From: Dehalobacterium formicoaceticum
GTDB lineage: Bacteria > Bacillota > Dehalobacteriia > Dehalobacteriales > Dehalobacteriaceae
Direction of reading: 5' to 3'
Assembly (NCBI RefSeq): GCF_002224645.1
Contig: NZ_CP022121.1
Location: forward strand, 992,001-1,056,000
Length of the DNA: 64,000 bases
Shown here: positions 1-64,000 of the stretch, in pieces
Numbering within the stretch: position 1 is the first letter of the stretch
Layout: each line of letters starts with the position of its first letter
Made by a program: the position numbers and the translations under genes
Notes under the pieces: model-generated
Seen by the model: only the letters and a program-made list of their open reading frames with translations
Databases searched by the model: none
What the model was told of the DNA's origin: nothing

Positions 1-2085
1 ACCAATAATGAATTCGGTTTCGATTATTTGAGAGACAACATGGCGATTCGAGCAGATAATATGGTGCAAAGGAATTTGAATTTTGCCATAGTGGATGAGG
101 TAGACAGCATTCTGATTGATGAGGCTCGTACGCCTTTGATCATATCCGGTCAGGCTGATAAGCCCACCCAATTATATATGACTGTGGCAAAGGTGATCCC
201 GCGCTTAAAAAACGAAGAAGATTATACCATTGATGAGAAAGCGCGCACGTCAGTTCTTACAGAGCAAGGGGTCAGCCGTGTCGAGCAGTTGCTGGGAGTG
301 GAAAATCTCTATGATGATCATAATGTAGAGATCAGTCATCACGTCAATCAGGCCCTGAAAGCCCATACCTTATTTAAAAGGGATCGGGATTATGTGGTAA
401 AAGAAGGGGAAGTCATCATTGTGGATGAATTTACCGGTCGCCTGATGTTCGGACGACGGTATAGCGAAGGACTGCACCAAGCTATTGAAGCCAAGGAAGG
501 TGTGAAAATTGAACGGGAGTCTCAGACCTTAGCAACCATCACCTTCCAAAATTATTTCCGCATGTATGATAAACTTGCGGGGATGACGGGGACTGCTCAA
601 ACTGAAGAAGATGAATTTCGTAAAATCTATGGCATGGATGTGGTGGTCATACCCACCAATCGGCCGATGGTGCGCAAGGATTTACCTGATGTTATCTATC
701 GTACGGAAAAGGGCAAGATGGACGCTGTGGTGGAGGAGATTGCCACCCATCATGGGACAGGACAGCCAGTATTAGTAGGGACGATCTCCATTGAAAAATC
801 TGAACAATTTAGTGCAGCATTAAAAAGACGAGGAATTCCCCACCAGGTTTTAAATGCGAAATACCATGAAATGGAGGCCGAAATCGTTGCCCAAGCCGGC
901 CGCTTAGGAACGGTTACCATTGCTACCAACATGGCCGGACGTGGAACAGACATAATTTTAGGAGGAAACCCGGAATTTCTGGCTCAAGCGGAAATTAAGA
1001 AATCCGGGGGGGAGAAAGCGGATCAGGCTTTAGAAGAGCTCGCCGGCCGCTACAAAGAGCAAACAGTTCAGGAAGGACTTCAGGTGGTAGATCTGGGCGG
1101 ACTGCATATCATTGGTACGGAAAGACATGAAAGCAGACGCATTGATAACCAGCTGCGTGGTCGTTCCGGACGTCAGGGGGATCCGGGTTCCAGCAAGTTT
1201 TTTATTTCCATGGAGGACGATTTAATGCGCCTTTTTGGGGCGGATAATGTAACCGGCATGATGGATAAAATAGGTATGGATGATACGATGCCCATTGATC
1301 ATCCTCTTATTTCCAAATCTATTGAAACAGCGCAGAAACGTGTGGAAGCAAAGAACTTTGATCTCAGAAAGAATGTGCTGGAATACGATGATGTGATGAA
1401 TCAGCAGCGGGAAGTGATTTATCACCAGCGGCGTCAAGTTCTTACAGGAGAGAATCTCAAGGATACCATTTTAGGCATGATTCACGATGTAGTGGGACGC
1501 ACTGTATCATCTTTCAGCGGAGGGAGCAATTATCCTGAAGAATGGGATTTAAAGGGATTGTTGGAGGGGATAGAACTCTTCCTGCCTCAGCATCAATTGT
1601 CTGAAGAAGACTTGAAAATACTCAGCAAGGATGAAATTTTGGCAAAGCTTGAAAAGCTTGCCCTGGCTTATTATGATGAACGGGAAGAGACCCTCACCCC
1701 TGAGACGATGCGGGAATTGGAACGCTTAGTCATTCTTAAGGTGGTAGATGGTAAATGGATGGATCATTTAGATGCCATGGATCAATTGCGCCAAGGCATT
1801 GGACTTCGGGCCTATGGGCAGAAGGACCCCTTGGTGGAATATAAATTCGAGGCTTATGATATGTTCCAAGTCATGATTGATGAAATTCAATCGGAAGTGA
1901 TCCGTTATCTGATGCGGGTCAATGTGATGGAAGCTCCTCAAGAACGGGATCAGGTCACGGAAAACCGAAGCGACGACGGTGAGGAAAAAGTGAAGCAGCC
2001 AATCCGTAAGGAACATCAGGTAGGGCGCAACGATCCTTGCCCTTGCGGCAGCGGGAAGAAATATAAGAAGTGTTGCGGGAGCTAA
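1..2085 (+). CDS. secA: Preprotein translocase ATPase SecA (5' partial)
   Basis: SecA is the cytosolic ATPase that pushes unfolded preproteins through SecYEG. The reading frame is open from base 1, where it encodes [14 protein letters not shown], a block that lies roughly 170 residues into SecA; the Walker A region is therefore upstream of the window. Visible landmarks are the DEAD-type motif [17 protein letters not shown] (about nt 88-140), the helicase motif NMAGRGTDI (about nt 928-954), the [19 protein letters not shown] block, and a C-terminal SEC-C zinc site [13 protein letters not shown] at nt 2038-2076, which binds SecB or ribosomes in the family. The internal ATG at nt 40 is not the true start. 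It is followed at once by prfB, the usual secA-prfB order of Firmicutes. Identity is certain; only the length is incomplete. Confidence 0.98.
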
Positions 2086-2105
2086 ATGCAATAAGTTGAT
2101 AAGTT

Positions 2106-2118
2106 GGTGTCAGGCACC
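2106..2118. repeat. Short REP-like imperfect palindrome between secA and prfB
   Basis: The 13 bases GGTGTCAGGCACC form an imperfect palindrome between the secA stop and the prfB ribosome site. Sequences of this kind are common members of intergenic REP families that accompany RAYT transposases, and one RAYT gene lies at 26.9 kb in this window. Only one copy is seen here, so assignment as a REP remnant is an inference. Confidence 0.3.
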
Positions 2119-2138
2119 GCGGAAGGAGAGTGGTATCC

Positions 2139-3243
2139 GTGCTGGAAGAATTAAAAAAGGAAATTGAAGAGGCGGAAAACCGTCTGGAAGAATTGAGGGT
2201 TTCTCTTTGACATCCTTCAAAAGGAAAAAGAGATCAAAGAACTGGAGGAACTGACCCTGGGCGCCGGTTTTTGGGATGAACGGGAAGAAGCCCAGAAAGT
2301 GCTGCAGCGGGTGAATTACCTAAAGGAGCGCATAAAAATATTTACTCAATTGGCAAATCAATTTGAGGATATGAAAATCCTTTGGGAACTGGGCATGGAA
2401 GAAAATGATGAATCTGTGGAAGGGGAGGTCATGGGACAGCTGAAGGGATGGATGAAAGAATTATCCTCCCTCGAATTGGAAGTGCTCTTGTCAGGGCCCT
2501 ATGACAGCCATTCCGCCATTATTGCGCTCCATGCCGGAGCCGGTGGTACGGAAGCCCAGGATTGGGTGTCCATGTTAATGCGCATGTATACTCGTTATTG
2601 TGAAAGAGCAGGCTATAAAGTAGAAGTTATGGATTATTTAGCCGGGGATGAGGCCGGTGTCAAAAGCGTTACTCTTGGGATCGAGGGCATTAATGCCTAT
2701 GGCTATCTAAAATCAGAAAAAGGGGTACACCGTCTGGTGCGTATTTCTCCCTTTGATACCAACGGCAGACGACATACTTCCTTTGCCTCTGTGGATGTCT
2801 TACCCCAGGTAGAATATGACGATGAAGTGGAAATTGATCCGGACGATCTCAGGGTGGATACCTATCGATCCAGTGGCAAGGGTGGGCAGCATCTGAATAA
2901 GACAGATTCTGCGGTGCGGATTACCCATCTCCCTACGGGCATTGTGGTACAATGTCAGGATGAAAGATCCCAGCATTCCAACCGTGATAAGGCGATGAGA
3001 TTATTGCGGGCTCAATTATTGCAACGAAAACTGCAGGATCAGGAGAAGGAACTGGCGGAGTTAAGAGGCGATCAGCAGGAAATCGGCTGGGGTAGTCAAA
3101 TCCGCTCTTATGTTTTCCAACCTTACCGTTTGATTAAGGATCATCGTACCGGTGCAGAAATGGGCAATATTGAAGCAGTAATGGACGGAGAATTGGATAG
3201 CTTTATTGCGGCTTATCTTCAAAAATATCGACGGCGAGATTAA
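2139..3243 (+). CDS. prfB: Peptide chain release factor 2, made by programmed +1 frameshift
   Basis: RF2 releases the finished chain at UGA and UAA stops. The gene starts at GTG 2139 behind GGAAGGAG, reads 23 codons to an in-frame TGA at 2208-2210, then must shift +1 to continue as DILQKEKEIKEL... for 344 more codons (about 367 residues in all, the normal RF2 length). The downstream part carries the stop-codon recognition tripeptide SPF (in RISPFDTNG) and the peptidyl-transferase motif GGQ (in SSGKGGQHLNK). RF2 shortage slows decoding of the internal UGA and favours the shift, so the protein autoregulates itself; this is known for the family. Choosing the ATG-like start at 2299 would drop the N-terminal coiled helix. 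It lies just after secA, as in Bacillus. Confidence 0.97.
2196..2211 (+). promoter_or_regulatory. prfB programmed +1 frameshift site
   Basis: The site reads AGGGTTTCTCTTTGAC: an AGGG Shine-Dalgarno-like stimulator, the slippery codon CTT at 2205-2207 and the stop TGA at 2208-2210 followed by C. Slipping from CTT to TTT places GAC (Asp) in the A site. The arrangement matches the classic prfB recoding signal, and the two frames join without a gap in the RF2 homology. Confidence 0.95.
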
Positions 3244-3261
3244 AATTCGTATGGTGGCAAG

Positions 3262-4119
3262 ATGAAACATGGGAAGATGATTAAAGATTATATCGGAGTT
3301 ACCGCGGGCAGTCTGATTACTGCCCTGGGATTGGTGATTTTTCTCATTCCAAATCAAATCGCGGCCGGCGGTTTAAGTGGTCTGGCCACCATCCTTTATT
3401 ATCTTTTTCGATTTCCCGTAGGGGTGACCATGCTTGTGATTAATATTCCTCTCTTGCTGCTTTGCATCAAGGAACTGGGGATGAAGTTCGGTGCAAAATC
3501 CATTTATGGCACCTTAATCATCTCCATATTTGTGGATTTAGTTACGATCTTAATTCCTCAGCCCTGGACCCAGGATGCGATCCTGGCCTCTTTATATGGC
3601 GGGGTGCTCTGCGGCGTGGGTTCGGGCATCGTTTTCCGCTCCGGCGGAACTACGGGGGGTACCGATTTAGCTGCTGCTCTGATACATAAATTCGCAAAAA
3701 TCAGCTTGGGTTATGGCATATTGATTGTGGATGCCCTGGTCATCCTGCTGGCCGGCATCGTCTTTAGTATTGAATTGGCCTTATATGCTTTGGCGTCGGT
3801 TTATGTGACCAGTAAGATCATTGATGTGGTTCAGGAAGGCGTGTCCCATACCAAAGCCGCCTTGATTATTTCTGAGGAATATCAAAGGATTACCCAGGAA
3901 TTATTAGCTCAGATGAATCGGGGTGTAACCTCCTTTCAAAGTAAAGGGGCTTATACGAAAAAAGAAAGGGAAGTCCTCCTTTGTGTGGTGAGCCAATCGG
4001 AGGTCAGTACCCTGAAAAGCATTGTATATCATATCGATCCCAAGGCTTTCGTGATTGTTTCCCAAGTTCATGAGGTATTGGGGGAGGGCTTTAAAGTACA
4101 ACCAGTAGAAAAATCATGA
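3262..4119 (+). CDS. YitT family membrane protein (DUF161/DUF2179)
   Basis: This is a 285-residue integral membrane protein. The first ~190 residues hold about five hydrophobic helices with the family blocks GSLITALGLVIFLIPN, AAGGLSGLATILYY and FRSGGTTGGTDLAA. The last ~90 residues form a soluble DUF2179 domain (ITQELLAQMNRGVTSF, VYHIDPKAFVIVSQVHEVLGEGF). The biochemical role of YitT proteins is not known. It starts at ATG 3262, 18 nt after prfB, with only a weak ribosome site; an earlier ATG at 3251 hits a stop after four codons. It is probably cotranscribed with prfB and its stop (TGA at 4117) sits close to the transketolase genes. Confidence 0.9.
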   Translation: MKHGKMIKDYIGVTAGSLITALGLVIFLIPNQIAAGGLSGLATILYYLFRFPVGVTMLVINIPLLLLCIKELGMKFGAKSIYGTLIISIFVDLVTILIPQPWTQDAILASLYGGVLCGVGSGIVFRSGGTTGGTDLAAALIHKFAKISLGYGILIVDALVILLAGIVFSIELALYALASVYVTSKIIDVVQEGVSHTKAALIISEEYQRITQELLAQMNRGVTSFQSKGAYTKKEREVLLCVVSQSEVSTLKSIVYHIDPKAFVIVSQVHEVLGEGFKVQPVEKS

Positions 4120-4142
4120 CTTTACGGAGGTGCATACAACAA

Positions 4143-4985
4143 ATGGATGAAGAAAGAAATGTCATGACTGCCAATTTGGAGGACAGGGCAAGAGAAATCA
4201 GGAAAAGTATTATTCGTATGCTCATGGAAGCAGGGTCCGGGCATCCGGGAGGATCCCTGTCGGCAGCAGATATTTTTTCCGTACTTTATTTTCACGAAAT
4301 GAATATCAGCCCTGATCAGCTAGAAGACCCCAATCGGGATCGTTTTGTACTCTCAAAAGGACATGCTGCGCCGGTTCTTTATGCCACCCTGGCCGAAAAA
4401 GGTTTTTTTCCCAAAGAGGAATTGGCAACCTTAAGGAAAATCAACAGCAAACTTCAGGGCCATCCTGATATGAGAAAAGTCCCCGGGGTGGAGATTTCCA
4501 CAGGTTCTTTGGGACAAGGTTTATCAGCGGCTAATGGTATGGCTTTGGCCGGCAAAATTGATCAGGCCCCTTACCGGGTCTATGGGATGATTGGCGACGG
4601 GGAATGTGAGGAAGGACAAATCTGGGAGGCAGCAATGTTTGCCGCTCATTATAAATTGGATAATTTAACGGTTTTTTTGGATCATAATGGCTTGCAAATT
4701 GATGGCAGAATTACCGATGTCATGTCTCCGGAGCCGTTAGATGAAAAATGGCGTGCTTTTGGCTGGGAGGTACAGGTGATTGACGGTCATAGTATTCCCC
4801 GCATTATTGCCGCCTTGGATTATGCCCGCAGCTTCCAAGGGAAACCCAGCATGATCATTGCCAATACCATTAAGGGGAAAGGGGTTTCCTTTATGGAAGA
4901 TCAATGCGATTGGCATGGTGTAGCTCCCAAACCGGAGGAAGCGGAACGAGCTCTGGCGGAATTGGACCAAGGGAGGGCAAAATAA
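4143..4985 (+). CDS. Transketolase, N-terminal subunit
   Basis: This is the thiamine-diphosphate-binding half of a split transketolase, which moves two-carbon ketol units in the non-oxidative pentose phosphate pathway. Visible motifs are GSGHPGGSLSAADIFSVLYF, LSKGHAAPVLYATL, the TPP/Mg motif GDGECEEGQ (about residue 151) and DHNGLQIDG. I take ATG 4143 as start because ACGGAGG lies about 12 nt before it; an ATG at 4116 overlapping the yitT stop is also open but lacks its own site. At 280 residues it is the usual size for the N half. The C half follows one base after the stop, so the pair is a genuine two-subunit enzyme and not a broken single gene. Confidence 0.94.
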   Translation: MDEERNVMTANLEDRAREIRKSIIRMLMEAGSGHPGGSLSAADIFSVLYFHEMNISPDQLEDPNRDRFVLSKGHAAPVLYATLAEKGFFPKEELATLRKINSKLQGHPDMRKVPGVEISTGSLGQGLSAANGMALAGKIDQAPYRVYGMIGDGECEEGQIWEAAMFAAHYKLDNLTVFLDHNGLQIDGRITDVMSPEPLDEKWRAFGWEVQVIDGHSIPRIIAALDYARSFQGKPSMIIANTIKGKGVSFMEDQCDWHGVAPKPEEAERALAELDQGRAK

Positions 4986-4986
4986 G

Positions 4987-5925
4987 ATGACGACAAAAAT
5001 TGCCACAAGAGAAGCCTATGGAAAAGCTTTGGTAAAATTGGGCGCGCAAAACAAACAAATTATAGTTTTGGATGCAGATCTGTCAAAGTCCACAAAAACA
5101 GCGGAATTTGCCAAGGCCTATCCGGATAGATTTTTTAATGTTGGGATTGCAGAGCAAAATTTAATGGGCACGGCGGCAGGGCTGGCGACGACAGGGAAAA
5201 TCCCTTTTGTTAGTACCTTTGCCATGTTTGCCACAGGACGTGCTTATGAGCAGGTGAGAAATACTATTGCTTATCCAAAATTGAATGTTAAAATTGCCGC
5301 CACTCATGCCGGTCTTACCGTAGGAGAGGATGGTGCTTCCCATCAATCGGTGGAGGATATTGCCCTGATGCGTGTCATCCCCAATATGACGGTGATTGTG
5401 CCGGCAGATGGGGTGGAGGCGGAAGGGGCTATTCTCGCTGCGGCGGAATATGATGGGCCGGTTTATATCCGTCTGGGCCGATTAGGCGTTCCTGTCATCA
5501 ACGATGCAGATTATCAGTTTCAGTGGGGCAAAGGGGTGGTCTTTCGCGAGGGCACTGATGTCACCCTGATCGGTACCGGCGTCATGATGAGTTTTTGCCT
5601 GGAGGCAGCACAATTGTTGGAGGAAGCGGGCATCTCCGCCCAGGTTGTTAATATCCATACTATTAAGCCCATTGACCGGGAACTGATTCTTGCCTGTGCC
5701 AAGAAAACAGGAGCACTGGTGACAGCTGAGGAACATAGTGTGATCGGCGGGCTGGGCAGTGCGGTAGCAGATGTGTTAAGCGAAGCATATCCTGTCCCGA
5801 TGAAAAAGGTGGGTATCCAAGATACCTTTGGAGAATCGGGAAAACCCCTGGATTTATTGAATAAGTACGGATTAAGCACCTCAAAGATTGTCGAAGCCGC
5901 GCGGGAAGTATTGAACAGGAAATAG
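4987..5925 (+). CDS. Transketolase, C-terminal subunit
   Basis: This 312-residue protein supplies the pyrimidine-binding and C-terminal domains that complete the split transketolase. FNVGIAEQNLMGTAAGLA (about residues 50-65) carries the catalytic Glu that activates TPP; PVYIRLGRLGVPV and the domain around EEHSVIGGLGSAVADVL are typical of the C-terminal half. ATG 4987 follows AGGGAGGGCAAAATAAG, and the gap to the N subunit is a single base, so the two are translationally coupled. A strong hairpin follows the gene. DXS-like proteins share these domains but would be fused with the N half. Confidence 0.94.
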   Translation: MTTKIATREAYGKALVKLGAQNKQIIVLDADLSKSTKTAEFAKAYPDRFFNVGIAEQNLMGTAAGLATTGKIPFVSTFAMFATGRAYEQVRNTIAYPKLNVKIAATHAGLTVGEDGASHQSVEDIALMRVIPNMTVIVPADGVEAEGAILAAAEYDGPVYIRLGRLGVPVINDADYQFQWGKGVVFREGTDVTLIGTGVMMSFCLEAAQLLEEAGISAQVVNIHTIKPIDRELILACAKKTGALVTAEEHSVIGGLGSAVADVLSEAYPVPMKKVGIQDTFGESGKPLDLLNKYGLSTSKIVEAAREVLNRK

Positions 5926-5970
5926 AAGGATGAAGGATCATCAGCTGGGGGCTCTGACATCGAAGACAGG

Positions 5971-6018
5971 AAGGTCTTTTAAAGGGCATTTTGAGCCTTT
6001 AAAAGACCTTCTAATTTT
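5971..6018 (+). terminator. Stem-loop after the transketolase operon
   Basis: Perfect 15-bp arms, AAGGTCTTTTAAAGG at 5971-5985 and its complement at 5996-6010, enclose a 10-nt loop. The tail CTAATTTTG is only weakly T-rich, so it may act as a terminator or as an mRNA stabiliser. It sits between the transketolase pair and livJ. Confidence 0.65.
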
Positions 6019-6123
6019 GATGCGCGTTTGAAAAGCAGGAATATACTCAATTTTGTAGAATTATGTGTAGAATTATAAGAACAAATGAAGCAAAATGTGG
6101 AGATTAAGAAAGGGGAAAAGAAG

Positions 6124-7260
6124 ATGTCCAAAAAAAGTTTGTTATTAATGGCGGTATTGGTGATGCTGGCATTGGCAGCCTTTGGCTGCGGGCAGGGTGA
6201 ACAACAGGGAGGCACTTCAGATGGAGAAATATTAGTTGGCATTATGGTTCCTACAACCGGTTCTGAAGCAACTTACGGGAAAGACATGGAGAATTCCTTT
6301 AATTTGGCAGTGGATCATGTTAATGCTGCCGGGGGTATCAATGGTAAAAACATCAAAACAGTTACGGCAGACGATGCCTGTGACCCCCAACAATCCGCAA
6401 CAGCCGCCAATAAATTAATTTCTCAAGGCGTTGTGGCAGTGGTAGGGGGCTATTGCTCCGGGGCCACTGTACCTACCTTGGCTCTTTATAACGATGCCAA
6501 GATTCCTTTCGTGATTACGGCAGCAAACTCCAGCGCCCTGGCGGAAGAAAATCCGGGCAATGCCTTCCAAACTAACGGTACCGCTGTGCACCAGATTGAA
6601 AAGGCGATTGAAATGTGGAACCGGGACGGGATCAAAAAGGTTGCCATTGTGCATCAGGGGGATGCCTACTCGGGAGACTTAGCAAAGATTGCCGAAGCAC
6701 AATGGACGGCTGCGGGAAATGAAATTGTTGCTACTGAGGTTATGAACAAAGGGGAACAAGATACTTCTGCTTTAGTAACCCGGATTAAAGCAAAAAATCC
6801 GGACCTGGTCTTCTGGACTGCATACTTTGCCGATGGAGGCTTGTTGATTAAGCAATTGCGTCAAAGCGGCTATCAGGGCAAAATTATGGCCGGTGACGGC
6901 TCCTGCTCACCTCAACTGATCAAAATCGGTGGTACTGCTACCGAGGGCGTATAAGTGTTATCCAGTCCCATCGCCGAATACCTGCCTGCAGCTGCGGAAT
7001 TCAGTGCCAAATACAAAGAGAAGTACAATACAGAACCCGGACCGTATGCTGCCTTGGCTTATGATGGGATAGGCATCCTGGCTGACGCCATGAAGCGGGC
7101 CGGAGCCATTGATTTTGATTCCGTGGTAAAAGCTTTAAGTGAAACCAAAGATTATGAAGGGGTTGCCGGTACGACCACTTTTGGGGAAGATCATACCTTA
7201 GCCCGCAGTAACTTTATGGTTGTTGAGGTCAAGGACGGTAAATACACACTGGTACAATAA
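6124..7260 (+). pseudogene. livJ: Branched-chain amino acid ABC transporter binding lipoprotein with in-frame TAA
   Basis: This is the extracytoplasmic solute-binding protein of a LIV-type importer. ATG 6124 follows AAAGGGG and encodes a lipoprotein signal ending in LAAFGC. The family block GEILVGIMVPTTGSEATYGK and the ligand-fold region VVAVVGGYCSGATVPTLALYN are intact. Codon 277 is TAA (6952-6954), in the phrase GTATEGV-stop-VLSSPIAEYL; the same frame continues 101 codons to a proper C terminus ending at 7260. Relatives usually have Tyr here, so one substitution from TAT or TAC would explain it. TAA is not a known selenocysteine or pyrrolysine codon. The gene may be newly inactivated, read through at low level, or miscalled. 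The four partner genes downstream are intact. Confidence 0.88.
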
Positions 7261-7283
7261 ACAATTGGATACAGATATTCTTA

Positions 7284-7310
7284 CCGGCCCCATTGGGGCC
7301 GGATGTCTCT
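7284..7310 (+). terminator. GC-rich hairpin between livJ and livH
   Basis: CCGGCCCC at 7284-7291 pairs perfectly with GGGGCCGG at 7295-7302 across a 3-nt loop; the tail is ATGTCTCTTTT. A partial terminator in this place commonly lets the binding-protein mRNA accumulate above that of the membrane genes; that use is inferred here. Confidence 0.6.
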
Positions 7311-7329
7311 TTTAATCTAGCAGGAGAGG

Positions 7330-8253
7330 ATGAAATCTATGGGCGTACAGGATATAATCATCCAGCAGCTTGTAAACGGACTGATATTAGGCTCCTTCTA
7401 TAGTTTGGTAGCCCTTGGCTATTCTATGGTTTACGGTATTATTAAACTGCTCAATTTTGCCCATGGTGATATTTATATGACAGGTGCTTTTGTCAGTTTT
7501 GCCATGTTAGGAGCAGTGAGTGGTGTTTTGGGCAATGGGTGGCTGGGAATATTAGCAGCTTTGTTGATCAGTATGCTTCTGGTGGGACTTTTAGGCGTTG
7601 TGATCCAGAGAATTGCCTACCGCCCCCTCTTATCGGCACCCCGTTTATCGCTATTAATTACAGCGGTAGGTGTATCTCTGATCTTATATAACACAGTCAT
7701 GATTATTACCGGAGGAGAATATAAAGCATACACCACCGGGTTGGGTTACGACGGGATTACCATCGGTTCGGCCTATATTACGTATACACAAATTATTTTA
7801 GTATTATCCACCTTCGTTTTGATGTCATTATTAGCTTGGTTTATTAGCAAAACCATGTATGGGAAGGCTATGAGAGCCATCGCTTTAGACCGGGATGCCT
7901 GTCGTTTAATGGGTATTAATGTCAATCAGATTGTTGCTTTGACATTTTTTATCGGTTCAGCTCTGGCCGCTGCCGGGGGTACCATGGCCGGGGTCTATTA
8001 CGGCAGTATTCACTTTTATATGGGATTTGTGGTCGGAATTAAAGCCTTTACAGCAGCAGTGATCGGTGGTATTGGCAGTATCCCCGGGGCGATGGCCGGT
8101 GGTATGATTCTCGGTTTGCTGGAAGCTGCCGGGACACAAATACCTTTCATCGGTTCCGAGTGGAAGGACGTTTTTGCTTTTGTATTATTGATCTTGCTTT
8201 TGATCTTTAAGCCCAACGGGATTCTAGGTAAAACCGAGATTGAAAGGATGTAA
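7330..8253 (+). CDS. livH: Branched-chain amino acid ABC transporter permease LivH
   Basis: One of two inner-membrane channel proteins of the LIV importer. It has about eight hydrophobic helices and the family signature blocks GLILGSFYSLVALGYSMVYG near the N terminus, LNFAHGDIYMTGAF, and the cytoplasmic loop GKAMRAIALDRDACRLMGIN that contacts the ATPases. The length of 307 residues is normal. The start is either ATG 7330, just behind CAGGAGAGG, or ATG 7339 nine bases later, whose spacing to AGGAG is about 12 nt; I keep the first. It begins a livHMGF run with short gaps or overlaps. Confidence 0.95.
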   Translation: MKSMGVQDIIIQQLVNGLILGSFYSLVALGYSMVYGIIKLLNFAHGDIYMTGAFVSFAMLGAVSGVLGNGWLGILAALLISMLLVGLLGVVIQRIAYRPLLSAPRLSLLITAVGVSLILYNTVMIITGGEYKAYTTGLGYDGITIGSAYITYTQIILVLSTFVLMSLLAWFISKTMYGKAMRAIALDRDACRLMGINVNQIVALTFFIGSALAAAGGTMAGVYYGSIHFYMGFVVGIKAFTAAVIGGIGSIPGAMAGGMILGLLEAAGTQIPFIGSEWKDVFAFVLLILLLIFKPNGILGKTEIERM

Positions 8254-8257
8254 TGGG

Positions 8258-9190
8258 ATGAATACAAAAAAAGAAAACGTTACTGTCAAGATCAAATTTG
8301 CCGTCTTGGGGATTTTATGCCTTCTAGTAGTGGTTCTTCCTTTGATTTCCGATATTTATGTGATGGAGGTTATGACCAACGCCTTTTTCTATATGATATT
8401 GTGTCTGGGCTTAAACATTACCGTTGGATATTGCGGTCTCCTGAATTTGGGCAATGCAGCTTTCTTTGCATTTGGTGCTTACACCACCGGGATTTTGATG
8501 AAGATGGGGATTAGTTTCTGGCTGACGATTCCGGCGGCGATGGTTATTTCCATCATCGTGGCTTGTATCATCGGCGGACCAACATTAAAGTTAAGAAGCG
8601 ATTATTTAGCCATTGTGACCCTGGGATTTGGTGAAATAACCCGTTTAATGGCCCGTAATTTGGAAATTACGGGAGGGGCCAGCGGGTTAGTGGGAATTCC
8701 CCGTCCTGAATTTCTGGGCATGAAGCTTTATTTAAATATACATTTTTATTATACCTTCTTTATCTTGGTGATCCTTGGGGTGATCATTGCCCATCGTCTG
8801 CTTCGGTCCAGATTTGGCCGGGCTCTTGAGTATATCAGAGAAGATGAAGATGCGGCGGAAGCTATGGGGATCAATACCGTAAAATTTAAACTTCTTGCTT
8901 ATATTGTGGGTTCTCTTTTTGCCGGCGTAGCCGGGTCTTTCTATGCCATCAAGATGACAGCTGTTTCACCGGAAACCTTCCTTTTTACTCAATCGGCCAA
9001 TGTGCTCCTGGCTGTCGTCTTAGGGGGTATGGGGAAAATTCAGGGGGCTTTGCTGGGCGCTTTTGTCCTGGCACTGTTTCCCGAGATATTTCGCGGCATT
9101 GGAGAAGCCAGAATGCTCTTTTTTGGGATCGTGTTGGTGTTCATCATGATTTTCCGGCCTCAGGGCTTGTGGCCGGAACGTAAGAGTTAA
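8258..9190 (+). CDS. livM: Branched-chain amino acid ABC transporter permease LivM
   Basis: The second channel subunit of the LIV importer, 310 residues from ATG 8258, which lies 4 nt after the livH stop and about 10 nt behind GAAAGG. An open TTG start at 8240 overlaps livH and lacks support. The LivM blocks NITVGYCGLLNLGNAAFFAFGAY is split here as LGLNITVGYCGLLNLG and NAAFFAFGAYT; further on are YLAIVTLGFGEI and the coupling loop GRALEYIREDEDAAEAMGIN. About eight to nine hydrophobic helices are visible. It pairs with LivH to form the translocation path. Confidence 0.95.
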   Translation: MNTKKENVTVKIKFAVLGILCLLVVVLPLISDIYVMEVMTNAFFYMILCLGLNITVGYCGLLNLGNAAFFAFGAYTTGILMKMGISFWLTIPAAMVISIIVACIIGGPTLKLRSDYLAIVTLGFGEITRLMARNLEITGGASGLVGIPRPEFLGMKLYLNIHFYYTFFILVILGVIIAHRLLRSRFGRALEYIREDEDAAEAMGINTVKFKLLAYIVGSLFAGVAGSFYAIKMTAVSPETFLFTQSANVLLAVVLGGMGKIQGALLGAFVLALFPEIFRGIGEARMLFFGIVLVFIMIFRPQGLWPERKS

Positions 9191-9238
9191 CACAAATAAA
9201 CCTTGAGAAACCATCAAAGAGTAAAGGACGAGGTGAAT

Positions 9239-10015
9239 ATGAATATTCTTGAAGTAAAGGACTTAACCTTAAGTTTCGGCGGGGTCATGGCGGTCAATAA
9301 ACTGAGTTTTGAGGTAGAAGAGCATTCTATCACCAGTTTAATTGGCCCCAATGGAGCGGGAAAAACATCTGCCTTTAATTGTTTGACAGGCTTTTATAAA
9401 CCGACATCAGGAGAAATCCTTTTCCAGGGAGAAAGTGTGCGCCACAAAAAACCTCATATTATTACCACTATGGGCATGGCCCGCACTTTTCAAAATTTAC
9501 GATTATTCAAGGATATGACGGTTTTGGAAAATGTCATGTCCGGTATGCATTGCCGTACCAGATCGGGAATTGGCCGGGCGATTTTTCGTACCCCTTATCA
9601 GAAAGAAGAAGAAAAGAATATTTTAGATATTTCAAAAGAATGTCTTGATTTTGTAGGTATTCTGGATAAACAAGATCGCTGCGCCAAGAATTTGCCCTAT
9701 GGGGATCAACGTCGGGTAGAATGGGCGCGGGCTTTAGCAACCCAGCCCAAACTGCTTCTTTTAGACGAACCGGCAGCAGGGTTGAATCATGACGAAAAAC
9801 AACAACTGATGGACTTAATTCGAAAAATCAGGGACAAAAGAAATATTACGATTTTTTTAATTGAACATAATATGGAACTCATTATGAAGATTTCAGAAAA
9901 AATTGTTGTCATCGATTATGGCAAGAAAATCGCCGAGGGCGGTGCGGCAGATATTCAGAATAACCCTTTGGTGATTGAGGCATATCTCGGAAAGGAGGAT
10001 GATGAAGCAATATGA
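9239..10015 (+). CDS. livG: Branched-chain amino acid ABC transporter ATPase LivG
   Basis: The first ATP-binding subunit of the LIV importer. Visible motifs are Walker A GPNGAGKTSAFN, the Q-loop region GMARTFQNLRLFKDMTVLENV, the signature-like LPYGDQRRVEWARAL typical of LivG, Walker B LLLLDEPAAGLNHDE and the switch His in IFLIEHNMELIM. ATG 9239 is chosen because it follows CGAGGTGAAT and gives the usual LivG N terminus (MNILEVKDLTLSFGG); the longer frame from 9203 adds 12 unsupported residues. Its stop overlaps the livF start. Confidence 0.95.
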   Translation: MNILEVKDLTLSFGGVMAVNKLSFEVEEHSITSLIGPNGAGKTSAFNCLTGFYKPTSGEILFQGESVRHKKPHIITTMGMARTFQNLRLFKDMTVLENVMSGMHCRTRSGIGRAIFRTPYQKEEEKNILDISKECLDFVGILDKQDRCAKNLPYGDQRRVEWARALATQPKLLLLDEPAAGLNHDEKQQLMDLIRKIRDKRNITIFLIEHNMELIMKISEKIVVIDYGKKIAEGGAADIQNNPLVIEAYLGKEDDEAI

Positions 10016-10728
10016 GCGAAGTCGTTCTTTCCCTTGAAGGAGTGCAAACATATTACGGGAAGATTCATGCTTTAAGAGGAATCAACATCACCGTAAAAAA
10101 GGGGCAAATTGTCACGTTGCTGGGTTCTAACGGTGCGGGGAAAAGCACAACATTAAAAACTATTTCCGCATTGATTCATGCCTCCTCAGGTAAGATTCAA
10201 TTTATGGGTCAGGATATCACCTCGGAAGCGCCCCATAAAATTGTTCAAATGGGCTTAATTCATGTTCCGGAAGGCAGACATATTTTTAAAGATTTAACGG
10301 TGAAGGAAAACCTGGAGTTGGGTTCCTTTACCTTAAAGGACGATCAGGAAAGAAAACGCAGAATGGAGCGGGTTTTTGAACGCTTTCCCCGTCTCCAGGA
10401 AAGATGGAAGCAAGATGGGGGGACCCTTTCCGGGGGAGAACAGCAGATGTTAGCCATTGGTCGTGCTTTGATGACTGAACCGAAGCTGCTTCTTTTGGAT
10501 GAGCCTTCCATGGGTTTGGCACCTGTGATCGTGCAGGAAATCGGCCGGATTATCAAAAGCTTAAATGAAGAAGGAACTACGATTTTGCTTGTGGAGCAGA
10601 ACGCCAAAATGGCCTTAAAGCTGGCCCATTATGGTTATGTGATTGACACCGGTGTCATCGTGATGGAAGATAAAAGTGAAAATCTCCGGGAAAATGCAAG
10701 TGTTGTCAAAGCTTATTTAGGTGGCTAA
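10012..10728 (+). CDS. livF: Branched-chain amino acid ABC transporter ATPase LivF
   Basis: The second ATP-binding subunit, 238 residues. It has Walker A GSNGAGKSTTLK, the LivF block HVPEGRHIFKDLTVKENLELG, signature LSGGEQQMLAIGRAL, Walker B LLLLDEPSMGLAP and the switch region ILLVEQNAKMAL. ATG 10012 overlaps the livG TGA by the ATGA arrangement, so the two are translationally coupled. It closes the liv operon, with a strong terminator just after it. Confidence 0.96.
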   Translation: MSEVVLSLEGVQTYYGKIHALRGINITVKKGQIVTLLGSNGAGKSTTLKTISALIHASSGKIQFMGQDITSEAPHKIVQMGLIHVPEGRHIFKDLTVKENLELGSFTLKDDQERKRRMERVFERFPRLQERWKQDGGTLSGGEQQMLAIGRALMTEPKLLLLDEPSMGLAPVIVQEIGRIIKSLNEEGTTILLVEQNAKMALKLAHYGYVIDTGVIVMEDKSENLRENASVVKAYLGG

Positions 10729-10736
10729 AATCCATT

Positions 10737-10772
10737 AAAACCTTCTGTTTAATAAAAACAGAAGGTTTTTTA
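10737..10772 (+). terminator. Rho-independent terminator of the liv operon
   Basis: Arms AAAACCTTCTGTTT (10737-10750) and AAACAGAAGGTTTT (10756-10769) are perfectly complementary across a 5-nt loop and run into a T tract. Confidence 0.9.
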
Positions 10773-10915
10773 GATTTAAAAAGGAATTTGGTTTTTAATG
10801 TCGAAATATAATAATGTTTGTGTCATGGATTTAATTTCATGGATTTAATAAATAGATCAGTTCAGGTAAGGTTTGCCAATAGCATAGAAAATAGCATATC
10901 AGAGGTGAATGTTCA

Positions 10916-11623
10916 TTGATTATACAAATGGCAGGAGTAAGTAAGACATACAATAATGGTGTTCCTGCCCTGACAGATATCGATCTTAACATAGACAAGG
11001 GCGAATTTGTTTTTGTCATCGGGCCCAGCGGTGCCGGTAAATCAACTTTAGTCCGTTTATTGTTCCTAGAGGAATTACCTACGTCCGGACAAATTTACAT
11101 CAGCGGCCGAAGTATCCTCCGTCTGAATCGAAAAGAGATTGCTCGTTTAAGAAGAAACTTCGGTGTTGTTTTTCAGGATTTTAGATTGCTGCCTAATTTG
11201 AGTGTCTATGATAATGTTGCCTTTGCTTTAAGGGTAACGGAATGTTCTAAGAACAGAATTCGTCAACGGGTACCGGAGGTGCTCGAATTAGTGGGCTTAA
11301 GCCATAAAAAAGATGTTCTGCCAACTCAATTGTCTGGTGGAGAGCAACAAAGAGTCGCGGTGGCACGGGCGATTGTCAACCAGCCCATGGTGCTCATTGC
11401 GGATGAACCGACAGGTAATCTTGATCCCAAAACATCCTGGGAATTAATGGAGTTGTTCGAAAAAATCAGTCAAACGGGGACGACAATTCTGGTAGCTACC
11501 CATGCAAAAGAAATTGTAGACAAAATGAAAAAAAGGGTGCTTGTTTTAGATCAAGGCACCTTGATCCGGGATGACGTGGAGGGTGGTTATCATGAAGTTA
11601 AGAACGATCGGCTACTTCTTTAA
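10916..11623 (+). CDS. ftsE: Cell division ABC transporter ATPase FtsE
   Basis: FtsE is the ATPase of the FtsEX complex, which does not transport but activates peptidoglycan hydrolases. Visible: Walker A GPSGAGKSTLVRLL, Q-loop VVFQDFRLLPNLSVYDNV, signature LSGGEQQRVAVARA, Walker B VLIADEPTGNLDP and switch His in LVATHAKEIVD. The start is TTG 10916 (MIIQMAGVSKTY), about 10 nt behind AGGTG and matching the family N terminus; the in-frame ATG four codons later is possible but shortens the first beta strand. The 3' end overlaps ftsX by 32 nt. The gene order ftsE-ftsX-hydrolase-ctpA follows. Confidence 0.95.
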   Translation: MIIQMAGVSKTYNNGVPALTDIDLNIDKGEFVFVIGPSGAGKSTLVRLLFLEELPTSGQIYISGRSILRLNRKEIARLRRNFGVVFQDFRLLPNLSVYDNVAFALRVTECSKNRIRQRVPEVLELVGLSHKKDVLPTQLSGGEQQRVAVARAIVNQPMVLIADEPTGNLDPKTSWELMELFEKISQTGTTILVATHAKEIVDKMKKRVLVLDQGTLIRDDVEGGYHEVKNDRLLL

Positions 11624-12476
11624 GGAAGCGGTGCTTTCCTTAAAAAGAAATGGCTGGATGAGTGTTGCCTCAATTGCAACCGTAGCCATTTCCTTATTTG
11701 TGTGCGGAGTATTTTTGCTTTTGGTGTTAAATGTTAATAGCATGGCATATCGTATCGAATCCAGTATCGAGATTTCCACTTTCTTCCAGGATGATGCAAC
11801 AGATGAGGAAATCCGGGAGATTCAGGAGCAAATTCAATCTTATCCAGGTATTGCGGAGGTCAAACTGATCACCAGTGAGCAGCATTTAGCATCCTTAAAA
11901 AACCAGTTTGGAGATCGAAAAGAATTATTGGATTCTTTAGGGTATAACCCCTTGCCTGATTCCTTAGTTATTAATACTAAGACGGCGGATGATGTGGTTC
12001 CGGTAGCTCAATCCCTGGAAAACACCGGTTATTTTCAAAAAGTACGTTACGGCCAAGGCTTTGTGGAAAAACTCTTTTCCTTGATTAATTGGGTGCGGCT
12101 TTTAGGAGGGGGAGTCATTATACTTCTGGGGCTGGCTGCGGTGGTATTGGTGGCGATTACCATTCGCTTAACGGTTTATGCGAGAAAAAAAGAAATTACC
12201 ATTATGAAATATGTAGGGGCCACAGACTGGTTTATCCGCTGGCCGTTCTTTTTAGAGGGGATTTTCCTGGGATTAATCGGATCCCTGGTAGCGGTTTTGC
12301 TTTTATATTGGGCTTATTCCTCTCTATTGGATAACGTCAGTGTTTCGTTGACTTTTATCAAGTTGGTGAGTGCGCCTGATTTATTGTGGAAAATTAGCCT
12401 GGGGATGATTCTGATTGGGATTTCCCTGGGAGCCATAGGAAGTGTCGTTTCTTTACGTAAATTCTTAAAAGTGTAA
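11592..12476 (+). CDS. ftsX: Cell division ABC transporter permease FtsX
   Basis: FtsX is the membrane partner of FtsE. It has one N-terminal hydrophobic helix (SIATVAISLFVCGVFLLLVL), an extracytoplasmic domain of about 120 residues (ESSIEISTFFQDDATDEEI onward) that contacts the hydrolase, and three C-terminal helices including VIILLGLAAVVLVAITIRL. The KEITIMKYVGATDWFIRWPF loop is the family hallmark. ATG 11592 follows GGAGGGTGG and is preferred over the longer open start at 11571. It overlaps ftsE and its stop abuts the EnvC-like gene, whose product is the likely client. Confidence 0.95.
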   Translation: MKLRTIGYFFKEAVLSLKRNGWMSVASIATVAISLFVCGVFLLLVLNVNSMAYRIESSIEISTFFQDDATDEEIREIQEQIQSYPGIAEVKLITSEQHLASLKNQFGDRKELLDSLGYNPLPDSLVINTKTADDVVPVAQSLENTGYFQKVRYGQGFVEKLFSLINWVRLLGGGVIILLGLAAVVLVAITIRLTVYARKKEITIMKYVGATDWFIRWPFFLEGIFLGLIGSLVAVLLLYWAYSSLLDNVSVSLTFIKLVSAPDLLWKISLGMILIGISLGAIGSVVSLRKFLKV

Positions 12477-12493
12477 TGCAAGGGGGTAAAAAA

Positions 12494-13648
12494 TTGTTTT
12501 GGATGGGGAGTAAAAAGGTAGTTGCAGGATTAGTGGCAGCGGGGTTTTTTCTGACAGCCAGCTTATTGCCGGCATATGGGGATCAATTAGATAACTTTAA
12601 GAAGAAACAGCAAAACTTAAAGCAACAGATAACAGCGCAAAGGGAAACATTAAAGGAAAAAGAAGCTCAAAAGAAAACCTATGTCGGTCAGTTAGATCAG
12701 CTGGAAGACCAAATGAAAGGGATTCAGTCAGAATTAAATACCTTGGCAGATCAGCTGAAAGATGCTGAAAAAAAGGTGGCCCAATCTACCGAAGAATTGG
12801 AAAAATCGGAAGCGGAATTGGCAGAACGCATGGAGCTCTTCAGCCAAATGGTAAAAGAGGTCTATTTAAATGGACAGGTATCTTATTTGGAGGTGGCATT
12901 CGAGTCCACCAGCTTTAATGATTTACTGACTCGATTTGATTTGATGGAAAAACTGGTGGAACAAGATGTAGAAATCTTAGACCGGGTGGAGGCACAAATC
13001 AAAGAGGTTGAGGACAAGAAAGCCCAATTGGAAAAAGAAAGAAATAAGATTGTCAGCATTAAAAAATCCACGGAAAGAAGAAAACAGGATCTGGCGGCAC
13101 GACAGCAAGAAAAAAGACAGTGGATTGGGAAGATCGAAGAAGATCAAAAGCAGGTAGAAAAAGCTTTAAATGAGATGGAAAGTCTTTCCGCTCAATTGGC
13201 TGCTCAGATTAATAAAATCCAGCAAGAGCGGATGGCTAAATCCGGATCAAAGTTTAACGGTGTCTTTTCCTGGCCTACTCCTGGTCACACCAGGGTTACC
13301 TCGGAATATGGTTATCGGATCCACCCGGTATTAAAAACAAAGAGAATGCATACGGGTATTGATATTGGTGCGCCTTCCGGTACTGCTATTAAAGCGGTGG
13401 CCGATGGAACCGTAATTTATTCCGGCTGGCTGGGGGCGTATGGTAACGCCGTGGTCATTGATCATGGAGGCGGGATTTCTTCCATGTATGCTCATCAATC
13501 CCGCATCTCGGTTTCAACTGATCAGGGTGTGAAAAAAGGAGATTCGGTGGGAAAGGTGGGGAGCACCGGATGGAGTACAGGACCTCATCTCCACTTTGAG
13601 GTGCGAAAAAACGGCAATCCCATTAATCCATGGAATTACTTAAAATAA
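12494..13648 (+). CDS. EnvC/NlpD-like murein hydrolase activator with M23 domain
   Basis: A secreted or membrane-anchored 384-residue protein: signal-like segment VVAGLVAAGFFLTASLLPAYG, then a coiled coil from about residue 25 to 240 rich in Gln, Lys and Glu, then a C-terminal M23 (LytM) domain. The zinc ligands of an active M23 enzyme are visible as HTGID (His about 286, Asp 290) and HLHFE (about 366), so it may cut peptidoglycan itself and not only activate amidases. TTG 12494 is chosen because AAGGGGG lies 7 nt before it; the ATG at 12476 has no site. Position directly after ftsX indicates that FtsEX controls it through the coiled coil, as known for EnvC and PcsB. Confidence 0.9.
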   Translation: MFWMGSKKVVAGLVAAGFFLTASLLPAYGDQLDNFKKKQQNLKQQITAQRETLKEKEAQKKTYVGQLDQLEDQMKGIQSELNTLADQLKDAEKKVAQSTEELEKSEAELAERMELFSQMVKEVYLNGQVSYLEVAFESTSFNDLLTRFDLMEKLVEQDVEILDRVEAQIKEVEDKKAQLEKERNKIVSIKKSTERRKQDLAARQQEKRQWIGKIEEDQKQVEKALNEMESLSAQLAAQINKIQQERMAKSGSKFNGVFSWPTPGHTRVTSEYGYRIHPVLKTKRMHTGIDIGAPSGTAIKAVADGTVIYSGWLGAYGNAVVIDHGGGISSMYAHQSRISVSTDQGVKKGDSVGKVGSTGWSTGPHLHFEVRKNGNPINPWNYLK

Positions 13649-13686
13649 AATTATTAAAATTTAATTTTCGATTGACGGCGCTGAGT

Positions 13687-13716
13687 ACAAAAGGCACTTC
13701 CAAAGTGCCTTTTGTT
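13687..13716 (+). terminator. Terminator after the ftsEX group
   Basis: ACAAAAGGCACTT (13687-13699) and AAGTGCCTTTTGT (13703-13715) pair perfectly around a 3-nt loop; the arms themselves provide the A- and T-rich flanks. The 140 bases that follow up to ctpA show no gene. Confidence 0.85.
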
Positions 13717-13853
13717 GCGTTATAATCAAAGGATAGATTATGTTTTTCAATATTTAATTAATAAATCGGTACAAAAACTCATATCATGATCTTAGATATT
13801 GCCGCCGTAAATCCTTTGAAGGGTTTAACCGATTTAAGGAGGATGATTTTTAA

Positions 13854-15032
13854 GTGTCAAAAAAACGTGGCTTTATTATGGGCCTGGCAGCTGGATTCGC
13901 CCTGACTGCCGGCCTTTTACTGCTTATGGTTACGATGAATATTTATCATTTGGGAAACGGATTTAAGACTGTATCTTTGCTCAAGTCTCGAGCTTTAGAA
14001 CCTTTAAGTGCTGTTCAGCTAGTGGATGGCGCCATGAAGGGGATGGTGGAATCCCTGGATGATCCTTATTCTGTATATTTAGAACCTAATGATTATCAAT
14101 CTCTTCAAACCAGTATGAAAGGAACTTATGGCGGCCTAGGCATTTATGTGGGCATTTCCCAGGATACCAAGAAGCTCACCGTAATGTCTCCCATCAAAGG
14201 TACCCCGGCAGCGGAAGCAGGGATTAAATCCGGAGATGAGATATGGGAAATTGACGGAAAAAATACTACGGAAATGGATATTGATACCGCTGTAGCCTTA
14301 ATGAAGGGGGAAGCCGGAACAAAAGTGACCCTTGGCATCAAAGGAACCAATGATGAAAAGATACGTCAGGTTCCTCTCGCCCGAAAGATTATCGAAATTC
14401 CTTCGGTTGAAGGGCAGATGCTGAAGGAAAATCCCCATCTTGCTTATGTAAATATTTCTATGTTCAATGATTTGACGGGAAAAGAGCTTAGAGAAACGAT
14501 CGATGAATTGAGATCTAAAAATGATTGCCGGGGGCTGATTCTGGATTTACGCAATAATCCGGGAGGGGCGCTGAATGCTGCTGTAGAAGCGGGAAGCCTT
14601 TTTGTGCCGGAGGGCGAGCCGGTGGTTTGGCTGGTAGATAAATCCCGTACGGAAGAATTTACCTCCGGGGGTCCTTTGCTGGATCTGCCTCTGGTGGTGT
14701 TGATCAATAAGGGGAGTGCCAGCGCTTCGGAAATTTTAGCGGGAGCCATTAAAGATGTTAAGGCAGGCACTTTGGTGGGAGAGACCAGCTTTGGGAAGGG
14801 CATCGTCCAAAGTGTGTTTGAAATCGGCGATGGAGCTGCCTTGAAAATAACTACTGCAAAATATCTCACCCCCGATAAAAATGACATTCATAAAAAGGGC
14901 ATTGAGCCGGATGTGCAGGTACTTCTTCCGGAAGATGCAGATCCTGCCGTGATTTATAGTATCGATCCTAAAGCTGATGTACAGTTAAAGAAGGGGATTG
15001 AGGTTTTACAAGCTAAAATTAAGCAGCAATAG
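13854..15032 (+). CDS. ctpA: Carboxy-terminal processing peptidase, S41 family with PDZ domain
   Basis: CtpA-type serine proteases cut envelope proteins near their C termini. There is an N-terminal anchor (MGLAAGFALTAGLLLLMVTM), a PDZ domain at about residues 85-165 (GTYGGLGIYVGIS, GTPAAEAGIKSGDEIWEIDG) and the S41 catalytic domain at about 170-370 with the Ser region INKGSASASEILAG and the Lys region GETSFGKGIVQS. The length of 392 residues is usual. GTG 13854 lies about 11 nt behind AAGGAGG. In Bacillus CtpB acts in sporulation signalling; here placement after ftsEX and the M23 protein suggests envelope or division protein turnover. Confidence 0.94.
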   Translation: MSKKRGFIMGLAAGFALTAGLLLLMVTMNIYHLGNGFKTVSLLKSRALEPLSAVQLVDGAMKGMVESLDDPYSVYLEPNDYQSLQTSMKGTYGGLGIYVGISQDTKKLTVMSPIKGTPAAEAGIKSGDEIWEIDGKNTTEMDIDTAVALMKGEAGTKVTLGIKGTNDEKIRQVPLARKIIEIPSVEGQMLKENPHLAYVNISMFNDLTGKELRETIDELRSKNDCRGLILDLRNNPGGALNAAVEAGSLFVPEGEPVVWLVDKSRTEEFTSGGPLLDLPLVVLINKGSASASEILAGAIKDVKAGTLVGETSFGKGIVQSVFEIGDGAALKITTAKYLTPDKNDIHKKGIEPDVQVLLPEDADPAVIYSIDPKADVQLKKGIEVLQAKIKQQ

Positions 15033-15092
15033 GGATATCTCTTGAATTTACCCAGTGAATAAGATACAATAGGTTTATTAAAAGCACGTTAA

Positions 15093-15124
15093 GAAAAACC
15101 ACGGGGTTTCCCGTGGTTTTTCAG
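15093..15124 (+). terminator. Terminator after ctpA
   Basis: GAAAAACCACGGG (15093-15105) and CCCGTGGTTTTTC (15110-15122) are perfect 13-bp arms around a 4-nt loop. Confidence 0.9.
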
Positions 15125-15182
15125 TAAGTCTGGATATTTTCAGCAAGTAAGAAATCAATTCCATGAAAGAAGGAGACTTTTT

Positions 15183-16385
15183 ATGTATTGGGCGGATCAA
15201 AAAACCAGATCTTTGCGCTCCATCGGGCTCTTAATCTTCCTGGTGTCAATTGGGGAAGGGATGACGGCTCCCGCGATTCCCCTTGTAGGCAGCGGGTTAG
15301 GTGCCTCCTATAGCTTAATTGGTTTTTTTATGACAGGATATTCTGTGGCTTACTGCATCATGACCATCCTTTCCGGAAGATGTTCTGATATTTGGGGCAG
15401 AAAAAAGATCCTTCTCTTTAGCATCTTTCTCTGTTTTTGCGCTTCTTTAGGATATTGCTTTGCTCAATCCTCCTATTCTTTACTGATCTTCCGTACTTTG
15501 GAGGGGATGAGCAGGGGGATTTTGTGGGTGGTGCTGGAGGCGATTTTGGCGGATAACACTCTGCCTGAAAACAGAGGCCGAGAATCGGGACGCTTTACTT
15601 TCTTTTACGGAATGGGTGCCATGTCAGGCTGTATTATCGGCGGTTTAGTTATGGAATATTTTCCTTTGACTACCGTTTTCCCCGCCTACCCGGTGTTCTG
15701 TGTTCTGGCTTTCATCATTGGATTACGGGGAATCACGGAAGTGGCAGAGGGAGAGGAAGTATTGGATGGGGAAGCCTCTGCCGGATTTCCTGCTTATTGG
15801 CGGGAATTTAAAATTATCTGGCCTTTTTGTTATCTCTTTTTTGTTTACGCCGGCTTCCTCTATTCCATTTCCGGAATGTTATCTATGGTGGCAGGTTATT
15901 TCCAGGTCTCATACTTAGGGATTGGTTTTACTTTTGCTTTATTTTGGGGCTGCAGAACCATCTCATTCGCCGTTTCCGGAAGATTGTCTGATAACCTGGG
16001 GAGAAAACCCTTGCTAATGGGAGCTAGTATTATGCTTGCCATTGCTGCTGCCTTGTTTATAGTTGGAGCGAGCTTTAATTCCATTACCTTGGCAGCTATT
16101 TTTGGAGGTATGGGTACGGGATTTATGTATCCGCTGCTTGTCGCGGGTGTGGCAGACAACGCTTCCAGGGGGTACAGCGGCTTCGATTTGGGGCTGATGG
16201 AGTTTATCGGTTCTTTGGGTATGATTACTCAGACCGGTCTTTCCGGTCTTCTGGGTGAGCATGGGGGCGTACAAATGACCTACTCCTTTACCCTGCTTGT
16301 AAGTTTGGTTGCGATTGTCATTGCCTCCTTTTTTATCAAAAAAGATAAAATAAGGTCAGAACAGAATGCGTATGATCTTACTTAA
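15183..16385 (+). CDS. Major facilitator superfamily transporter
   Basis: A 400-residue carrier with about 12 hydrophobic segments. The MFS loop motif is visible twice, as GRCSDIWGRKKILLFS after helix 2 and GRLSDNLGRKPLLMGA after helix 8, and the central loop (EVAEGEEVLDGEASAG) divides the two six-helix halves. Such proteins are mostly drug or metabolite exporters; nothing in the sequence or neighbours names the substrate. ATG 15183 follows GAAGGAG. It has its own transcription unit after the ctpA terminator, and its last 8 bases overlap the 3' end of the convergent DUF362 gene. Confidence 0.9.
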   Translation: MYWADQKTRSLRSIGLLIFLVSIGEGMTAPAIPLVGSGLGASYSLIGFFMTGYSVAYCIMTILSGRCSDIWGRKKILLFSIFLCFCASLGYCFAQSSYSLLIFRTLEGMSRGILWVVLEAILADNTLPENRGRESGRFTFFYGMGAMSGCIIGGLVMEYFPLTTVFPAYPVFCVLAFIIGLRGITEVAEGEEVLDGEASAGFPAYWREFKIIWPFCYLFFVYAGFLYSISGMLSMVAGYFQVSYLGIGFTFALFWGCRTISFAVSGRLSDNLGRKPLLMGASIMLAIAAALFIVGASFNSITLAAIFGGMGTGFMYPLLVAGVADNASRGYSGFDLGLMEFIGSLGMITQTGLSGLLGEHGGVQMTYSFTLLVSLVAIVIASFFIKKDKIRSEQNAYDLT

Positions 16386-17460
16386 TTTCTACAAGGGAAT
16401 AATCCTGTGCACCAAGACCCCTTTTTTCTAATTCGTTCAATTGGATAAAGGGGTTTTTGCCATGCAGGCGCTGGAAAAGGTGACCATCACCGCCTAGTTC
16501 CAAACCCTGAGGAATGCCGGCAGGGATCAGATCCTCCATCTTAATGGCATCAAGACTGGCTCTTTCGATGGCCACAATATCATGAGATGCCATGATGCCA
16601 ATATCAGGTACTAAAGGAGGGGTGGTAAAACCCCAACAGTCACACAAGGCAGTAATATTGGTCAGGAAATTAATGTAGAAAACATGTCCCGGTAAAAAGG
16701 TTTTCAATACTTCCTCTGTGCATATGGCCATGCCTGTTTGAAAATTCCCATATTGCTCATCTTCCACGGTGATGGCATTGGTGGGACAGATTTTTACACA
16801 ATGCTGGCAAAAGGTGCAGTCATGAAAATTAATCTGATATTTGTTTTCTTCCGTGAATTGATTGGCGTGATAATTGCAACTATTGACACAAGCTTCACAA
16901 TGGGTGCAAAGATCCTCCTGCCAGCTTAGCCCGCCGGACAAATGGTGGATCTGTTGCCTGGTGCGATCCGTAACACAACCCATGGCAATGTTTTTGCAGG
17001 CTCCTCCGTATCCGCAGGCTCCATGTCCTTTCACATGAGAAAGGTCAATCATCACCTCCGCATCCTGGATATGACCGGCCACGTCAATATCCTTCAAGGA
17101 TTTAAAATCAACCTTGCGCTCATAAAAGTATTGATCCATGATCCCGCAGGCCGGGGTGATGGGCACACCTAGATAATCCTCAGTATAACCCCGGTCTTGC
17201 CCCCCGGAAACAATTTGATCTGTGATAAAAACCTTGGCTCCATATTCCTTCAGCCGATCCGTGAGGATTTTTACAAATATGGGGTGGATAGTGGAATAAC
17301 CGATTTTTCTGCCCAGGTGCATTTTGATCACGGTCCATTTATCTTTGACTATCTCTTCTAAATCCATTTGATCGATCAATCGTTGAAACTTGGCGGGCAA
17401 GGTATCCTCCAGCTCATATTTATCAAATTTGACAGATGAAAAGAGAATTTTAGCGCTCAT
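16378..17460 (-). CDS. DUF362 domain protein with two 4Fe-4S clusters
   Basis: A 360-residue protein with an N-terminal DUF362 domain (KWTVIKMHLGRKIGYSTIHP, MIDLSHVKGHGACGYGGACK) followed by a two-cluster ferredoxin insert: CTHCEACVNSC at about residues 190-200 and CTFCQHCVKICPTNAI about 30 residues later. DUF362 proteins are found across anaerobes and are thought to be redox proteins, but no reaction is established. ATG 17460 (MSAKILFSS) sits 7 nt behind GGAGGG; ATG 17466 and 17478 are open but badly spaced. It is transcribed away from the ATPase gene at 17659, and the near-palindrome ATTGAT-N8-ATCAAT (17515-17534) in the intergenic region could be a shared operator. Confidence 0.9.
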   Translation of the reverse strand: MSAKILFSSVKFDKYELEDTLPAKFQRLIDQMDLEEIVKDKWTVIKMHLGRKIGYSTIHPIFVKILTDRLKEYGAKVFITDQIVSGGQDRGYTEDYLGVPITPACGIMDQYFYERKVDFKSLKDIDVAGHIQDAEVMIDLSHVKGHGACGYGGACKNIAMGCVTDRTRQQIHHLSGGLSWQEDLCTHCEACVNSCNYHANQFTEENKYQINFHDCTFCQHCVKICPTNAITVEDEQYGNFQTGMAICTEEVLKTFLPGHVFYINFLTNITALCDCWGFTTPPLVPDIGIMASHDIVAIERASLDAIKMEDLIPAGIPQGLELGGDGHLFQRLHGKNPFIQLNELEKRGLGAQDYSLVEIK

Positions 17461-17658
17461 CGACATTCCCTCCTGCATAATTAAAATTAGCTCTGTTGAA
17501 TAATTTCAGCTTTTATTGATATTATATCATCAATTCCACAAATTACATAAAGTGAGTTTTCTCAACCGGGCCAAGCACTCGATCCATCAAAAATTCATAT
17601 CATAGCATATACTTGTAAACACCAAGGATATCCACAGGAAGGAGAGGGCGATGATTCA

Positions 17659-18750
17659 ATGAAAAAAGGGAAAATCAAATATGTCTTTCCCGGGGGCAAT
17701 ACCTCCCAGGGATTTCACTCTTTTTATCAGGACGGACTTAAAGATATGGAAAGGATTTTTATTCTCAAAGGGGGACCGGGAACGGGAAAGTCTACTTTAA
17801 TTCGAAAAATTGGCTTGGAAGTGGTGGAAAGAGGGTATCCGGTGGAGTTTTGGCAATGCTCTTCCGATAATGACTCTTTAGACGGGGTTATCATCCCGGA
17901 TTTTAAAATAGCAATCATTGACGGTACAGCTCCCCATGTGGTAGATCCTCGCTACCCGGGGGTGGTGGATCAAATTATCAATTTAGGGGATCATTGGGAT
18001 GAAGAATATTTGAAAGCCCATAAAAATATCATAAAAAAATTGGTCGATGAGATCAGCGTCAGTTTTCAGGCGGCTTATGAGCAGCTTCATCAAGCCCAAG
18101 AAGCTTATACAGAATGGAAAGAATTGAATACTGATGCCATGGATTTAGATAAGGTCAATCAAAAAACGGAACAATTAATGCAGGAAATTTTTAGCGTCCA
18201 TGTCCCTGTTATTCGCCATATGTTTGCTTCCGCCATTACCCCCAGGGGTTTAGTAAATTTTATTAATAACATCACCGAGGATTGTAAACGGCGTTATATT
18301 TTAAAAGGCTTGCCAGGCACCGGGAAATCAACCTTGATCAAAAAAATTGCCGAAGGGGCGGTGGAAAGAGGCTATCAAGCGGACATTTATCATTGCGCCT
18401 TGGATCCCAATAGCTTGGATATGGTAGTGATTCCCCAACTGGGCATTGCTGTATTAGACGGCAGCAGCCCCCATGTGGAGGAGCCGGAACGGACCGGAGA
18501 TATCGTCATTAATATGCTGGATGCATTGGATTTAGGTGAAATGAGGAAGCAAGGTAAAAAAACCGGTGACATTGAGGCTGAATATAAAAATTATATGAAT
18601 GAAGCCATCAGTAAAATAGCCCAGGCCAAAAATCTTCATGACCAACTGGAAAGCTTCTATATCAAAGCCATGGATTTTGAGGCCGTAGAGCATACAGGAG
18701 CACAAGTACTCAATAAAATATTGAGCCAGGTAGCAAAAAAGGAGGTATAG
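17659..18750 (+). CDS. Tandem P-loop ATPase of unknown function (PRK06851-like)
   Basis: A 363-residue protein made of two similar halves. Each begins with a Walker A (GGPGTGKSTLIRKI at about residue 38, GLPGTGKSTLIKKI at about 217), followed 30-50 residues later by parallel phrases: EFWQCSSDNDSLDGVIIPDF against DIYHCALDPNSLDMVVIPQL, then AIIDGTAPHVVDP against AVLDGSSPHVEEP. The duplication is therefore clear from the sequence. The family is known only as a conserved ATPase of spore-forming and anaerobic Firmicutes. No signal or membrane segment is seen. ATG 17659 lies about 11 nt behind GGAAGGAGAGGG. A terminator-like stem overlaps its stop. Confidence 0.85.
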   Translation: MKKGKIKYVFPGGNTSQGFHSFYQDGLKDMERIFILKGGPGTGKSTLIRKIGLEVVERGYPVEFWQCSSDNDSLDGVIIPDFKIAIIDGTAPHVVDPRYPGVVDQIINLGDHWDEEYLKAHKNIIKKLVDEISVSFQAAYEQLHQAQEAYTEWKELNTDAMDLDKVNQKTEQLMQEIFSVHVPVIRHMFASAITPRGLVNFINNITEDCKRRYILKGLPGTGKSTLIKKIAEGAVERGYQADIYHCALDPNSLDMVVIPQLGIAVLDGSSPHVEEPERTGDIVINMLDALDLGEMRKQGKKTGDIEAEYKNYMNEAISKIAQAKNLHDQLESFYIKAMDFEAVEHTGAQVLNKILSQVAKKEV

Positions 18751-18777
18751 ATTTAGTCTATCCTCCTCTTTTCCTTT
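18741..18777 (+). terminator. Terminator overlapping the end of the tandem ATPase gene
   Basis: GGAGGTATAG (18741-18750, containing the stop codon) pairs with CTATCCTCC (18758-18766) with one bulged base, followed by TCTTTTCCTTTTT. It lies between two convergent genes. Confidence 0.6.
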
Positions 18778-19940
18778 TTAGTGGTTTCGGATCGCCTCAG
18801 CCCCCATTTTTCCTTTTCTATACCGCCAATGATAGAGGCCCAGCCCCGGTAGGGCATAAAACAAGCACAGTGCCAACTGCCAGAGGATATAATTTTCTAA
18901 CACCCGGCTCTCTGCACCGATGACAAAGCAGGCTCTCACCCCATTCAAAAAAGGGGTTAAGGGATTTAAATAATAGACAGGTTTCATGATTTCAGGAAGG
19001 CTTTGGAGAGGCCAAGAATATCCGGTGGTAAAAAAGAGCGTGGTGGCAAAAAATACGCCCAGCTGAAAAATCCGTTCTTCCTTATCACCGGCAATGGCAG
19101 ACAGCATCATCCCCAAAATCGTGATCAAAAGACTAACCTCTAAGGCTAAAAAGTAAAAGGGCAGTATCGAACCCCGGGCAGGAAGATCAAAAACGATCTG
19201 GGCAAAAACAAAAAGCAGGGTCAAGACCAGGGAGAAATAAAGGCAATAGACCAATATTTTAGCACCCAGGCTTTTCCAGGGGGGCTTTCCACTTTGCTTT
19301 TAGATAGAGAAAGAGCCACGGCCGACATGGCCAGGCTAAAGATCCCCGCGCCGCAAATTCCGTAGGTCAGATAATAACTATAGTTATAATGGGGATTAAA
19401 TAAAATATTTTGGGTAAGATGGGTTGGTTGCACCAGATCCCCAGCCTCATCCGGTAAAAAACCTGCGCCGGTCAGGCTTTGCAGGGCAATCCCACCATTA
19501 ATGGATAATAGAATTTCATTGGCTTTGGCATAAATGCTGTTGGCTGCAATATAATTTGTCCCGTCGATGAGCAGGAGGATTTCTCCCCCTTTTTTCTCTT
19601 TGACAGCTGCTTCAAAACCGTCGGGGATCACCAAGCCGGCGATAACTTCACTTTTTTCTACTGCCTTTATGACTTCCTGTTCATTATCAGAAAAAACTAC
19701 TTTAAATTTTTCATTTTCCGTCAGATACCGGGTGACCAGTCTGCTGGTGGAGGTTTGATCCAGATCTACCAGCAGCAATTCCATCTGACCCAGGACTCCT
19801 TTTTGGTAGACCAGGCCAATAAAAATTACCAGGATCAGCAGGATACATGTATAGCTCAGCAAGATCTTGTTTTTAAAAATGCCGCGCAACTCATTTTTTA
19901 TGAAAGTGAAGCACTTTTGGTGATTTGAGCCCTTTTCCAC
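18778..19940 (-). pseudogene. ABC-2 type permease, frameshifted at a C6 run
   Basis: Two overlapping minus-strand frames together make one ~387-residue ABC-2 permease like its upstream neighbour. The first (19940 to 19221) has the N-terminal helix and the large extracytoplasmic domain (LLLVDLDQTSTSRLVTRYL, AGLVIPDGFEAAVKEKKGG); the second (to 18778) carries the remaining helices (LALEVSLLITILGMMLSAIA, TGYSWPLQSLPEIMKPVYYL). The break is at minus-strand AGCCCCCCT (G6 on the plus strand, 19279-19284): adding one C gives ...ESPPWKSLGAKILVYCLYF..., joining both frames without loss. Start is GTG 19940, inside the end of the neighbouring permease. Either the strain lost one base of a C7 run, or the base is a sequencing error. 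Confidence 0.85.
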
Positions 19941-21043
19941 CTGCTCACCGCCTTTCCCCCTCCTATTACCATCAGGCTTACACCTAAAAATAGGATGATC
20001 ATCAACAATAAAACCTGACAGTTCTGTACGTAGCTGCTGTCTGCCGCTCCCGTCAAAGCCAGGGTGCGTAAGGGATTAGCAAAATAGGTTAATGGCTCCA
20101 GATGTCCCAGTACTTGAAGCAATTGGGGCATGCCGCTCATGGGCCAGGTATGGCCGGATAAGATCAATGCCGGCAAGGCAACAACGGTGGCGATCTGCAA
20201 GGCATGGGTTCTTTCCCTGATTACCAAAGAAAGGAGCATGCCCAGGGCGGTTACCGCCATGGAAAATAAAGCTGCTAACAGAATGAGAGCTGATATATCT
20301 CCCTTAAAATCAACTGGAAATAAGGTGACCAGGATCAAAATGGACAGGAGCAGCTCTGTAACGCCGAAGAAAACATAGACCAAAAAGCGGTTTAGAAAGA
20401 CCGGGATCCTCAACCCTTCTTCTTCTGTGTTAAAGGCGGTGACAGAAAAAAGCAGGATGGGGAAATGTCCGATGGCACCAATCAAGCCCCAGATCAGAAA
20501 ATCATAAAAGCTCCCTGTAGGATTCCCTGTTTGGCGCACTTGAATTTGTACCGGTTGGGCCATGCTCATCCCTTCAACAGGGGCATACCCCTTGGCCTGC
20601 AGCCGGGTAATCTCAATCCCGGCATTAAAGGTAAGGATGATGGCACTAGCCCTTTTGGTTGCATTAGAAGAAATCGCCATATTGGCTCCATTAATCCCCA
20701 AATATATTGATGGTTTTTTCCCGGACTTAAGATCCTGGCTAAAGCCCTCAGGCAGAGCCAGAACCACATCGGCTTGCTCCTGCCGGATCAGGTTCAGGCC
20801 TGCCTCTATATGCTCCTCGTATTGCACCACCCGGAATCCTTCGTTGTCCTTAAAATTTTGGACCAGACTTCTGCTGAGGCTGGTTTGATCCTGGTCCACA
20901 ATCACGATTCTGGTATCTTCCACCACTCCATTCTGAAAAACCACCCCAAAATAAACTGTAATCAAGGGAGGCAGGAGCAGGAATAAAACTACCCGCCAAG
21001 GGCTGGAAAGAAATAATTTGATTTCCCCAAAAAATGTTTTCAT
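19898..21043 (-). CDS. ABC-2 type transporter permease
   Basis: A 381-residue permease of the YbhR/YbhS type: one N-terminal helix (PWRVVLFLLLPPLITVYFGV), an extracytoplasmic domain of about 150 residues (IVIVDQDQTSLSRSLVQNF, VVLALPEGFSQDLKSGKKP), then five C-terminal helices including TALGMLLSLVIRERTHALQI and ALPALILSGHTWPMSGMPQ. Such proteins form dimeric export channels driven by a separate ATPase. The gene lies 15 nt after the HlyD-type adaptor gene and overlaps the next permease by 43 nt, so the two permeases are likely a heterodimer. No ABC ATPase gene accompanies them in the window. Confidence 0.9.
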   Translation of the reverse strand: MKTFFGEIKLFLSSPWRVVLFLLLPPLITVYFGVVFQNGVVEDTRIVIVDQDQTSLSRSLVQNFKDNEGFRVVQYEEHIEAGLNLIRQEQADVVLALPEGFSQDLKSGKKPSIYLGINGANMAISSNATKRASAIILTFNAGIEITRLQAKGYAPVEGMSMAQPVQIQVRQTGNPTGSFYDFLIWGLIGAIGHFPILLFSVTAFNTEEEGLRIPVFLNRFLVYVFFGVTELLLSILILVTLFPVDFKGDISALILLAALFSMAVTALGMLLSLVIRERTHALQIATVVALPALILSGHTWPMSGMPQLLQVLGHLEPLTYFANPLRTLALTGAADSSYVQNCQVLLLMIILFLGVSLMVIGGGKAVSRWKRAQITKSASLS

Positions 21044-21058
21044 ATCCCTCCTCCCAAG

Positions 21059-22192
21059 CTAATTTTTTCGGATAAATTGCGCATAAGCAGTCATCCCGGG
21101 ATAAATCTGTTCCTCCCCTAAATCGGTGAGCACTACTTTCACCTGGTAAGCCAAAACATCGTCTTCCTGGTTATTGGCCGCCTTTTGAGCCGCAAAATTT
21201 GGTTTTAAATCAATATGTTTCACGGTACCGGGAAAGATCTGATCCCCCAAAGCGTTAAAGCGTACCTGTACCTCTTGCCCTAAAGATACCTGGGATAGGT
21301 CAGATTCATAAACGTTTAAAAGCATACTGATATTTTTTAAATCTGCTACTGTTGCAATAATCATGCCGGTTGAAACCAACTCGCCCTCTTTACAATTGAG
21401 CATCGTCACCGTCCCCCTTTGGGGGGCCAGGATTTTGGTATCTGCGATTAAAGAATTTATCTCCTCCAAACCGGCCAAAGCCTCCTGATATTTTTGCTCA
21501 GCCACCTGAACCTGCATTTGTCCCGCATTAGCGGCATTTAAGGCCCCGGCAGCCTGATCGACTAATCCCTGGGCCGCATCCCGGTCCTGGGTGCGGGCAC
21601 CTTCCTGGGCCAGGGAATATTGTTCCTGAGCTATTTTTAATTGGGTTTCCGCCTCATCTTTTTTCTGGGCCGCGATCGCTCCTTTTTCATAAAGTTTTTC
21701 CACCCGCTCATAGGTTTTCTCCATCATCTCATAATTAGCCTTTGCCTGAGCAATTTCTTGAGAGCGGGCCCCTGCTTCCGCCTTATTTAACTGAGCCTGG
21801 GCAGCCTGCAAAGCACCGGAGGCCTGTTCCACATTGGCGCCGGCAACTTTTGCCTGCAGTTCCACTCCTTCTTTTGCCATCTGCACTTGAGCTTCTACCT
21901 GTTTTTTCTTGGCCTGGAGCTGAGCGCTGTCAATTTCGGCGATCAAATCTCCTGCTGCCACCTGCTGCCCTTCTTCCACATAAATGGTGGAGATTTTGCC
22001 CGCTATTTTCGTATTAAGATCTACTTCCTCCCCTTCCGCATTGCCCTGGAGCACCAGTCCTTGTGCCGGATCAAATCCTCCCGGGGCAGCATCAGCACCA
22101 TTTTTTCCGCAGGCGCCGGCAAAGAGAGATGTCAGAAGGAGAAGGATCAGCAAAACCCCCAAGGGTCGATGTCTTTTTAAAGCTTCACTCAT
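21059..22192 (-). CDS. HlyD/AcrA-type periplasmic adaptor lipoprotein
   Basis: A 377-residue membrane-fusion protein. The N terminus is a lipoprotein signal ending in LFAGAC. A biotinyl-lipoyl half (GKISTIYVEEGQQVAAGDLIAEID), a long coiled-coil hairpin rich in Ala, Gln and Glu (about residues 75-235), the second lipoyl half (ILAPQRGTVTMLNCKEGELV) and a beta-barrel (VRFNALGDQIFPGTVKHI) follow in order. It bridges the permease to a TolC-like duct or substrate. It is encoded between tolC and the permeases, overlapping the tolC stop by 8 nt, in a MarR-headed operon. Confidence 0.92.
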   Translation of the reverse strand: MSEALKRHRPLGVLLILLLLTSLFAGACGKNGADAAPGGFDPAQGLVLQGNAEGEEVDLNTKIAGKISTIYVEEGQQVAAGDLIAEIDSAQLQAKKKQVEAQVQMAKEGVELQAKVAGANVEQASGALQAAQAQLNKAEAGARSQEIAQAKANYEMMEKTYERVEKLYEKGAIAAQKKDEAETQLKIAQEQYSLAQEGARTQDRDAAQGLVDQAAGALNAANAGQMQVQVAEQKYQEALAGLEEINSLIADTKILAPQRGTVTMLNCKEGELVSTGMIIATVADLKNISMLLNVYESDLSQVSLGQEVQVRFNALGDQIFPGTVKHIDLKPNFAAQKAANNQEDDVLAYQVKVVLTDLGEEQIYPGMTAYAQFIRKN

Positions 22193-23588
22193 GTTCTCTT
22201 TCCCCCTCAGGTTGTCTGATTATTTTTTCATCTCCGCAGATATCCGTCTCATATTTGCTTTTAGCCATGTGATAACCATAGGTGATTTCTACCACCTTTT
22301 CTTCTACCTCACTGAGCTTTTCCTGAGCAGCTAACACTTCAAAAACAGTACCGGCGGCATCCTCCATATTAAGAGATTTTAGGGCGGCGGAAGGAATCCC
22401 GTAGCCTTCCTGATAGCGGAAGGTTACAATATTCAAAGCTTCTTCCGCTTCCTTTACGGAGTCTTTTACTTGGTTAAGCATTTTCTCCGCAGCAAGGAAG
22501 GTTTGGTAGGATCCATAGACACTGCTTTTTACGGATTGTTTTGCATTTTCCAAGGTAAGATTGGCCTGATCCAAATCCATTTGACTCTGGCGATAGTCGA
22601 AGGTATGGGGGCTGGTATACCGTTTGGCTAACTCCATATTGATCCGGCTTACTTCCAGCTCCATCTCTCCCTTTTTAATTTCCAGGCGATTTTCTAATGC
22701 CTGCGCCAATCCAATCTCCAAAGGGGTGATTTCCTGTTCCGCCGTATAATCATCCAGCAAAATCACCTCAGTCTCCGGGCTTAAACCTATTACCTTTTTC
22801 AAGGCAAACTCTGCTAAGGACAAGTCCTTATGCCCATTTTCCAAATCGGCTTGTAAAAGATCAAGCTGAGCTTTTGCCATGAGCATATCATCTTTAGCCC
22901 TAAATCCAGCTTCAAAACTATCCTTAGCTAACTGATACTGGCTTTTTCCCCGCTGGGCAGCAGCTCTTTTCACTCCCACAATGCGCTGCTGCTTCAAAAC
23001 CTCATAGTAATTTTGCCGTGTCAGAAGTGCATACTGTTGATAGGCCTGCTCCACGCCGATTTGGGTAACATTAAGTCCCAAAGCGGCTTGGGCATGATAA
23101 AGATCCACCACTTTAGCGTTATCATAATTATCAATGCGGTAGGCAGAGTAATTACTTAATTCCTGGGCTGCCCCAGTCAATGCTTTTTCCTTTTCTTCAA
23201 TTTGTTTCGGTGTCAGATATAAGTCCGAATCCGTGCCAATGATCCCCCTGTCAATTAAACTCTTTAGGGTATCCAGGTCACTGCGAGCTTTGCGGTATTC
23301 ATCCCAACCGTCACTGATCTTTTCGTCGGCATCAATAAGTTTTTGCCGATAGAATTCCGCCCGATCCAAATCCAACTCCCGGGTACCAATTTCCTTCTCT
23401 AAAAGCTTAAGCTCCAGGTTATTGGCCCAGGTCAGATTGATCGCCTCCCTCAAGGTAATCCGATATACTTCCCCCTGTTGAGAGGTACCCGCCCAGGCAC
23501 TGCCAGGGCAAGCACATACGAACAAGATCAAACCTACCAGCAATATCTTGATCTTTTCCAATTTATCCACGTTTTTCACGCCTTTCAC
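22185..23588 (-). CDS. TolC family efflux protein
   Basis: A 467-residue protein with a signal peptide (ILLVGLILFVCACPGSAWAG) and two TolC-type repeats of long alpha-helices: ITLREAINLTWANNLELKLLE at the start is the usual repeat opening, and helices with LTRQNYYEVLKQQRIVGVKR and YQTFLAAEKMLNQVKDSVKE follow. In diderms TolC spans the outer membrane; in this apparently Gram-positive lineage the location is unclear and may be an extracytoplasmic helper. GTG 23588 is chosen because CAGGTGAATAAGC sits just before it. It begins 2 nt after the marR stop and overlaps the adaptor gene. Confidence 0.87.
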   Translation of the reverse strand: MKGVKNVDKLEKIKILLVGLILFVCACPGSAWAGTSQQGEVYRITLREAINLTWANNLELKLLEKEIGTRELDLDRAEFYRQKLIDADEKISDGWDEYRKARSDLDTLKSLIDRGIIGTDSDLYLTPKQIEEKEKALTGAAQELSNYSAYRIDNYDNAKVVDLYHAQAALGLNVTQIGVEQAYQQYALLTRQNYYEVLKQQRIVGVKRAAAQRGKSQYQLAKDSFEAGFRAKDDMLMAKAQLDLLQADLENGHKDLSLAEFALKKVIGLSPETEVILLDDYTAEQEITPLEIGLAQALENRLEIKKGEMELEVSRINMELAKRYTSPHTFDYRQSQMDLDQANLTLENAKQSVKSSVYGSYQTFLAAEKMLNQVKDSVKEAEEALNIVTFRYQEGYGIPSAALKSLNMEDAAGTVFEVLAAQEKLSEVEEKVVEITYGYHMAKSKYETDICGDEKIIRQPEGEREHE

Positions 23589-23590
23589 GC

Positions 23591-24073
23591 TTATTCACCT
23601 GATCCTTTTGTTTTTTCTCCCCATTGAATTTTTTGTAAAAGATTGATCAACATTTCCTTTTCATTATCTGAGAGAGGACTCATGACCTTTTCCGTATATT
23701 CCTTGAAAGGAAGAAATAGTTCCGCCACTTTTTCTTTCCCCTCGGCAGTTAATTTAACCCGCATACTTCTCCGATCCTTAGGATCGATCTCTCTGGTGAC
23801 TAAACCGGATTTTTCCAGGCGGTCGATTAATCCGGAAATATTGGCACGGGATACCAACAATTCCTCGCCCAATTCCCATAATGCCATGGACTCATTTTTA
23901 TATAACAGCAGCAAAACATTAAACTTGGTTTGAGATAATTGCCAACGGGAAAAAAATCGGCCATAAGTTTTTTCTAAATAGCCATAGGTACTAGCCATGT
24001 GCAGAACCACTTTCCCCGAAAGGGTATCTACCCACCAATAGCCGGGCAATTCTTTAAAGTGTTTCTTCTCCAT
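23591..24073 (-). CDS. MarR family transcriptional regulator
   Basis: A 160-residue winged-helix repressor: helices around FSRWQLSQTKFNVLLLLY, recognition helix region LLVSRANISGLIDRLEKSGLV, then the wing REIDPKDRRSMRVKLTAEG. MarR proteins commonly sense small aromatic or toxic compounds and release an efflux operon. It is the first gene of the tolC-hlyD-permease operon. ATG 24073 follows GGAGGGAGG. A perfect 18-bp palindrome lies 18 nt upstream of its start and is the likely self-operator. Confidence 0.94.
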   Translation of the reverse strand: MEKKHFKELPGYWWVDTLSGKVVLHMASTYGYLEKTYGRFFSRWQLSQTKFNVLLLLYKNESMALWELGEELLVSRANISGLIDRLEKSGLVTREIDPKDRRSMRVKLTAEGKEKVAELFLPFKEYTEKVMSPLSDNEKEMLINLLQKIQWGEKTKGSGE

Positions 24074-24090
24074 TTTTGCCTCCCTCCATT

Positions 24091-24108
24091 TAGTTAATAT
24101 ATTAACTA
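24091..24108. promoter_or_regulatory. Palindromic operator candidate for the MarR regulator
   Basis: TAGTTAATATATTAACTA is a perfect 18-bp palindrome just upstream of the marR ribosome site. MarR proteins typically bind 16-20 bp AT-rich palindromes overlapping their own promoter, so autoregulation of the efflux operon is inferred. Confidence 0.65.
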
Positions 24109-24220
24109 TTAAGTTATTATTATTTTATAAGTAAATGAAGGATCTGTAAAGGGGAAAATTGGTAAAAAGGAACTATGGGAAAATGCAGCTATGAGGTAAA
24201 AAAGGAGGTGTAGAGGCAGA

Positions 24221-24248
24221 TTATTAACCTTGTGGGATATGGTATAAT
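24221..24248 (+). promoter_or_regulatory. SigA-type promoter of uvrB
   Basis: TTATTA (24221-24226), a 16-bp spacer and a perfect TATAAT (24243-24248) precede uvrB. The block from TTAACC through the start of uvrB is repeated in degraded form before uvrA at about 27830. No GAAC-N4-GTTC LexA box is evident. Confidence 0.7.
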
Positions 24249-24285
24249 AGAAGAATAGAGTAAATTAAAAAGCGAGGTCAGAATC

Positions 24286-26268
24286 ATGAGCGATTTTAAA
24301 ATAAAATCTTCTTACCATCCCACCGGGGACCAGCCCCAGGCTATTGAGCGCTTGGTGGAGGGCATTCTGGCCGGAGAAAAGAACCAAGTGCTTTTAGGGG
24401 TTACCGGGTCGGGGAAAACCTTTACCATGGCCAATGTCATTGAAAAGGTAAAAAAACCCACCCTGGTCATAGCTCATAATAAAACCTTGGCCGCTCAATT
24501 ATGCGGGGAGTTTAAGGAGTTTTTCCCCGATAATGCGGTAGAGTACTTTGTCAGTTATTATGATTATTATCAACCGGAAGCATATATTGCCCATACAGAT
24601 ACCTATATTGAAAAAGATGCTTCCATTAATGATGAAATAGAAAAGCTGCGTCACTCGGCCACGGCATCTCTTTCCGAACGGCGGGATGTGATTATTGTGG
24701 CCAGCGTTTCCGCCATTTATGGCTTGGGGTCTCCTGAAGATTATCAACAAATGACATTGAGTTTAAGGGTGGGACAGAGCCAGGAACGGGACCGCATCGT
24801 GCGTAAACTGGTGGATATGCAATATGCCCGTAATGAAATGGATTTCCACCGGGGCACCTTCCGGGTGCGGGGAGATGTGATTGAAATCTTTCCTGTTTCA
24901 TCCAGTGAAAGGGCTCTGCGGGTGGAAATGTTCGGCGATGAAATAGAACGCATCGTGGAAATAGATACCTTGACGGGAGAAATACTAGGCCAGTTGCGCC
25001 ATGCGGCTGTCTTCCCGGCCAGTCACTATGTGACGGAAGAAGAAAAGATGAAAAAAGCCATCAGCACCATTGAATTGGAGTTGGCGGAGAGACTGAAGGT
25101 TTTGCGGGAACAGAATAAATTGCTGGAAGCCCAGCGCTTGGAGCAAAGGACCAATTTTGATCTTGAAATGATGCAGGAAATGGGATATTGTCAGGGGATC
25201 GAAAACTATTCCCGCCATTTAAGCGCACGGGCTCCCGGGGAGCCTCCTTATACTCTAATCGACTATTTCCCGGAAGATTTTTTGCTGGTCATTGATGAAT
25301 CCCATGTGACCCTGCCTCAGATCAGAGGGATGTACGAAGGGGATAAATCACGAAAAACAACTCTGGTGGAACACGGTTTTCGTTTACCGTCTGCCTTGGA
25401 TAACCGTCCTCTAATGTTTCCCGAATTTGAAAAAAAGATCAATCAGGCAGTCTTCGTATCGGCCACACCCGGATCTTATGAAATGGAACACAGTAAAAAA
25501 ATTGTGGAACAGATTATCCGCCCCACCGGTCTCCTGGACCCGGAGATTGAAGTACGGCCGGTACAGGGACAAATCGATGACCTGATTGGAGAAATCAAAA
25601 AGCGGGTCGACAAAAATCAACGGGTTTTGGTAACCACATTAACAAAACGCATGGCGGAGGATTTAACGGACTATCTCAAAGAGCTGGATATCAAAGTGCG
25701 CTATTTACATTCCGATGTAAAAACCTTGGAACGCATGGAAATTATCCGGGAATTGCGTCTGGGTGTCTTTGATGTGTTGGTGGGGATTAATCTGCTGCGA
25801 GAAGGTTTGGACTTGCCGGAAGTTTCCCTGGTGGCAATCCTGGATGCGGATAAAGAAGGATTTTTACGATCGGAGCGTTCTTTGATTCAGACCATTGGGC
25901 GGGCAGCCCGCAATGCGGAAGGCCGGGTCATTATGTATGGGGATCGGATCACAGATTCCATGGAAAAAGCAATTTCAGAAACCAATCGCAGGCGGTTACT
26001 ACAGATCAATTATAATCAGGTGCATCATATTATCCCTCAAACAGTACAAAAGGCGGTGCACGATACCTTGGGCATTACCATGGCAGCAGAGCCTGAGGCA
26101 CAATATCAGGTGGATGGAAAATTGAAAAAGCTGTCTAAGAAGGAAGGGGAAAAGATGATCCGCACCTTAGAAAAAGAAATGCGGGAAGCGGCGCGTCATT
26201 TGGAGTTCGAACGTGCTGCTGAATTAAGAGATATTATCATCGAGGTACGGGCTCAGATCAAAAACTAA
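24286..26268 (+). CDS. uvrB: Excinuclease ABC subunit B
   Basis: UvrB is the damage-verifying helicase of nucleotide excision repair, loaded by UvrA and then joined by UvrC. The 660 residues include Walker [14 protein letters not shown] (about residue 39), the beta-hairpin region [20 protein letters not shown] that inserts between strands, the DESH box [11 protein letters not shown], helicase motifs [15 protein letters not shown] and [13 protein letters not shown], and a C-terminal UVR motif [13 protein letters not shown] that binds UvrC. ATG 24286 has GAGGTC a few bases upstream. The normal partner uvrA lies 1.75 kb downstream, separated by a REP/RAYT insertion. Confidence 0.98.
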
Positions 26269-26297
26269 GGGGACAAGGTACCTGTCCCCTTGTCCCC
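26269..26297. repeat. REP-like hairpin (left copy) after uvrB
   Basis: GGGGACAAGG (26269-26278) and CCTTGTCCCC (26288-26297) are perfect arms around TACCTGTCC, starting immediately after the uvrB stop. The core is repeated at 27776-27806, so two copies bracket the uvrB-uvrA insertion. It could also terminate uvrB transcripts. Confidence 0.75.
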
Positions 26298-26301
26298 CCC
26301 C

Positions 26302-26736
26302 AAGCTGTACCTACTTAAAGAATTTCAAAGATTAAAAGAGGAAGAACAAAAACAGCTGGGATGGAATGCTAAAAGAGAATTAGCTAAAATTAATTATCAT
26401 ATACATACTGATGCCATTAAACAAAATCTTATTCCTGAGGAACTAACGAAACAACAGATATCGCTTGTATATGCTAATGAAGCGGATGTATTAAATGTAG
26501 CATTATTTGGGAAAACAGCAAAGCAATGGAGGGAAGCAAATCCAGATAAAAAGGGAAATATTAGAGATTACGCTTCTATTAATGAACTTATATGTTTATC
26601 CAATATGGAGAATATTAATGCCGTTTTAATTAATGATGGAATTAGTCAAAGTGACCGATTGGTAAGATTAAATAAAATAGCCATCCAGCAAATGATGATA
26701 TTGGAAGATCAAACTCCCGGGAAGTTAATTAGATAA
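26302..26736 (+). pseudogene. KilA-N family protein, C-terminal remnant
   Basis: The frame encodes about 145 residues resembling the C-terminal part of KilA-N domain phage-type proteins: NYHIHTDAIKQNLIPEELTK, then LVYANEADVLNVALFGKTAK, QWREANPDKKGNIRDYASI and RLVRLNKIAIQQMMILE. The DNA-binding KilA-N domain that should precede it is absent; homology begins right at the REP hairpin and the only start (TTG 26290) lies within the repeat. I therefore read it as a 5'-truncated relic, most likely phage- or element-derived. AT-richer than its neighbours. The assignment rests on recalled family sequence, not on a search. Confidence 0.65.
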
Positions 26737-26809
26737 CTGTGATGCTTTGAATTTAGCCTAATAAAGAGCTAATATTTTTAAATTTAAATTTGGTTATCAT
26801 ATAAATAAA

Positions 26810-26841
26810 TTTTAATTCCCCCGAATTCGGGGGAATTAAAA
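26810..26841. repeat. Perfect 32-bp palindrome
   Basis: TTTTAATTCCCCCGAATTC and its mirror complete a fully symmetric 32-base sequence, with A-rich and T-rich ends. It lies between the KilA-N relic and the RAYT gene. It could serve as a bidirectional terminator or be part of the mobile unit; in-window repeats of it were not seen. Confidence 0.6.
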
Positions 26842-26865
26842 ATATGAATATGCAGACCATGGGGG

Positions 26866-26893
26866 CAGACCACGGGGACGGTTCGTGCGGTTT
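26866..26893. repeat. REP-like sequence upstream of the RAYT gene
   Basis: The block around ACCACGGGGACGGTTC (26870-26885) shares ACCACGGGGACGG in inverted orientation with the hairpin at 27702-27734 on the other side of the transposase gene. Paired inverted REPs flanking the gene are typical for RAYT loci. Confidence 0.6.
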
Positions 26894-26939
26894 ACAGCAA
26901 AATTCCTTGTATGATAAGATATTTTGGGGTGATTGAATA

Positions 26940-27698
26940 ATGCCAAGGACTGGAAGAATAAAGAGTAAAAGCGGTATATATCATATCGTAATGAGGGGTA
27001 TCAATAAGCAAACCATCTTTGAAGAGGAAGAAGACTCATTAATTTTTCTGGAAACGCTAAAAAAATATCAGGAAAAAAACGGCTATAAAATATATGGATA
27101 TTGCTTAATGGGAAATCATATTCACCTGCTGATTAAGGAAGAAGAAGAAGCTCTGGAAATAATAATGCGCCGCATAGGAGCAAGTTACGTGTACTGGTAT
27201 AATCTAAAATATAATCGGTACGGGCATTTATTTCAGGATAGATATAAAAGTGAAGTGGTGGAAGATGAGAGCTATTTTTTAACTGTATTAAGATATATAC
27301 ACCAAAACCCGGTAAAAGCAGGAATAGCAGCTGATGCTGCAAATTATAATTGGAGCAGTTATAATGAATACGTTGGTAAGAGGGCAATTGTAGATACAGA
27401 TTTTGCATTGAGAATATTTAGTAGTGATAGGGAAAAAGCATTAGAAAGTTTTAAGACATCTCATCAGATAAGCAGCGACGATCTTTGTTTGGATGTTAGT
27501 GAAAATAAAAGATTAACGGATAAAATAGCCGTAGAGATTATTAAACAGAAATGCCGAGTAAATCATTGCAGTGAAATCCAATCTGTAGAAAAGGATCAAC
27601 GGGATAGATATTTGAAATTTTTAAAGGAAGAAGGACTTTCTACAAGGCAAATTGCAAGATTAACGGGTATAAGTAGGGGTATAGTTTCAAAAGCATAG
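26940..27698 (+). CDS. REP-associated tyrosine transposase (RAYT, IS200-like Y1 family)
   Basis: A 252-residue single-strand transposase related to IS200 TnpA. The HUH metal site is visible as MGNHIHLLI (about residues 58-66). FQDRYKSEVVEDESYF and LRYIHQNPVKAGIA (about residues 97-125) form the conserved second half; the Tyr in LRYIHQNPV is the likely nucleophile. A C-terminal extension ends in a helix-turn-helix LSTRQIARLTGISRGIVSK, as in one RAYT subgroup. RAYT proteins cut and move REP hairpins and are usually domesticated single-copy genes. ATG 26940 follows TTTTGGGGTGATTGAATA. Inverted REP sequences flank it, and more related hairpins lie at 26269, 27776 and 61688. Confidence 0.92.
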   Translation: MPRTGRIKSKSGIYHIVMRGINKQTIFEEEEDSLIFLETLKKYQEKNGYKIYGYCLMGNHIHLLIKEEEEALEIIMRRIGASYVYWYNLKYNRYGHLFQDRYKSEVVEDESYFLTVLRYIHQNPVKAGIAADAANYNWSSYNEYVGKRAIVDTDFALRIFSSDREKALESFKTSHQISSDDLCLDVSENKRLTDKIAVEIIKQKCRVNHCSEIQSVEKDQRDRYLKFLKEEGLSTRQIARLTGISRGIVSKA

Positions 27699-27701
27699 AG
27701 C

Positions 27702-27734
27702 GACGAACCAGAAGAGCCGTCCCCGTGGTTCGTC
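27702..27734. repeat. REP hairpin downstream of the RAYT gene
   Basis: GACGAACCA (27702-27710) and TGGTTCGTC (27726-27734) pair perfectly around GAAGAGCCGTCCCCG. The loop side contains the complement of the GGGGACGG core seen upstream of the gene. Confidence 0.7.
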
Positions 27735-27775
27735 CTTCACCGACTGTTGGCTGATGTTCATTTCCCTTGCAACTA

Positions 27776-27806
27776 GTGGGACAAGGTACCTGTCCCCTTG
27801 TCCCAC
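27776..27806. repeat. REP-like hairpin (right copy) before uvrA
   Basis: GTGGGACAAGG (27776-27786) and CCTTGTCCCAC (27796-27806) pair perfectly around TACCTGTCC, the same loop as the copy after uvrB. The right arm is the first of three tandem 11-mers. Confidence 0.75.
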
Positions 27807-27828
27807 CCTTGTCCCACCCTTGTCCCAC
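27796..27828. repeat. Three tandem copies of an 11-bp repeat
   Basis: CCTTGTCCCAC occurs at 27796-27806, 27807-27817 and 27818-27828 without spacers. It is an expansion of one REP arm, and it ends exactly where the duplicated uvrB 5' region begins. It lacks spacers, so it is not a CRISPR. Confidence 0.85.
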
Positions 27829-27829
27829 C

Positions 27830-27974
27830 TTAACCTTGTGGGATATGGTATAATAAAAGTATAGAGTATGTTGTAAAGTGGGGTCAGAATCATGAGTGAC
27901 TTTAGGGGATTAACCTCAGGCTCTTGAGCGTTGGGTGAAGGGGATTCTGGCCGGAGAAAAGAATCAAGTGCTTA
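27830..27974 (+). pseudogene. Degraded duplicate of the uvrB promoter and 5' coding region
   Basis: Bases 27830-27974 resemble 24224-24394. Shared blocks are TTAACCTTGTGGGATATGG plus TATAAT, then GGTCAGAATCATGAG, then ATTCTGGCCGGAGAAAAGAA and CAAGTGCTT. About 30 coding bases are missing inside and several bases differ. The copied -10 TATAAT is at 27849-27854, while the TTATTA -35 of the original is replaced by the REP-derived sequence. The copied ATG (27892) now opens an 11-codon frame ending in TGA at 27925. The copy lies just before uvrA and may serve as its promoter. No other gene is seen in 27699-28022. Confidence 0.85.
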
Positions 27975-28022
27975 GATTGCTTATCATAGATCGTTGATCA
28001 GATCAAAATAGAAGGAGTATTT

Positions 28023-30887
<2,865 letters not shown>

Positions 30888-32710
30888 ACCCGGCGTGTAC
30901 CTGATGAAAGATGATCAGGGGAAGATTATCTATGTGGGCAAGGCTACTTCCCTCAAACAGCGGGTGCGGTCCTATTTTCAAAACAGTAAACACCATACCC
31001 CTAAAGAGCTTTCACTGATCAAAAAGATTCATGACCTGGAAACCATTGTGGTGGACTCGCCCATGGAAGCACTTGTTTTGGAATGTAATTTAATTAAGCA
31101 GCACCGTCCCAAATATAATATCCGCTTAAGGGATGACAAACATTATCCTTACATCAAGATTACCATGGATGAGTCTTTCCCCCGGGTTTTGGTGGTGCGG
31201 TCGATGAAATCGGACAAAGGGAAATATTTTGGTCCCTATACTAACAGTACTGCGATGCATGAAACCTTAAAAATAATTAAAGATATTTTTCCCCTGCGCT
31301 CCTGCCGCAAGGAGAAGGTGGATCCCAAAACCAGGGCTTGTTTAAATGCCCACATTGGGAAATGTGCCTCTCCTTGTGCCGGGAAAATTTCACCGGAAAA
31401 TTACCGGGCCATGGTTGATCAGGTGATCCTGTTCTTGGAAGGGCGGCGCTTGGAGGTGATCAAGGATTTGGAAAAGAAGATGAAACAAGCATCGGAAGAT
31501 CTGAATTTTGAAGAGGCGGCCCGCTACAGGGATCAAATTCAAGCGGTACGGCAAGTAGTGGAAAAGCAAAAGGTGGAAAACAAGAATTCAGAAGATCGGG
31601 ATGTGGTGGGTTTGGCCACCGGGAGGGATTTAGCATCGGCGGTGATCTTTTTTGTCCGAGGGGGCAAGGTCATGGGCCGGGATCATTTTTTTCTGACCAA
31701 TGTGGAGCATGATCAGGTGGACTCCTTATTAGGCGCTTTTTTACAGCAATATTATGAACATGCCGAAGAAATACCCGGTGAAATCGTGATTCAAAGCCCC
31801 CTTCCTGATCAGGCTTTGCTGGAAGAGTGGCTGACCATGAAGCGGGGTTTTAAGGTGCACATGCACCAGGCCCAACGGGGGGATAAAAAACGGCTTTTGG
31901 ATCTGGTAATTAAAAATGCCCAGATTAAACTGGATCAGCATTATTCCCTGCAAAGTCAGCGCAAGGAGGAAGCAGGGGCAGCTTTGGAGCAGCTGCGTAA
32001 GGAACTGCATTTACCCCAGACACCCCACCGTATTGAGTGCTATGATATCTCCAATACCCAGGGTACCAACTCCGTGGGTTCCATGATCGTTTTTATCGGA
32101 GGAGAACCCTGCCCGGCAGAGTATCGCAGGTTTAAGATAAAGACGGTGGAAGGCCCTAATGATTTTGCCTCCCTCCAGGAGGTTTTAAGACGCCGCATTC
32201 AGCGAGGCTTGGATGAGAGAAGGGAAATCAGAGAAGCAGGCCTCCCCCTTAAGGAAGCAAAATTTGCCGACTTTCCTGATCTGATGATTATCGATGGGGG
32301 CAAGGGGCAGCTTTCCGCTGTGAAAGAAATTTTGGATCAGTTTGCTTTATCATTGCCTGTTTTTGGGTTGGCGAAAGAATTTGAACATCTTTTCCGGCCG
32401 GAAGAAAGTGAACCAATTATTTTGGCAGCCAACAGCCCAGCCTATTATTTAATCCAGCGGGTACGCAATGAAGCCCACCGCTTTGCCATTACCTATCATC
32501 GCAAGCTGCGCTCCAAGGAACAAGTAAAATCCGTCTTGGATGAAATTCCCGGGATCGGGCCTGCCCGGAGAAAAGCTTTGCTTAAAGCTTACGGCTCTGT
32601 GGAAAGAATTGCCCAGGCTTCCGCGGAAGAATTATCAATGGTGGAAGGCATGAACCGAAAATCTGCCGCCGATGTGTACCTTTTCTTTAAAAAAATGAAG
32701 GAGAAAAATG

Positions 32711-33511
32711 ATGACGATTAAATTGATTGCATCCGACCTGGATGGGACTTTATTAGATGAACATGGTGGTATTTCAGAACGGACCAAGGAAGCGATCCGG
32801 CGCGCGGAAAAAAAAGGGGTGCTTTTCACCTTTGCCACCGGCCGCATGTATCGCTCCGCTTTGCCTTTTGCCCAAGAATTAAATCTTGATTTACCTTTGA
32901 TAACTTATGAGGGGGCTTTGATCAAAACATCCCATACCCAGGAGGTAATTCGCCATCGTCCTCTGCCGGTGGATCTGGCTAAGGAAATCATTACCATTGG
33001 GGACCAAGAGCATCTAAGCGTCAACGTTTATGTGGATGACGAGATCTATGTCCATCGGGAGACGGAAGCGGTGCAAGATTATAGCCGTATGGTGCGGGTA
33101 CCCTATACCAAGGTGGATCACTTACAGAGTTTTTTGGAACAGCCTCCCACGAAGGTGATTTATATTGGTGAAGAAGAACGGTTGCTGCGTCTTTGGGGAG
33201 AGTTGAAGGAGCAGTTTGGCGATCAGGCTTATATTACAAAATCCACCCCCCATTTCCTGGAATTTACTCATCCCCAAGCCACTAAAGGGAATGGGATTCA
33301 GGTCTTAAGTCAGATCTTAAACATCAAGCAGGAAGAAATTATGGCTTTCGGGGACAATTTTAATGACTTATCCTTATTACGTTCCGCCGGTTTGGCTGTG
33401 GCCATGGAAAATGGGCGGGAAGAATTGAAAAAAGAAGCTGATTTTGTTACCTCTTCCAATCGGGAAGATGGGGTAGCTCAAGCCATAGAGCAATTTGTTC
33501 TCTCCGAGTAA
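32711..33511 (+). CDS. Cof-type HAD family phosphatase
   Basis: A 266-residue HAD phosphatase of the Cof/YkrA class. Motif I is DLDGTLLDE (about residue 9), motif II is FATGRMYRS, the cap domain lies between about residues 80 and 195, and motifs III-IV are KGNGIQVL and FGDNFNDLSLLRSAG. These enzymes remove phosphate from sugar phosphates or cofactors; the substrate cannot be read from sequence. ATG 32711 has AAGGAG 7 nt upstream; ATG 32708 is also possible. The start lies inside the end of uvrC, so the two are translationally coupled although unrelated in pathway. Confidence 0.92.
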   Translation: MTIKLIASDLDGTLLDEHGGISERTKEAIRRAEKKGVLFTFATGRMYRSALPFAQELNLDLPLITYEGALIKTSHTQEVIRHRPLPVDLAKEIITIGDQEHLSVNVYVDDEIYVHRETEAVQDYSRMVRVPYTKVDHLQSFLEQPPTKVIYIGEEERLLRLWGELKEQFGDQAYITKSTPHFLEFTHPQATKGNGIQVLSQILNIKQEEIMAFGDNFNDLSLLRSAGLAVAMENGREELKKEADFVTSSNREDGVAQAIEQFVLSE

Positions 33512-33540
33512 CTTTTGCCATAAAAATATTATGGATGGTA

Positions 33541-33583
33541 TTGACATTTTTCGATAGCAATTATACCAATAACTTGATATAAT
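33541..33583 (+). promoter_or_regulatory. Promoter region of the sugar-phosphate isomerase gene
   Basis: TTGACA at 33541-33546 followed after 15 bp by TATACC, and a perfect TATAAT at 33578-33583 with a poorer -35 (TAGCAA), lie 46-90 nt before the gene. Either could be the working promoter. Confidence 0.5.
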
Positions 33584-33628
33584 TGGAATACTGGAACAAG
33601 CTTAAAGATAACGGAGGGAGAACTAAGT

Positions 33629-34708
33629 ATGCATCATGAAATTAATTTAGATAAATTGGATCAATTAAAAAAAGGTGATCCGGAAAATATGCTGGAAGCC
33701 TTATCTGGCTTACCCACTCAATGCCAGGATGCCATGCAGCGGGCACGGGCAGTGAACATTTCCTTTGCTGCTGATTTTAAAAATATTCTGGTTACCGGCT
33801 TGGGGGGCTCTGCTATCGGAGGAGATTTTCTCCGGGTTTACGGATATCGAAAATGTACCCTGCCCATTTTGGTGAATCGAGACTATAATCTGCCATCCTT
33901 TGTTAATGAACAGACCCTGGTGCTGGCCGTGAGTTATTCCGGAAATACAGAGGAGACCTTAAGTGCTTATGAAGAGGCCAAATTAAAAAAGGCACCCATC
34001 GTCGCTTTAACCAGCGGCGGCCAATTGGCAGAAAGGGCAAAAAAGGATGGGATTCCCCTTATTCTGATCCCCAGCGGGCTGCAGCCCAGAGCGGCCACCG
34101 GATATCTGTTCCTGCCCCTTTTGGTTGTTTTGGAAAAGTTATCACTTCTCTCTGATATCGCAGCTGAAATTGAGGAAACGATTGCAGGTCTGGCGGATTT
34201 AAGCAAGGCGATAAGTGCCCAGGTTCCTACAGAAAATAATCCGGCCAAACAACTGGCTCTGCGCTTTTATAACAAGATACCGGTAATTTGGGGCGTGGCC
34301 GGGACAACAGAAACGGTAGCCATGCGCTGGAAAGGGCAAATTAATGAAAATAGTAAAGCCCTGGCCTATTTCAATGTTCTGCCGGAATTAAACCATAACG
34401 AAATTGTCGGTACGGAAGTACCGGAAAAATTCCTTCGAGAGCTGGAAGTGGTCTTTCTGCGTACCGAGGACGATCATCCCCGGGTGCAAAAAAGGTTCGA
34501 CATCACTAAGGAGATCATTGGGGAAAGAGTAGGAGGGATTAGCGAAGTTTGGGGTGACGGCAAAAATCCCTTGGCCCGGATGTTCGCTCTCACCTATTTG
34601 GGGGACTGTACCAGCGCTTATTTAGCCTTGCTGTACGGAATTGATCCCAGTCCGGTAAAATTGATTACCTTATTAAAAAATAAACTTGCTGAGCTGCCTG
34701 AGGCTTAA
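33629..34708 (+). CDS. Bifunctional phosphoglucose/phosphomannose isomerase
   Basis: An SIS-domain isomerase of 359 residues that interconverts glucose-6-P, fructose-6-P and mannose-6-P. The first SIS domain is clear (NILVTGLGGSAIGGDFLRVY, LAVSYSGNTEETLSAYEEAK), and the second half has the PGI/PMI family blocks PVIWGVAGTTETVAMRWKGQ, NENSKALAYFNVLPELNHNE. ATG 33629 follows ACGGAGGGAG. Its own promoter and a terminator downstream set it as a single-gene unit. It feeds hexose phosphates to the glycogen block that follows. Confidence 0.93.
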   Translation: MHHEINLDKLDQLKKGDPENMLEALSGLPTQCQDAMQRARAVNISFAADFKNILVTGLGGSAIGGDFLRVYGYRKCTLPILVNRDYNLPSFVNEQTLVLAVSYSGNTEETLSAYEEAKLKKAPIVALTSGGQLAERAKKDGIPLILIPSGLQPRAATGYLFLPLLVVLEKLSLLSDIAAEIEETIAGLADLSKAISAQVPTENNPAKQLALRFYNKIPVIWGVAGTTETVAMRWKGQINENSKALAYFNVLPELNHNEIVGTEVPEKFLRELEVVFLRTEDDHPRVQKRFDITKEIIGERVGGISEVWGDGKNPLARMFALTYLGDCTSAYLALLYGIDPSPVKLITLLKNKLAELPEA

Positions 34709-34728
34709 TGCTTTTTAATGTAAGTATG

Positions 34729-34759
34729 ACTATCCATGAAAAGTGGATAGTTTTCTTTT
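34729..34759 (+). terminator. Terminator after the isomerase gene
   Basis: ACTATCCA (34729-34736) pairs with TGGATAGT (34744-34751) across a 7-nt loop, followed by TTTCTTTTG. The rest of the 290-base gap to glgB holds a TATAAT at 34934-34939 as probable glgB -10, with no convincing -35. Confidence 0.75.
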
Positions 34760-34998
34760 GCTGTTAAAAGAATTTTAAATTATGTAAAAGTTTCCTGAAA
34801 AACTTGTTAAGATACTTAAGTAAAGGATGAAAACTCTTTACTGATGCCGGGTTCCACCGATTTTGCTTATTCGCATACTGTTAAACAAATTTTCGAGGGA
34901 ATCCTGAGACTTTTATCCTGGGAAAGATGATGTTATAATAGCACTATCTAGGATATTAATGGAAACATGAATGGAAATAAGTTTGGGGTGGTGTTGAT

Positions 34999-36879
34999 AT
35001 GGAGAGGGAGCGATTCTTGTCGCCGGAAGAGATTTTCTTATTTAACGAAGGAACCTATTACCATTCTTATCTAAAATTTGGCAGTCATAGAGTAAAGGTC
35101 AATCATATTTGGGGCGTTCACTTTGCCATCTGGGCTCCCCATGCGCAGCGGGTCCGGGTAGTGGGGGATTTTAACCGTTGGCGCGGGGCTGATCACCCCA
35201 TGAAAAAACAAGGAGAAACCGGGGTTTGGACCCTTTTTATCCCTCATTTAAAAATTGGAGAGATCTACAAGTATGAGATTCTCACGGCAGCTGGAAGCAC
35301 GATCTTAAAAACAGATCCTTGGGCCTTTCATTGTGAAGTCCGTCCTAAAACGGCTTCTGTTGTCTATGATCTTTCCGGGTATATATGGGGTGATGCTGAT
35401 TGGATGAAAAAAAGAAGAGAGCAAGCTGTCAGGGAACAGCCCCTAAGTATTTATGAGGTTCACTTGGGTTCCTGGCGGCAGCATCCGGACGGATCCTTTT
35501 TGAATTACCGGGAATTGGCGGAGCAACTGGTACCCTACGTGCAGGAAATGGGATATACCCATATCGAACTTTTGCCTTTAATGGAACACCCTTTGGATCG
35601 CTCCTGGGGCTACCAGGTTACCAGTTACTACGCCGCCACCAGCCGTTACGGCACTCCCCACGATTTGATGTATTTCATCGACTGCTGTCATCAGGCCGGG
35701 CTGGGTGTGATTATGGATTGGGTGCCGGGTCACTTTTGTAAAGATGCCCATGGATTAGGACGCTTTGACGGTAAACCCCTTTTTGAAGGGGAAGAACATG
35801 ATCAATGGGGCACCTATAAATTCAATTTTTCCCGCACGGAAGTATGGAGTTTTCTCATTGGCAATGCCGTATTCTGGTTTGCAGAGTATCATGTGGATGG
35901 ACTGCGGGTGGATGGGGTTACCAGTATGCTCCTCTTAAATTTCGGCAAAGGAGAACGTAACTGGACGCCCAATATTTATGGCGGAAGAGAAGATCTGCAC
36001 GCCATTGATTTCCTGCGCAAGCTGAATCAGGTGGTTTTTCATTATTTTCCGGGGGCTTTAATGATCGCCGAGGAGTCCACGGATTGGCCGATGGTCACCA
36101 AACCTCCCTATGAAGGTGGCTTGGGCTTTAATTATAAGTGGAACATGGGTTGGATGAATGACACGTTGAAGTATATGGAGACCTATTTTGACCGGCGCTG
36201 TGATCACCATCATTTACTGACCTTCTCTTTGCTGTATGCCTTTTCCGAGGAATTTATTCTGCCCTTTTCCCATGATGAGGTGGTGCACGGGAAAAGGTCC
36301 CTGTTGGATAAAATGCCCGGAGACTATTGGCGCAAATTTGCCGGATTACGTTTGCTTCTTTGCTACCAAATCTGCCATCCGGGAAAGAAATTACTTTTTA
36401 TGGGGGGAGAATTTGGCCAGTTTATTGAATGGCGGGAAGCAGAATCCCTGGAGTGGTTTTTGACCGATTATGAAATGCACCGTAAACTGCAATACTTCGT
36501 CAAAGAAATCAACCATTTGTATCTGCGGGAGAAAAGCCTGTGGGAATTGGACTATTCCTGGGAGGGATTTAGTTGGCTGGATGTGAATAATAATCAACAA
36601 AGCGTGCTGGCATTTATGCGCCGGGATCAGCAGGGGAATTTTTTACTGGTGGTGTTGAATTTCCAACCTGATTATTATCCTAATTATCGGCTGGGGGTGC
36701 CGGTTTCAGGTGTTTATCAAGAAATTTTTAATACAGATGCATCATGCTTTGGCGGCTCAGATCAAGTGAATCGAGACTCCGTTCTTGGAGAGAAAATTCC
36801 CTACCACGGGCAGCCTTTTTCCATCGAAATGAAACTACCGCCTTTAGGCGGCATCATCATCAGATTGGTTGCCGGGTAA
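34999..36879 (+). CDS. glgB: 1,4-alpha-glucan branching enzyme
   Basis: GlgB cuts alpha-1,4 chains and re-attaches them by alpha-1,6 bonds. The 626 residues start with a CBM48 module (HFAIWAPHAQRVRVVGDFNRW, residues 38-58) and continue with the GH13 barrel: GYQVTSYYAATSRYGTP, nucleophile Asp in DGLRVDGVTSMLLL, acid Glu in LMIAEESTDWP and the third Asp in LPFSHDEVVHGK. A C-terminal beta domain ends the protein. The VDGV in place of the common VDAV near the nucleophile is a conservative change. ATG 34999 follows TTTGGGGTGGTG. It heads the glgB-glgP-glgA group, with glgP only 30 nt further. Confidence 0.96.
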   Translation: MERERFLSPEEIFLFNEGTYYHSYLKFGSHRVKVNHIWGVHFAIWAPHAQRVRVVGDFNRWRGADHPMKKQGETGVWTLFIPHLKIGEIYKYEILTAAGSTILKTDPWAFHCEVRPKTASVVYDLSGYIWGDADWMKKRREQAVREQPLSIYEVHLGSWRQHPDGSFLNYRELAEQLVPYVQEMGYTHIELLPLMEHPLDRSWGYQVTSYYAATSRYGTPHDLMYFIDCCHQAGLGVIMDWVPGHFCKDAHGLGRFDGKPLFEGEEHDQWGTYKFNFSRTEVWSFLIGNAVFWFAEYHVDGLRVDGVTSMLLLNFGKGERNWTPNIYGGREDLHAIDFLRKLNQVVFHYFPGALMIAEESTDWPMVTKPPYEGGLGFNYKWNMGWMNDTLKYMETYFDRRCDHHHLLTFSLLYAFSEEFILPFSHDEVVHGKRSLLDKMPGDYWRKFAGLRLLLCYQICHPGKKLLFMGGEFGQFIEWREAESLEWFLTDYEMHRKLQYFVKEINHLYLREKSLWELDYSWEGFSWLDVNNNQQSVLAFMRRDQQGNFLLVVLNFQPDYYPNYRLGVPVSGVYQEIFNTDASCFGGSDQVNRDSVLGEKIPYHGQPFSIEMKLPPLGGIIIRLVAG

Positions 36880-36909
36880 TTTTGGAGGGATATGTTGGGA
36901 GGGGAAGAA

Positions 36910-39392
36910 ATGATTTGGCTTAAAGACAGTTTTAAAAAGGCCTACGTAGAAAAGTTTATTGAGATTCAAGGATCGATGCCGAATACGGGAACATCTTGGG
37001 AAAAATATCGTGCCTTGGTGGTCTTAATCAAAGAAAAAATGAAAATCAGCCAGGCGGCGGAATCAATGAACGACTCTTCGCCGGATCAGGAAAAGCAGGT
37101 TTATTATTTTTCCTTGGAATTTTTGATTGGTAAACTATTATCTTATTATCTGATTAATTTGGGCATTAAAAATGTGGTCCAGGAAGGCCTGGAGGAACTG
37201 GGCATTGATTTGGAAGACCTGATAGCAGAAGAAAATGATGCAGCATTGGGCAATGGAGGCCTGGGACGTCTGTCTGCTTGTTATCTGGATTCTATGGCTT
37301 TTTTAGGCATCCCCGGTCAGGGCAATGGCATCCGCTATAAATATGGACTTTTTCAACAAAAAATTGTGAATGGTTTTCAGGTGGAACTGCCGGATAACTG
37401 GTTAAAAAACGAATATCCCTGGGAAATGAGAAAGTCGGATAACACAGTGGTGGTGAAATTCAAAGGCCATGTCAGGACAGAAAGTATTAAAGGTAAACTG
37501 ACATTTTTCCATGAAGACTATGAGCCGGTGCTGGCGGTGCCCTATGACATTCCGATGCTGGGCTATGGCAACTTGAATCGGATCAATAACCTGAGGCTGT
37601 GGAGTGCCGAGCCGATCAAGGATGATCTTGACTGGGTCAGTTTTAATCAGGGGGACTACAGCAAGGCAGTTGCTTACCGTTCTGAAGTAGAAGCCATTTC
37701 TTACATCCTCTATCCTGAAGACAGCAGTCATGCCGGACGGGAATTGCGCTTAAGACAGGAATATTTTTTCACTGCTGCCGGTTTAAGCACGATCATTCGT
37801 TATTTTAAAAAGAAAAACAACTCTTTTTCCGGTTTTGCCCGTAAAGTTGCCATTCATATCAATGATACCCATCCTGCCCTGTGTGTGCCCGAGTTGATGC
37901 GTATTTTTATGGATGAAGAGGATTTAGGCTGGGACGAGGCCTGGAACATCACAGTCAATACCATTTCATTTACCAATCATACCATTCTGCCCGAGGCCTT
38001 GGAAAAATGGCCGGTGGAGATTATGAAATCCCAATGTCCCCGCATTTATATGATTATTGAAGAAATTGACCGCAGGTACCGGGAAGAGATGCATCATATG
38101 CATCCGGAAAAAAGAGATCTGATTGAACACACAGCCATTATTCGGGACGGGCAGATCCATATGGCACATCTGGCGGTGATCGGCAGCAATTCCGTTAACG
38201 GGGTGGCGGAGCTGCATACGAAGATTCTGAAAACCCAGGTACTTAAGGATTTTTATACCATCTATCCCTATAAATTCAACAATAAAACCAATGGGGTCAG
38301 TCACCGGAGATTTTTATTGGAAGCCAACCCGGATCTGTCCAGGTTAATCAGTGAGAGCATTGGAGAGGACTGGATCCGGCAAAGCGAATCCTTGGAAAAG
38401 TTGTTGCCTTATACATCGGACACTGCATTTCTGGAAAAATTAGCAGATGTGAAATACCACAACAAATGTCGTTTGGCTAATTATATCAATGATAAAATGA
38501 ATATCCAGGTGGATCCTTCCTCGATTTTTGATATTCAGGTAAAAAGAATCCATGCATATAAACGTCAGCTTTTAAATATTCTTAAAATTATGGATCTTTA
38601 TAATCGTTGGAGAGAGGATCCCAGCATGGATATATATCCTACTACCTTTATCTTTGGCGGTAAAGTCGCACCCGGTTACCAATATGCGAAAAGCATTATC
38701 AAATTAATCACTACCATGGCTCAGAGAATTAATACCGACCCGGCTTTGGGGGGTAAAATGAAGGTGATTTTCCTGGAGAATTTTAATGTCAGCCTGGCGG
38801 AAATGATTTATCCTGCGGCGGACATTAGTGAACAGATTTCTACGGCTAGTCAGGAAGCTTCCGGAACGGGCAACATGAAATTTATGTTAAACGGTGCCAT
38901 TACCTTGGGAACCTTAGACGGTGCCAATGTGGAAATCAGACGGGCCGTGGGGGATGAGAACATCGCGATTTTTGGTTTAAAAGCCAATGAGGTGATGAAT
39001 TACTACCAATGGGGGGCTATAAATCCTGGGAAGAATATCAGAATTTCCCTCGTTTGAAAAGGGTTGTTGATCAATTGGTAGACGGCAGCCTGGGATCAAG
39101 CAACGAATTCGCCGGTATCTATGAATCCTTATTGCGGGATAACGATCAATACTTTGTGTTAAAGGATTTTCGCTCCTATACCGACACCTGGCAGAAAGTA
39201 AATTTATGGTATCAACATAAGCTGTCCTGGGCCAGTTCCTGTTTGGTTAATATCGGGAAGGGCGGAGTTTTTTCCAGTGATCGCGCTATTAAAGAATATG
39301 CAGATGATATCTGGCATGTGCCTTACCAAAATGAAATACCCGGTCCGCAAGAACAATCAGGCATCAATCAGATAAAGCATGCGTATAAATAA
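36910..39392 (+). pseudogene. glgP: Glycogen/alpha-glucan phosphorylase, frameshifted near the 3' end
   Basis: This enzyme releases glucose-1-P from glycogen with pyridoxal phosphate. The first frame (to 39057) holds NGGLGRLSACYLDSMA, HINDTHPALCVPELMRI, and the PLP site ASGTGNMKFMLNGA with its Lys. After YYQW the frame runs into an unrelated tail, while the next frame picks up GGYKSWEEYQNFPRLKRVVD and the normal C terminus VFSSDRAIKEYADDIWHVPY ending at 39392. The junction is G6 at 39011-39016; a seventh G restores ...YQWGGYKSWEEY. About 120 C-terminal residues are lost without it. ATG 36910 follows GGGAGGGG; ATG 36892 is an alternative. The cause may be a real mutation or a base-call error. 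Confidence 0.88.
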
Positions 39393-39499
39393 GTATGTCC
39401 AGTAACGGGATTCTTTAAAATGCATCTCGTTGGATCTTAAATTCTGCTTCAATATAAATAAAAGCTGTATTTAGAATAAGGGAGGAAGGAGATTTAGAT

Positions 39500-40936
39500 A
39501 TGAAAGTACTTTTTGCTATTGCTGAAGCGGATCCTTTTATAAAAACCGGAGGACTGGGAGATGTGGGCGGCTCATTGCCCAGAGCTATTAATAAACAAAA
39601 CGGACTGCTGCGTGTCATTATGCCTAAATATAGCTCTATCCCCCAATCTTTTTTAAAGGAAATGCGCTATGTGATTAGCTTCAATGTTGATTTGGCCTGG
39701 CGCAGACAATATTGCGGATTATGGGAACTTATTTATGAAGGGGTACATTATTATTTTATTGATAATGAATATTATTTTAAAAGAGCCGGAATTTATGGAT
39801 ATGACGATGATGGAGAAAGGTTTGCCTTTTTTAACAAGGCGGTGCTGGAGAGTTTGATTCGCATGTCGGATTTCCGCCCGGATATCATTCATTGCAATGA
39901 TTGGCATACGGCGTTAATCCCCATGATGTTAAAAGAATATTATAGCAGCAATCCTTTCTACTATGGCATGAAAACGATTTTTACCATTCATAATTTGCAT
40001 CATCAGGGGATCTTTGCCAAAGAAATTCTCCAGGATGTGCTGTCTCTGAGTCCGGATTCCAACGGAGCCCGCAATCTTGAATTTCATGAAGCGGCAAACT
40101 ACCTGAAAGGAGCCTTGCTTTATTCTGATCTGATCACCACCGTAAGTCCTACTTATAGCGAGGAAATCCTGGATCCCTATTATGGGGAGGGTTTAGATGC
40201 CTTTCTCCGGCAAAGAAAAGAAGATCTCTGTGGTATTTTGAACGGCATTGATTATGAAAAATATGATCCTTGCCTGGACCCTGCTTTGGTTTGTCATGCT
40301 CCCGAAGCTCATTGGAAAAAGGAAAATAAACTCCATGTCCAAATGTTATTTAACCTGCCCATAAATGATCAGGTGCCCGTTCTGGCAATTATTTCCCGGC
40401 TGGTGGAGCAAAAAGGACTGGATCTCCTCAGTCATATCATCAGGGAGCTCATGGAGTTGGATCTTCAGATCGTGGTGCTGGGAACCGGAGATTATAAAAA
40501 TGAAGAAACATTTCGTTATTTTGCAGCCCGTTATCCGGAAAAGCTGGGTATAAAATTTTTATTCCATGAGGAGTGGGCCCATAAAATATACGCCGGTGCC
40601 GATATGCTTCTCATGCCCTCCCGTTTTGAGCCTTGTGGATTGTCACAAATGACAGCCATGCGTTATGGGACCATTCCCATCGTACGGGAAACAGGGGGAT
40701 TAAAGGATAGTGTCATTCCTTATGATGGGAAGAAGGATACCGGGAATGGTTTTACCTTTGGCCCTTACAATGCCCATGAACTCCTTTATACGGTACAAAA
40801 AGCGGTAAAACTGTATCATGAGGATCAAGTAGCTTGGCAAGGTCTGGTGCATCGGGCCATGGAAACCGATTTCAGCTGGGATCTGTCTGCCCAAAAATAT
40901 CTTGAAATGTACGAAGCATTAATGGTCAAGATGTGA
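39500..40936 (+). CDS. glgA: Glycogen synthase
   Basis: A GT5 glycosyltransferase that adds glucose from ADP-glucose to the growing glycogen chain. The 478 residues begin with the sugar-nucleotide loop KTGGLGDVGGSLPRA (about residues 16-30) and show HCNDWHTALIPMMLKEYY, TTVSPTYSEEILDPYYGEGL, GILNGIDYEKYDP and, in the second Rossmann domain, ISRLVEQKGLDLL and MPSRFEPCGLSQMTAMRYG with the catalytic Glu. ATG 39500 follows GGAGGAAGGAG. No ADP-glucose pyrophosphorylase gene accompanies it here. Confidence 0.96.
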   Translation: MKVLFAIAEADPFIKTGGLGDVGGSLPRAINKQNGLLRVIMPKYSSIPQSFLKEMRYVISFNVDLAWRRQYCGLWELIYEGVHYYFIDNEYYFKRAGIYGYDDDGERFAFFNKAVLESLIRMSDFRPDIIHCNDWHTALIPMMLKEYYSSNPFYYGMKTIFTIHNLHHQGIFAKEILQDVLSLSPDSNGARNLEFHEAANYLKGALLYSDLITTVSPTYSEEILDPYYGEGLDAFLRQRKEDLCGILNGIDYEKYDPCLDPALVCHAPEAHWKKENKLHVQMLFNLPINDQVPVLAIISRLVEQKGLDLLSHIIRELMELDLQIVVLGTGDYKNEETFRYFAARYPEKLGIKFLFHEEWAHKIYAGADMLLMPSRFEPCGLSQMTAMRYGTIPIVRETGGLKDSVIPYDGKKDTGNGFTFGPYNAHELLYTVQKAVKLYHEDQVAWQGLVHRAMETDFSWDLSAQKYLEMYEALMVKM

Positions 40937-40940
40937 ACTC

Positions 40941-41040
40941 GTTCAGCTAAGCTGAACATCGGACTTCAGATGGGGGAATCTACTCCACCTGAGGCAAGAA
41001 TAGGAACTCCCGCTTATAGAAGTGGGAGTCCTGGAATCTA
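40941..41040. repeat. Paired hairpins resembling an IS200/IS605-type element end
   Basis: GTTCAGCT-A-AGCTGAAC (40941-40957) is one perfect stem and ACTCCCGCTT-ATAG-AAGTGGGAGT (41006-41029) a second with one G-T pair. The 8-mer GGAATCTA occurs at 40975-40982 and 41033-41040, bracketing the second hairpin. The layout suggests a transposase-free relic of an IS605-type element, or simply the glgA terminator. No tnpA or tnpB is nearby. Confidence 0.4.
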
Positions 41041-41064
41041 ATAAAAAGAAAAGGTTGGAAAATA

Positions 41065-44000
41065 ATGTTAAATCCGAAGGTCTATCATGATTCCCATGCA
41101 TCTTTTTACCGCCATCCTTTTGGAGCAGTCCCCGTGGGAACAGAATTGGTGTTGAGAATGGAGATCATATCCCGGGAACTTCCGGATCATTGCTTTTTGC
41201 GTTTATGGGGAAGTGAAGATCAGTACCGGGAGATTCCCATGGAGTGGAAGGAAGAGGTTGCTGGATTACATGATTATAGCCGGGTCTATGAAGTGCGGTT
41301 TAAAATGCCGGAGGATCCGGGCTTAGTCTGGTATTCTTTCCGGATCCAAACCGGTCAGCAGGTTTATTATTACGGCAATAACCAGGAAAGGTTGGGGGGC
41401 ATGGGGCTTTTAAAGAAAACCGAGCTTCCGGCCTATCAAATTACTGTTTTTATCCCCAATCAAGTACCCAAATGGTATAAAGAAGGGGTTATGTATCAGA
41501 TTTTTGTCGACCGTTTTCGGAAGGGAGCGGATGATGGTGCCATGAACGGCTCCCGCCGGAGTATTGCTATGAAACAGGCCTTACTCCAAATGGATTGGAA
41601 TGATACCCCTTTCTATCTTAAGGATGAGGCGGGGCGGATTACCAGGTGGAACTTTTTTGGCGGGAATTTGACCGGTGTCCTGGAAAAATTAGATTATCTG
41701 GAAAGCTTAGGTGTGAGCATCATCTACTTTAACCCTATTTTCGAAGCAGCCAGCAATCATAAATATGATACGGCAGACTATTTAAAAATCGACGGCATGT
41801 TTGGTGATGAAGAGATCTTTCGCCGCTTGGTAGAGGAGGCTGGAAAAAGAGGCATTGCCATTATTTTGGATGGTGTCTTTAGTCATACCGGCGCCAATAG
41901 TATTTACTTTGATAAATGCGGTTATTTCAACCAAGAGGGTGCATTTCAGTCTCCTGATTCTCCCTATGCCTCCTGGTATAATATTTCGGAGGATGAAGCA
42001 TATGAATGCTGGTGGGGAGTGGAGGATTTACCCAATGTGAATGAGATGGAGCCCTCCTATCAAGAGTTTATTTTTGGCGGGAAAGACTCGGTAGTGCGCC
42101 ATTGGATCAATGCGGGCGTGAAAGGCTGGCGTCTCGATGTCGTAGATGAACTGCCGGACGAATTTGTTAAAAAGCTCCGTCAAGGGGTAAAAGAGACGGA
42201 CCCTGAAGCCGTTTTGATCGGAGAGGTATGGGAGGATGCTTCCAATAAGGTAAGTTACGGCAAGCTGAGGGAGTATTTTTGGGGGGAAGAATTGGATAGT
42301 GCCATGAATTATCCTCTGCGCAGCATCTTTCTGGATTATCTTCTGGGGACCATTAAGGCTGTTCAGGTTCATAACAGAGTAATGAGTCTTTACGAAAATT
42401 ATCCCAGAGAGAATTTTTTGGCGGCCATGAATGTCATGGGCAGTCATGACCGGAAAAGAGCCTTAACCATACTGGGAGAGGCGCCTTCGGGAGAAGAATT
42501 TTCGGAAAGGGAAAAAGAAGGGTATCGTTTACCCCCGGCAAAGAAAGAACTGGGCGTGAAAAGATTGAAGCTGCTCTCCCTGCTCCAGATGACTTTCCCC
42601 GGGGTTCCTTGTGTTTATTATGGGGATGAAGCGGGGATGGAGGGTTATACCGACCCATATAATCGGGGACCCTATCCCTGGGGTAAGGAGGATCAGGAAC
42701 TTTTATCCTGGTACCGTCGTATGATCCGCATGCGCCGGGAATATCCGATTTTTCAGGAATGTCAGTTTTTCTCATTTTACCAGGGACAGGATGTCTACGG
42801 TTATTCCTTGCGGGGAGAGGGGGAAGGGGTTTTTGTTCTCGTCAATCGCCATCTTTCAGAGGAAAGAACCATAGAACCAGACTTTGGTGCCGATATCGGA
42901 AAAGGGAATCAGTCCTTAATATTAGATCTTTTAGCCGGGACAACCATCGATCAATCTGAAACCTTCCTTATTCCGCCTCTTACCGGACGGGTGATTTATT
43001 ACAAGGAATTGCCGGCAGGGAGGAAGGAAGAGTTTATTTTACCCGTGGGGTGCGGTGTTTTACTCCATATCACTTCCTTACCTTCCCCTTGGGGGGTGGG
43101 GGATTTTGGTCAGGAAGCGTACCAATTTGCAGATTTTCTGAGCTCGGCAGGTCAAACCATTTGGCAGGTTCTGCCCCTTCATCCTCCCGGTTTCGGTCAT
43201 TCTCCCTATCAGAGTTTTTCCGCTTTTGCGGGAAATGAGCTTTTCATTGATACCGGACATTTGGTGTCAGAAGGATTACTGAAGCAGGAAGAGGTGGCAG
43301 AAGGGCTGGAGAACATTCATGAAAGCCGGGGCCATCACTTTCAGGTAGATTTTTCCTCAGCTGAGGACTGCAAGGACAAGCTTTTCCGTAAAGCGCTGCG
43401 CCGCTTTAAATTGGCATTGAGCAGAAAGAAGAAAAGAAGCCTTCCTTCAGCGTATCTTCAGCCGGAAAACTACGCAAATTTTCAACAGGAACATCAACAC
43501 TGGTTGGAGGACTATTGTCTTTATGCCGCTTTGAAAAAGTTTTTTAAAGGACAGCCCTGGTATTTATGGGAACCGGAAATACGGGACAGGCAGGAGGAAG
43601 CCCTGGCCTACTATCGCAAAAAATTAGTAAGGGATATGGAGTATCATTGTTTTCTCCAATATACTTTTTTCACCCAATGGCAGCAATTAAAAGATTATTG
43701 TCAGGAAAAAGGGATTTCCATTTTGGGGGACTTGCCCATCTATGTTTCTCATGACAGTGCCGATACCTGGGTCCATCGGCATCTCTTTGCTCTGGATGAT
43801 GCAGGGCAGCCTCTGAAGATGGCCGGTGTTCCCCCGGATTATTTTTCTCCCGAAGGACAACTATGGGGCAACCCGATTTATCGATGGGATGAAATGGCCC
43901 GGGAGGACTATGCCTGGTGGATAGCAAGGATCAGACATAGCATTCGTCTCTATGATTATTTCCGCCTCGATCATTTCCGGGGGTTTGAAGGATATTGGGC

Positions 44001-44583
44001 GGTGCCTGGGGGAGAAAAAACAGCAGCATCCGGTTTTTGGTATAAGGGACCGGGGCTGGGATTCTTTGAAGCTTTGCATAATGAACTGGGAGAGTTGCCT
44101 TTTATTGCAGAAGATTTAGGTGTCATTACCCCAGAGGTTCATAATCTAAAGCATTTATGCGGCTTTCCCGGCATGTTGGTATATCAGTTTTCCCATCAGG
44201 AGATGGTTGATAGGGAGCCGAAGAAAAGGTCAACTTTGGAGACAGCGGATTCAGAGTCAGAGTACAGGGAGCCTGTTACCGAAAAGACAGACAAAGTCTA
44301 CAAAAATATTGTTTATTACACAGGTACCCACGATAATGATACCTTGGCCGGATGGTGCCAGGACCAGAAGGAGGACTGCTCTGTGCCCGCCATTATTGAA
44401 GAACTCTATCAAAGCGATGCCGCCTGGGTGATCATCCCCCTGCAGGATCTCTTGCGGCTGGGGAAAGAACACAGAATGAATACCCCCGGTACCGCAGAGG
44501 GGAATTGGACCTGGCGCATGGATCCTACCCTTTTGACAGAAGAAATCAAAAGATGGCTAGGCAAACTGGCTGCTGACAGATAA
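41065..44583 (+). CDS. Fused GH13 amylase-type enzyme and GH77 4-alpha-glucanotransferase
   Basis: A 1172-residue fusion. Residues 1-140 form a beta-rich N-terminal module. Residues about 145-640 are a GH13 barrel like neopullulanase (GVMYQIFVDRFRKG, FNPIFEAASNHKYDTADY; nucleophile Asp in GWRLDVVDELP, Glu in VLIGEVWEDA, Asp in VMGSHDRKRAL). From about residue 660 a complete MalQ follows (GVLLHITSLPSPWGVGDFG; nucleophile Asp in YFRLDHFRGFEGYW, Glu in FIAEDLGVITPEV, Asp in YTGTHDNDTL). About 25 charged residues are inserted before the last block (KKRSTLETADSESEYREPV). Such fusions debranch and rearrange glycogen or maltodextrin in Firmicutes. All catalytic residues are present. ATG 41065 follows AAGGTTGG. 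Confidence 0.93.
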   Translation: MLNPKVYHDSHASFYRHPFGAVPVGTELVLRMEIISRELPDHCFLRLWGSEDQYREIPMEWKEEVAGLHDYSRVYEVRFKMPEDPGLVWYSFRIQTGQQVYYYGNNQERLGGMGLLKKTELPAYQITVFIPNQVPKWYKEGVMYQIFVDRFRKGADDGAMNGSRRSIAMKQALLQMDWNDTPFYLKDEAGRITRWNFFGGNLTGVLEKLDYLESLGVSIIYFNPIFEAASNHKYDTADYLKIDGMFGDEEIFRRLVEEAGKRGIAIILDGVFSHTGANSIYFDKCGYFNQEGAFQSPDSPYASWYNISEDEAYECWWGVEDLPNVNEMEPSYQEFIFGGKDSVVRHWINAGVKGWRLDVVDELPDEFVKKLRQGVKETDPEAVLIGEVWEDASNKVSYGKLREYFWGEELDSAMNYPLRSIFLDYLLGTIKAVQVHNRVMSLYENYPRENFLAAMNVMGSHDRKRALTILGEAPSGEEFSEREKEGYRLPPAKKELGVKRLKLLSLLQMTFPGVPCVYYGDEAGMEGYTDPYNRGPYPWGKEDQELLSWYRRMIRMRREYPIFQECQFFSFYQGQDVYGYSLRGEGEGVFVLVNRHLSEERTIEPDFGADIGKGNQSLILDLLAGTTIDQSETFLIPPLTGRVIYYKELPAGRKEEFILPVGCGVLLHITSLPSPWGVGDFGQEAYQFADFLSSAGQTIWQVLPLHPPGFGHSPYQSFSAFAGNELFIDTGHLVSEGLLKQEEVAEGLENIHESRGHHFQVDFSSAEDCKDKLFRKALRRFKLALSRKKKRSLPSAYLQPENYANFQQEHQHWLEDYCLYAALKKFFKGQPWYLWEPEIRDRQEEALAYYRKKLVRDMEYHCFLQYTFFTQWQQLKDYCQEKGISILGDLPIYVSHDSADTWVHRHLFALDDAGQPLKMAGVPPDYFSPEGQLWGNPIYRWDEMAREDYAWWIARIRHSIRLYDYFRLDHFRGFEGYWAVPGGEKTAASGFWYKGPGLGFFEALHNELGELPFIAEDLGVITPEVHNLKHLCGFPGMLVYQFSHQEMVDREPKKRSTLETADSESEYREPVTEKTDKVYKNIVYYTGTHDNDTLAGWCQDQKEDCSVPAIIEELYQSDAAWVIIPLQDLLRLGKEHRMNTPGTAEGNWTWRMDPTLLTEEIKRWLGKLAADR

Positions 44584-44613
44584 GGATCACAGGAATCTTT
44601 TTTCCCGAAAGGG

Positions 44614-44641
44614 TTGCTTTTCCCGTAACATTTGCTATAAT
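44614..44641 (+). promoter_or_regulatory. Promoter of glnA
   Basis: TTGCTT (44614-44619), 16 bp, and TATAAT (44636-44641) lie 116 nt before the glnA start. The promoter is followed by a terminator-like hairpin before the gene. Confidence 0.75.
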
Positions 44642-44682
44642 TAATTAAAAAGTATCTCAGTGACATTTGATGTGGGCAACGG

Positions 44683-44721
44683 AGTCCTCGTACAAAGTAA
44701 TTTTGACGAGGACTTTTATTT
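44683..44721 (+). terminator. Leader hairpin before glnA, possible attenuator
   Basis: AGTCCTCGT (44683-44691) pairs perfectly with ACGAGGACT (44706-44714) across 14 nt and is followed by TTTATTTG. Because it lies downstream of the apparent glnA promoter and upstream of the ribosome site, it could stop transcription early under nitrogen excess. No known riboswitch or ANTAR double hexaloop was recognised. Confidence 0.6.
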
Positions 44722-44756
44722 GTTTAAAATTGAAATGATAATCGGAGGTTGATTCT

Positions 44757-46088
44757 ATGGCAAGGTATAACAGAGATGATATTTTTCGTATGGTTAAAGA
44801 GCAGAATGTCCAGTTTATTCGCCTGCAGTTTACCGATATTTTTGGAGTTTTGAAGAATGTAGCTATTACTGTGAACCAATTAGAAAAAGCTCTGGATGGG
44901 GAATTGATGTTTGACGGGTCCTCAATTGACGGCTTTGTGCGTATCGAGGAATCAGATATGTACCTGAGACCGGACATCGACAGTTGGGTGACCTTTCCCT
45001 GGCATTCAGGGGAAGGAGCAGTAGGACGCTTTATTTGTGATGTTCATAAATCGGATGGAACACCTTTTGAGGGTGACCCCAGGGTGATTCTGCAAAAGGT
45101 GCTGGCGGAAGCGGCTGAAATGGGCTATACCATGAATGTGGGCCCGGAATGTGAGTTTTTCCTGTTCCAAACGGATGAAAAAGGCCGTCCCACCCTGATC
45201 ACCCATGATAATGCAGGATATTTTGATTTAACCCCGGTGGATTTAGGGGAAAATGCCCGGCGGGATATGGTTATTAATTTAGAAGATATGAATTTTGAAA
45301 TTGAAGCTTCTCATCATGAAGTAGCACCGGGACAGCATGAAATAGATTTTAAATATGCGGATGCTTTAACAGCAGCGGACAATATTCAGACCTTTAAATT
45401 TGTAGTGCGTACCATCGCTCAGCGGCACGGTCTTCATGCCACCTTTATGGCCAAACCTATTTTTGGGATTAATGGCTCCGGCATGCATGTCAATCAGTCT
45501 CTCTTTAAAAACGGGCAAAACGCTTTTTATGACCCACAGGGGGAATTAGAGCTTTCCATGGACGCCTATTATTATATCGGCGGTTTAATGCAACATGCCC
45601 GGGGCATGGCTGCGGTGACCAATCCCACGGTGAATTCCTATAAAAGATTGGTGCCGGGTTACGAAGCCCCGGTTTATGTGGCCTGGTCCGGACAAAACAG
45701 AAGCCCCTTGATCAGGATTCCGGCGAAGCGGGGTGTCTCCACCCGGGTGGAAATGAGAAATCCGGACCCCTCTTGTAATCCATATTTAGCCATCGCCGTG
45801 ATGCTCAAGGCCGGATTGGATGGCATTAAGAATAAAATTACCCCGCCTCCTGCGGTCAATCTGAACATCTATGAAATGAACCAAAAGGAAAAAGATGATC
45901 TCGCCATAAACAGTTTACCGGGAAGCTTGGAAGAAGCTGTTAAGGAGCTAAAAAATGATGCGGTCATTATGGATGCCCTAGGCAACCATGCTATGGACCG
46001 TTTTGTGGAAGCCAAAACCTTGGAGTGGGATGAATATCGTACCAAGGTCAGCCGATGGGAAATTGATCAATATTTAACGAAGTTTTAA
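44757..46088 (+). CDS. glnA: Type I glutamine synthetase
   Basis: GlnA makes glutamine from glutamate, ammonia and ATP. The 443 residues fit the Gram-positive GSI-alpha class: N-terminal [18 protein letters not shown] with the feedback-sensing Arg, metal site [30 protein letters not shown], the ATP region [19 protein letters not shown] and the [13 protein letters not shown] block. The adenylylation loop typical of GSI-beta is absent, so activity is probably controlled by feedback and protein binding. ATG 44757 follows CGGAGG. It stands alone between its own promoter/leader hairpin and a strong terminator. Confidence 0.97.
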
Positions 46089-46133
46089 CCGGATTAAGAT
46101 CAAAACAGCAGCGCATGTTATAATGGGTGTTTC

Positions 46134-46174
46134 AAGGGGGATCAAGCATAATGCATATTGATCCCCCTTTTGTA
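46134..46174 (+). terminator. Terminator of glnA
   Basis: AAGGGGGATCAA (46134-46145) and TTGATCCCCCTT (46158-46169) are perfect arms around a 12-nt loop, followed by TTG. The gap 46089-46528 otherwise holds this terminator, a promoter and a long leader. Confidence 0.9.
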
Positions 46175-46265
46175 AGGTCATGATTGAAATAATTATCTGA
46201 TTTGTTGATTTTCTTGTCGAAGAATGTCGAGAAGTACTAATTTCTTTTCATTCTTTTTCAAACCA

Positions 46266-46293
46266 TTGAATTGTGTGTCTTTTCTGATATAAT
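46266..46293 (+). promoter_or_regulatory. Promoter upstream of the LipB-like gene
   Basis: TTGAAT (46266-46271), 16-bp spacer and TATAAT (46288-46293). It implies a leader of roughly 225-230 nt before ATG 46529. Confidence 0.65.
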
Positions 46294-46299
46294 GAAAAT

Positions 46300-46522
46300 G
46301 AGGTTAATTAATTCAACTTATTTCTGGCTTGACAAACCTGGTTGGAATCAAAAGTCGGCAGCGTCATGCGCTTGCGGTTCAAAATTCGGATGGAGAGATA
46401 GGAATCCCATGCTGAAATAAGAACTTGTCAATGGGGATCATGATCCCGCTAAGAAAACATATAAAGCAAAGGGTTAAGTTATGTCACCCTTGTGCTTGAA
46501 TTCACTTACACAATGGAGGTAA
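46300..46522 (+). other. Long untranslated leader of unknown role
   Basis: No gene is visible in this stretch. It contains the perfect 14-bp palindrome GGGATCATGATCCC at 46434-46447, a GC-rich patch around CGGCAGCGTCATGCGCTTGC (46358-46377), and crossing complementary pairs CTTATTTC/GAAATAAG and TTGACAA/TTGTCAA that could pair alternatively. I recognise no known riboswitch, 6S, SRP or tmRNA signature. Confidence 0.4.
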
Positions 46523-46528
46523 AAACAT

Positions 46529-47197
46529 ATGCACAGATATTTACAAATCGTCAATTTAGGCAAAAAGGAATTTGGAGATTTTTACAAAATTAATCATCGG
46601 TTTTGGTTGCAGCGTTTGGCCAACGATATCAATGATTCCTTAATTTTTGTCGATCATCCCCATGTGATCATTGTGGGGAATCAAGGGAATTCAACAGAAA
46701 TTAAGCTTCCCTATGCCATGGCGCGGCGAGAGGATATGCCTGTTTCTCAGACAGACTGGGACGGTGAAATGACCTATCGTGGACCGGGACAGTTGGTTAT
46801 CTATCCCGTCATGCATTTACTGCGCCAAGGACTTACGATGGATGAATTGATGCAAAAGATGGAAAATATTTTTATTATTTTACTTCATCAATATGGGATT
46901 CAGGCCCATATCCTACCGGGAGGCATCATTGCGGTTGATGGATGTAAAATTGGCTCTATTGATTTGGAAGAACGGCAAAAGGTGACACGCTTTAGTATGG
47001 TGCTTAATGTTAACCCTCGTCTTTCCCTGCTGCGTATGCTTCAATTGGAGGACAATCAGGCAAAGGGTGTTACCTCTATGTATCATCAGTTAAAGAAAAA
47101 GGTGGACGTGAGACAGCTAAAGATGCATTTCATCAGTAAGTTTGAAGAAGAATTTGGTTATACCATGGAAGATTCCTCTGCTTCTTTATTTGCATAA
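46529..47197 (+). CDS. LipB-like octanoyltransferase homologue lacking catalytic residues
   Basis: A 222-residue member of the LipB/BPL fold. TYRGPGQLVIYPVMHLL aligns with the LipB signature (normally HGPGQLVGYP), and GCKIGSIDLEERQKVT aligns with the Lys motif GRKIAAIGV. Register can be kept to the end: the LipB stretch ALN...PCG...VTSL aligns gap-free with VLNVNPRLSLLRMLQLEDNQAKGVTSM, read here in two parts. The catalytic Cys of PCG is Glu in LED, the His of HGPGQ is Arg and the later HG is FS; only the Lys remains. It is probably not a standard octanoyltransferase; an allosteric, binding or altered transferase role is possible. ATG 46529 follows ATGGAGGT. Confidence 0.75.
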   Translation: MHRYLQIVNLGKKEFGDFYKINHRFWLQRLANDINDSLIFVDHPHVIIVGNQGNSTEIKLPYAMARREDMPVSQTDWDGEMTYRGPGQLVIYPVMHLLRQGLTMDELMQKMENIFIILLHQYGIQAHILPGGIIAVDGCKIGSIDLEERQKVTRFSMVLNVNPRLSLLRMLQLEDNQAKGVTSMYHQLKKKVDVRQLKMHFISKFEEEFGYTMEDSSASLFA

Positions 47198-47262
47198 ACA
47201 GAGTTCTAAATATCAGGTGAATTTTTTTCCGTCTGATGGGAAGAAGAATATCCAGGAATCAG

Positions 47263-47318
47263 TGCCACTTTTCCCGCCGCTTGAAAAAGCGAAGGTATTA
47301 GTGGCATTTTGTTTTTGG
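47263..47318 (+). terminator. Probable terminator after the LipB-like gene
   Basis: TGCCACT (47263-47269) pairs with AGTGGCA (47300-47306), with an internal GCTT-GAAA-AAGC stem, then TTTTGTTTTT. Confidence 0.55.
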
Positions 47319-47335
47319 TTCACGAGGCTGATCAG

Positions 47336-47365
47336 TTGAATCCCGGAGTATATTTGTGGTATGAT
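47336..47365 (+). promoter_or_regulatory. Promoter of dapF
   Basis: TTGAAT (47336-47341) and TATGAT (47360-47365) are separated by 18 bp, 58 nt before the chosen dapF start. Confidence 0.5.
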
Positions 47366-47423
47366 GATAACGTTCATTATATTTATGAGTTTTGATCGGC
47401 TCTTGCCGAAGGAGATGAATCTT

Positions 47424-48260
47424 ATGAATTTTATCAAGATGCATGGCTTGGGCAATGATTTTGTGATGGTCAACCTTATGCAGGAGGAACTCCACGGGGA
47501 TCTCGCTGCCTTAGCCAGGAAAGTTTGCCATCGGCACTATGGCATCGGAGCTGACGGGATGATTTTGATCCTCCCTTCGGAGCAGGCAGACGTTAAAATG
47601 CGCATTATTAATAGTGACGGCAGTGAAGCAGAAATGTGCGGCAATGGGATTCGCTGTTTGGCTAAGCTGGTCTATGAGTATAAATTAGTTCAGACTCCCT
47701 TTATTACTGTAGAAACTTTGGCAGGGATCATGGGAACGGAAGTAATTTTAGATGCTGGGGATCAAGTACAGGGAATTAAGGTGGATATGGGGGAACCCCG
47801 GCTGCTGCCTGAATCCGTTCCTGTTTTGCTGCCGGGAAAACAAGCGGTTGCTCAAGGTTTAAATGTGGATGGGAACCGAGTAGAGGTGACAGCGGTTTCC
47901 ATGGGTAATCCTCATTGTGTCATTTTTGTACCTGATGCAGCTGCTGCACCGGTCACAACCTTGGGACCGATATTGGAAAAACATCCGGCTTTTCCCGCCA
48001 AAACAAATGTGGAATTTGTGGAAATTATCAACCCCGGAGAGGTCAAAATGCGCATTTGGGAACGGGGCGCCCAAGAAACCATGGCTTGTGGTACCGGAGC
48101 CTGTGCTGTGATCGTGGCAGGTGTCCTTAATAACAAAACCCAGCGCGAGGCGGTGGTGCACTTAAAGGGCGGAGACCTTAAGATCCATTGGGCGGATAAT
48201 AACCACGTATTCATGACAGGCCCGGCGGTGGTTGTATTTGAAGGCAGGTATTTTCTTTAA
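47424..48260 (+). CDS. dapF: Diaminopimelate epimerase
   Basis: DapF converts LL- to meso-diaminopimelate for lysine and peptidoglycan. The 278 residues begin MNFIKMHGLGNDFVMVN, and both catalytic Cys are present: EMCGNGIRC (about residue 72) and MACGTGACA (about 220). Further family blocks are VSMGNPHCVIF and AKTNVEFVE. ATG 47424 lies 9 nt after AAGGAG; the longer frame from 47361 lacks a site and would overlap the promoter. Flanked by its own promoter and a hairpin downstream. Confidence 0.97.
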   Translation: MNFIKMHGLGNDFVMVNLMQEELHGDLAALARKVCHRHYGIGADGMILILPSEQADVKMRIINSDGSEAEMCGNGIRCLAKLVYEYKLVQTPFITVETLAGIMGTEVILDAGDQVQGIKVDMGEPRLLPESVPVLLPGKQAVAQGLNVDGNRVEVTAVSMGNPHCVIFVPDAAAAPVTTLGPILEKHPAFPAKTNVEFVEIINPGEVKMRIWERGAQETMACGTGACAVIVAGVLNNKTQREAVVHLKGGDLKIHWADNNHVFMTGPAVVVFEGRYFL

Positions 48261-48293
48261 TATACGGTCACCAAAATTACAAAGATTTCTTTT

Positions 48294-48320
48294 AAAGTGC
48301 AGCATAAGGGTGCACTTTTT
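48294..48320 (+). terminator. Terminator after dapF
   Basis: AAAGTGCA (48294-48301) and TGCACTTT (48311-48318) pair across 9 nt and run into TT. A TATAAT at 48332-48337 just after it is the probable -10 for ispE. Confidence 0.7.
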
Positions 48321-48402
48321 GAGATTCGTGATATAATTTATTTTAATAAATCATTTATTGGGGCGGGTTGTGGGGTAATTGGTATAGATTGGAGAAAAGA
48401 TC

Positions 48403-49251
48403 ATGGAATCAGTTGAACTTTTGGCTCCGGCCAAAATTAATCTGTCACTTGATGTGATCGGACAGAGAGAAAATGGCTATCATAATGTGCGCATGGTGAT
48501 GCAATCCATTAGTTTGGCGGATCAGGTACGGGTGACCAAAAAAAATCAGGGCATCACCATTACTTCCAACGTGGCCAATATTCCTTTAAATGAAAACAAC
48601 ATTGCGGTTAAGGCGTGGAAAACTATGGCACATAACTTTCATTTATCAGGAGGAATCCAGATCCATTTGGAAAAAAGGATTCCTGTGGAAGCGGGTTTAG
48701 CCGGAGGCAGCAGTAATGCGGCTGCGGTATTAAAAGCGGTGAACCTCCTGTATGACTTGCGCCTTCCCGCCTCTAACCTGGCTGAAATCGGGCAATCCTT
48801 AGGCGCTGATGTTGCTTATTGTATTGAGGGCGGAATTGCTCTGGCGGAAGGGATTGGGGAAATCCTGACGCCCCTTCCGACATTACCGGAAGCATGGATG
48901 GTTCTGGTTAATCCCGGATTTGGGGTATCTACGAAGGAAGTCTATCAAGCATTGAACTATCAGGAGGTTTCCCATCATCCGGACACGGAGTGCCTGGTCC
49001 AGGCAATCAAAAAAGGAGATTGGCGTACCGTTGCCGATCAAATGGTGAATGTGTTAGAGGAAGTAACTGTGGAAAAGTATCCCCAGGTCGGGGAAATCAA
49101 AAAGGCTTTGTCGGATGCCGGTCTTTTTTCCTTAATGTCAGGCAGCGGACCAACTGTCTTCGGTATTGCCGAAACCAAAGAAAAAGCTATTGAGGCCGGA
49201 AAAAAGATGCAGGATCAATGGAAGACTGTGCTCGTGGCGCATACAGTATAA
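48403..49251 (+). CDS. ispE: 4-diphosphocytidyl-2-C-methyl-D-erythritol kinase
   Basis: IspE is the GHMP-kinase step of the non-mevalonate isoprenoid route. The 282 residues contain APAKINLSLDVIGQRENGYH with the substrate-binding Lys and His, the ATP loop VEAGLAGGSSNAAAVLKAV (about residues 93-111) and the late motif SLMSGSGPTVFGIAE. ATG 48403 follows GGAGAAAAGATC. It starts the run ispE-GntR-nucleotidyltransferase-purR, the usual Firmicute setting for ispE and purR. Confidence 0.97.
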   Translation: MESVELLAPAKINLSLDVIGQRENGYHNVRMVMQSISLADQVRVTKKNQGITITSNVANIPLNENNIAVKAWKTMAHNFHLSGGIQIHLEKRIPVEAGLAGGSSNAAAVLKAVNLLYDLRLPASNLAEIGQSLGADVAYCIEGGIALAEGIGEILTPLPTLPEAWMVLVNPGFGVSTKEVYQALNYQEVSHHPDTECLVQAIKKGDWRTVADQMVNVLEEVTVEKYPQVGEIKKALSDAGLFSLMSGSGPTVFGIAETKEKAIEAGKKMQDQWKTVLVAHTV

Positions 49252-49269
49252 AGGTAATGGGGGTTGGAT

Positions 49270-49974
49270 ATGAGACGCAAATTATTACCGGTAAATTTAG
49301 AAAGTTATCGTCCTCTTGGTGATATTGTCTTTGAAACCATCCGTGAAGCCATAATTTCCGGATATTTAAGACCGGGAGAAAGATTGATGGAAGTGCAATT
49401 GGCGGAAGAAATGGGTGTCAGCCGTACACCCGTGCGGGAAGCGATCAGGAAATTAGAACAGGAAGGTTTTTTGGTGATTGTGCCAAGAAAAGGCGCTTAT
49501 GTCGCGGGAATTTCCTTGAAGGATATCGCCGATGTTTTTGAAATCAGGGCTTCCATGGAATCTCTGGCAGCAGGCTTGGCCGCACAACGCATCACGGAAG
49601 AAGAACTAAATACCCTCAAGGATATGGTGGTTTCTTTTGCAGAATCTGCGGATCATCATGATCTCAAAGATATCGTGCATACAGATACCGATTTTCATGA
49701 TATCATATATAAGGCAAGCCGTAATGAACGGTTAATTCCGATTATCAATAATTTAAGGGAACAGATCCAGAGGTATCGGGCAACCTCCTTAGCTTTTCCG
49801 GGACGTATCAAGATCACAGTGGAAGAACACCGGAAAATGGTGGAGGCAATCTCAAACAAAAATGTTGTCCTGGCCCAGAATTTAGCCCGTGCTCATGTGG
49901 AAAATTCCATGGATAGTATGTTGGTGGCTTTGAAAAGCAGCAATCAGTTGAGTGGACAAAAGAATGAAGAATGA
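49270..49974 (+). CDS. GntR family regulator with FCD domain
   Basis: A 234-residue FadR-type repressor. The N-terminal winged helix (IREAIISGYLRPGERLMEVQ, LAEEMGVSRTPVREAIRKLE) occupies residues 15-80, and the C-terminal all-alpha FCD domain (DVFEIRASMESLAAGLAAQ, DTDFHDIIYKASRNERLIPI) holds the Asp/His metal-ligand pattern and usually senses an organic acid. The effector is not evident. ATG 49270 follows GGGGGTTGG; the TTG at 49264 is poorer. It lies 18 nt after ispE and is probably cotranscribed. Confidence 0.93.
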   Translation: MRRKLLPVNLESYRPLGDIVFETIREAIISGYLRPGERLMEVQLAEEMGVSRTPVREAIRKLEQEGFLVIVPRKGAYVAGISLKDIADVFEIRASMESLAAGLAAQRITEEELNTLKDMVVSFAESADHHDLKDIVHTDTDFHDIIYKASRNERLIPIINNLREQIQRYRATSLAFPGRIKITVEEHRKMVEAISNKNVVLAQNLARAHVENSMDSMLVALKSSNQLSGQKNEE

Positions 49975-50037
49975 AGAATGAATAAAAAGCTGAATGAAGA
50001 TAATAAATCGTTCTTGGGACAGGAGGAATGAAGTCGC

Positions 50038-50808
50038 TTGATCACGGTAGACGGTATCATACTTGCAGGCAGTTCGAAGGAGGACAAGCTGGGAGAATCT
50101 TGTAAAGCCCTGATTGATATCGGGGGGCGCCCTATGGTTTCCTATGTCCTTGATGTGCTGAAAAGCTCACCCTCAGTTAAAAATATCGTTGTGGCTGGAC
50201 CCCGGATGGAGTTGAACCGTCTTTTTGGCGGGATAGACCGGACAACAGTCGTATCAGAGGGAGAAAGCCTTATTGATAGCCTGATGAATGCTTTGGAAGC
50301 TCTTCAACCTCAGGGCAATGTGCTTATTGCTACTGGAGATATCCCCCTTTTGACCAGAGAGGCCTTGGACGACTTTTTAAAAAGATGCTCTAAAAAGCTG
50401 GCGGATGTTTATTATCCCATCGTGCCTAAAGAAGCCAATGAGCGTATTTATCCCGGCATAAAAAGAACTTATATCAGGTTTAAGGAAGGAACTTTTACCG
50501 GGGGCAATTTGTTTTTGGTCAATCCTCAGGTTGTGGCAGCAGCTGCCGGCAAAGCCCGTGCTTTTGTGGAGAAACGGAAATCGCCCTTGGCTTTGGCCCA
50601 ACTGGTGGGATGGAAATTTTTAATTAAATTTCTTTTCCATACTGCGACCTTGGCAGAAACGGAAGCGTTGGTTTCCCGTATTTTTGGCATCAAAGGTGGG
50701 GTGATTATTTCCCCATATCCGGAAGTGGGCATAGATGTGGATAAACCCAGTGATTTAACTCTGGTCAGGAATGCTTTGGAAAAACATATTGCGCCGGGAA
50801 AGGAATGA
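50038..50808 (+). CDS. MobA-like nucleotidyltransferase family protein
   Basis: A 256-residue NTP-transferase (NTP_transf_3). The start GIILAGSSKEDKLGESCKAL carries a degenerate version of the usual LAGGxSxRMG loop with KAL in place of K(P)L, DIGGRPMVSYVLDVL follows, and NVLIATGDIPLLTREALDDF has the acidic metal-binding Asp. Members make molybdopterin guanine dinucleotide, cofactor or sugar nucleotides; this one has no clear substrate. The start is TTG 50038, about 11 nt after AGGAGG; no ATG in frame fits. It sits between a GntR regulator and purR, as in several relatives. Confidence 0.87.
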   Translation: MITVDGIILAGSSKEDKLGESCKALIDIGGRPMVSYVLDVLKSSPSVKNIVVAGPRMELNRLFGGIDRTTVVSEGESLIDSLMNALEALQPQGNVLIATGDIPLLTREALDDFLKRCSKKLADVYYPIVPKEANERIYPGIKRTYIRFKEGTFTGGNLFLVNPQVVAAAAGKARAFVEKRKSPLALAQLVGWKFLIKFLFHTATLAETEALVSRIFGIKGGVIISPYPEVGIDVDKPSDLTLVRNALEKHIAPGKE

Positions 50809-50841
50809 ATGGAACAGGGTTTTTCCTCTTGATGCAGAACA

Positions 50842-50870
50842 TGAATATTAAAAAATTATATGCTTATAAT
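50842..50870 (+). promoter_or_regulatory. Promoter of purR with possible self-operator
   Basis: TGAATA (50842-50847), 17 bp, TATAAT (50865-50870). Directly after it lie two ATTCGG half-sites (around 50871 and 50889) resembling part of the PurBox core, so autoregulation by PurR is possible but weakly supported. Confidence 0.4.
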
Positions 50871-50911
50871 ATTCGGAATTAAGGATTGAATTCGGGGGCG
50901 GGAACAGAGCA

Positions 50912-51739
50912 ATGGAAAGGTTAAAAAGAACAGATCGCTTGGTGGTATTATCCTCTATTTTAACAAAGAATCCCAATACCTTATACTCTCTGAATGACTT
51001 GGCGGTTATGACCGGTGCGGCTAAGTCGACGATCAGTGAAGATTTGACTTTGATCAAGGAACTGCTGCTCTCACATTCTTTGGGAGAGTTATGTTCTTTG
51101 TCAGGTGCTGCCGGAGGTATTTTTTATAAACCACTGCAAAATGAAAAAGGCAGTCAGGACTTCTTAAAGGAATTAGCGGACAGATTAAATGACCGGGAAA
51201 GGGTAATTCCCGGTGGATTTCTTTATATGAATGATGTAATATTTGATCCTCATATTATCAGCAGGATTGGAGAAATATTTTATACAAAGTTTCAACATAC
51301 GGTACCTGATTTCATTGTCACGATAGAAACGAAGGGGATCCCTGTCGCTGCTATGACGGCAAGGTCCTTTAATATTCCCTTGATAATCGTACGGAATTCC
51401 GGGCGGGTGACCGAAGGCTCCTCAGTTAACATCAATTATCTTTCCGGATCGACAAATCGGATTCAAACCATGTCCCTGGCAAGAAGAGCCTTGCCGGATC
51501 ATGCCAAGGTGCTGATCATTGATGATTTTATGAAAGGCGGCGGCACCGCTCAGGGTATGGTGAATTTGATGAAAGAATTTAATGGGGTAGTTGTGGGTAT
51601 AGGGGTAGTCATGACCACCAGAAATCCGGAACAAAAATTAATTAAAGATTATACGGCCCTTCTAGAGCTGATTTCTATTGATGCTGAAACTAATGAAGTA
51701 ATAATCAAACCCTTTTTAGGGAAAAACGTATTATTTTGA
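50912..51739 (+). CDS. purR: Purine operon repressor PurR
   Basis: The Gram-positive PurR: an N-terminal winged helix (residues 1-75, RLVVLSSILTKNPNTLYSLN, LAVMTGAAKSTISEDLTLIK) fused to a phosphoribosyltransferase-fold domain with the PRPP loop VLIIDDFMKGGGTAQGM (about residues 200-216). It represses purine genes and is released by PRPP (or its analogue (p)ppGpp binding) in the family. Length 275 is usual. ATG 50912 follows GGGGGCGGGAACAGAGCA. RidA, often next to purR, is absent; spoVG follows directly. Confidence 0.96.
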   Translation: MERLKRTDRLVVLSSILTKNPNTLYSLNDLAVMTGAAKSTISEDLTLIKELLLSHSLGELCSLSGAAGGIFYKPLQNEKGSQDFLKELADRLNDRERVIPGGFLYMNDVIFDPHIISRIGEIFYTKFQHTVPDFIVTIETKGIPVAAMTARSFNIPLIIVRNSGRVTEGSSVNINYLSGSTNRIQTMSLARRALPDHAKVLIIDDFMKGGGTAQGMVNLMKEFNGVVVGIGVVMTTRNPEQKLIKDYTALLELISIDAETNEVIIKPFLGKNVLF

Positions 51740-51862
51740 AAAAGAATGTATAAATTAAGGAAGTTTTGGAAATTTAGTAATATAATAAAGGGTTTTACTG
51801 GCAAACATAGAATAATGAAGTAATCAATTAGTTTTTGCATCATAGAAAGGACGGTGGGAGAT

Positions 51863-52135
51863 ATGGACGTAACGGATGTACGCATCAGAAAAACACTCTC
51901 GGAAGGGAAGATGAAAGCGATTGTATCGGTGACCATTGATGATGCTTTCGTCATTCACGATGTAAAAGTAGTGGACGGGCAAAATGGTTTATTTGTGGCA
52001 ATGCCGAGCCGTAAGACTCCGGCAGGTGAATTTAGAGATATTGCTCATCCAATATCCCAACAAGCACGTGATATCATTCAATCCAAAGTATTGGAAAAAT
52101 ATCAGCAAGTGCTTACTGAGCAAGAAGCAGTTTAA
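51863..52135 (+). CDS. spoVG: Septation/sporulation regulator SpoVG
   Basis: A 90-residue conserved nucleic-acid-binding regulator. [40 protein letters not shown] and [20 protein letters not shown] match the family over its whole length. ATG 51863 follows GGTGGGAG; a GTG at 51854 is open but less likely. Upstream, AAGGAAGTTT with AT-rich spacing near 51757-51786 might be a SigH promoter, and TATAAT at 51781-51786 an overlapping SigA -10; both are weak. It is followed by a strong terminator. Confidence 0.97.
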
Positions 52136-52159
52136 AGGGATAAAAATAATGAAGTGATT

Positions 52160-52196
52160 AAAGTAATGGAGCCCTTGTGAGCTCCATTACTTTTTT
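52160..52196 (+). terminator. Terminator between spoVG and glmU
   Basis: AAAGTAATGGAGC (52160-52172) and GCTCCATTACTTT (52181-52193) are perfect arms around 8 nt and end in TTTTTT. Confidence 0.92.
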
Positions 52197-52238
52197 ATAT
52201 AATACCTTTATAAGTCTAACTTTTCAGAGGTGGTATTT

Positions 52239-53624
52239 TTGTCAATGGGATATGGAATTATTTTAGCAGCAGGAAAGGGGACTCGGATGAGATCCCGTCT
52301 GCCCAAGGTTCTACACAAATTGGGCGGAAAATATATGGTACAGCATGTGATTCGGGCCGTTTGTGACATCGGGATCAAGGAAAGCATTGCTGTGATCGGG
52401 CATGAAGCAGAAATGGTTAAGCAAGCTCTGGGACCCGCACTGACCTATGCCTTACAGGAAGAGCAATTAGGCACGGGGCATGCTGTGATGGCGGCTTTGC
52501 CCTATATCAGGGAAGAAGACGGCCATGTGCTGGTGGTTTGCGGTGACACACCTTTAATCAGAGCGGAAACTTTGCAAAAATTATGGGACTATCATCTTGA
52601 AACGAACAGTGCCTGCTCGGTCCTGTCAGCGCTGTTGCCTGATCCGGCAGGATATGGGCGCATTGTGCGTAAAGAGGACGGAACTTTATTAAAAATTGTG
52701 GAACAAAAAGATGCATTGCCTGAAGAGCTTCTGCTTCAGGAAATTAATACCGGCATCTATTGTTTTGACTTAAAAAGCTTACGGGAGGTCATCAAAAATT
52801 TAAGCCATGATAATGCCCAGGGAGAGTATTATTTAACGGATATGGTGGCACTATTAGGTGAGCAAGGGCTGATGGTCAATGCTGTCATTGCGGATGATTT
52901 TGAGGAAACCCAAGGGATTAACAGCCGCTCTCAGCTATGTGCTGCAGAGAAAATCTTGCGTAGGCGCAAAATTTTTTCTTTGATGGAGGACGACGGTGTT
53001 ACGATTGTAGATCCGGATACCACCTATATTGACCAGGATGTAACCATTGGTCAGGACACTGTGGTAGAGCCCGGGACCTTTTTAAGAGGGAAAACGGTCA
53101 TTGGAGCAGAATGCACCATCGGTCCCAATACTGATATCACAGATTCTATCATCGGAGACGGGTGCAAAATTAATCGCACCGTGATGGTGGAAGCAAAGGC
53201 AGGGGATTTATGTAACATCGGACCTTTTGCTTACCTGCGGCCCGGGGCGGAACTGGGGTATCAGGTGAAGGTGGGGGATTTTGTAGAAATCAAGAAATCA
53301 CGGATTGGAGATAACAGCAAAATTCCTCATTTGTCCTATGTAGGTGATGCTCAGCTTGGGATGAAGGTAAATATCGGATGCGGGACCATTACTTGCAATT
53401 ATGATGGGAAGCATAAATATCAAACTACTATTGAAGATGGTGTCTTTGTTGGCAGTAATACCAATCTGGTAGCTCCGGTAAAGGTAGGAGAAGGTGCTTT
53501 TATCGGCGCAGGATCCACCATTACGATGGAAGTTCCGGCAGGTGATTTGGCCCTTGGCCGGGGAAGGCAAGTCAATTTTGCCGGGTGGGCGATTAAAAAA
53601 CGAAGTCAAGAGGAAAAGGAATAA
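52239..53624 (+). CDS. glmU: Bifunctional UDP-GlcNAc pyrophosphorylase / glucosamine-1-P acetyltransferase
   Basis: GlmU makes UDP-GlcNAc for peptidoglycan. Residues 1-230 are the uridylyltransferase (ILAAGKGTRMRSRLPKVLHK, VCGDTPLIRAETL, EINTGIYCFD), and residues 250-455 are a left-handed beta-helix acetyltransferase (VTIGQDTVVEPGTFLRGKTV, ISYVGDAQLGMKVNIGCGTI begins LSYVGD here, NYDGKHKYQT). TTG 52239 lies 5 nt after AGGTGG; ATG 52245 is an alternative and GTG 52230 overlaps the ribosome site. Followed by prs, the standard spoVG-glmU-prs order. Confidence 0.96.
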   Translation: MSMGYGIILAAGKGTRMRSRLPKVLHKLGGKYMVQHVIRAVCDIGIKESIAVIGHEAEMVKQALGPALTYALQEEQLGTGHAVMAALPYIREEDGHVLVVCGDTPLIRAETLQKLWDYHLETNSACSVLSALLPDPAGYGRIVRKEDGTLLKIVEQKDALPEELLLQEINTGIYCFDLKSLREVIKNLSHDNAQGEYYLTDMVALLGEQGLMVNAVIADDFEETQGINSRSQLCAAEKILRRRKIFSLMEDDGVTIVDPDTTYIDQDVTIGQDTVVEPGTFLRGKTVIGAECTIGPNTDITDSIIGDGCKINRTVMVEAKAGDLCNIGPFAYLRPGAELGYQVKVGDFVEIKKSRIGDNSKIPHLSYVGDAQLGMKVNIGCGTITCNYDGKHKYQTTIEDGVFVGSNTNLVAPVKVGEGAFIGAGSTITMEVPAGDLALGRGRQVNFAGWAIKKRSQEEKE

Positions 53625-53726
53625 CTAATTTTTTATTTAATTGTCGAAAATAACAGGATATCATGGTTTTAAGGCGAATAGATAAGCATGGATGATAGTT
53701 ATTAGTAGGAGGTCGTTGAATTTATT

Positions 53727-54674
53727 ATGAGCGGTAGTCAAATAAAGCTTTTTTCTGCCAATGCCAATCCGGAATTAGCACAGGAAATAGCTGAATATTT
53801 GGGATTGAGCATGGCCTCGGCGAAGGTTATTCGCTTCAGTGACGGGGAAGTAACCGTGGACATTGATGAAAGTGTGCGGGGGGCCGATGTTTTTATCATT
53901 CAGCCTACTTGTGCGCCGGTCAACGAGCATCTGATGGAGCTTTTGATCATGATTGATGCGGTTCGAAGAGCTTCGGCGCGGAGAATTACAGCAGTGATAC
54001 CATATTATGGATACGCAAGGCAGGAAAGAAAAAGCCGGGCCAGAGAACCCATTTCGGCCAAGCTGGTTGCCAATTTACTGACGGCCGCCGGTGCTCGCCG
54101 GGTTGTTGCCATGGATCTCCATGCCAGCGCTATTCAAGGCTTTTTCGATATTCCTGTGGATCATCTCCCCGGAGTCCCTATTTTAGCCGAGTATTATCAG
54201 AAAAAGCATTTAGATAACCTATTGGTCGTTTCTCCTGACTTGGGAGGTGTGACGCGGGCGCGGAATTTGGCAAACCGTCTGGGGACGGAGATTGCGATTA
54301 TTGATAAACGGCGTCCGCAGCCAAACGTAGCAGAAATTATGAATATTATCGGCGATATCAGAGGGAAAACGGTTGTGATGGCCGATGATATTATTGATAC
54401 GGCTGGAACTATTACTTTGGGTGCTCAGGCTCTGTTGGATCGAGGCGCCAAGGAGGTTCATGCCTGCTGTACTCATGCCGTGCTATCTGGTTCTGCCTAT
54501 GAACGTTTGGAAAAATCAGTGATTAAAGAGGTTCTGATTACTAATACCATTCCTTTTGATTCCGCTAAGGCAGCAAGTTGCTCTAAGATTAAGGTCTTAT
54601 CAGTGGCTCCCATTTTTGGAGAAGCCATCATGCGAATTCACGAAGATCTTTCCGTCAGTCGCTTATTTGATTAA
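53727..54674 (+). CDS. prs: Ribose-phosphate pyrophosphokinase
   Basis: PRPP synthetase, 315 residues, transfers pyrophosphate from ATP to ribose-5-P. Seen are the flexible-loop region [20 protein letters not shown], the metal site [19 protein letters not shown] and the PRPP loop [21 protein letters not shown] 53727 follows AGGAGGTCG. Its product is the PurR effector and precursor of purines, histidine and pyridine nucleotides, which fits the neighbourhood. Confidence 0.97.
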
Positions 54675-54694
54675 AGTTAGGAAAGTATAAGAAA

Positions 54695-54722
54695 AAGCCC
54701 TCTGCCTTTGGCAGGGGCTTAT
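54695..54722. terminator. Shared terminator between prs and the convergent PRC-barrel gene
   Basis: AAGCCCTCTGCC (54695-54706) pairs with GGCAGGGGCTT (54710-54720) with one bulged T; A-rich and T-rich flanks allow use on either strand. Confidence 0.75.
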
Positions 54723-54730
54723 TCTTGGCA

Positions 54731-55564
54731 TTAAGTTTCTTTGGGAGGGCTGGTATTTTCCTGAGGCTCTTCTTGCTGCTCCGGGGTTTCATCATCTAAA
54801 AGAATCAAATCTTTTTCAGGAATCTCAGCGTTGGTAAGTTCCTCCTCAGGAATCTCTTCCTCATATATTTCTTCTTTTTCCACGATTGGCTCTTCCGGCG
54901 GCAGTTCTTCAGATGCTTGTTTTTCTTTTCTTTCCTCTTCCGCCAATTTATTGATGGAACTGACAATAGCATGCCCTAACTTTTGAGAGGTTTCCACTGT
55001 GCTGCCCCATATTTTTCCGGTGGCGGTTTTAAGATCACTCATGGTTTTCTGGATATGATTGTCTCCTGAAATGAGTCGATTTTCTGCTCCATCGGCTACC
55101 ATTACTACGTCCTTGCCAATGGTCACGACATCTTCCCCGGAGAGAAGGATTTTTCCTTTCCATAATCCTTCTGTAAGTTTGCCGCCGATCTCATATTTGG
55201 TAATTTTCCCAGTCTCATCAAACCAGAATTCTTCTACATGACCCAATAATTTTCCCGAAGTACTGACAACCCTGGAATTGATGATGGGCATTGGATTTTT
55301 CATTAATTTAGAGATTTGCGGTAAATTCGCGACTTTTTCTACCGTCCCGGCTTTGTCTATGACAATAGCGTGATCTCCAATTTGATTGACACGGTAAAAA
55401 GGAATAATTTTTTCTTCTTTGAGCCATCTTTTTTTGGTAATGACAAATGCGGCCACAACCTTGCTGACCGGATCAATCACTATGCTTTTTACTTGACCCA
55501 GATGCTCTCCTTCGTGTACGCTTAATACAGGAAGGGAAAGGGCTTTTTTACTCGGTTTTTCCAT
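54731..55564 (-). CDS. PRC-barrel domain protein with acidic tail
   Basis: A 277-residue protein. Two PRC-barrel domains are visible: LSVHEGEHLGQVKSIVIDPV near residue 14 and VVSTSGKLLGHVEEFWFDET near residue 99. An amphipathic middle (about 175-210) is followed by a tail of about 60 residues rich in Glu and Pro (EEIYEEEIPEEELTNAEIPE), likely disordered. PRC-barrels bind proteins or RNA or small ligands; no function is known here. Start ATG 55564 has a good GGAGGTGCTTCC. It occupies, on the opposite strand, the place that ctc (ribosomal protein L25) takes between prs and pth in Bacillus. Confidence 0.85.
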   Translation of the reverse strand: MEKPSKKALSLPVLSVHEGEHLGQVKSIVIDPVSKVVAAFVITKKRWLKEEKIIPFYRVNQIGDHAIVIDKAGTVEKVANLPQISKLMKNPMPIINSRVVSTSGKLLGHVEEFWFDETGKITKYEIGGKLTEGLWKGKILLSGEDVVTIGKDVVMVADGAENRLISGDNHIQKTMSDLKTATGKIWGSTVETSQKLGHAIVSSINKLAEEERKEKQASEELPPEEPIVEKEEIYEEEIPEEELTNAEIPEKDLILLDDETPEQQEEPQENTSPPKET

Positions 55565-55689
55565 GGAAGCACCTCCTTCATTGAGGATTAACCTGATAGA
55601 ATATTATGCTGAGGGAGCATATGATATGCAAAATATCTTGAGGACTTTATTTTTACCGATGATGTTAAAGACAATGGGGAGGGGATAGG

Positions 55690-56259
55690 ATGAAAATCAT
55701 TGTTGGGTTAGGGAATCCCGGATCCCAATATGAAGCAACGCGACATAATGTGGGTTTTATGACATTGGATCTGCTGGCGGAAAATCTGAATATTGATTTT
55801 AGAAAACAAGCACATTTTTCCACGGTGGGGGAAGGCCGCGTGGGAGGAGAAAAGGTGCTCCTGATGAAACCGATGACCTTTATGAATCTTAGCGGCCGTG
55901 CCGTAAGAGATGCCGTTGATTTTTATAAAGTCGATTTAACGGATTTATTGATTATCTATGATGACATGGATTTACCTCCCGGCAGAATACGCATTCGCCC
56001 GGGAGGAAGCGATGGGGGACATAACGGGATCAATTCGATTATCAGCCATTTATCCGGGAGGCAGGTTGCCCGCATCAAAATCGGCATTGGCAGACCGGAG
56101 CGGGAAACAACGGTTAAGTATGTTTTAATGCCTTTCCCGGATCAAGAGTGGGACTTGGTAAAGCCCTCCATTGATAAAGCAGCTCAGGCTGCGGAGGTTT
56201 GGCTGAAAGAAGGCATTGAACCTGCTATGAATCGCTACAATAGCATATCACCTCAATAA
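55690..56259 (+). CDS. pth: Peptidyl-tRNA hydrolase
   Basis: Pth frees tRNA from peptidyl-tRNA dropped by ribosomes. The 189 residues begin MKIIVGLGNPGSQYEATRHN, with the catalytic His in TRHNVGF; the catalytic Asp lies in IIYDDMDLPPGRIRIRPGGS, and GHNGINSIISHL completes the signature. ATG 55690 follows GGGGAGGGGATAGG. Next downstream is mfd after a weak stem (AGCACG/CGTGCT, 56343-56365). Confidence 0.97.
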   Translation: MKIIVGLGNPGSQYEATRHNVGFMTLDLLAENLNIDFRKQAHFSTVGEGRVGGEKVLLMKPMTFMNLSGRAVRDAVDFYKVDLTDLLIIYDDMDLPPGRIRIRPGGSDGGHNGINSIISHLSGRQVARIKIGIGRPERETTVKYVLMPFPDQEWDLVKPSIDKAAQAAEVWLKEGIEPAMNRYNSISPQ

Positions 56260-56415
56260 ACTGAGTACTATTAAAAATGTCCCTTGACGGAATAAATTTG
56301 ACTGGATATACTGGGATGAAATGTGAAAAGCTGAAAACAATAAGCACGGTTGCAAGGATCGTGCTAATTTTTGCATGGGGATTTTGTTACTTTAAGGTAA
56401 GGGGTTAGGAGAAAG

Positions 56416-59400
56416 ATGATGACTTTGGCTCAGATTGTAGAAATTTGGAAAGGAAAGCATCCCTATGATCAGGTACGTAAAGAGTTGCGGCCTGGAGTAG
56501 GGCAATTGGTGGTGGGCTTAACCGACTTGCCCCGGTCGTGTTGGGTCGCAGCTCTGGCAGAGGATACGGTTGATCCCATGCTGATCATTGCACCCACCGT
56601 TGAAAGTGCAAAAACAACCTATCATGATTTAACATCTCTCTTACCGGAGGCAAAGGTGTTCTACTTTCCTCATTTGGATTTGCTGCCTTATGAGGTTTAT
56701 GCACGGAATGTGGAAATTACCGCACAAAGAATCACCGTTTTGACGAAGCTTGCGCGCCGGGAAGCGGTGATTGTAGTGGCAAGTGTGGAATCATTAGGTA
56801 AGAAATTAGTTTCCTCCACAACCATCATGGATTTTTCCATATCATTAGCTGTCGGACAGGAGATAGATACCCGGGAACTGACACAAAAACTCGTGGGTAT
56901 GGGGTATACAAAGGAGGATTTGGTAGAGGTACCGGGCACCCTTAGCGTGCGCGGCGGGATCATTGACGTTTTCCCCATGACAGAAAACCTTCCCTACCGA
57001 GTAGAATTCTTTGATGATGAAATTGAATCCCTGCGTCATTTTCATCCGGATACTCAACGCTCCCTGGAGGAAAAAGGAGAGATATGGATCTCTCCCGCCC
57101 ATGAATTTCCTGCTCATGGGGATTTATTGATGGAAGCGGGGGCAAAAGTGTCCCAGGAACTTAGCGGTATTTTGTCTTCCTATTCCGGAGCCGCCAAAAA
57201 AAACATTAAGGATCATTTTTCCCCTCTCATCGAGGGCCTGGAGCAGGGTATTTGGAGTCAGGGCATGGAACAATTTTTACCTTATCTTTATCCTGAAATC
57301 AATGGATTGGCAGATTATCTTCCGCCTGGTGGTCTGGTCTTGATTCATGAACCGGATCTGGTACGGGGGAATATGGAGAAAATAATTCAGGAGTTTAATT
57401 CCTGGTACTACGATTTATTGGAGGAGGGGAAAATACTTCCTTCCTTTGCTCAGAATTTTTTAGACTATGAGCATTTCACCGGGATGATCCAGTCTCATCC
57501 TTATCTTTTGCTGGCTCATCTGCCGGAAACGGCCGGGCTGCCCATTAAATACCAAAATGAAGCGATCACCCGTGATCTTCCCAATTATCGGGGACAAATC
57601 CAAAGGTTAGCGGAGGATTTAAAATATTATCAGCGGAAAAAATACAAGATTGTCCTTAGTGCCAGCTCTCAGATCAGAAAAGAAAAACTGCGGGAACTGA
57701 TGAAGGAAATTGATTTGTACGGTGTTGAGATTGTGGATGGAGCTCTGTCCCGTGGATTTGACAGTCCCGATCTGAAACTGGTGGTCTTAAGTGAAACGGA
57801 TGTGCTGGAACAAAACCTCCACGCAAAAAACCGTCGCCCCATGCGCAAAGGAGAGCAGATTGCTTCCTTCCTTGATTTAAAGGTGGGGGACTACGTAGTT
57901 CACGCTAATCATGGGATTGGGCGTTATATGGGTGTGGAGCGGCTGGAAATTGGAGATGCAGAGCGGGATTATCTGCTGCTCCAATATGCCGGGGCGGATA
58001 AGCTTTATGTGCCTACGGATCAGGTAGATTTAATCCAAAAATATGTAGGCAACGAAGGACAGGCACCGAAGGTTTACAAGCTGGGCGGCACGGAATGGAG
58101 CAGGGTGAAAGCTAAGGTCCGTTCTTCCGTTCAGGACATTGCCAAGGAACTTTTGGATTTGTATGCGGCGCGGGAGGCAGTTCAAGGCTATGCTTTTTCA
58201 CCGGATACTGTTTGGCAAAAAGAGTTTGAGGATGCCTTTCCTTTTCCGGAAACAGAGGATCAGTTAAAAGCAGTTCAAGAAATAAAAAAGGATATGGAAA
58301 ACTCAAAGCCTATGGATCGCTTACTTTGCGGCGATGTAGGTTATGGAAAAACCGAGGTTGCCTTGAGGGCCGCTTTCAAGGCGGTGATGGATGGAAAACA
58401 GGTGGCTGTTTTAGTCCCCACCACGATTTTGGCGCAGCAGCATCAAAGGACCTTTGAAGAGCGGTTTGAAGGCCTTCCTGTGACCACGGGAGTCCTGAGT
58501 CGTTTTAAAACACCTGCCAACATTAAGACAACATTGAAGAATCTGGCTCGGGGGAGTGTGGATATCGTCATCGGCACCCATCGTCTTTTATCCAAGGACG
58601 TCATCTTTAAAGATTTGGGGCTCTTAATTATTGACGAAGAACAGCGCTTTGGGGTCGTGCATAAAGAGAAAATTAAGACGTTAAGAAAGAACATTGATGT
58701 GCTAACCATGACGGCGACTCCCATCCCCCGCACTCTGCATATGTCCTTGGTGGGCGCCCGTGATATGAGTTTAATTGAAACGCCTCCCGAGGACCGGCAG
58801 CCTGTCCTGACCTATGTGATGGAGTATCAGGAACGGGTGATCAGGGAAGCCGTCTCCCGGGAAATGAATCGGGGCGGACAGGTTTATTTTGTCCATAATC
58901 GCATTGATAATATCTATAGCCTGGCCGATCAAATTCGAGCCTTAATTCCGGAAACCAAGGTAATTGTCGGACACGGCCAAATGAAAGAACATGAACTGGA
59001 AGGTGTAATGCAGGAATTTGTAGAAGGAAATTATCATGTTCTGGTGTGCACCACCATTGTGGAATCCGGACTTGATATCCCTAATGTGAACACTCTAATT
59101 GTCAATGAAGCAGATCGCTTGGGCCTCTCCCAGCTTTATCAGCTGCGGGGACGGGTAGGTCGCTCCTCAAAGCAAGCCTATGCTTATTTTACATATCGCA
59201 AAGATAAGGTATTAAGCGGCATTGCCAAAAAAAGATTAACAGCGATTCGGGATTTCACAGAATTAGGGGCAGGATTTAAAATTGCCATGCGGGATCTGGA
59301 GATTCGCGGGGCCGGGAATATTTTAGGAGCGGAACAGCACGGACATATTATGGCGGTGGGCTTTGATCTTTATTGTAAACTCTTGGCGGAAGAGGTTGCC

Positions 59401-59904
59401 AAACAGCGCAACAAGCATGAAAGCATTCCGGAGAAAATTACGCCCCTGCTGGAATTAAATATTGATGCCTTTATTCCCGATCAATATGTGGCCGAAGTTG
59501 ATTTGAAAATTGAAATCTATAAAAGGTTGGCCGGAGCAGAGGAGCTTCAGGAAGTGGATGACCTGGAATATGAGGTTGAGGATCGTTTTGGTGTTATGGG
59601 GGTGCCGGTGCGCAATTTGTTTTTTCTCAGTAAGCTCAAGGTTTTAGCGCAAAAATTAAAAATTACCGCCATTACTCAGCTTAAGAATAAGGTCACGATT
59701 CGTTTTTCCCCGGAACATCAGGTATCGGGGGAAGAGTTAGGTAAAATTGCCCGGGAATTTGGCCGGCGCATATCTTTCAGCGTCTCAGAAGAATTGGAAA
59801 TTCACCTGCAAGCCCAGCAACTTTCCCAGGAAAAAGTACTGACCATGCTGCAAAAAATTTTAATCAGTTTATTAGGTTTCATCCAAAAGACTGACATGAT
59901 ATAA
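56416..59904 (+). CDS. mfd: Transcription-repair coupling factor
   Basis: Mfd removes stalled RNA polymerase and recruits UvrA. The 1162 residues show a UvrB-like N-terminal damage module (YFPHLDLLPYEVYARNVEIT), the RNA-polymerase-interaction domain LKVGDYVVHANHGIGRYMGV (about residues 490-510), a RecG-like translocase with Walker A GDVGYGKTEVALRAAFKA (about residue 638), the DEEQ box LLIIDEEQRFGV, TATPIPRTLHMSLVGARD, and a C-terminal TRCF domain. ATG 56416 or 56419 follows GGAG. With uvrA, uvrB and uvrC elsewhere in the window, transcription-coupled repair is complete. Confidence 0.98.
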   Translation: MMTLAQIVEIWKGKHPYDQVRKELRPGVGQLVVGLTDLPRSCWVAALAEDTVDPMLIIAPTVESAKTTYHDLTSLLPEAKVFYFPHLDLLPYEVYARNVEITAQRITVLTKLARREAVIVVASVESLGKKLVSSTTIMDFSISLAVGQEIDTRELTQKLVGMGYTKEDLVEVPGTLSVRGGIIDVFPMTENLPYRVEFFDDEIESLRHFHPDTQRSLEEKGEIWISPAHEFPAHGDLLMEAGAKVSQELSGILSSYSGAAKKNIKDHFSPLIEGLEQGIWSQGMEQFLPYLYPEINGLADYLPPGGLVLIHEPDLVRGNMEKIIQEFNSWYYDLLEEGKILPSFAQNFLDYEHFTGMIQSHPYLLLAHLPETAGLPIKYQNEAITRDLPNYRGQIQRLAEDLKYYQRKKYKIVLSASSQIRKEKLRELMKEIDLYGVEIVDGALSRGFDSPDLKLVVLSETDVLEQNLHAKNRRPMRKGEQIASFLDLKVGDYVVHANHGIGRYMGVERLEIGDAERDYLLLQYAGADKLYVPTDQVDLIQKYVGNEGQAPKVYKLGGTEWSRVKAKVRSSVQDIAKELLDLYAAREAVQGYAFSPDTVWQKEFEDAFPFPETEDQLKAVQEIKKDMENSKPMDRLLCGDVGYGKTEVALRAAFKAVMDGKQVAVLVPTTILAQQHQRTFEERFEGLPVTTGVLSRFKTPANIKTTLKNLARGSVDIVIGTHRLLSKDVIFKDLGLLIIDEEQRFGVVHKEKIKTLRKNIDVLTMTATPIPRTLHMSLVGARDMSLIETPPEDRQPVLTYVMEYQERVIREAVSREMNRGGQVYFVHNRIDNIYSLADQIRALIPETKVIVGHGQMKEHELEGVMQEFVEGNYHVLVCTTIVESGLDIPNVNTLIVNEADRLGLSQLYQLRGRVGRSSKQAYAYFTYRKDKVLSGIAKKRLTAIRDFTELGAGFKIAMRDLEIRGAGNILGAEQHGHIMAVGFDLYCKLLAEEVAKQRNKHESIPEKITPLLELNIDAFIPDQYVAEVDLKIEIYKRLAGAEELQEVDDLEYEVEDRFGVMGVPVRNLFFLSKLKVLAQKLKITAITQLKNKVTIRFSPEHQVSGEELGKIAREFGRRISFSVSEELEIHLQAQQLSQEKVLTMLQKILISLLGFIQKTDMI

Positions 59905-59931
59905 TAAGTTATCAATTAGGAGGTGTTTTAT

Positions 59932-60906
59932 TTGCGCCAGCGGTTTTTGTTTATGGTATTGATTATGGCAGCATTATTATTGGCAGGCTGCGGAGGCGGT
60001 GAGAAACTGCCGGCAGTGGTCAATGGGGAGGAAATCACCCAAGAGCAGTTTGACCGTTATGTAAGTCAATTAAAGGTATACGGGGAACAGATGGGTACTT
60101 CTTTTGAAGGAGCAGAAGGAGAGAAAAATCTGGCAGCTTTAAAGGAAGATGCCATCAAGGGCCTGATTTATGAAAAATTGGTGCTGCAGTCCGCAAAGAA
60201 AGAGAAGATTGAAGTTTCCGACCAGGAAATTAATGACTATCTGGAAAAGGATGTAAAGAGTTCTTTTGAAAACGATGAAAAATACCAGGAATGGCTTAAA
60301 TCCATGGAAATTACGGAGGATGAGTTTAAGAACCGGATTGCATATCAGTTCACGGGACAGAAATTATTTGAAAAAATAACAGGGAAAATTACCGTGACAG
60401 ATCAGGCCGTTAAAGAATTTTATGAAAAAGATCCGGCAGTTTGGGATAAAATTAAGGTCTCTCATATCCTGATCAATGCCGAAAAGGATAAAGCCACTAC
60501 AGAGGAAATCGCAGCCGCTAAGGAGAAAGCCCTATCCGTGATTAAAGAATTGGATCAGGGGGCTAATTTTGCTGACTTGGCCAAGAAATATTCAGGAGAT
60601 CCCGGCTCTGCTGCCCAAGGGGGGGTCTTAGATATGGAGTTTTCAAAAAACGAGCAGGGCTTGGTTCCGGAATTTGTTGCCGGATCCTTCCAACTGGCAA
60701 AGGTGGGGGATTATAGCAAAGAACCGGTTCTTTCTCAGTTTGGGTATCATATCATCAAATTAGATGAGAAGAAAGGCTCCCTGGAAGAAGTGAAGGAAGA
60801 TATTCGTGCTCAACTTTTAAGTACAGAGAAAAATACAGCCTTCAAAACATATATGGATCAAGCGGAGCAAGAAGCTGATATTAAGAATAATATCTCTAAA
60901 GAATAA
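59932..60906 (+). CDS. PrsA-like peptidylprolyl isomerase lipoprotein
   Basis: A 324-residue foldase on the outer face of the membrane. The signal peptide ends in LLLAGC, the lipobox. A SurA-type N-terminal chaperone region (AVVNGEEITQEQFDRYVSQL) precedes the parvulin domain at about residues 175-270 (KVSHILINAEKDKATTEEI, ANFADLAKKYSGDPGSAAQG). The family folds secreted proteins. TTG 59932 is chosen because AGGAGGT lies 7 nt before it; the GTG at 59923 overlaps the site. Follows mfd as in many Firmicutes. Confidence 0.93.
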   Translation: MRQRFLFMVLIMAALLLAGCGGGEKLPAVVNGEEITQEQFDRYVSQLKVYGEQMGTSFEGAEGEKNLAALKEDAIKGLIYEKLVLQSAKKEKIEVSDQEINDYLEKDVKSSFENDEKYQEWLKSMEITEDEFKNRIAYQFTGQKLFEKITGKITVTDQAVKEFYEKDPAVWDKIKVSHILINAEKDKATTEEIAAAKEKALSVIKELDQGANFADLAKKYSGDPGSAAQGGVLDMEFSKNEQGLVPEFVAGSFQLAKVGDYSKEPVLSQFGYHIIKLDEKKGSLEEVKEDIRAQLLSTEKNTAFKTYMDQAEQEADIKNNISKE

Positions 60907-60945
60907 AGAAAACTTAGCTCGTGCCAAGGCGAAGATTTAAAAAGA

Positions 60946-60977
60946 GACAAGGGAAGATCTCCTTCCTTTGTCTTTTT
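60946..60977 (+). terminator. Terminator after prsA
   Basis: GACAAGGGAAG (60946-60956) pairs with CTTCCTTTGTC (60962-60972), one G-T pair, loop ATCTC, followed by TTTTT. Confidence 0.9.
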
Positions 60978-61080
60978 CCATCCTATGCAAAAAATGAATA
61001 ATCGACAAGAAAAAGTTATATACTAAGTCTGAAACAAAGGAACAGCGATTTAGTTGAGCTAAAGGAGGGAAATGAATTTC

Positions 61081-61653
61081 ATGAAAGCAACAGGCATCGT
61101 ACGTCGTATAGATGATTTGGGCCGAGTAGTGATCCCGAAAGAAATTCGTAGAACTTTAAGGATTAGAGAAGGCGATCCCTTAGAAATTTTTGTTGATCGG
61201 GAAGGAGAAGTCATCCTCAAGAAATACTCACCCATTGGGGAATTGGGTAATTTTGCCAAGGAATATGCGGATTCTCTTTTTGAAGCTATTGGTCATATTG
61301 CCTGCATTTCGGACCGGGACACCATTATAGCTGTGAGCGGAGCTTCCAAAAAAGAATTTCTTGATAAACCTGTTGGTTCTGCCGTAGAACGGGTTATGGA
61401 GGATAGAAATGCTATCCTCTTTAATAATACCGGTGATATCACTTCAGGTAAAGATTGTGCTATTATTGAAAGTGATAACGAGGAAGAAGGCTGCAAGTTT
61501 TCTGCGCAAGTCATTGCACCGATTATTTCCCAAGGCGACCCCATTGGGGCTGTGATACTTTGTTCCAAAGAAGCGAATATTACCATGGGAGAATTGGAAC
61601 TAAAACTGGCGGAAACCGCTGCGGGATTTTTAGCTAAACAAATGGAGCAATAA
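61081..61653 (+). CDS. spoVT: Sporulation transcription factor SpoVT
   Basis: A 190-residue AbrB-type regulator. The first ~50 residues are a swapped-hairpin DNA-binding domain (MKATGIVRRIDDLGRVVIPK, REGDPLEIFVDREGEVILK) and the rest is a GAF domain (HIACISDRDTIIAVSGASKK, QVIAPIISQGDPIGAVILCS). It governs late forespore genes in Bacillus. ATG 61081 is the family start; ATG 61072 lies 3 nt after AAGGAGG and 61081 lies 12 nt after, so both are possible. It separates prsA from mazG. Confidence 0.96.
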   Translation: MKATGIVRRIDDLGRVVIPKEIRRTLRIREGDPLEIFVDREGEVILKKYSPIGELGNFAKEYADSLFEAIGHIACISDRDTIIAVSGASKKEFLDKPVGSAVERVMEDRNAILFNNTGDITSGKDCAIIESDNEEEGCKFSAQVIAPIISQGDPIGAVILCSKEANITMGELELKLAETAAGFLAKQMEQ

Positions 61654-61687
61654 AAAACAAAGGTGTCAAGTGACGAGCAGCAAGGGT

Positions 61688-61748
61688 GACAAGGGGACGG
61701 GGTTGTTGACAACATCTGAGATGTTGTCAACAACCCCGTCCCCTTGTC
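61688..61748. repeat. Perfect 29-bp inverted repeat (REP-like hairpin)
   Basis: GACAAGGGGACGGGGTTGTT at 61688-61707 and the following nine bases to 61716 are complemented without a mismatch by 61720-61748, with loop TGA at 61717-61719. The outer half repeats the GACAAGGGGAC core of the REPs flanking the RAYT region. Flanking bases repeat TGTC-AAG motifs (GGTGTCAAG before, GTGTCCTTGTC after). Confidence 0.9.
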
Positions 61749-61842
61749 ATGTGTCCTTGTCATACTTGCAACAAATGGGGAAACTTGCTAAAATAATGTT
61801 AATTACTAAAGAAAATCAGGTCGAGGATAGGATGGGATTAAA

Positions 61843-62625
61843 TTGACGTATCGAAATGGGAAAGATGTGTCCTTTACCGACTTAGTTGATATTATGATGA
61901 CGTTACGGGGGGAGGAAGGCTGCCCTTGGGATAAAGAACAAACCCATGAATCCATCAAAAAATATTTAGTGGAAGAAACCTATGAAGTATTGGATGCCAT
62001 TGATGAAAAAGATATGTATAAATTATGTGAGGAGTTGGGAGACTTACTACTACAGATTACCTTTCATGCCAGGATGGCCGAGGAAAATGGTCATTTTAAT
62101 ATCAATGATGTCATTAAAGGGATCGTTGATAAAATGATCCGACGCCACCCCCATGTTTTTGGCAGTGAAGACTTGGAAACATCAGAGCAAGTCCTGGTGA
62201 AATGGGAAGAAATCAAAGATGAAGAACGTGATCAGCCTCGACCGGTGTTGGATGTACCAAAAAACTTTCCCGCATTATACAGGGCAGAAAAGCTTCAACA
62301 GAAAGCTGCCCGGGTTGGTTTTGATTGGCCTGACATTCAGGGTGCTTGGGATAAGGTGTCGGAAGAGTTAGGAGAGTTGCGGGAGGCGGAAGGGACAGGT
62401 GTTGGTATCAAAGAAGAATTGGGCGATCTTCTTTTTGCTGTGGTAAATGCAGCCCGATTTTTAGGTGTTGATGCAGAAGAAGCGTTGCAGGATGCTAATC
62501 GGAAATTTATCCAACGTTTTTCTTATATCGAATCACAGGCCAAGGCGCAGAAGGTTCCCTTACAGGAGTTATCTTTAGAAGAAATGGATCAATATTGGAA
62601 TCAAGCAAAAAAAATTAACAAATAA
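61843..62625 (+). CDS. mazG: Nucleoside triphosphate pyrophosphohydrolase MazG
   Basis: MazG hydrolyses NTPs and dNTPs to monophosphates. The 260 residues hold two helical MazG domains. The first has LRGEEGCPWDKEQTHESIKK and the metal-binding EELGDLLLQITFHARMAEE; the second has VSEELGELREAEGTGVGIKE and EELGDLLFAVVNAARFL. Start TTG 61843 sits about 9 nt after AGGATGG. In B. subtilis and relatives it lies near yabO (rqcP) and hup as here. Confidence 0.94.
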   Translation: MTYRNGKDVSFTDLVDIMMTLRGEEGCPWDKEQTHESIKKYLVEETYEVLDAIDEKDMYKLCEELGDLLLQITFHARMAEENGHFNINDVIKGIVDKMIRRHPHVFGSEDLETSEQVLVKWEEIKDEERDQPRPVLDVPKNFPALYRAEKLQQKAARVGFDWPDIQGAWDKVSEELGELREAEGTGVGIKEELGDLLFAVVNAARFLGVDAEEALQDANRKFIQRFSYIESQAKAQKVPLQELSLEEMDQYWNQAKKINK

Positions 62626-62657
62626 CAAGAAAAAAACGGAACAAAGGCAGGAATATC

Positions 62658-62686
62658 TTGGGTTGTAACGAATTGTTATCTAGTAT
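62658..62686 (+). promoter_or_regulatory. Promoter of hup
   Basis: TTGGGT (62658-62663), 17-bp spacer and TAGTAT (62681-62686) lie 26 nt before the TTG start. Confidence 0.45.
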
Positions 62687-62711
62687 CAACTTTTAGTAGG
62701 AGGGATTTGTT

Positions 62712-62987
62712 TTGAATAAAACCGATCTGATTAACAGTGTATCGGAAAAAACAGAAGTGACCAAAAAAGATGCAGAGAAACTGATTAATGCCGTTTTATC
62801 CAGTATCGAAGAAGCGCTGGCAGCTAATGAAAAGGTTCAATTGGTGGGATTTGGAACATTTGAGGTCAAAGAAAGAGCTGCTCGAGTCGGGCGGAATCCT
62901 CAATCGGGAGAAACCATTAACATAGCAGCGGCAAGGGTCCCTACCTTTAAAGCGGGTAAAGGTTTAAAGGATGCAGTGGCAAAATAA
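62712..62987 (+). CDS. hup: DNA-binding protein HU
   Basis: A 91-residue histone-like protein. [20 protein letters not shown] and [20 protein letters not shown] with [20 protein letters not shown] match HU along its length, including the DNA-binding arm [12 protein letters not shown] 62712 follows TAGGAGGG. It has a promoter just upstream and a strong terminator, fitting high independent expression. Confidence 0.97.
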
Positions 62988-62998
62988 ATCATTTTAAG

Positions 62999-63033
62999 AG
63001 TCGGGTCCTTTAGGGACCTGACTTTTAATTTTA
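62999..63033 (+). terminator. Terminator after hup
   Basis: AGTCGGGTCC (62999-63008) pairs with GGACCTGACT (63014-63023) with one G-T pair, loop TTTAG, followed by TTTAATTTT. Confidence 0.88.
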
Positions 63034-63044
63034 AAGGAGAGAAC

Positions 63045-63314
63045 ATGAGATTAGATAAATTTTTAAAAGTATCCCGTTTAATTAAAAGGCGTACGGTGGC
63101 CAAGGAGGTCTGCGACGGCGGCAAGGTGTCGGTCAATGGCAGGTCTGCCAAAGCCGGTACGGAGGTTAAGGTGGGGGATATTTTGGAATTGGGCTTTGGT
63201 TCCCGCATGTTGAAGGTGGAAATTCTGGCGATTGCGGATACGGTGCGGGCAGACCAGGCGAGAGATTTGTACAAGGTATTGCAGGACGTCAAAATCACCC
63301 AGGAATGGTTCTAA
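63045..63314 (+). CDS. rqcP: S4-domain RNA-binding protein RqcP
   Basis: An 89-residue S4 protein (YabO/RqcP) that acts in ribosome quality control by helping RqcH add C-terminal alanine tails on stalled 50S subunits. The S4 fold is clear: MRLDKFLKVSRLIKRRTVAK, VCDGGKVSVNGRSAKAGTEV and KVGDILELGFGSRMLKVEIL. ATG 63045 follows AAAGGAGAGAAC. It lies in the conserved hup-rqcP order. Confidence 0.95.
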   Translation: MRLDKFLKVSRLIKRRTVAKEVCDGGKVSVNGRSAKAGTEVKVGDILELGFGSRMLKVEILAIADTVRADQARDLYKVLQDVKITQEWF

Positions 63315-63385
63315 AGAATAAATTGGTCTCCTCTCGGAAAGGATAAAAAAGCAAGATCAATAAGGAAAAACCGGGAGGAATCAGA

Positions 63386-64000
63386 ATGCAAAAAGCAGCT
63401 TCGCGTATTTTAATGATTTTGGCGATGATTTTACTTGGACTCACCCTGGTAAGTTGTTCTAACCCGGAACAGAAGCCCCAGGTTAAAGGGAACAAGGATG
63501 ATTCTCAGGCATATCAAACCGAACCTACCATATCCTTATATATCAATGAAACGAAACAAACGGAGAAAATCAAGCTGGAAAAATATCTCGAGGGTGTAGT
63601 TGCTGCGGAAATGGACCCTGCCTGGCCCCAAAACAGTCTGGCTGCTCAGGCCATTTTAGCCCGAACCTTTACCCTGAAAAAGATTCAAGACGGAGGGGTG
63701 AAAGCTTATGGCACGGATGCCTCTACCAGTGTAGAGGAATTTCAGGCTTATGATCCTTCCCGGATTAATGACCGGGTGCGTAAGGCGGTACGGGATACGC
63801 GAGGAGAGGTTCTAACCTATCAGGGAGCATATATCAACGGATGGTTCTTTGCTGATGGAGGAGGGCAGACCGCATCTTCCGCCGTTGAAGGTCTGGAATT
63901 TCGCAAAGAAAAGGCGCCCTATATTACCAGTGTCAAAGATCCCGGAGAAACTATCACGGAGCCGGAGAATAAATCCTGGACCGCCAGCTTTGACTTAGCC
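63386..64000 (+). CDS. SpoIID/LytB domain lipoprotein (3' partial)
   Basis: The frame is open from ATG 63386, behind GGGAGGAATCAGA, to the end of the window (205 codons). The N terminus is a lipoprotein signal (RILMILAMILLGLTLVSC). The SpoIID domain begins at about residue 66: KLEKYLEGVVAAEMDPAWPQ, NSLAAQAILARTFTLKKIQ, and YINGWFFADGGGQTASSAVE. SpoIID proteins cut peptidoglycan glycan strands by lytic transglycosylase action, or act in lytic-enzyme modulation. The Glu in VVAAEM is the family's likely catalytic residue. The remaining part lies outside the window. It could be SpoIID itself or a LytB-type paralogue. Confidence 0.9.
   Translation, partial: MQKAASRILMILAMILLGLTLVSCSNPEQKPQVKGNKDDSQAYQTEPTISLYINETKQTEKIKLEKYLEGVVAAEMDPAWPQNSLAAQAILARTFTLKKIQDGGVKAYGTDASTSVEEFQAYDPSRINDRVRKAVRDTRGEVLTYQGAYINGWFFADGGGQTASSAVEGLEFRKEKAPYITSVKDPGETITEPENKSWTASFDLA

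Follow-up and report, generated by a model that had tools for sequence, protein, structure and literature searches.

The stretch of Dehalobacterium formicoaceticum DNA analysed here (the window) is 64,000 nucleotides long and corresponds to bases 992001–1056000 of a single contig of 3,766,545 bases, over which the genome-wide searches for this locus were carried out. It carries uvrB and uvrA on the plus strand. uvrA is a DNA-repair gene that is normally co-transcribed with uvrB, and at this locus the two genes lie apart, with the following features in and around the interval (window coordinates):

24224–24285, plus strand: promoter and leader of uvrB, assigned from the sequence; the promoter core is also found in relatives.
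24286–26268, plus strand: uvrB, intact, 660 amino acids.
26269–26297, plus strand: REP-like hairpin of the GGGACAAGGTACCTGTCCCCTTGTCCC type, directly 3′ of the uvrB stop codon (−18.5 kcal/mol, z −3.5).
26290–26736, plus strand: phage-type regulator gene reduced to its C-terminal half (N-terminus missing), matched by the phrog_2657 profile.
26810–26841: palindrome TTTTAATTCCCCCGAATTCGGGGGAATTAAAA with a perfect 14-bp stem, between the regulator fragment and the RAYT unit, terminator-like on the minus strand.
26867–27730, plus strand: self-contained RAYT unit with inverted arms; the gene is at 26940–27698.
27776–27829, plus strand: second REP-like hairpin (27776–27806) with an 11-nt tandem arm (27795–27829), abutting the uvrB copy.
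27830–27855, plus strand: copied promoter core, 26 bases with 0 mismatches to uvrB, with the extended −10 TGGTATAAT at 27846–27854.
27856–27973, plus strand: remainder of the 5′ stub of a probable second uvrB, from the alignment (leader, old start codon at 27892, 26-nt deletion, through codon 36).
27981–28008, plus strand: probable remnant of the 3′ end of the second uvrB, aligning with 26234–26263; the assignment is position-dependent.
28010–28017, plus strand: uvrA ribosome-binding site AGAAGGAG, assigned from the sequence.
28023–30887, plus strand: uvrA, 954 amino acids.

The segment preceding uvrA is a direct repeat of the beginning of the uvrB region. Alignment within the window pairs 27830–27973 with 24224–24393, with 124 of the 144 aligned bases identical (14% divergence), in two blocks, 27830–27904 against 24224–24298 (75 nt, 87%) and 27905–27973 against 24325–24393 (69 nt, 86%), that are separated by one 26-nt deletion in the copy after 27904. 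The initial annotation had described a repeat of uvrB with a single internal deletion, situated between a tandem REP arm and uvrA, and this description holds in all but its last base, which it placed at 27974; the similarity stops at 27973. Local alignment of the uvrB-upstream and uvrA-upstream regions gave z = 26 against shuffles, which rules out chance similarity, and a genome-wide search with the copy returned matches only at its own site and at the uvrB region (E about 1e-27), which rules out a dispersed repeat or MITE. A common LexA operator is also ruled out as the source of the similarity in this genome, because no match to GAAC-N4-GTTY, with up to one mismatch allowed, was found near the uvrB or the uvrA promoter.

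As the initial annotation had proposed, a REP/RAYT segment separates uvrB from uvrA, with the RAYT unit and the REP hairpins lying in the gap. The RAYT gene scores 56.4 bits with Pfam Y1_Tnp (cutoff 23), and the palindromic repeats that flank it are dispersed elsewhere in the genome too, as are paralogues of the unit that are 94–96% identical to it (4–6% divergent). It resembles known REP/RAYT systems (PMC2817692, PMC3116915) in combining a RAYT-group Y1 transposase gene with palindromic flanks, both multi-copy in the genome, and differs from them in that its NF047646 score of 79.1 bits falls just below the cutoff of 80 and in that a second repeat type flanks the entire insert. The regulator piece covers positions 100–232 of the 243 in phrog_2657 (E 5e-42) and is probably a dead fragment; a relative in genome G053 has a 287-aa open frame. 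The start of the fragment is a TTG inside REP sequence, its N-terminus being absent. We found no plus-strand terminator between uvrB and uvrA that would force uvrA to need its own promoter, the terminator-like hairpins at 26267–26291 and 26810–26841 lying on the minus strand; read-through into uvrA from uvrB or from the RAYT gene is possible.

Because the copy has diverged from uvrB by 14% and the RAYT unit from its paralogues by 4–6%, the comparison of sequences suggests that the uvrB duplication predates the RAYT insertion, if the rates of change are alike; the order would be undecided if this RAYT were the source of the other RAYT copies. Of the two timings that had been put forward for the duplication, during or before the REP/RAYT insertion, it is the earlier one that is favoured.

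The core shared by the two copies is the extended −10 element TATGGTATAAT, with TGGTATAAT at 24240–24248 (uvrB) and 27846–27854 (copy). In both, TATGG precedes TATAAT, an arrangement that constitutes the extended −10 of Gram-positive promoters, and TG(N)TATAAT is also found upstream of uvrB in five other genomes (G001, G002, G003, G027 and G032). The first 26 bases of the copy contain no mismatches whereas the other 118 contain 20 (p 0.013), although a mismatch-free stretch of that length at some place in the copy would not be unusual on its own (p 0.27). At 16–18 bases upstream of TATAAT, uvrB offers TTATTA at best, and in the copy this place is taken by ACCTTA or CACCTT, in part REP sequence; reading the sequences at this spacing, we found a near-consensus −35 (TTGACA) in neither. 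The initial annotation had held that the −10 was retained, as indeed it is within the mismatch-free 26 bases, and that the −35 now came from REP sequence, for which we find no support. Since both copies have an extended −10, and the core is present in relatives as well, a REP-derived −35 need not be assumed. Judged by its sequence, the copied promoter is better read as an extended −10 promoter of a type able to work without a good −35, and the copy preceding uvrA, which is real, is probably functional as a promoter. Its lack of whatever −35 the uvrB promoter has counts against such a role at uvrA. A promoter scan had neither the uvrB promoter nor the copy among its listed promoters, and folding of the uvrA leader revealed no structure (z 0.26).

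Comparison of uvrB–uvrA junctions in related genomes, a check that the initial annotation had proposed, showed that the two genes are adjacent in three relatives of the same family, as it had presumed, with spacers (matched ends) of 45, 111 and 147 bases, none of which contains a copy of the uvrB promoter. The spacer of genome G001 (L194) opens with a different palindromic repeat, GTGTCAGGGGACGGTTCTCTGACAC; the family spacer has therefore acquired repeats more than once. In the same genome the open frame of uvrB seems to continue into the spacer repeat, which may supply the C-terminus and the stop codon of UvrB.

What was copied to uvrA extends beyond a promoter. The copy begins with TTAACCTTGTGGGATATGGTATAAT and spans promoter, leader, start codon and coding sequence through codon 36, its original frame broken by the 26-base deletion and by in-frame stops (TAA) so that the residual frame reads MSDFRGLTSGS and then stops (27892–27927). 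Eight of 12 mismatches fall at third codon positions, a bias compatible with a period in which both uvrB genes still worked; it is suggestive only, not proof. In addition, 27981–28008 (TTATCATAGATCGTTGATCAGATCAAAA), which adjoins the ribosome-binding site of uvrA, aligns colinearly with the last codons of uvrB (26234–26263), a similarity on which the initial annotation was silent. With the final 60 bases of uvrB as target, the score of this match (26) has a chance probability of 0.0006 with random 36-mers of the window, 0.003 with GC-matched sequence and 0.008 with a Markov model; because scores of 27–28 occur at two unrelated sites of the 64-kb window, the weight of the match lies in its position only. 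Taking the tail at 27975–28010 as a leftover of an ancestral spacer like that in G003 or in G001 yielded lower scores, 18 and 16, respectively. We infer that the copy is probably what remains of an entire second uvrB, rather than a promoter copied alone; a second complete uvrB adjoining uvrA, its middle since lost, would be the most economical reading, and the shortness of the 3′ stub counts against it. The earlier claim that the uvrB promoter was duplicated to uvrA therefore stands insofar as a copy of the promoter core precedes uvrA, but the piece as a whole, given the 3′-end match, looks like the stub of an entire gene.

According to the explanation we prefer, uvrB and its promoter would have been duplicated in tandem within an ancestral uvrB–uvrA operon, giving the order P-uvrB / P-uvrB′ / uvrA. 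The inner uvrB′ would then have undergone a large internal deletion, from around codon 37 to some ten codons before its end, and lost a further 26 nt through a separate one. What would have been left ahead of uvrA is a fusion of the promoter, the leader and codons from the two ends of the gene. The gap between the intact uvrB and the stub would later have taken in REP elements, the phage-regulator fragment and the RAYT unit, and the extended −10 promoter in the stub would probably drive uvrA, with a start expected near 27860 and a leader of about 160 nt. We assign a probability of roughly 0.6 to this joint explanation, from tandem duplication through decay and insertion to use of the stub promoter by uvrA.

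Split pairs, defined by a uvrB–uvrA gap of at least 600 bases (n = 14, the Dehalobacterium pair included), contain a copy of the uvrB promoter before uvrA in three cases: Dehalobacterium itself and G015 and G019, two sister species (uvrB 95% identical) from another family of the same class. These two are also the only exceptions among 37 other genomes with a uvrB–uvrA spacer of at least 100 bases, the remaining 35 having an upstream-region alignment z of 3.6 or less. The copy is 92 bases long and 90% identical in G015 (L208:3378–3470) and 69 bases long and 72% identical in G019 (L211); in both it consists of promoter sequence with no coding part and is unrelated to the Dehalobacterium copy. 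A genome-wide search located the G015 copy only at that genome's own uvrB and uvrA, so a dispersed repeat is ruled out there. In each of the two genomes the pair is split by a gene on the opposite strand (213 aa in G015, 168 aa in G019; no Pfam match), and because of this orientation read-through into uvrA is unlikely. The uvrA upstream regions of G015 and G019 are 82% alike over 68 aligned bases, and the two cases are for that reason not independent; a single duplication, followed in G015 by homogenisation, could account for them, as could two duplications. None of the remaining 11 split pairs has a copy, and in nine of these 11 the longest open reading frame in the gap is on the same strand and exceeds 200 aa. 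The pattern suggests selection to keep a promoter where the insert blocks read-through, with the independent events being few (two or three).

Three genera of family f3 (G009, G033 and G034; L207, L209 and L210) have the pair split by a same-strand gene of about 410–450 codons, with no promoter copy in any of them. Several other members of genus g11, the genus of G015 and G019, have uvrA moved away from uvrB, and no likeness between uvrA-upstream and uvrB-upstream sequence was found in G012, G013, G014, G018 or G025. Where the two genes lie apart in this genus, uvrB (L227, L229, L232 and L234) has a LexA-like box, GAACATTTGTTTG, and uvrA (L228, L230, L233 and L235) a different shared motif, GCGTACTTGTGTTCG.

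Three other accounts of the Dehalobacterium copy have to be weighed. A short duplication might have copied the promoter and 5′ end of uvrB only, with uvrA using that promoter and the 3′-end match arising by chance. The similarity is unambiguous in its 5′ part only, and the G015 and G019 copies are precedents for promoter sequence without a coding part; nevertheless, the 3′ match is colinear and lies where the end of uvrB should be (p 0.0006–0.008), and neither 36 codons nor the last codons would be expected to come along with a promoter, so that we regard this account as rather unlikely. It is quite improbable, in our estimate, that the stub is non-functional and decaying, with uvrA depending on a different promoter or on read-through, either from uvrB or from RAYT. 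Complete retention of the promoter core, of a type conserved in relatives, argues against it, as do the strong hairpins that stand between uvrB and uvrA and the separate promoter copies that G015 and G019 hold at the same gene pair, even though the coding part is dead (by its divergence, deletions and stop codon), the long identical run is not exceptional, and the insert has no detected plus-strand terminator.

Carriage of the uvrB 5′ piece to uvrA by a moving REP/RAYT element would fit the exact start of the homology at the end of the REP arm (27829/27830), but none of the remaining REP and RAYT copies in the genome carries uvrB sequence, the RAYT unit is bounded by arms of its own and stops at 27730, and divergence is greater for the uvrB copy than for the RAYT copies. 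We find this highly implausible; the RAYT element is a neighbour of the uvrB copy, not its cause.

The copy before uvrA is explained by known processes, namely tandem duplication, pseudogene decay and promoter capture. In promoter capture (PMC11111574), a promoterless gene is fused to an existing promoter by tandem duplication or deletion. uvrA would likewise have acquired a promoter via duplication or deletion; it differs from that case in that it belongs natively to an operon and was severed from the promoter it had there, and in that the promoter it gains comes attached to what is left of a decayed duplicate of uvrB, once its partner in the operon. As in other tandem duplicates that become pseudogenes, the second uvrB lies beside the first with its frame broken and most of the gene deleted, but unlike them it keeps its promoter end beside a downstream gene that needs it. 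In Clostridia the uvrBA operon, that of C. difficile included, is under LexA control (PMC4234289); the same two genes are adjacent in the relatives of Dehalobacterium, whereas in Dehalobacterium the pair is split and a LexA box is found at neither promoter.

We propose tentatively, as a possibility somewhat short of an even chance, that a split of the uvrB–uvrA operon creates selection for providing uvrA anew with the uvrB promoter, and that this has occurred at least two independent times in the class (through a decayed tandem uvrB in Dehalobacterium and a promoter copy behind an opposite-strand insert in G015 and G019), keeping UvrA and UvrB on the same promoter even after the shared operon is lost. 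The Dehalobacterium locus would offer a concrete route by which an operon broken by mobile DNA can keep its downstream gene active, the upstream gene having left a duplicate that shrinks to a promoter stub. The separate case in another family suggests that UvrA and UvrB are under pressure to stay with a single promoter type, and it is this recurrence at the uvrB/uvrA pair that is the interesting part of otherwise ordinary processes.
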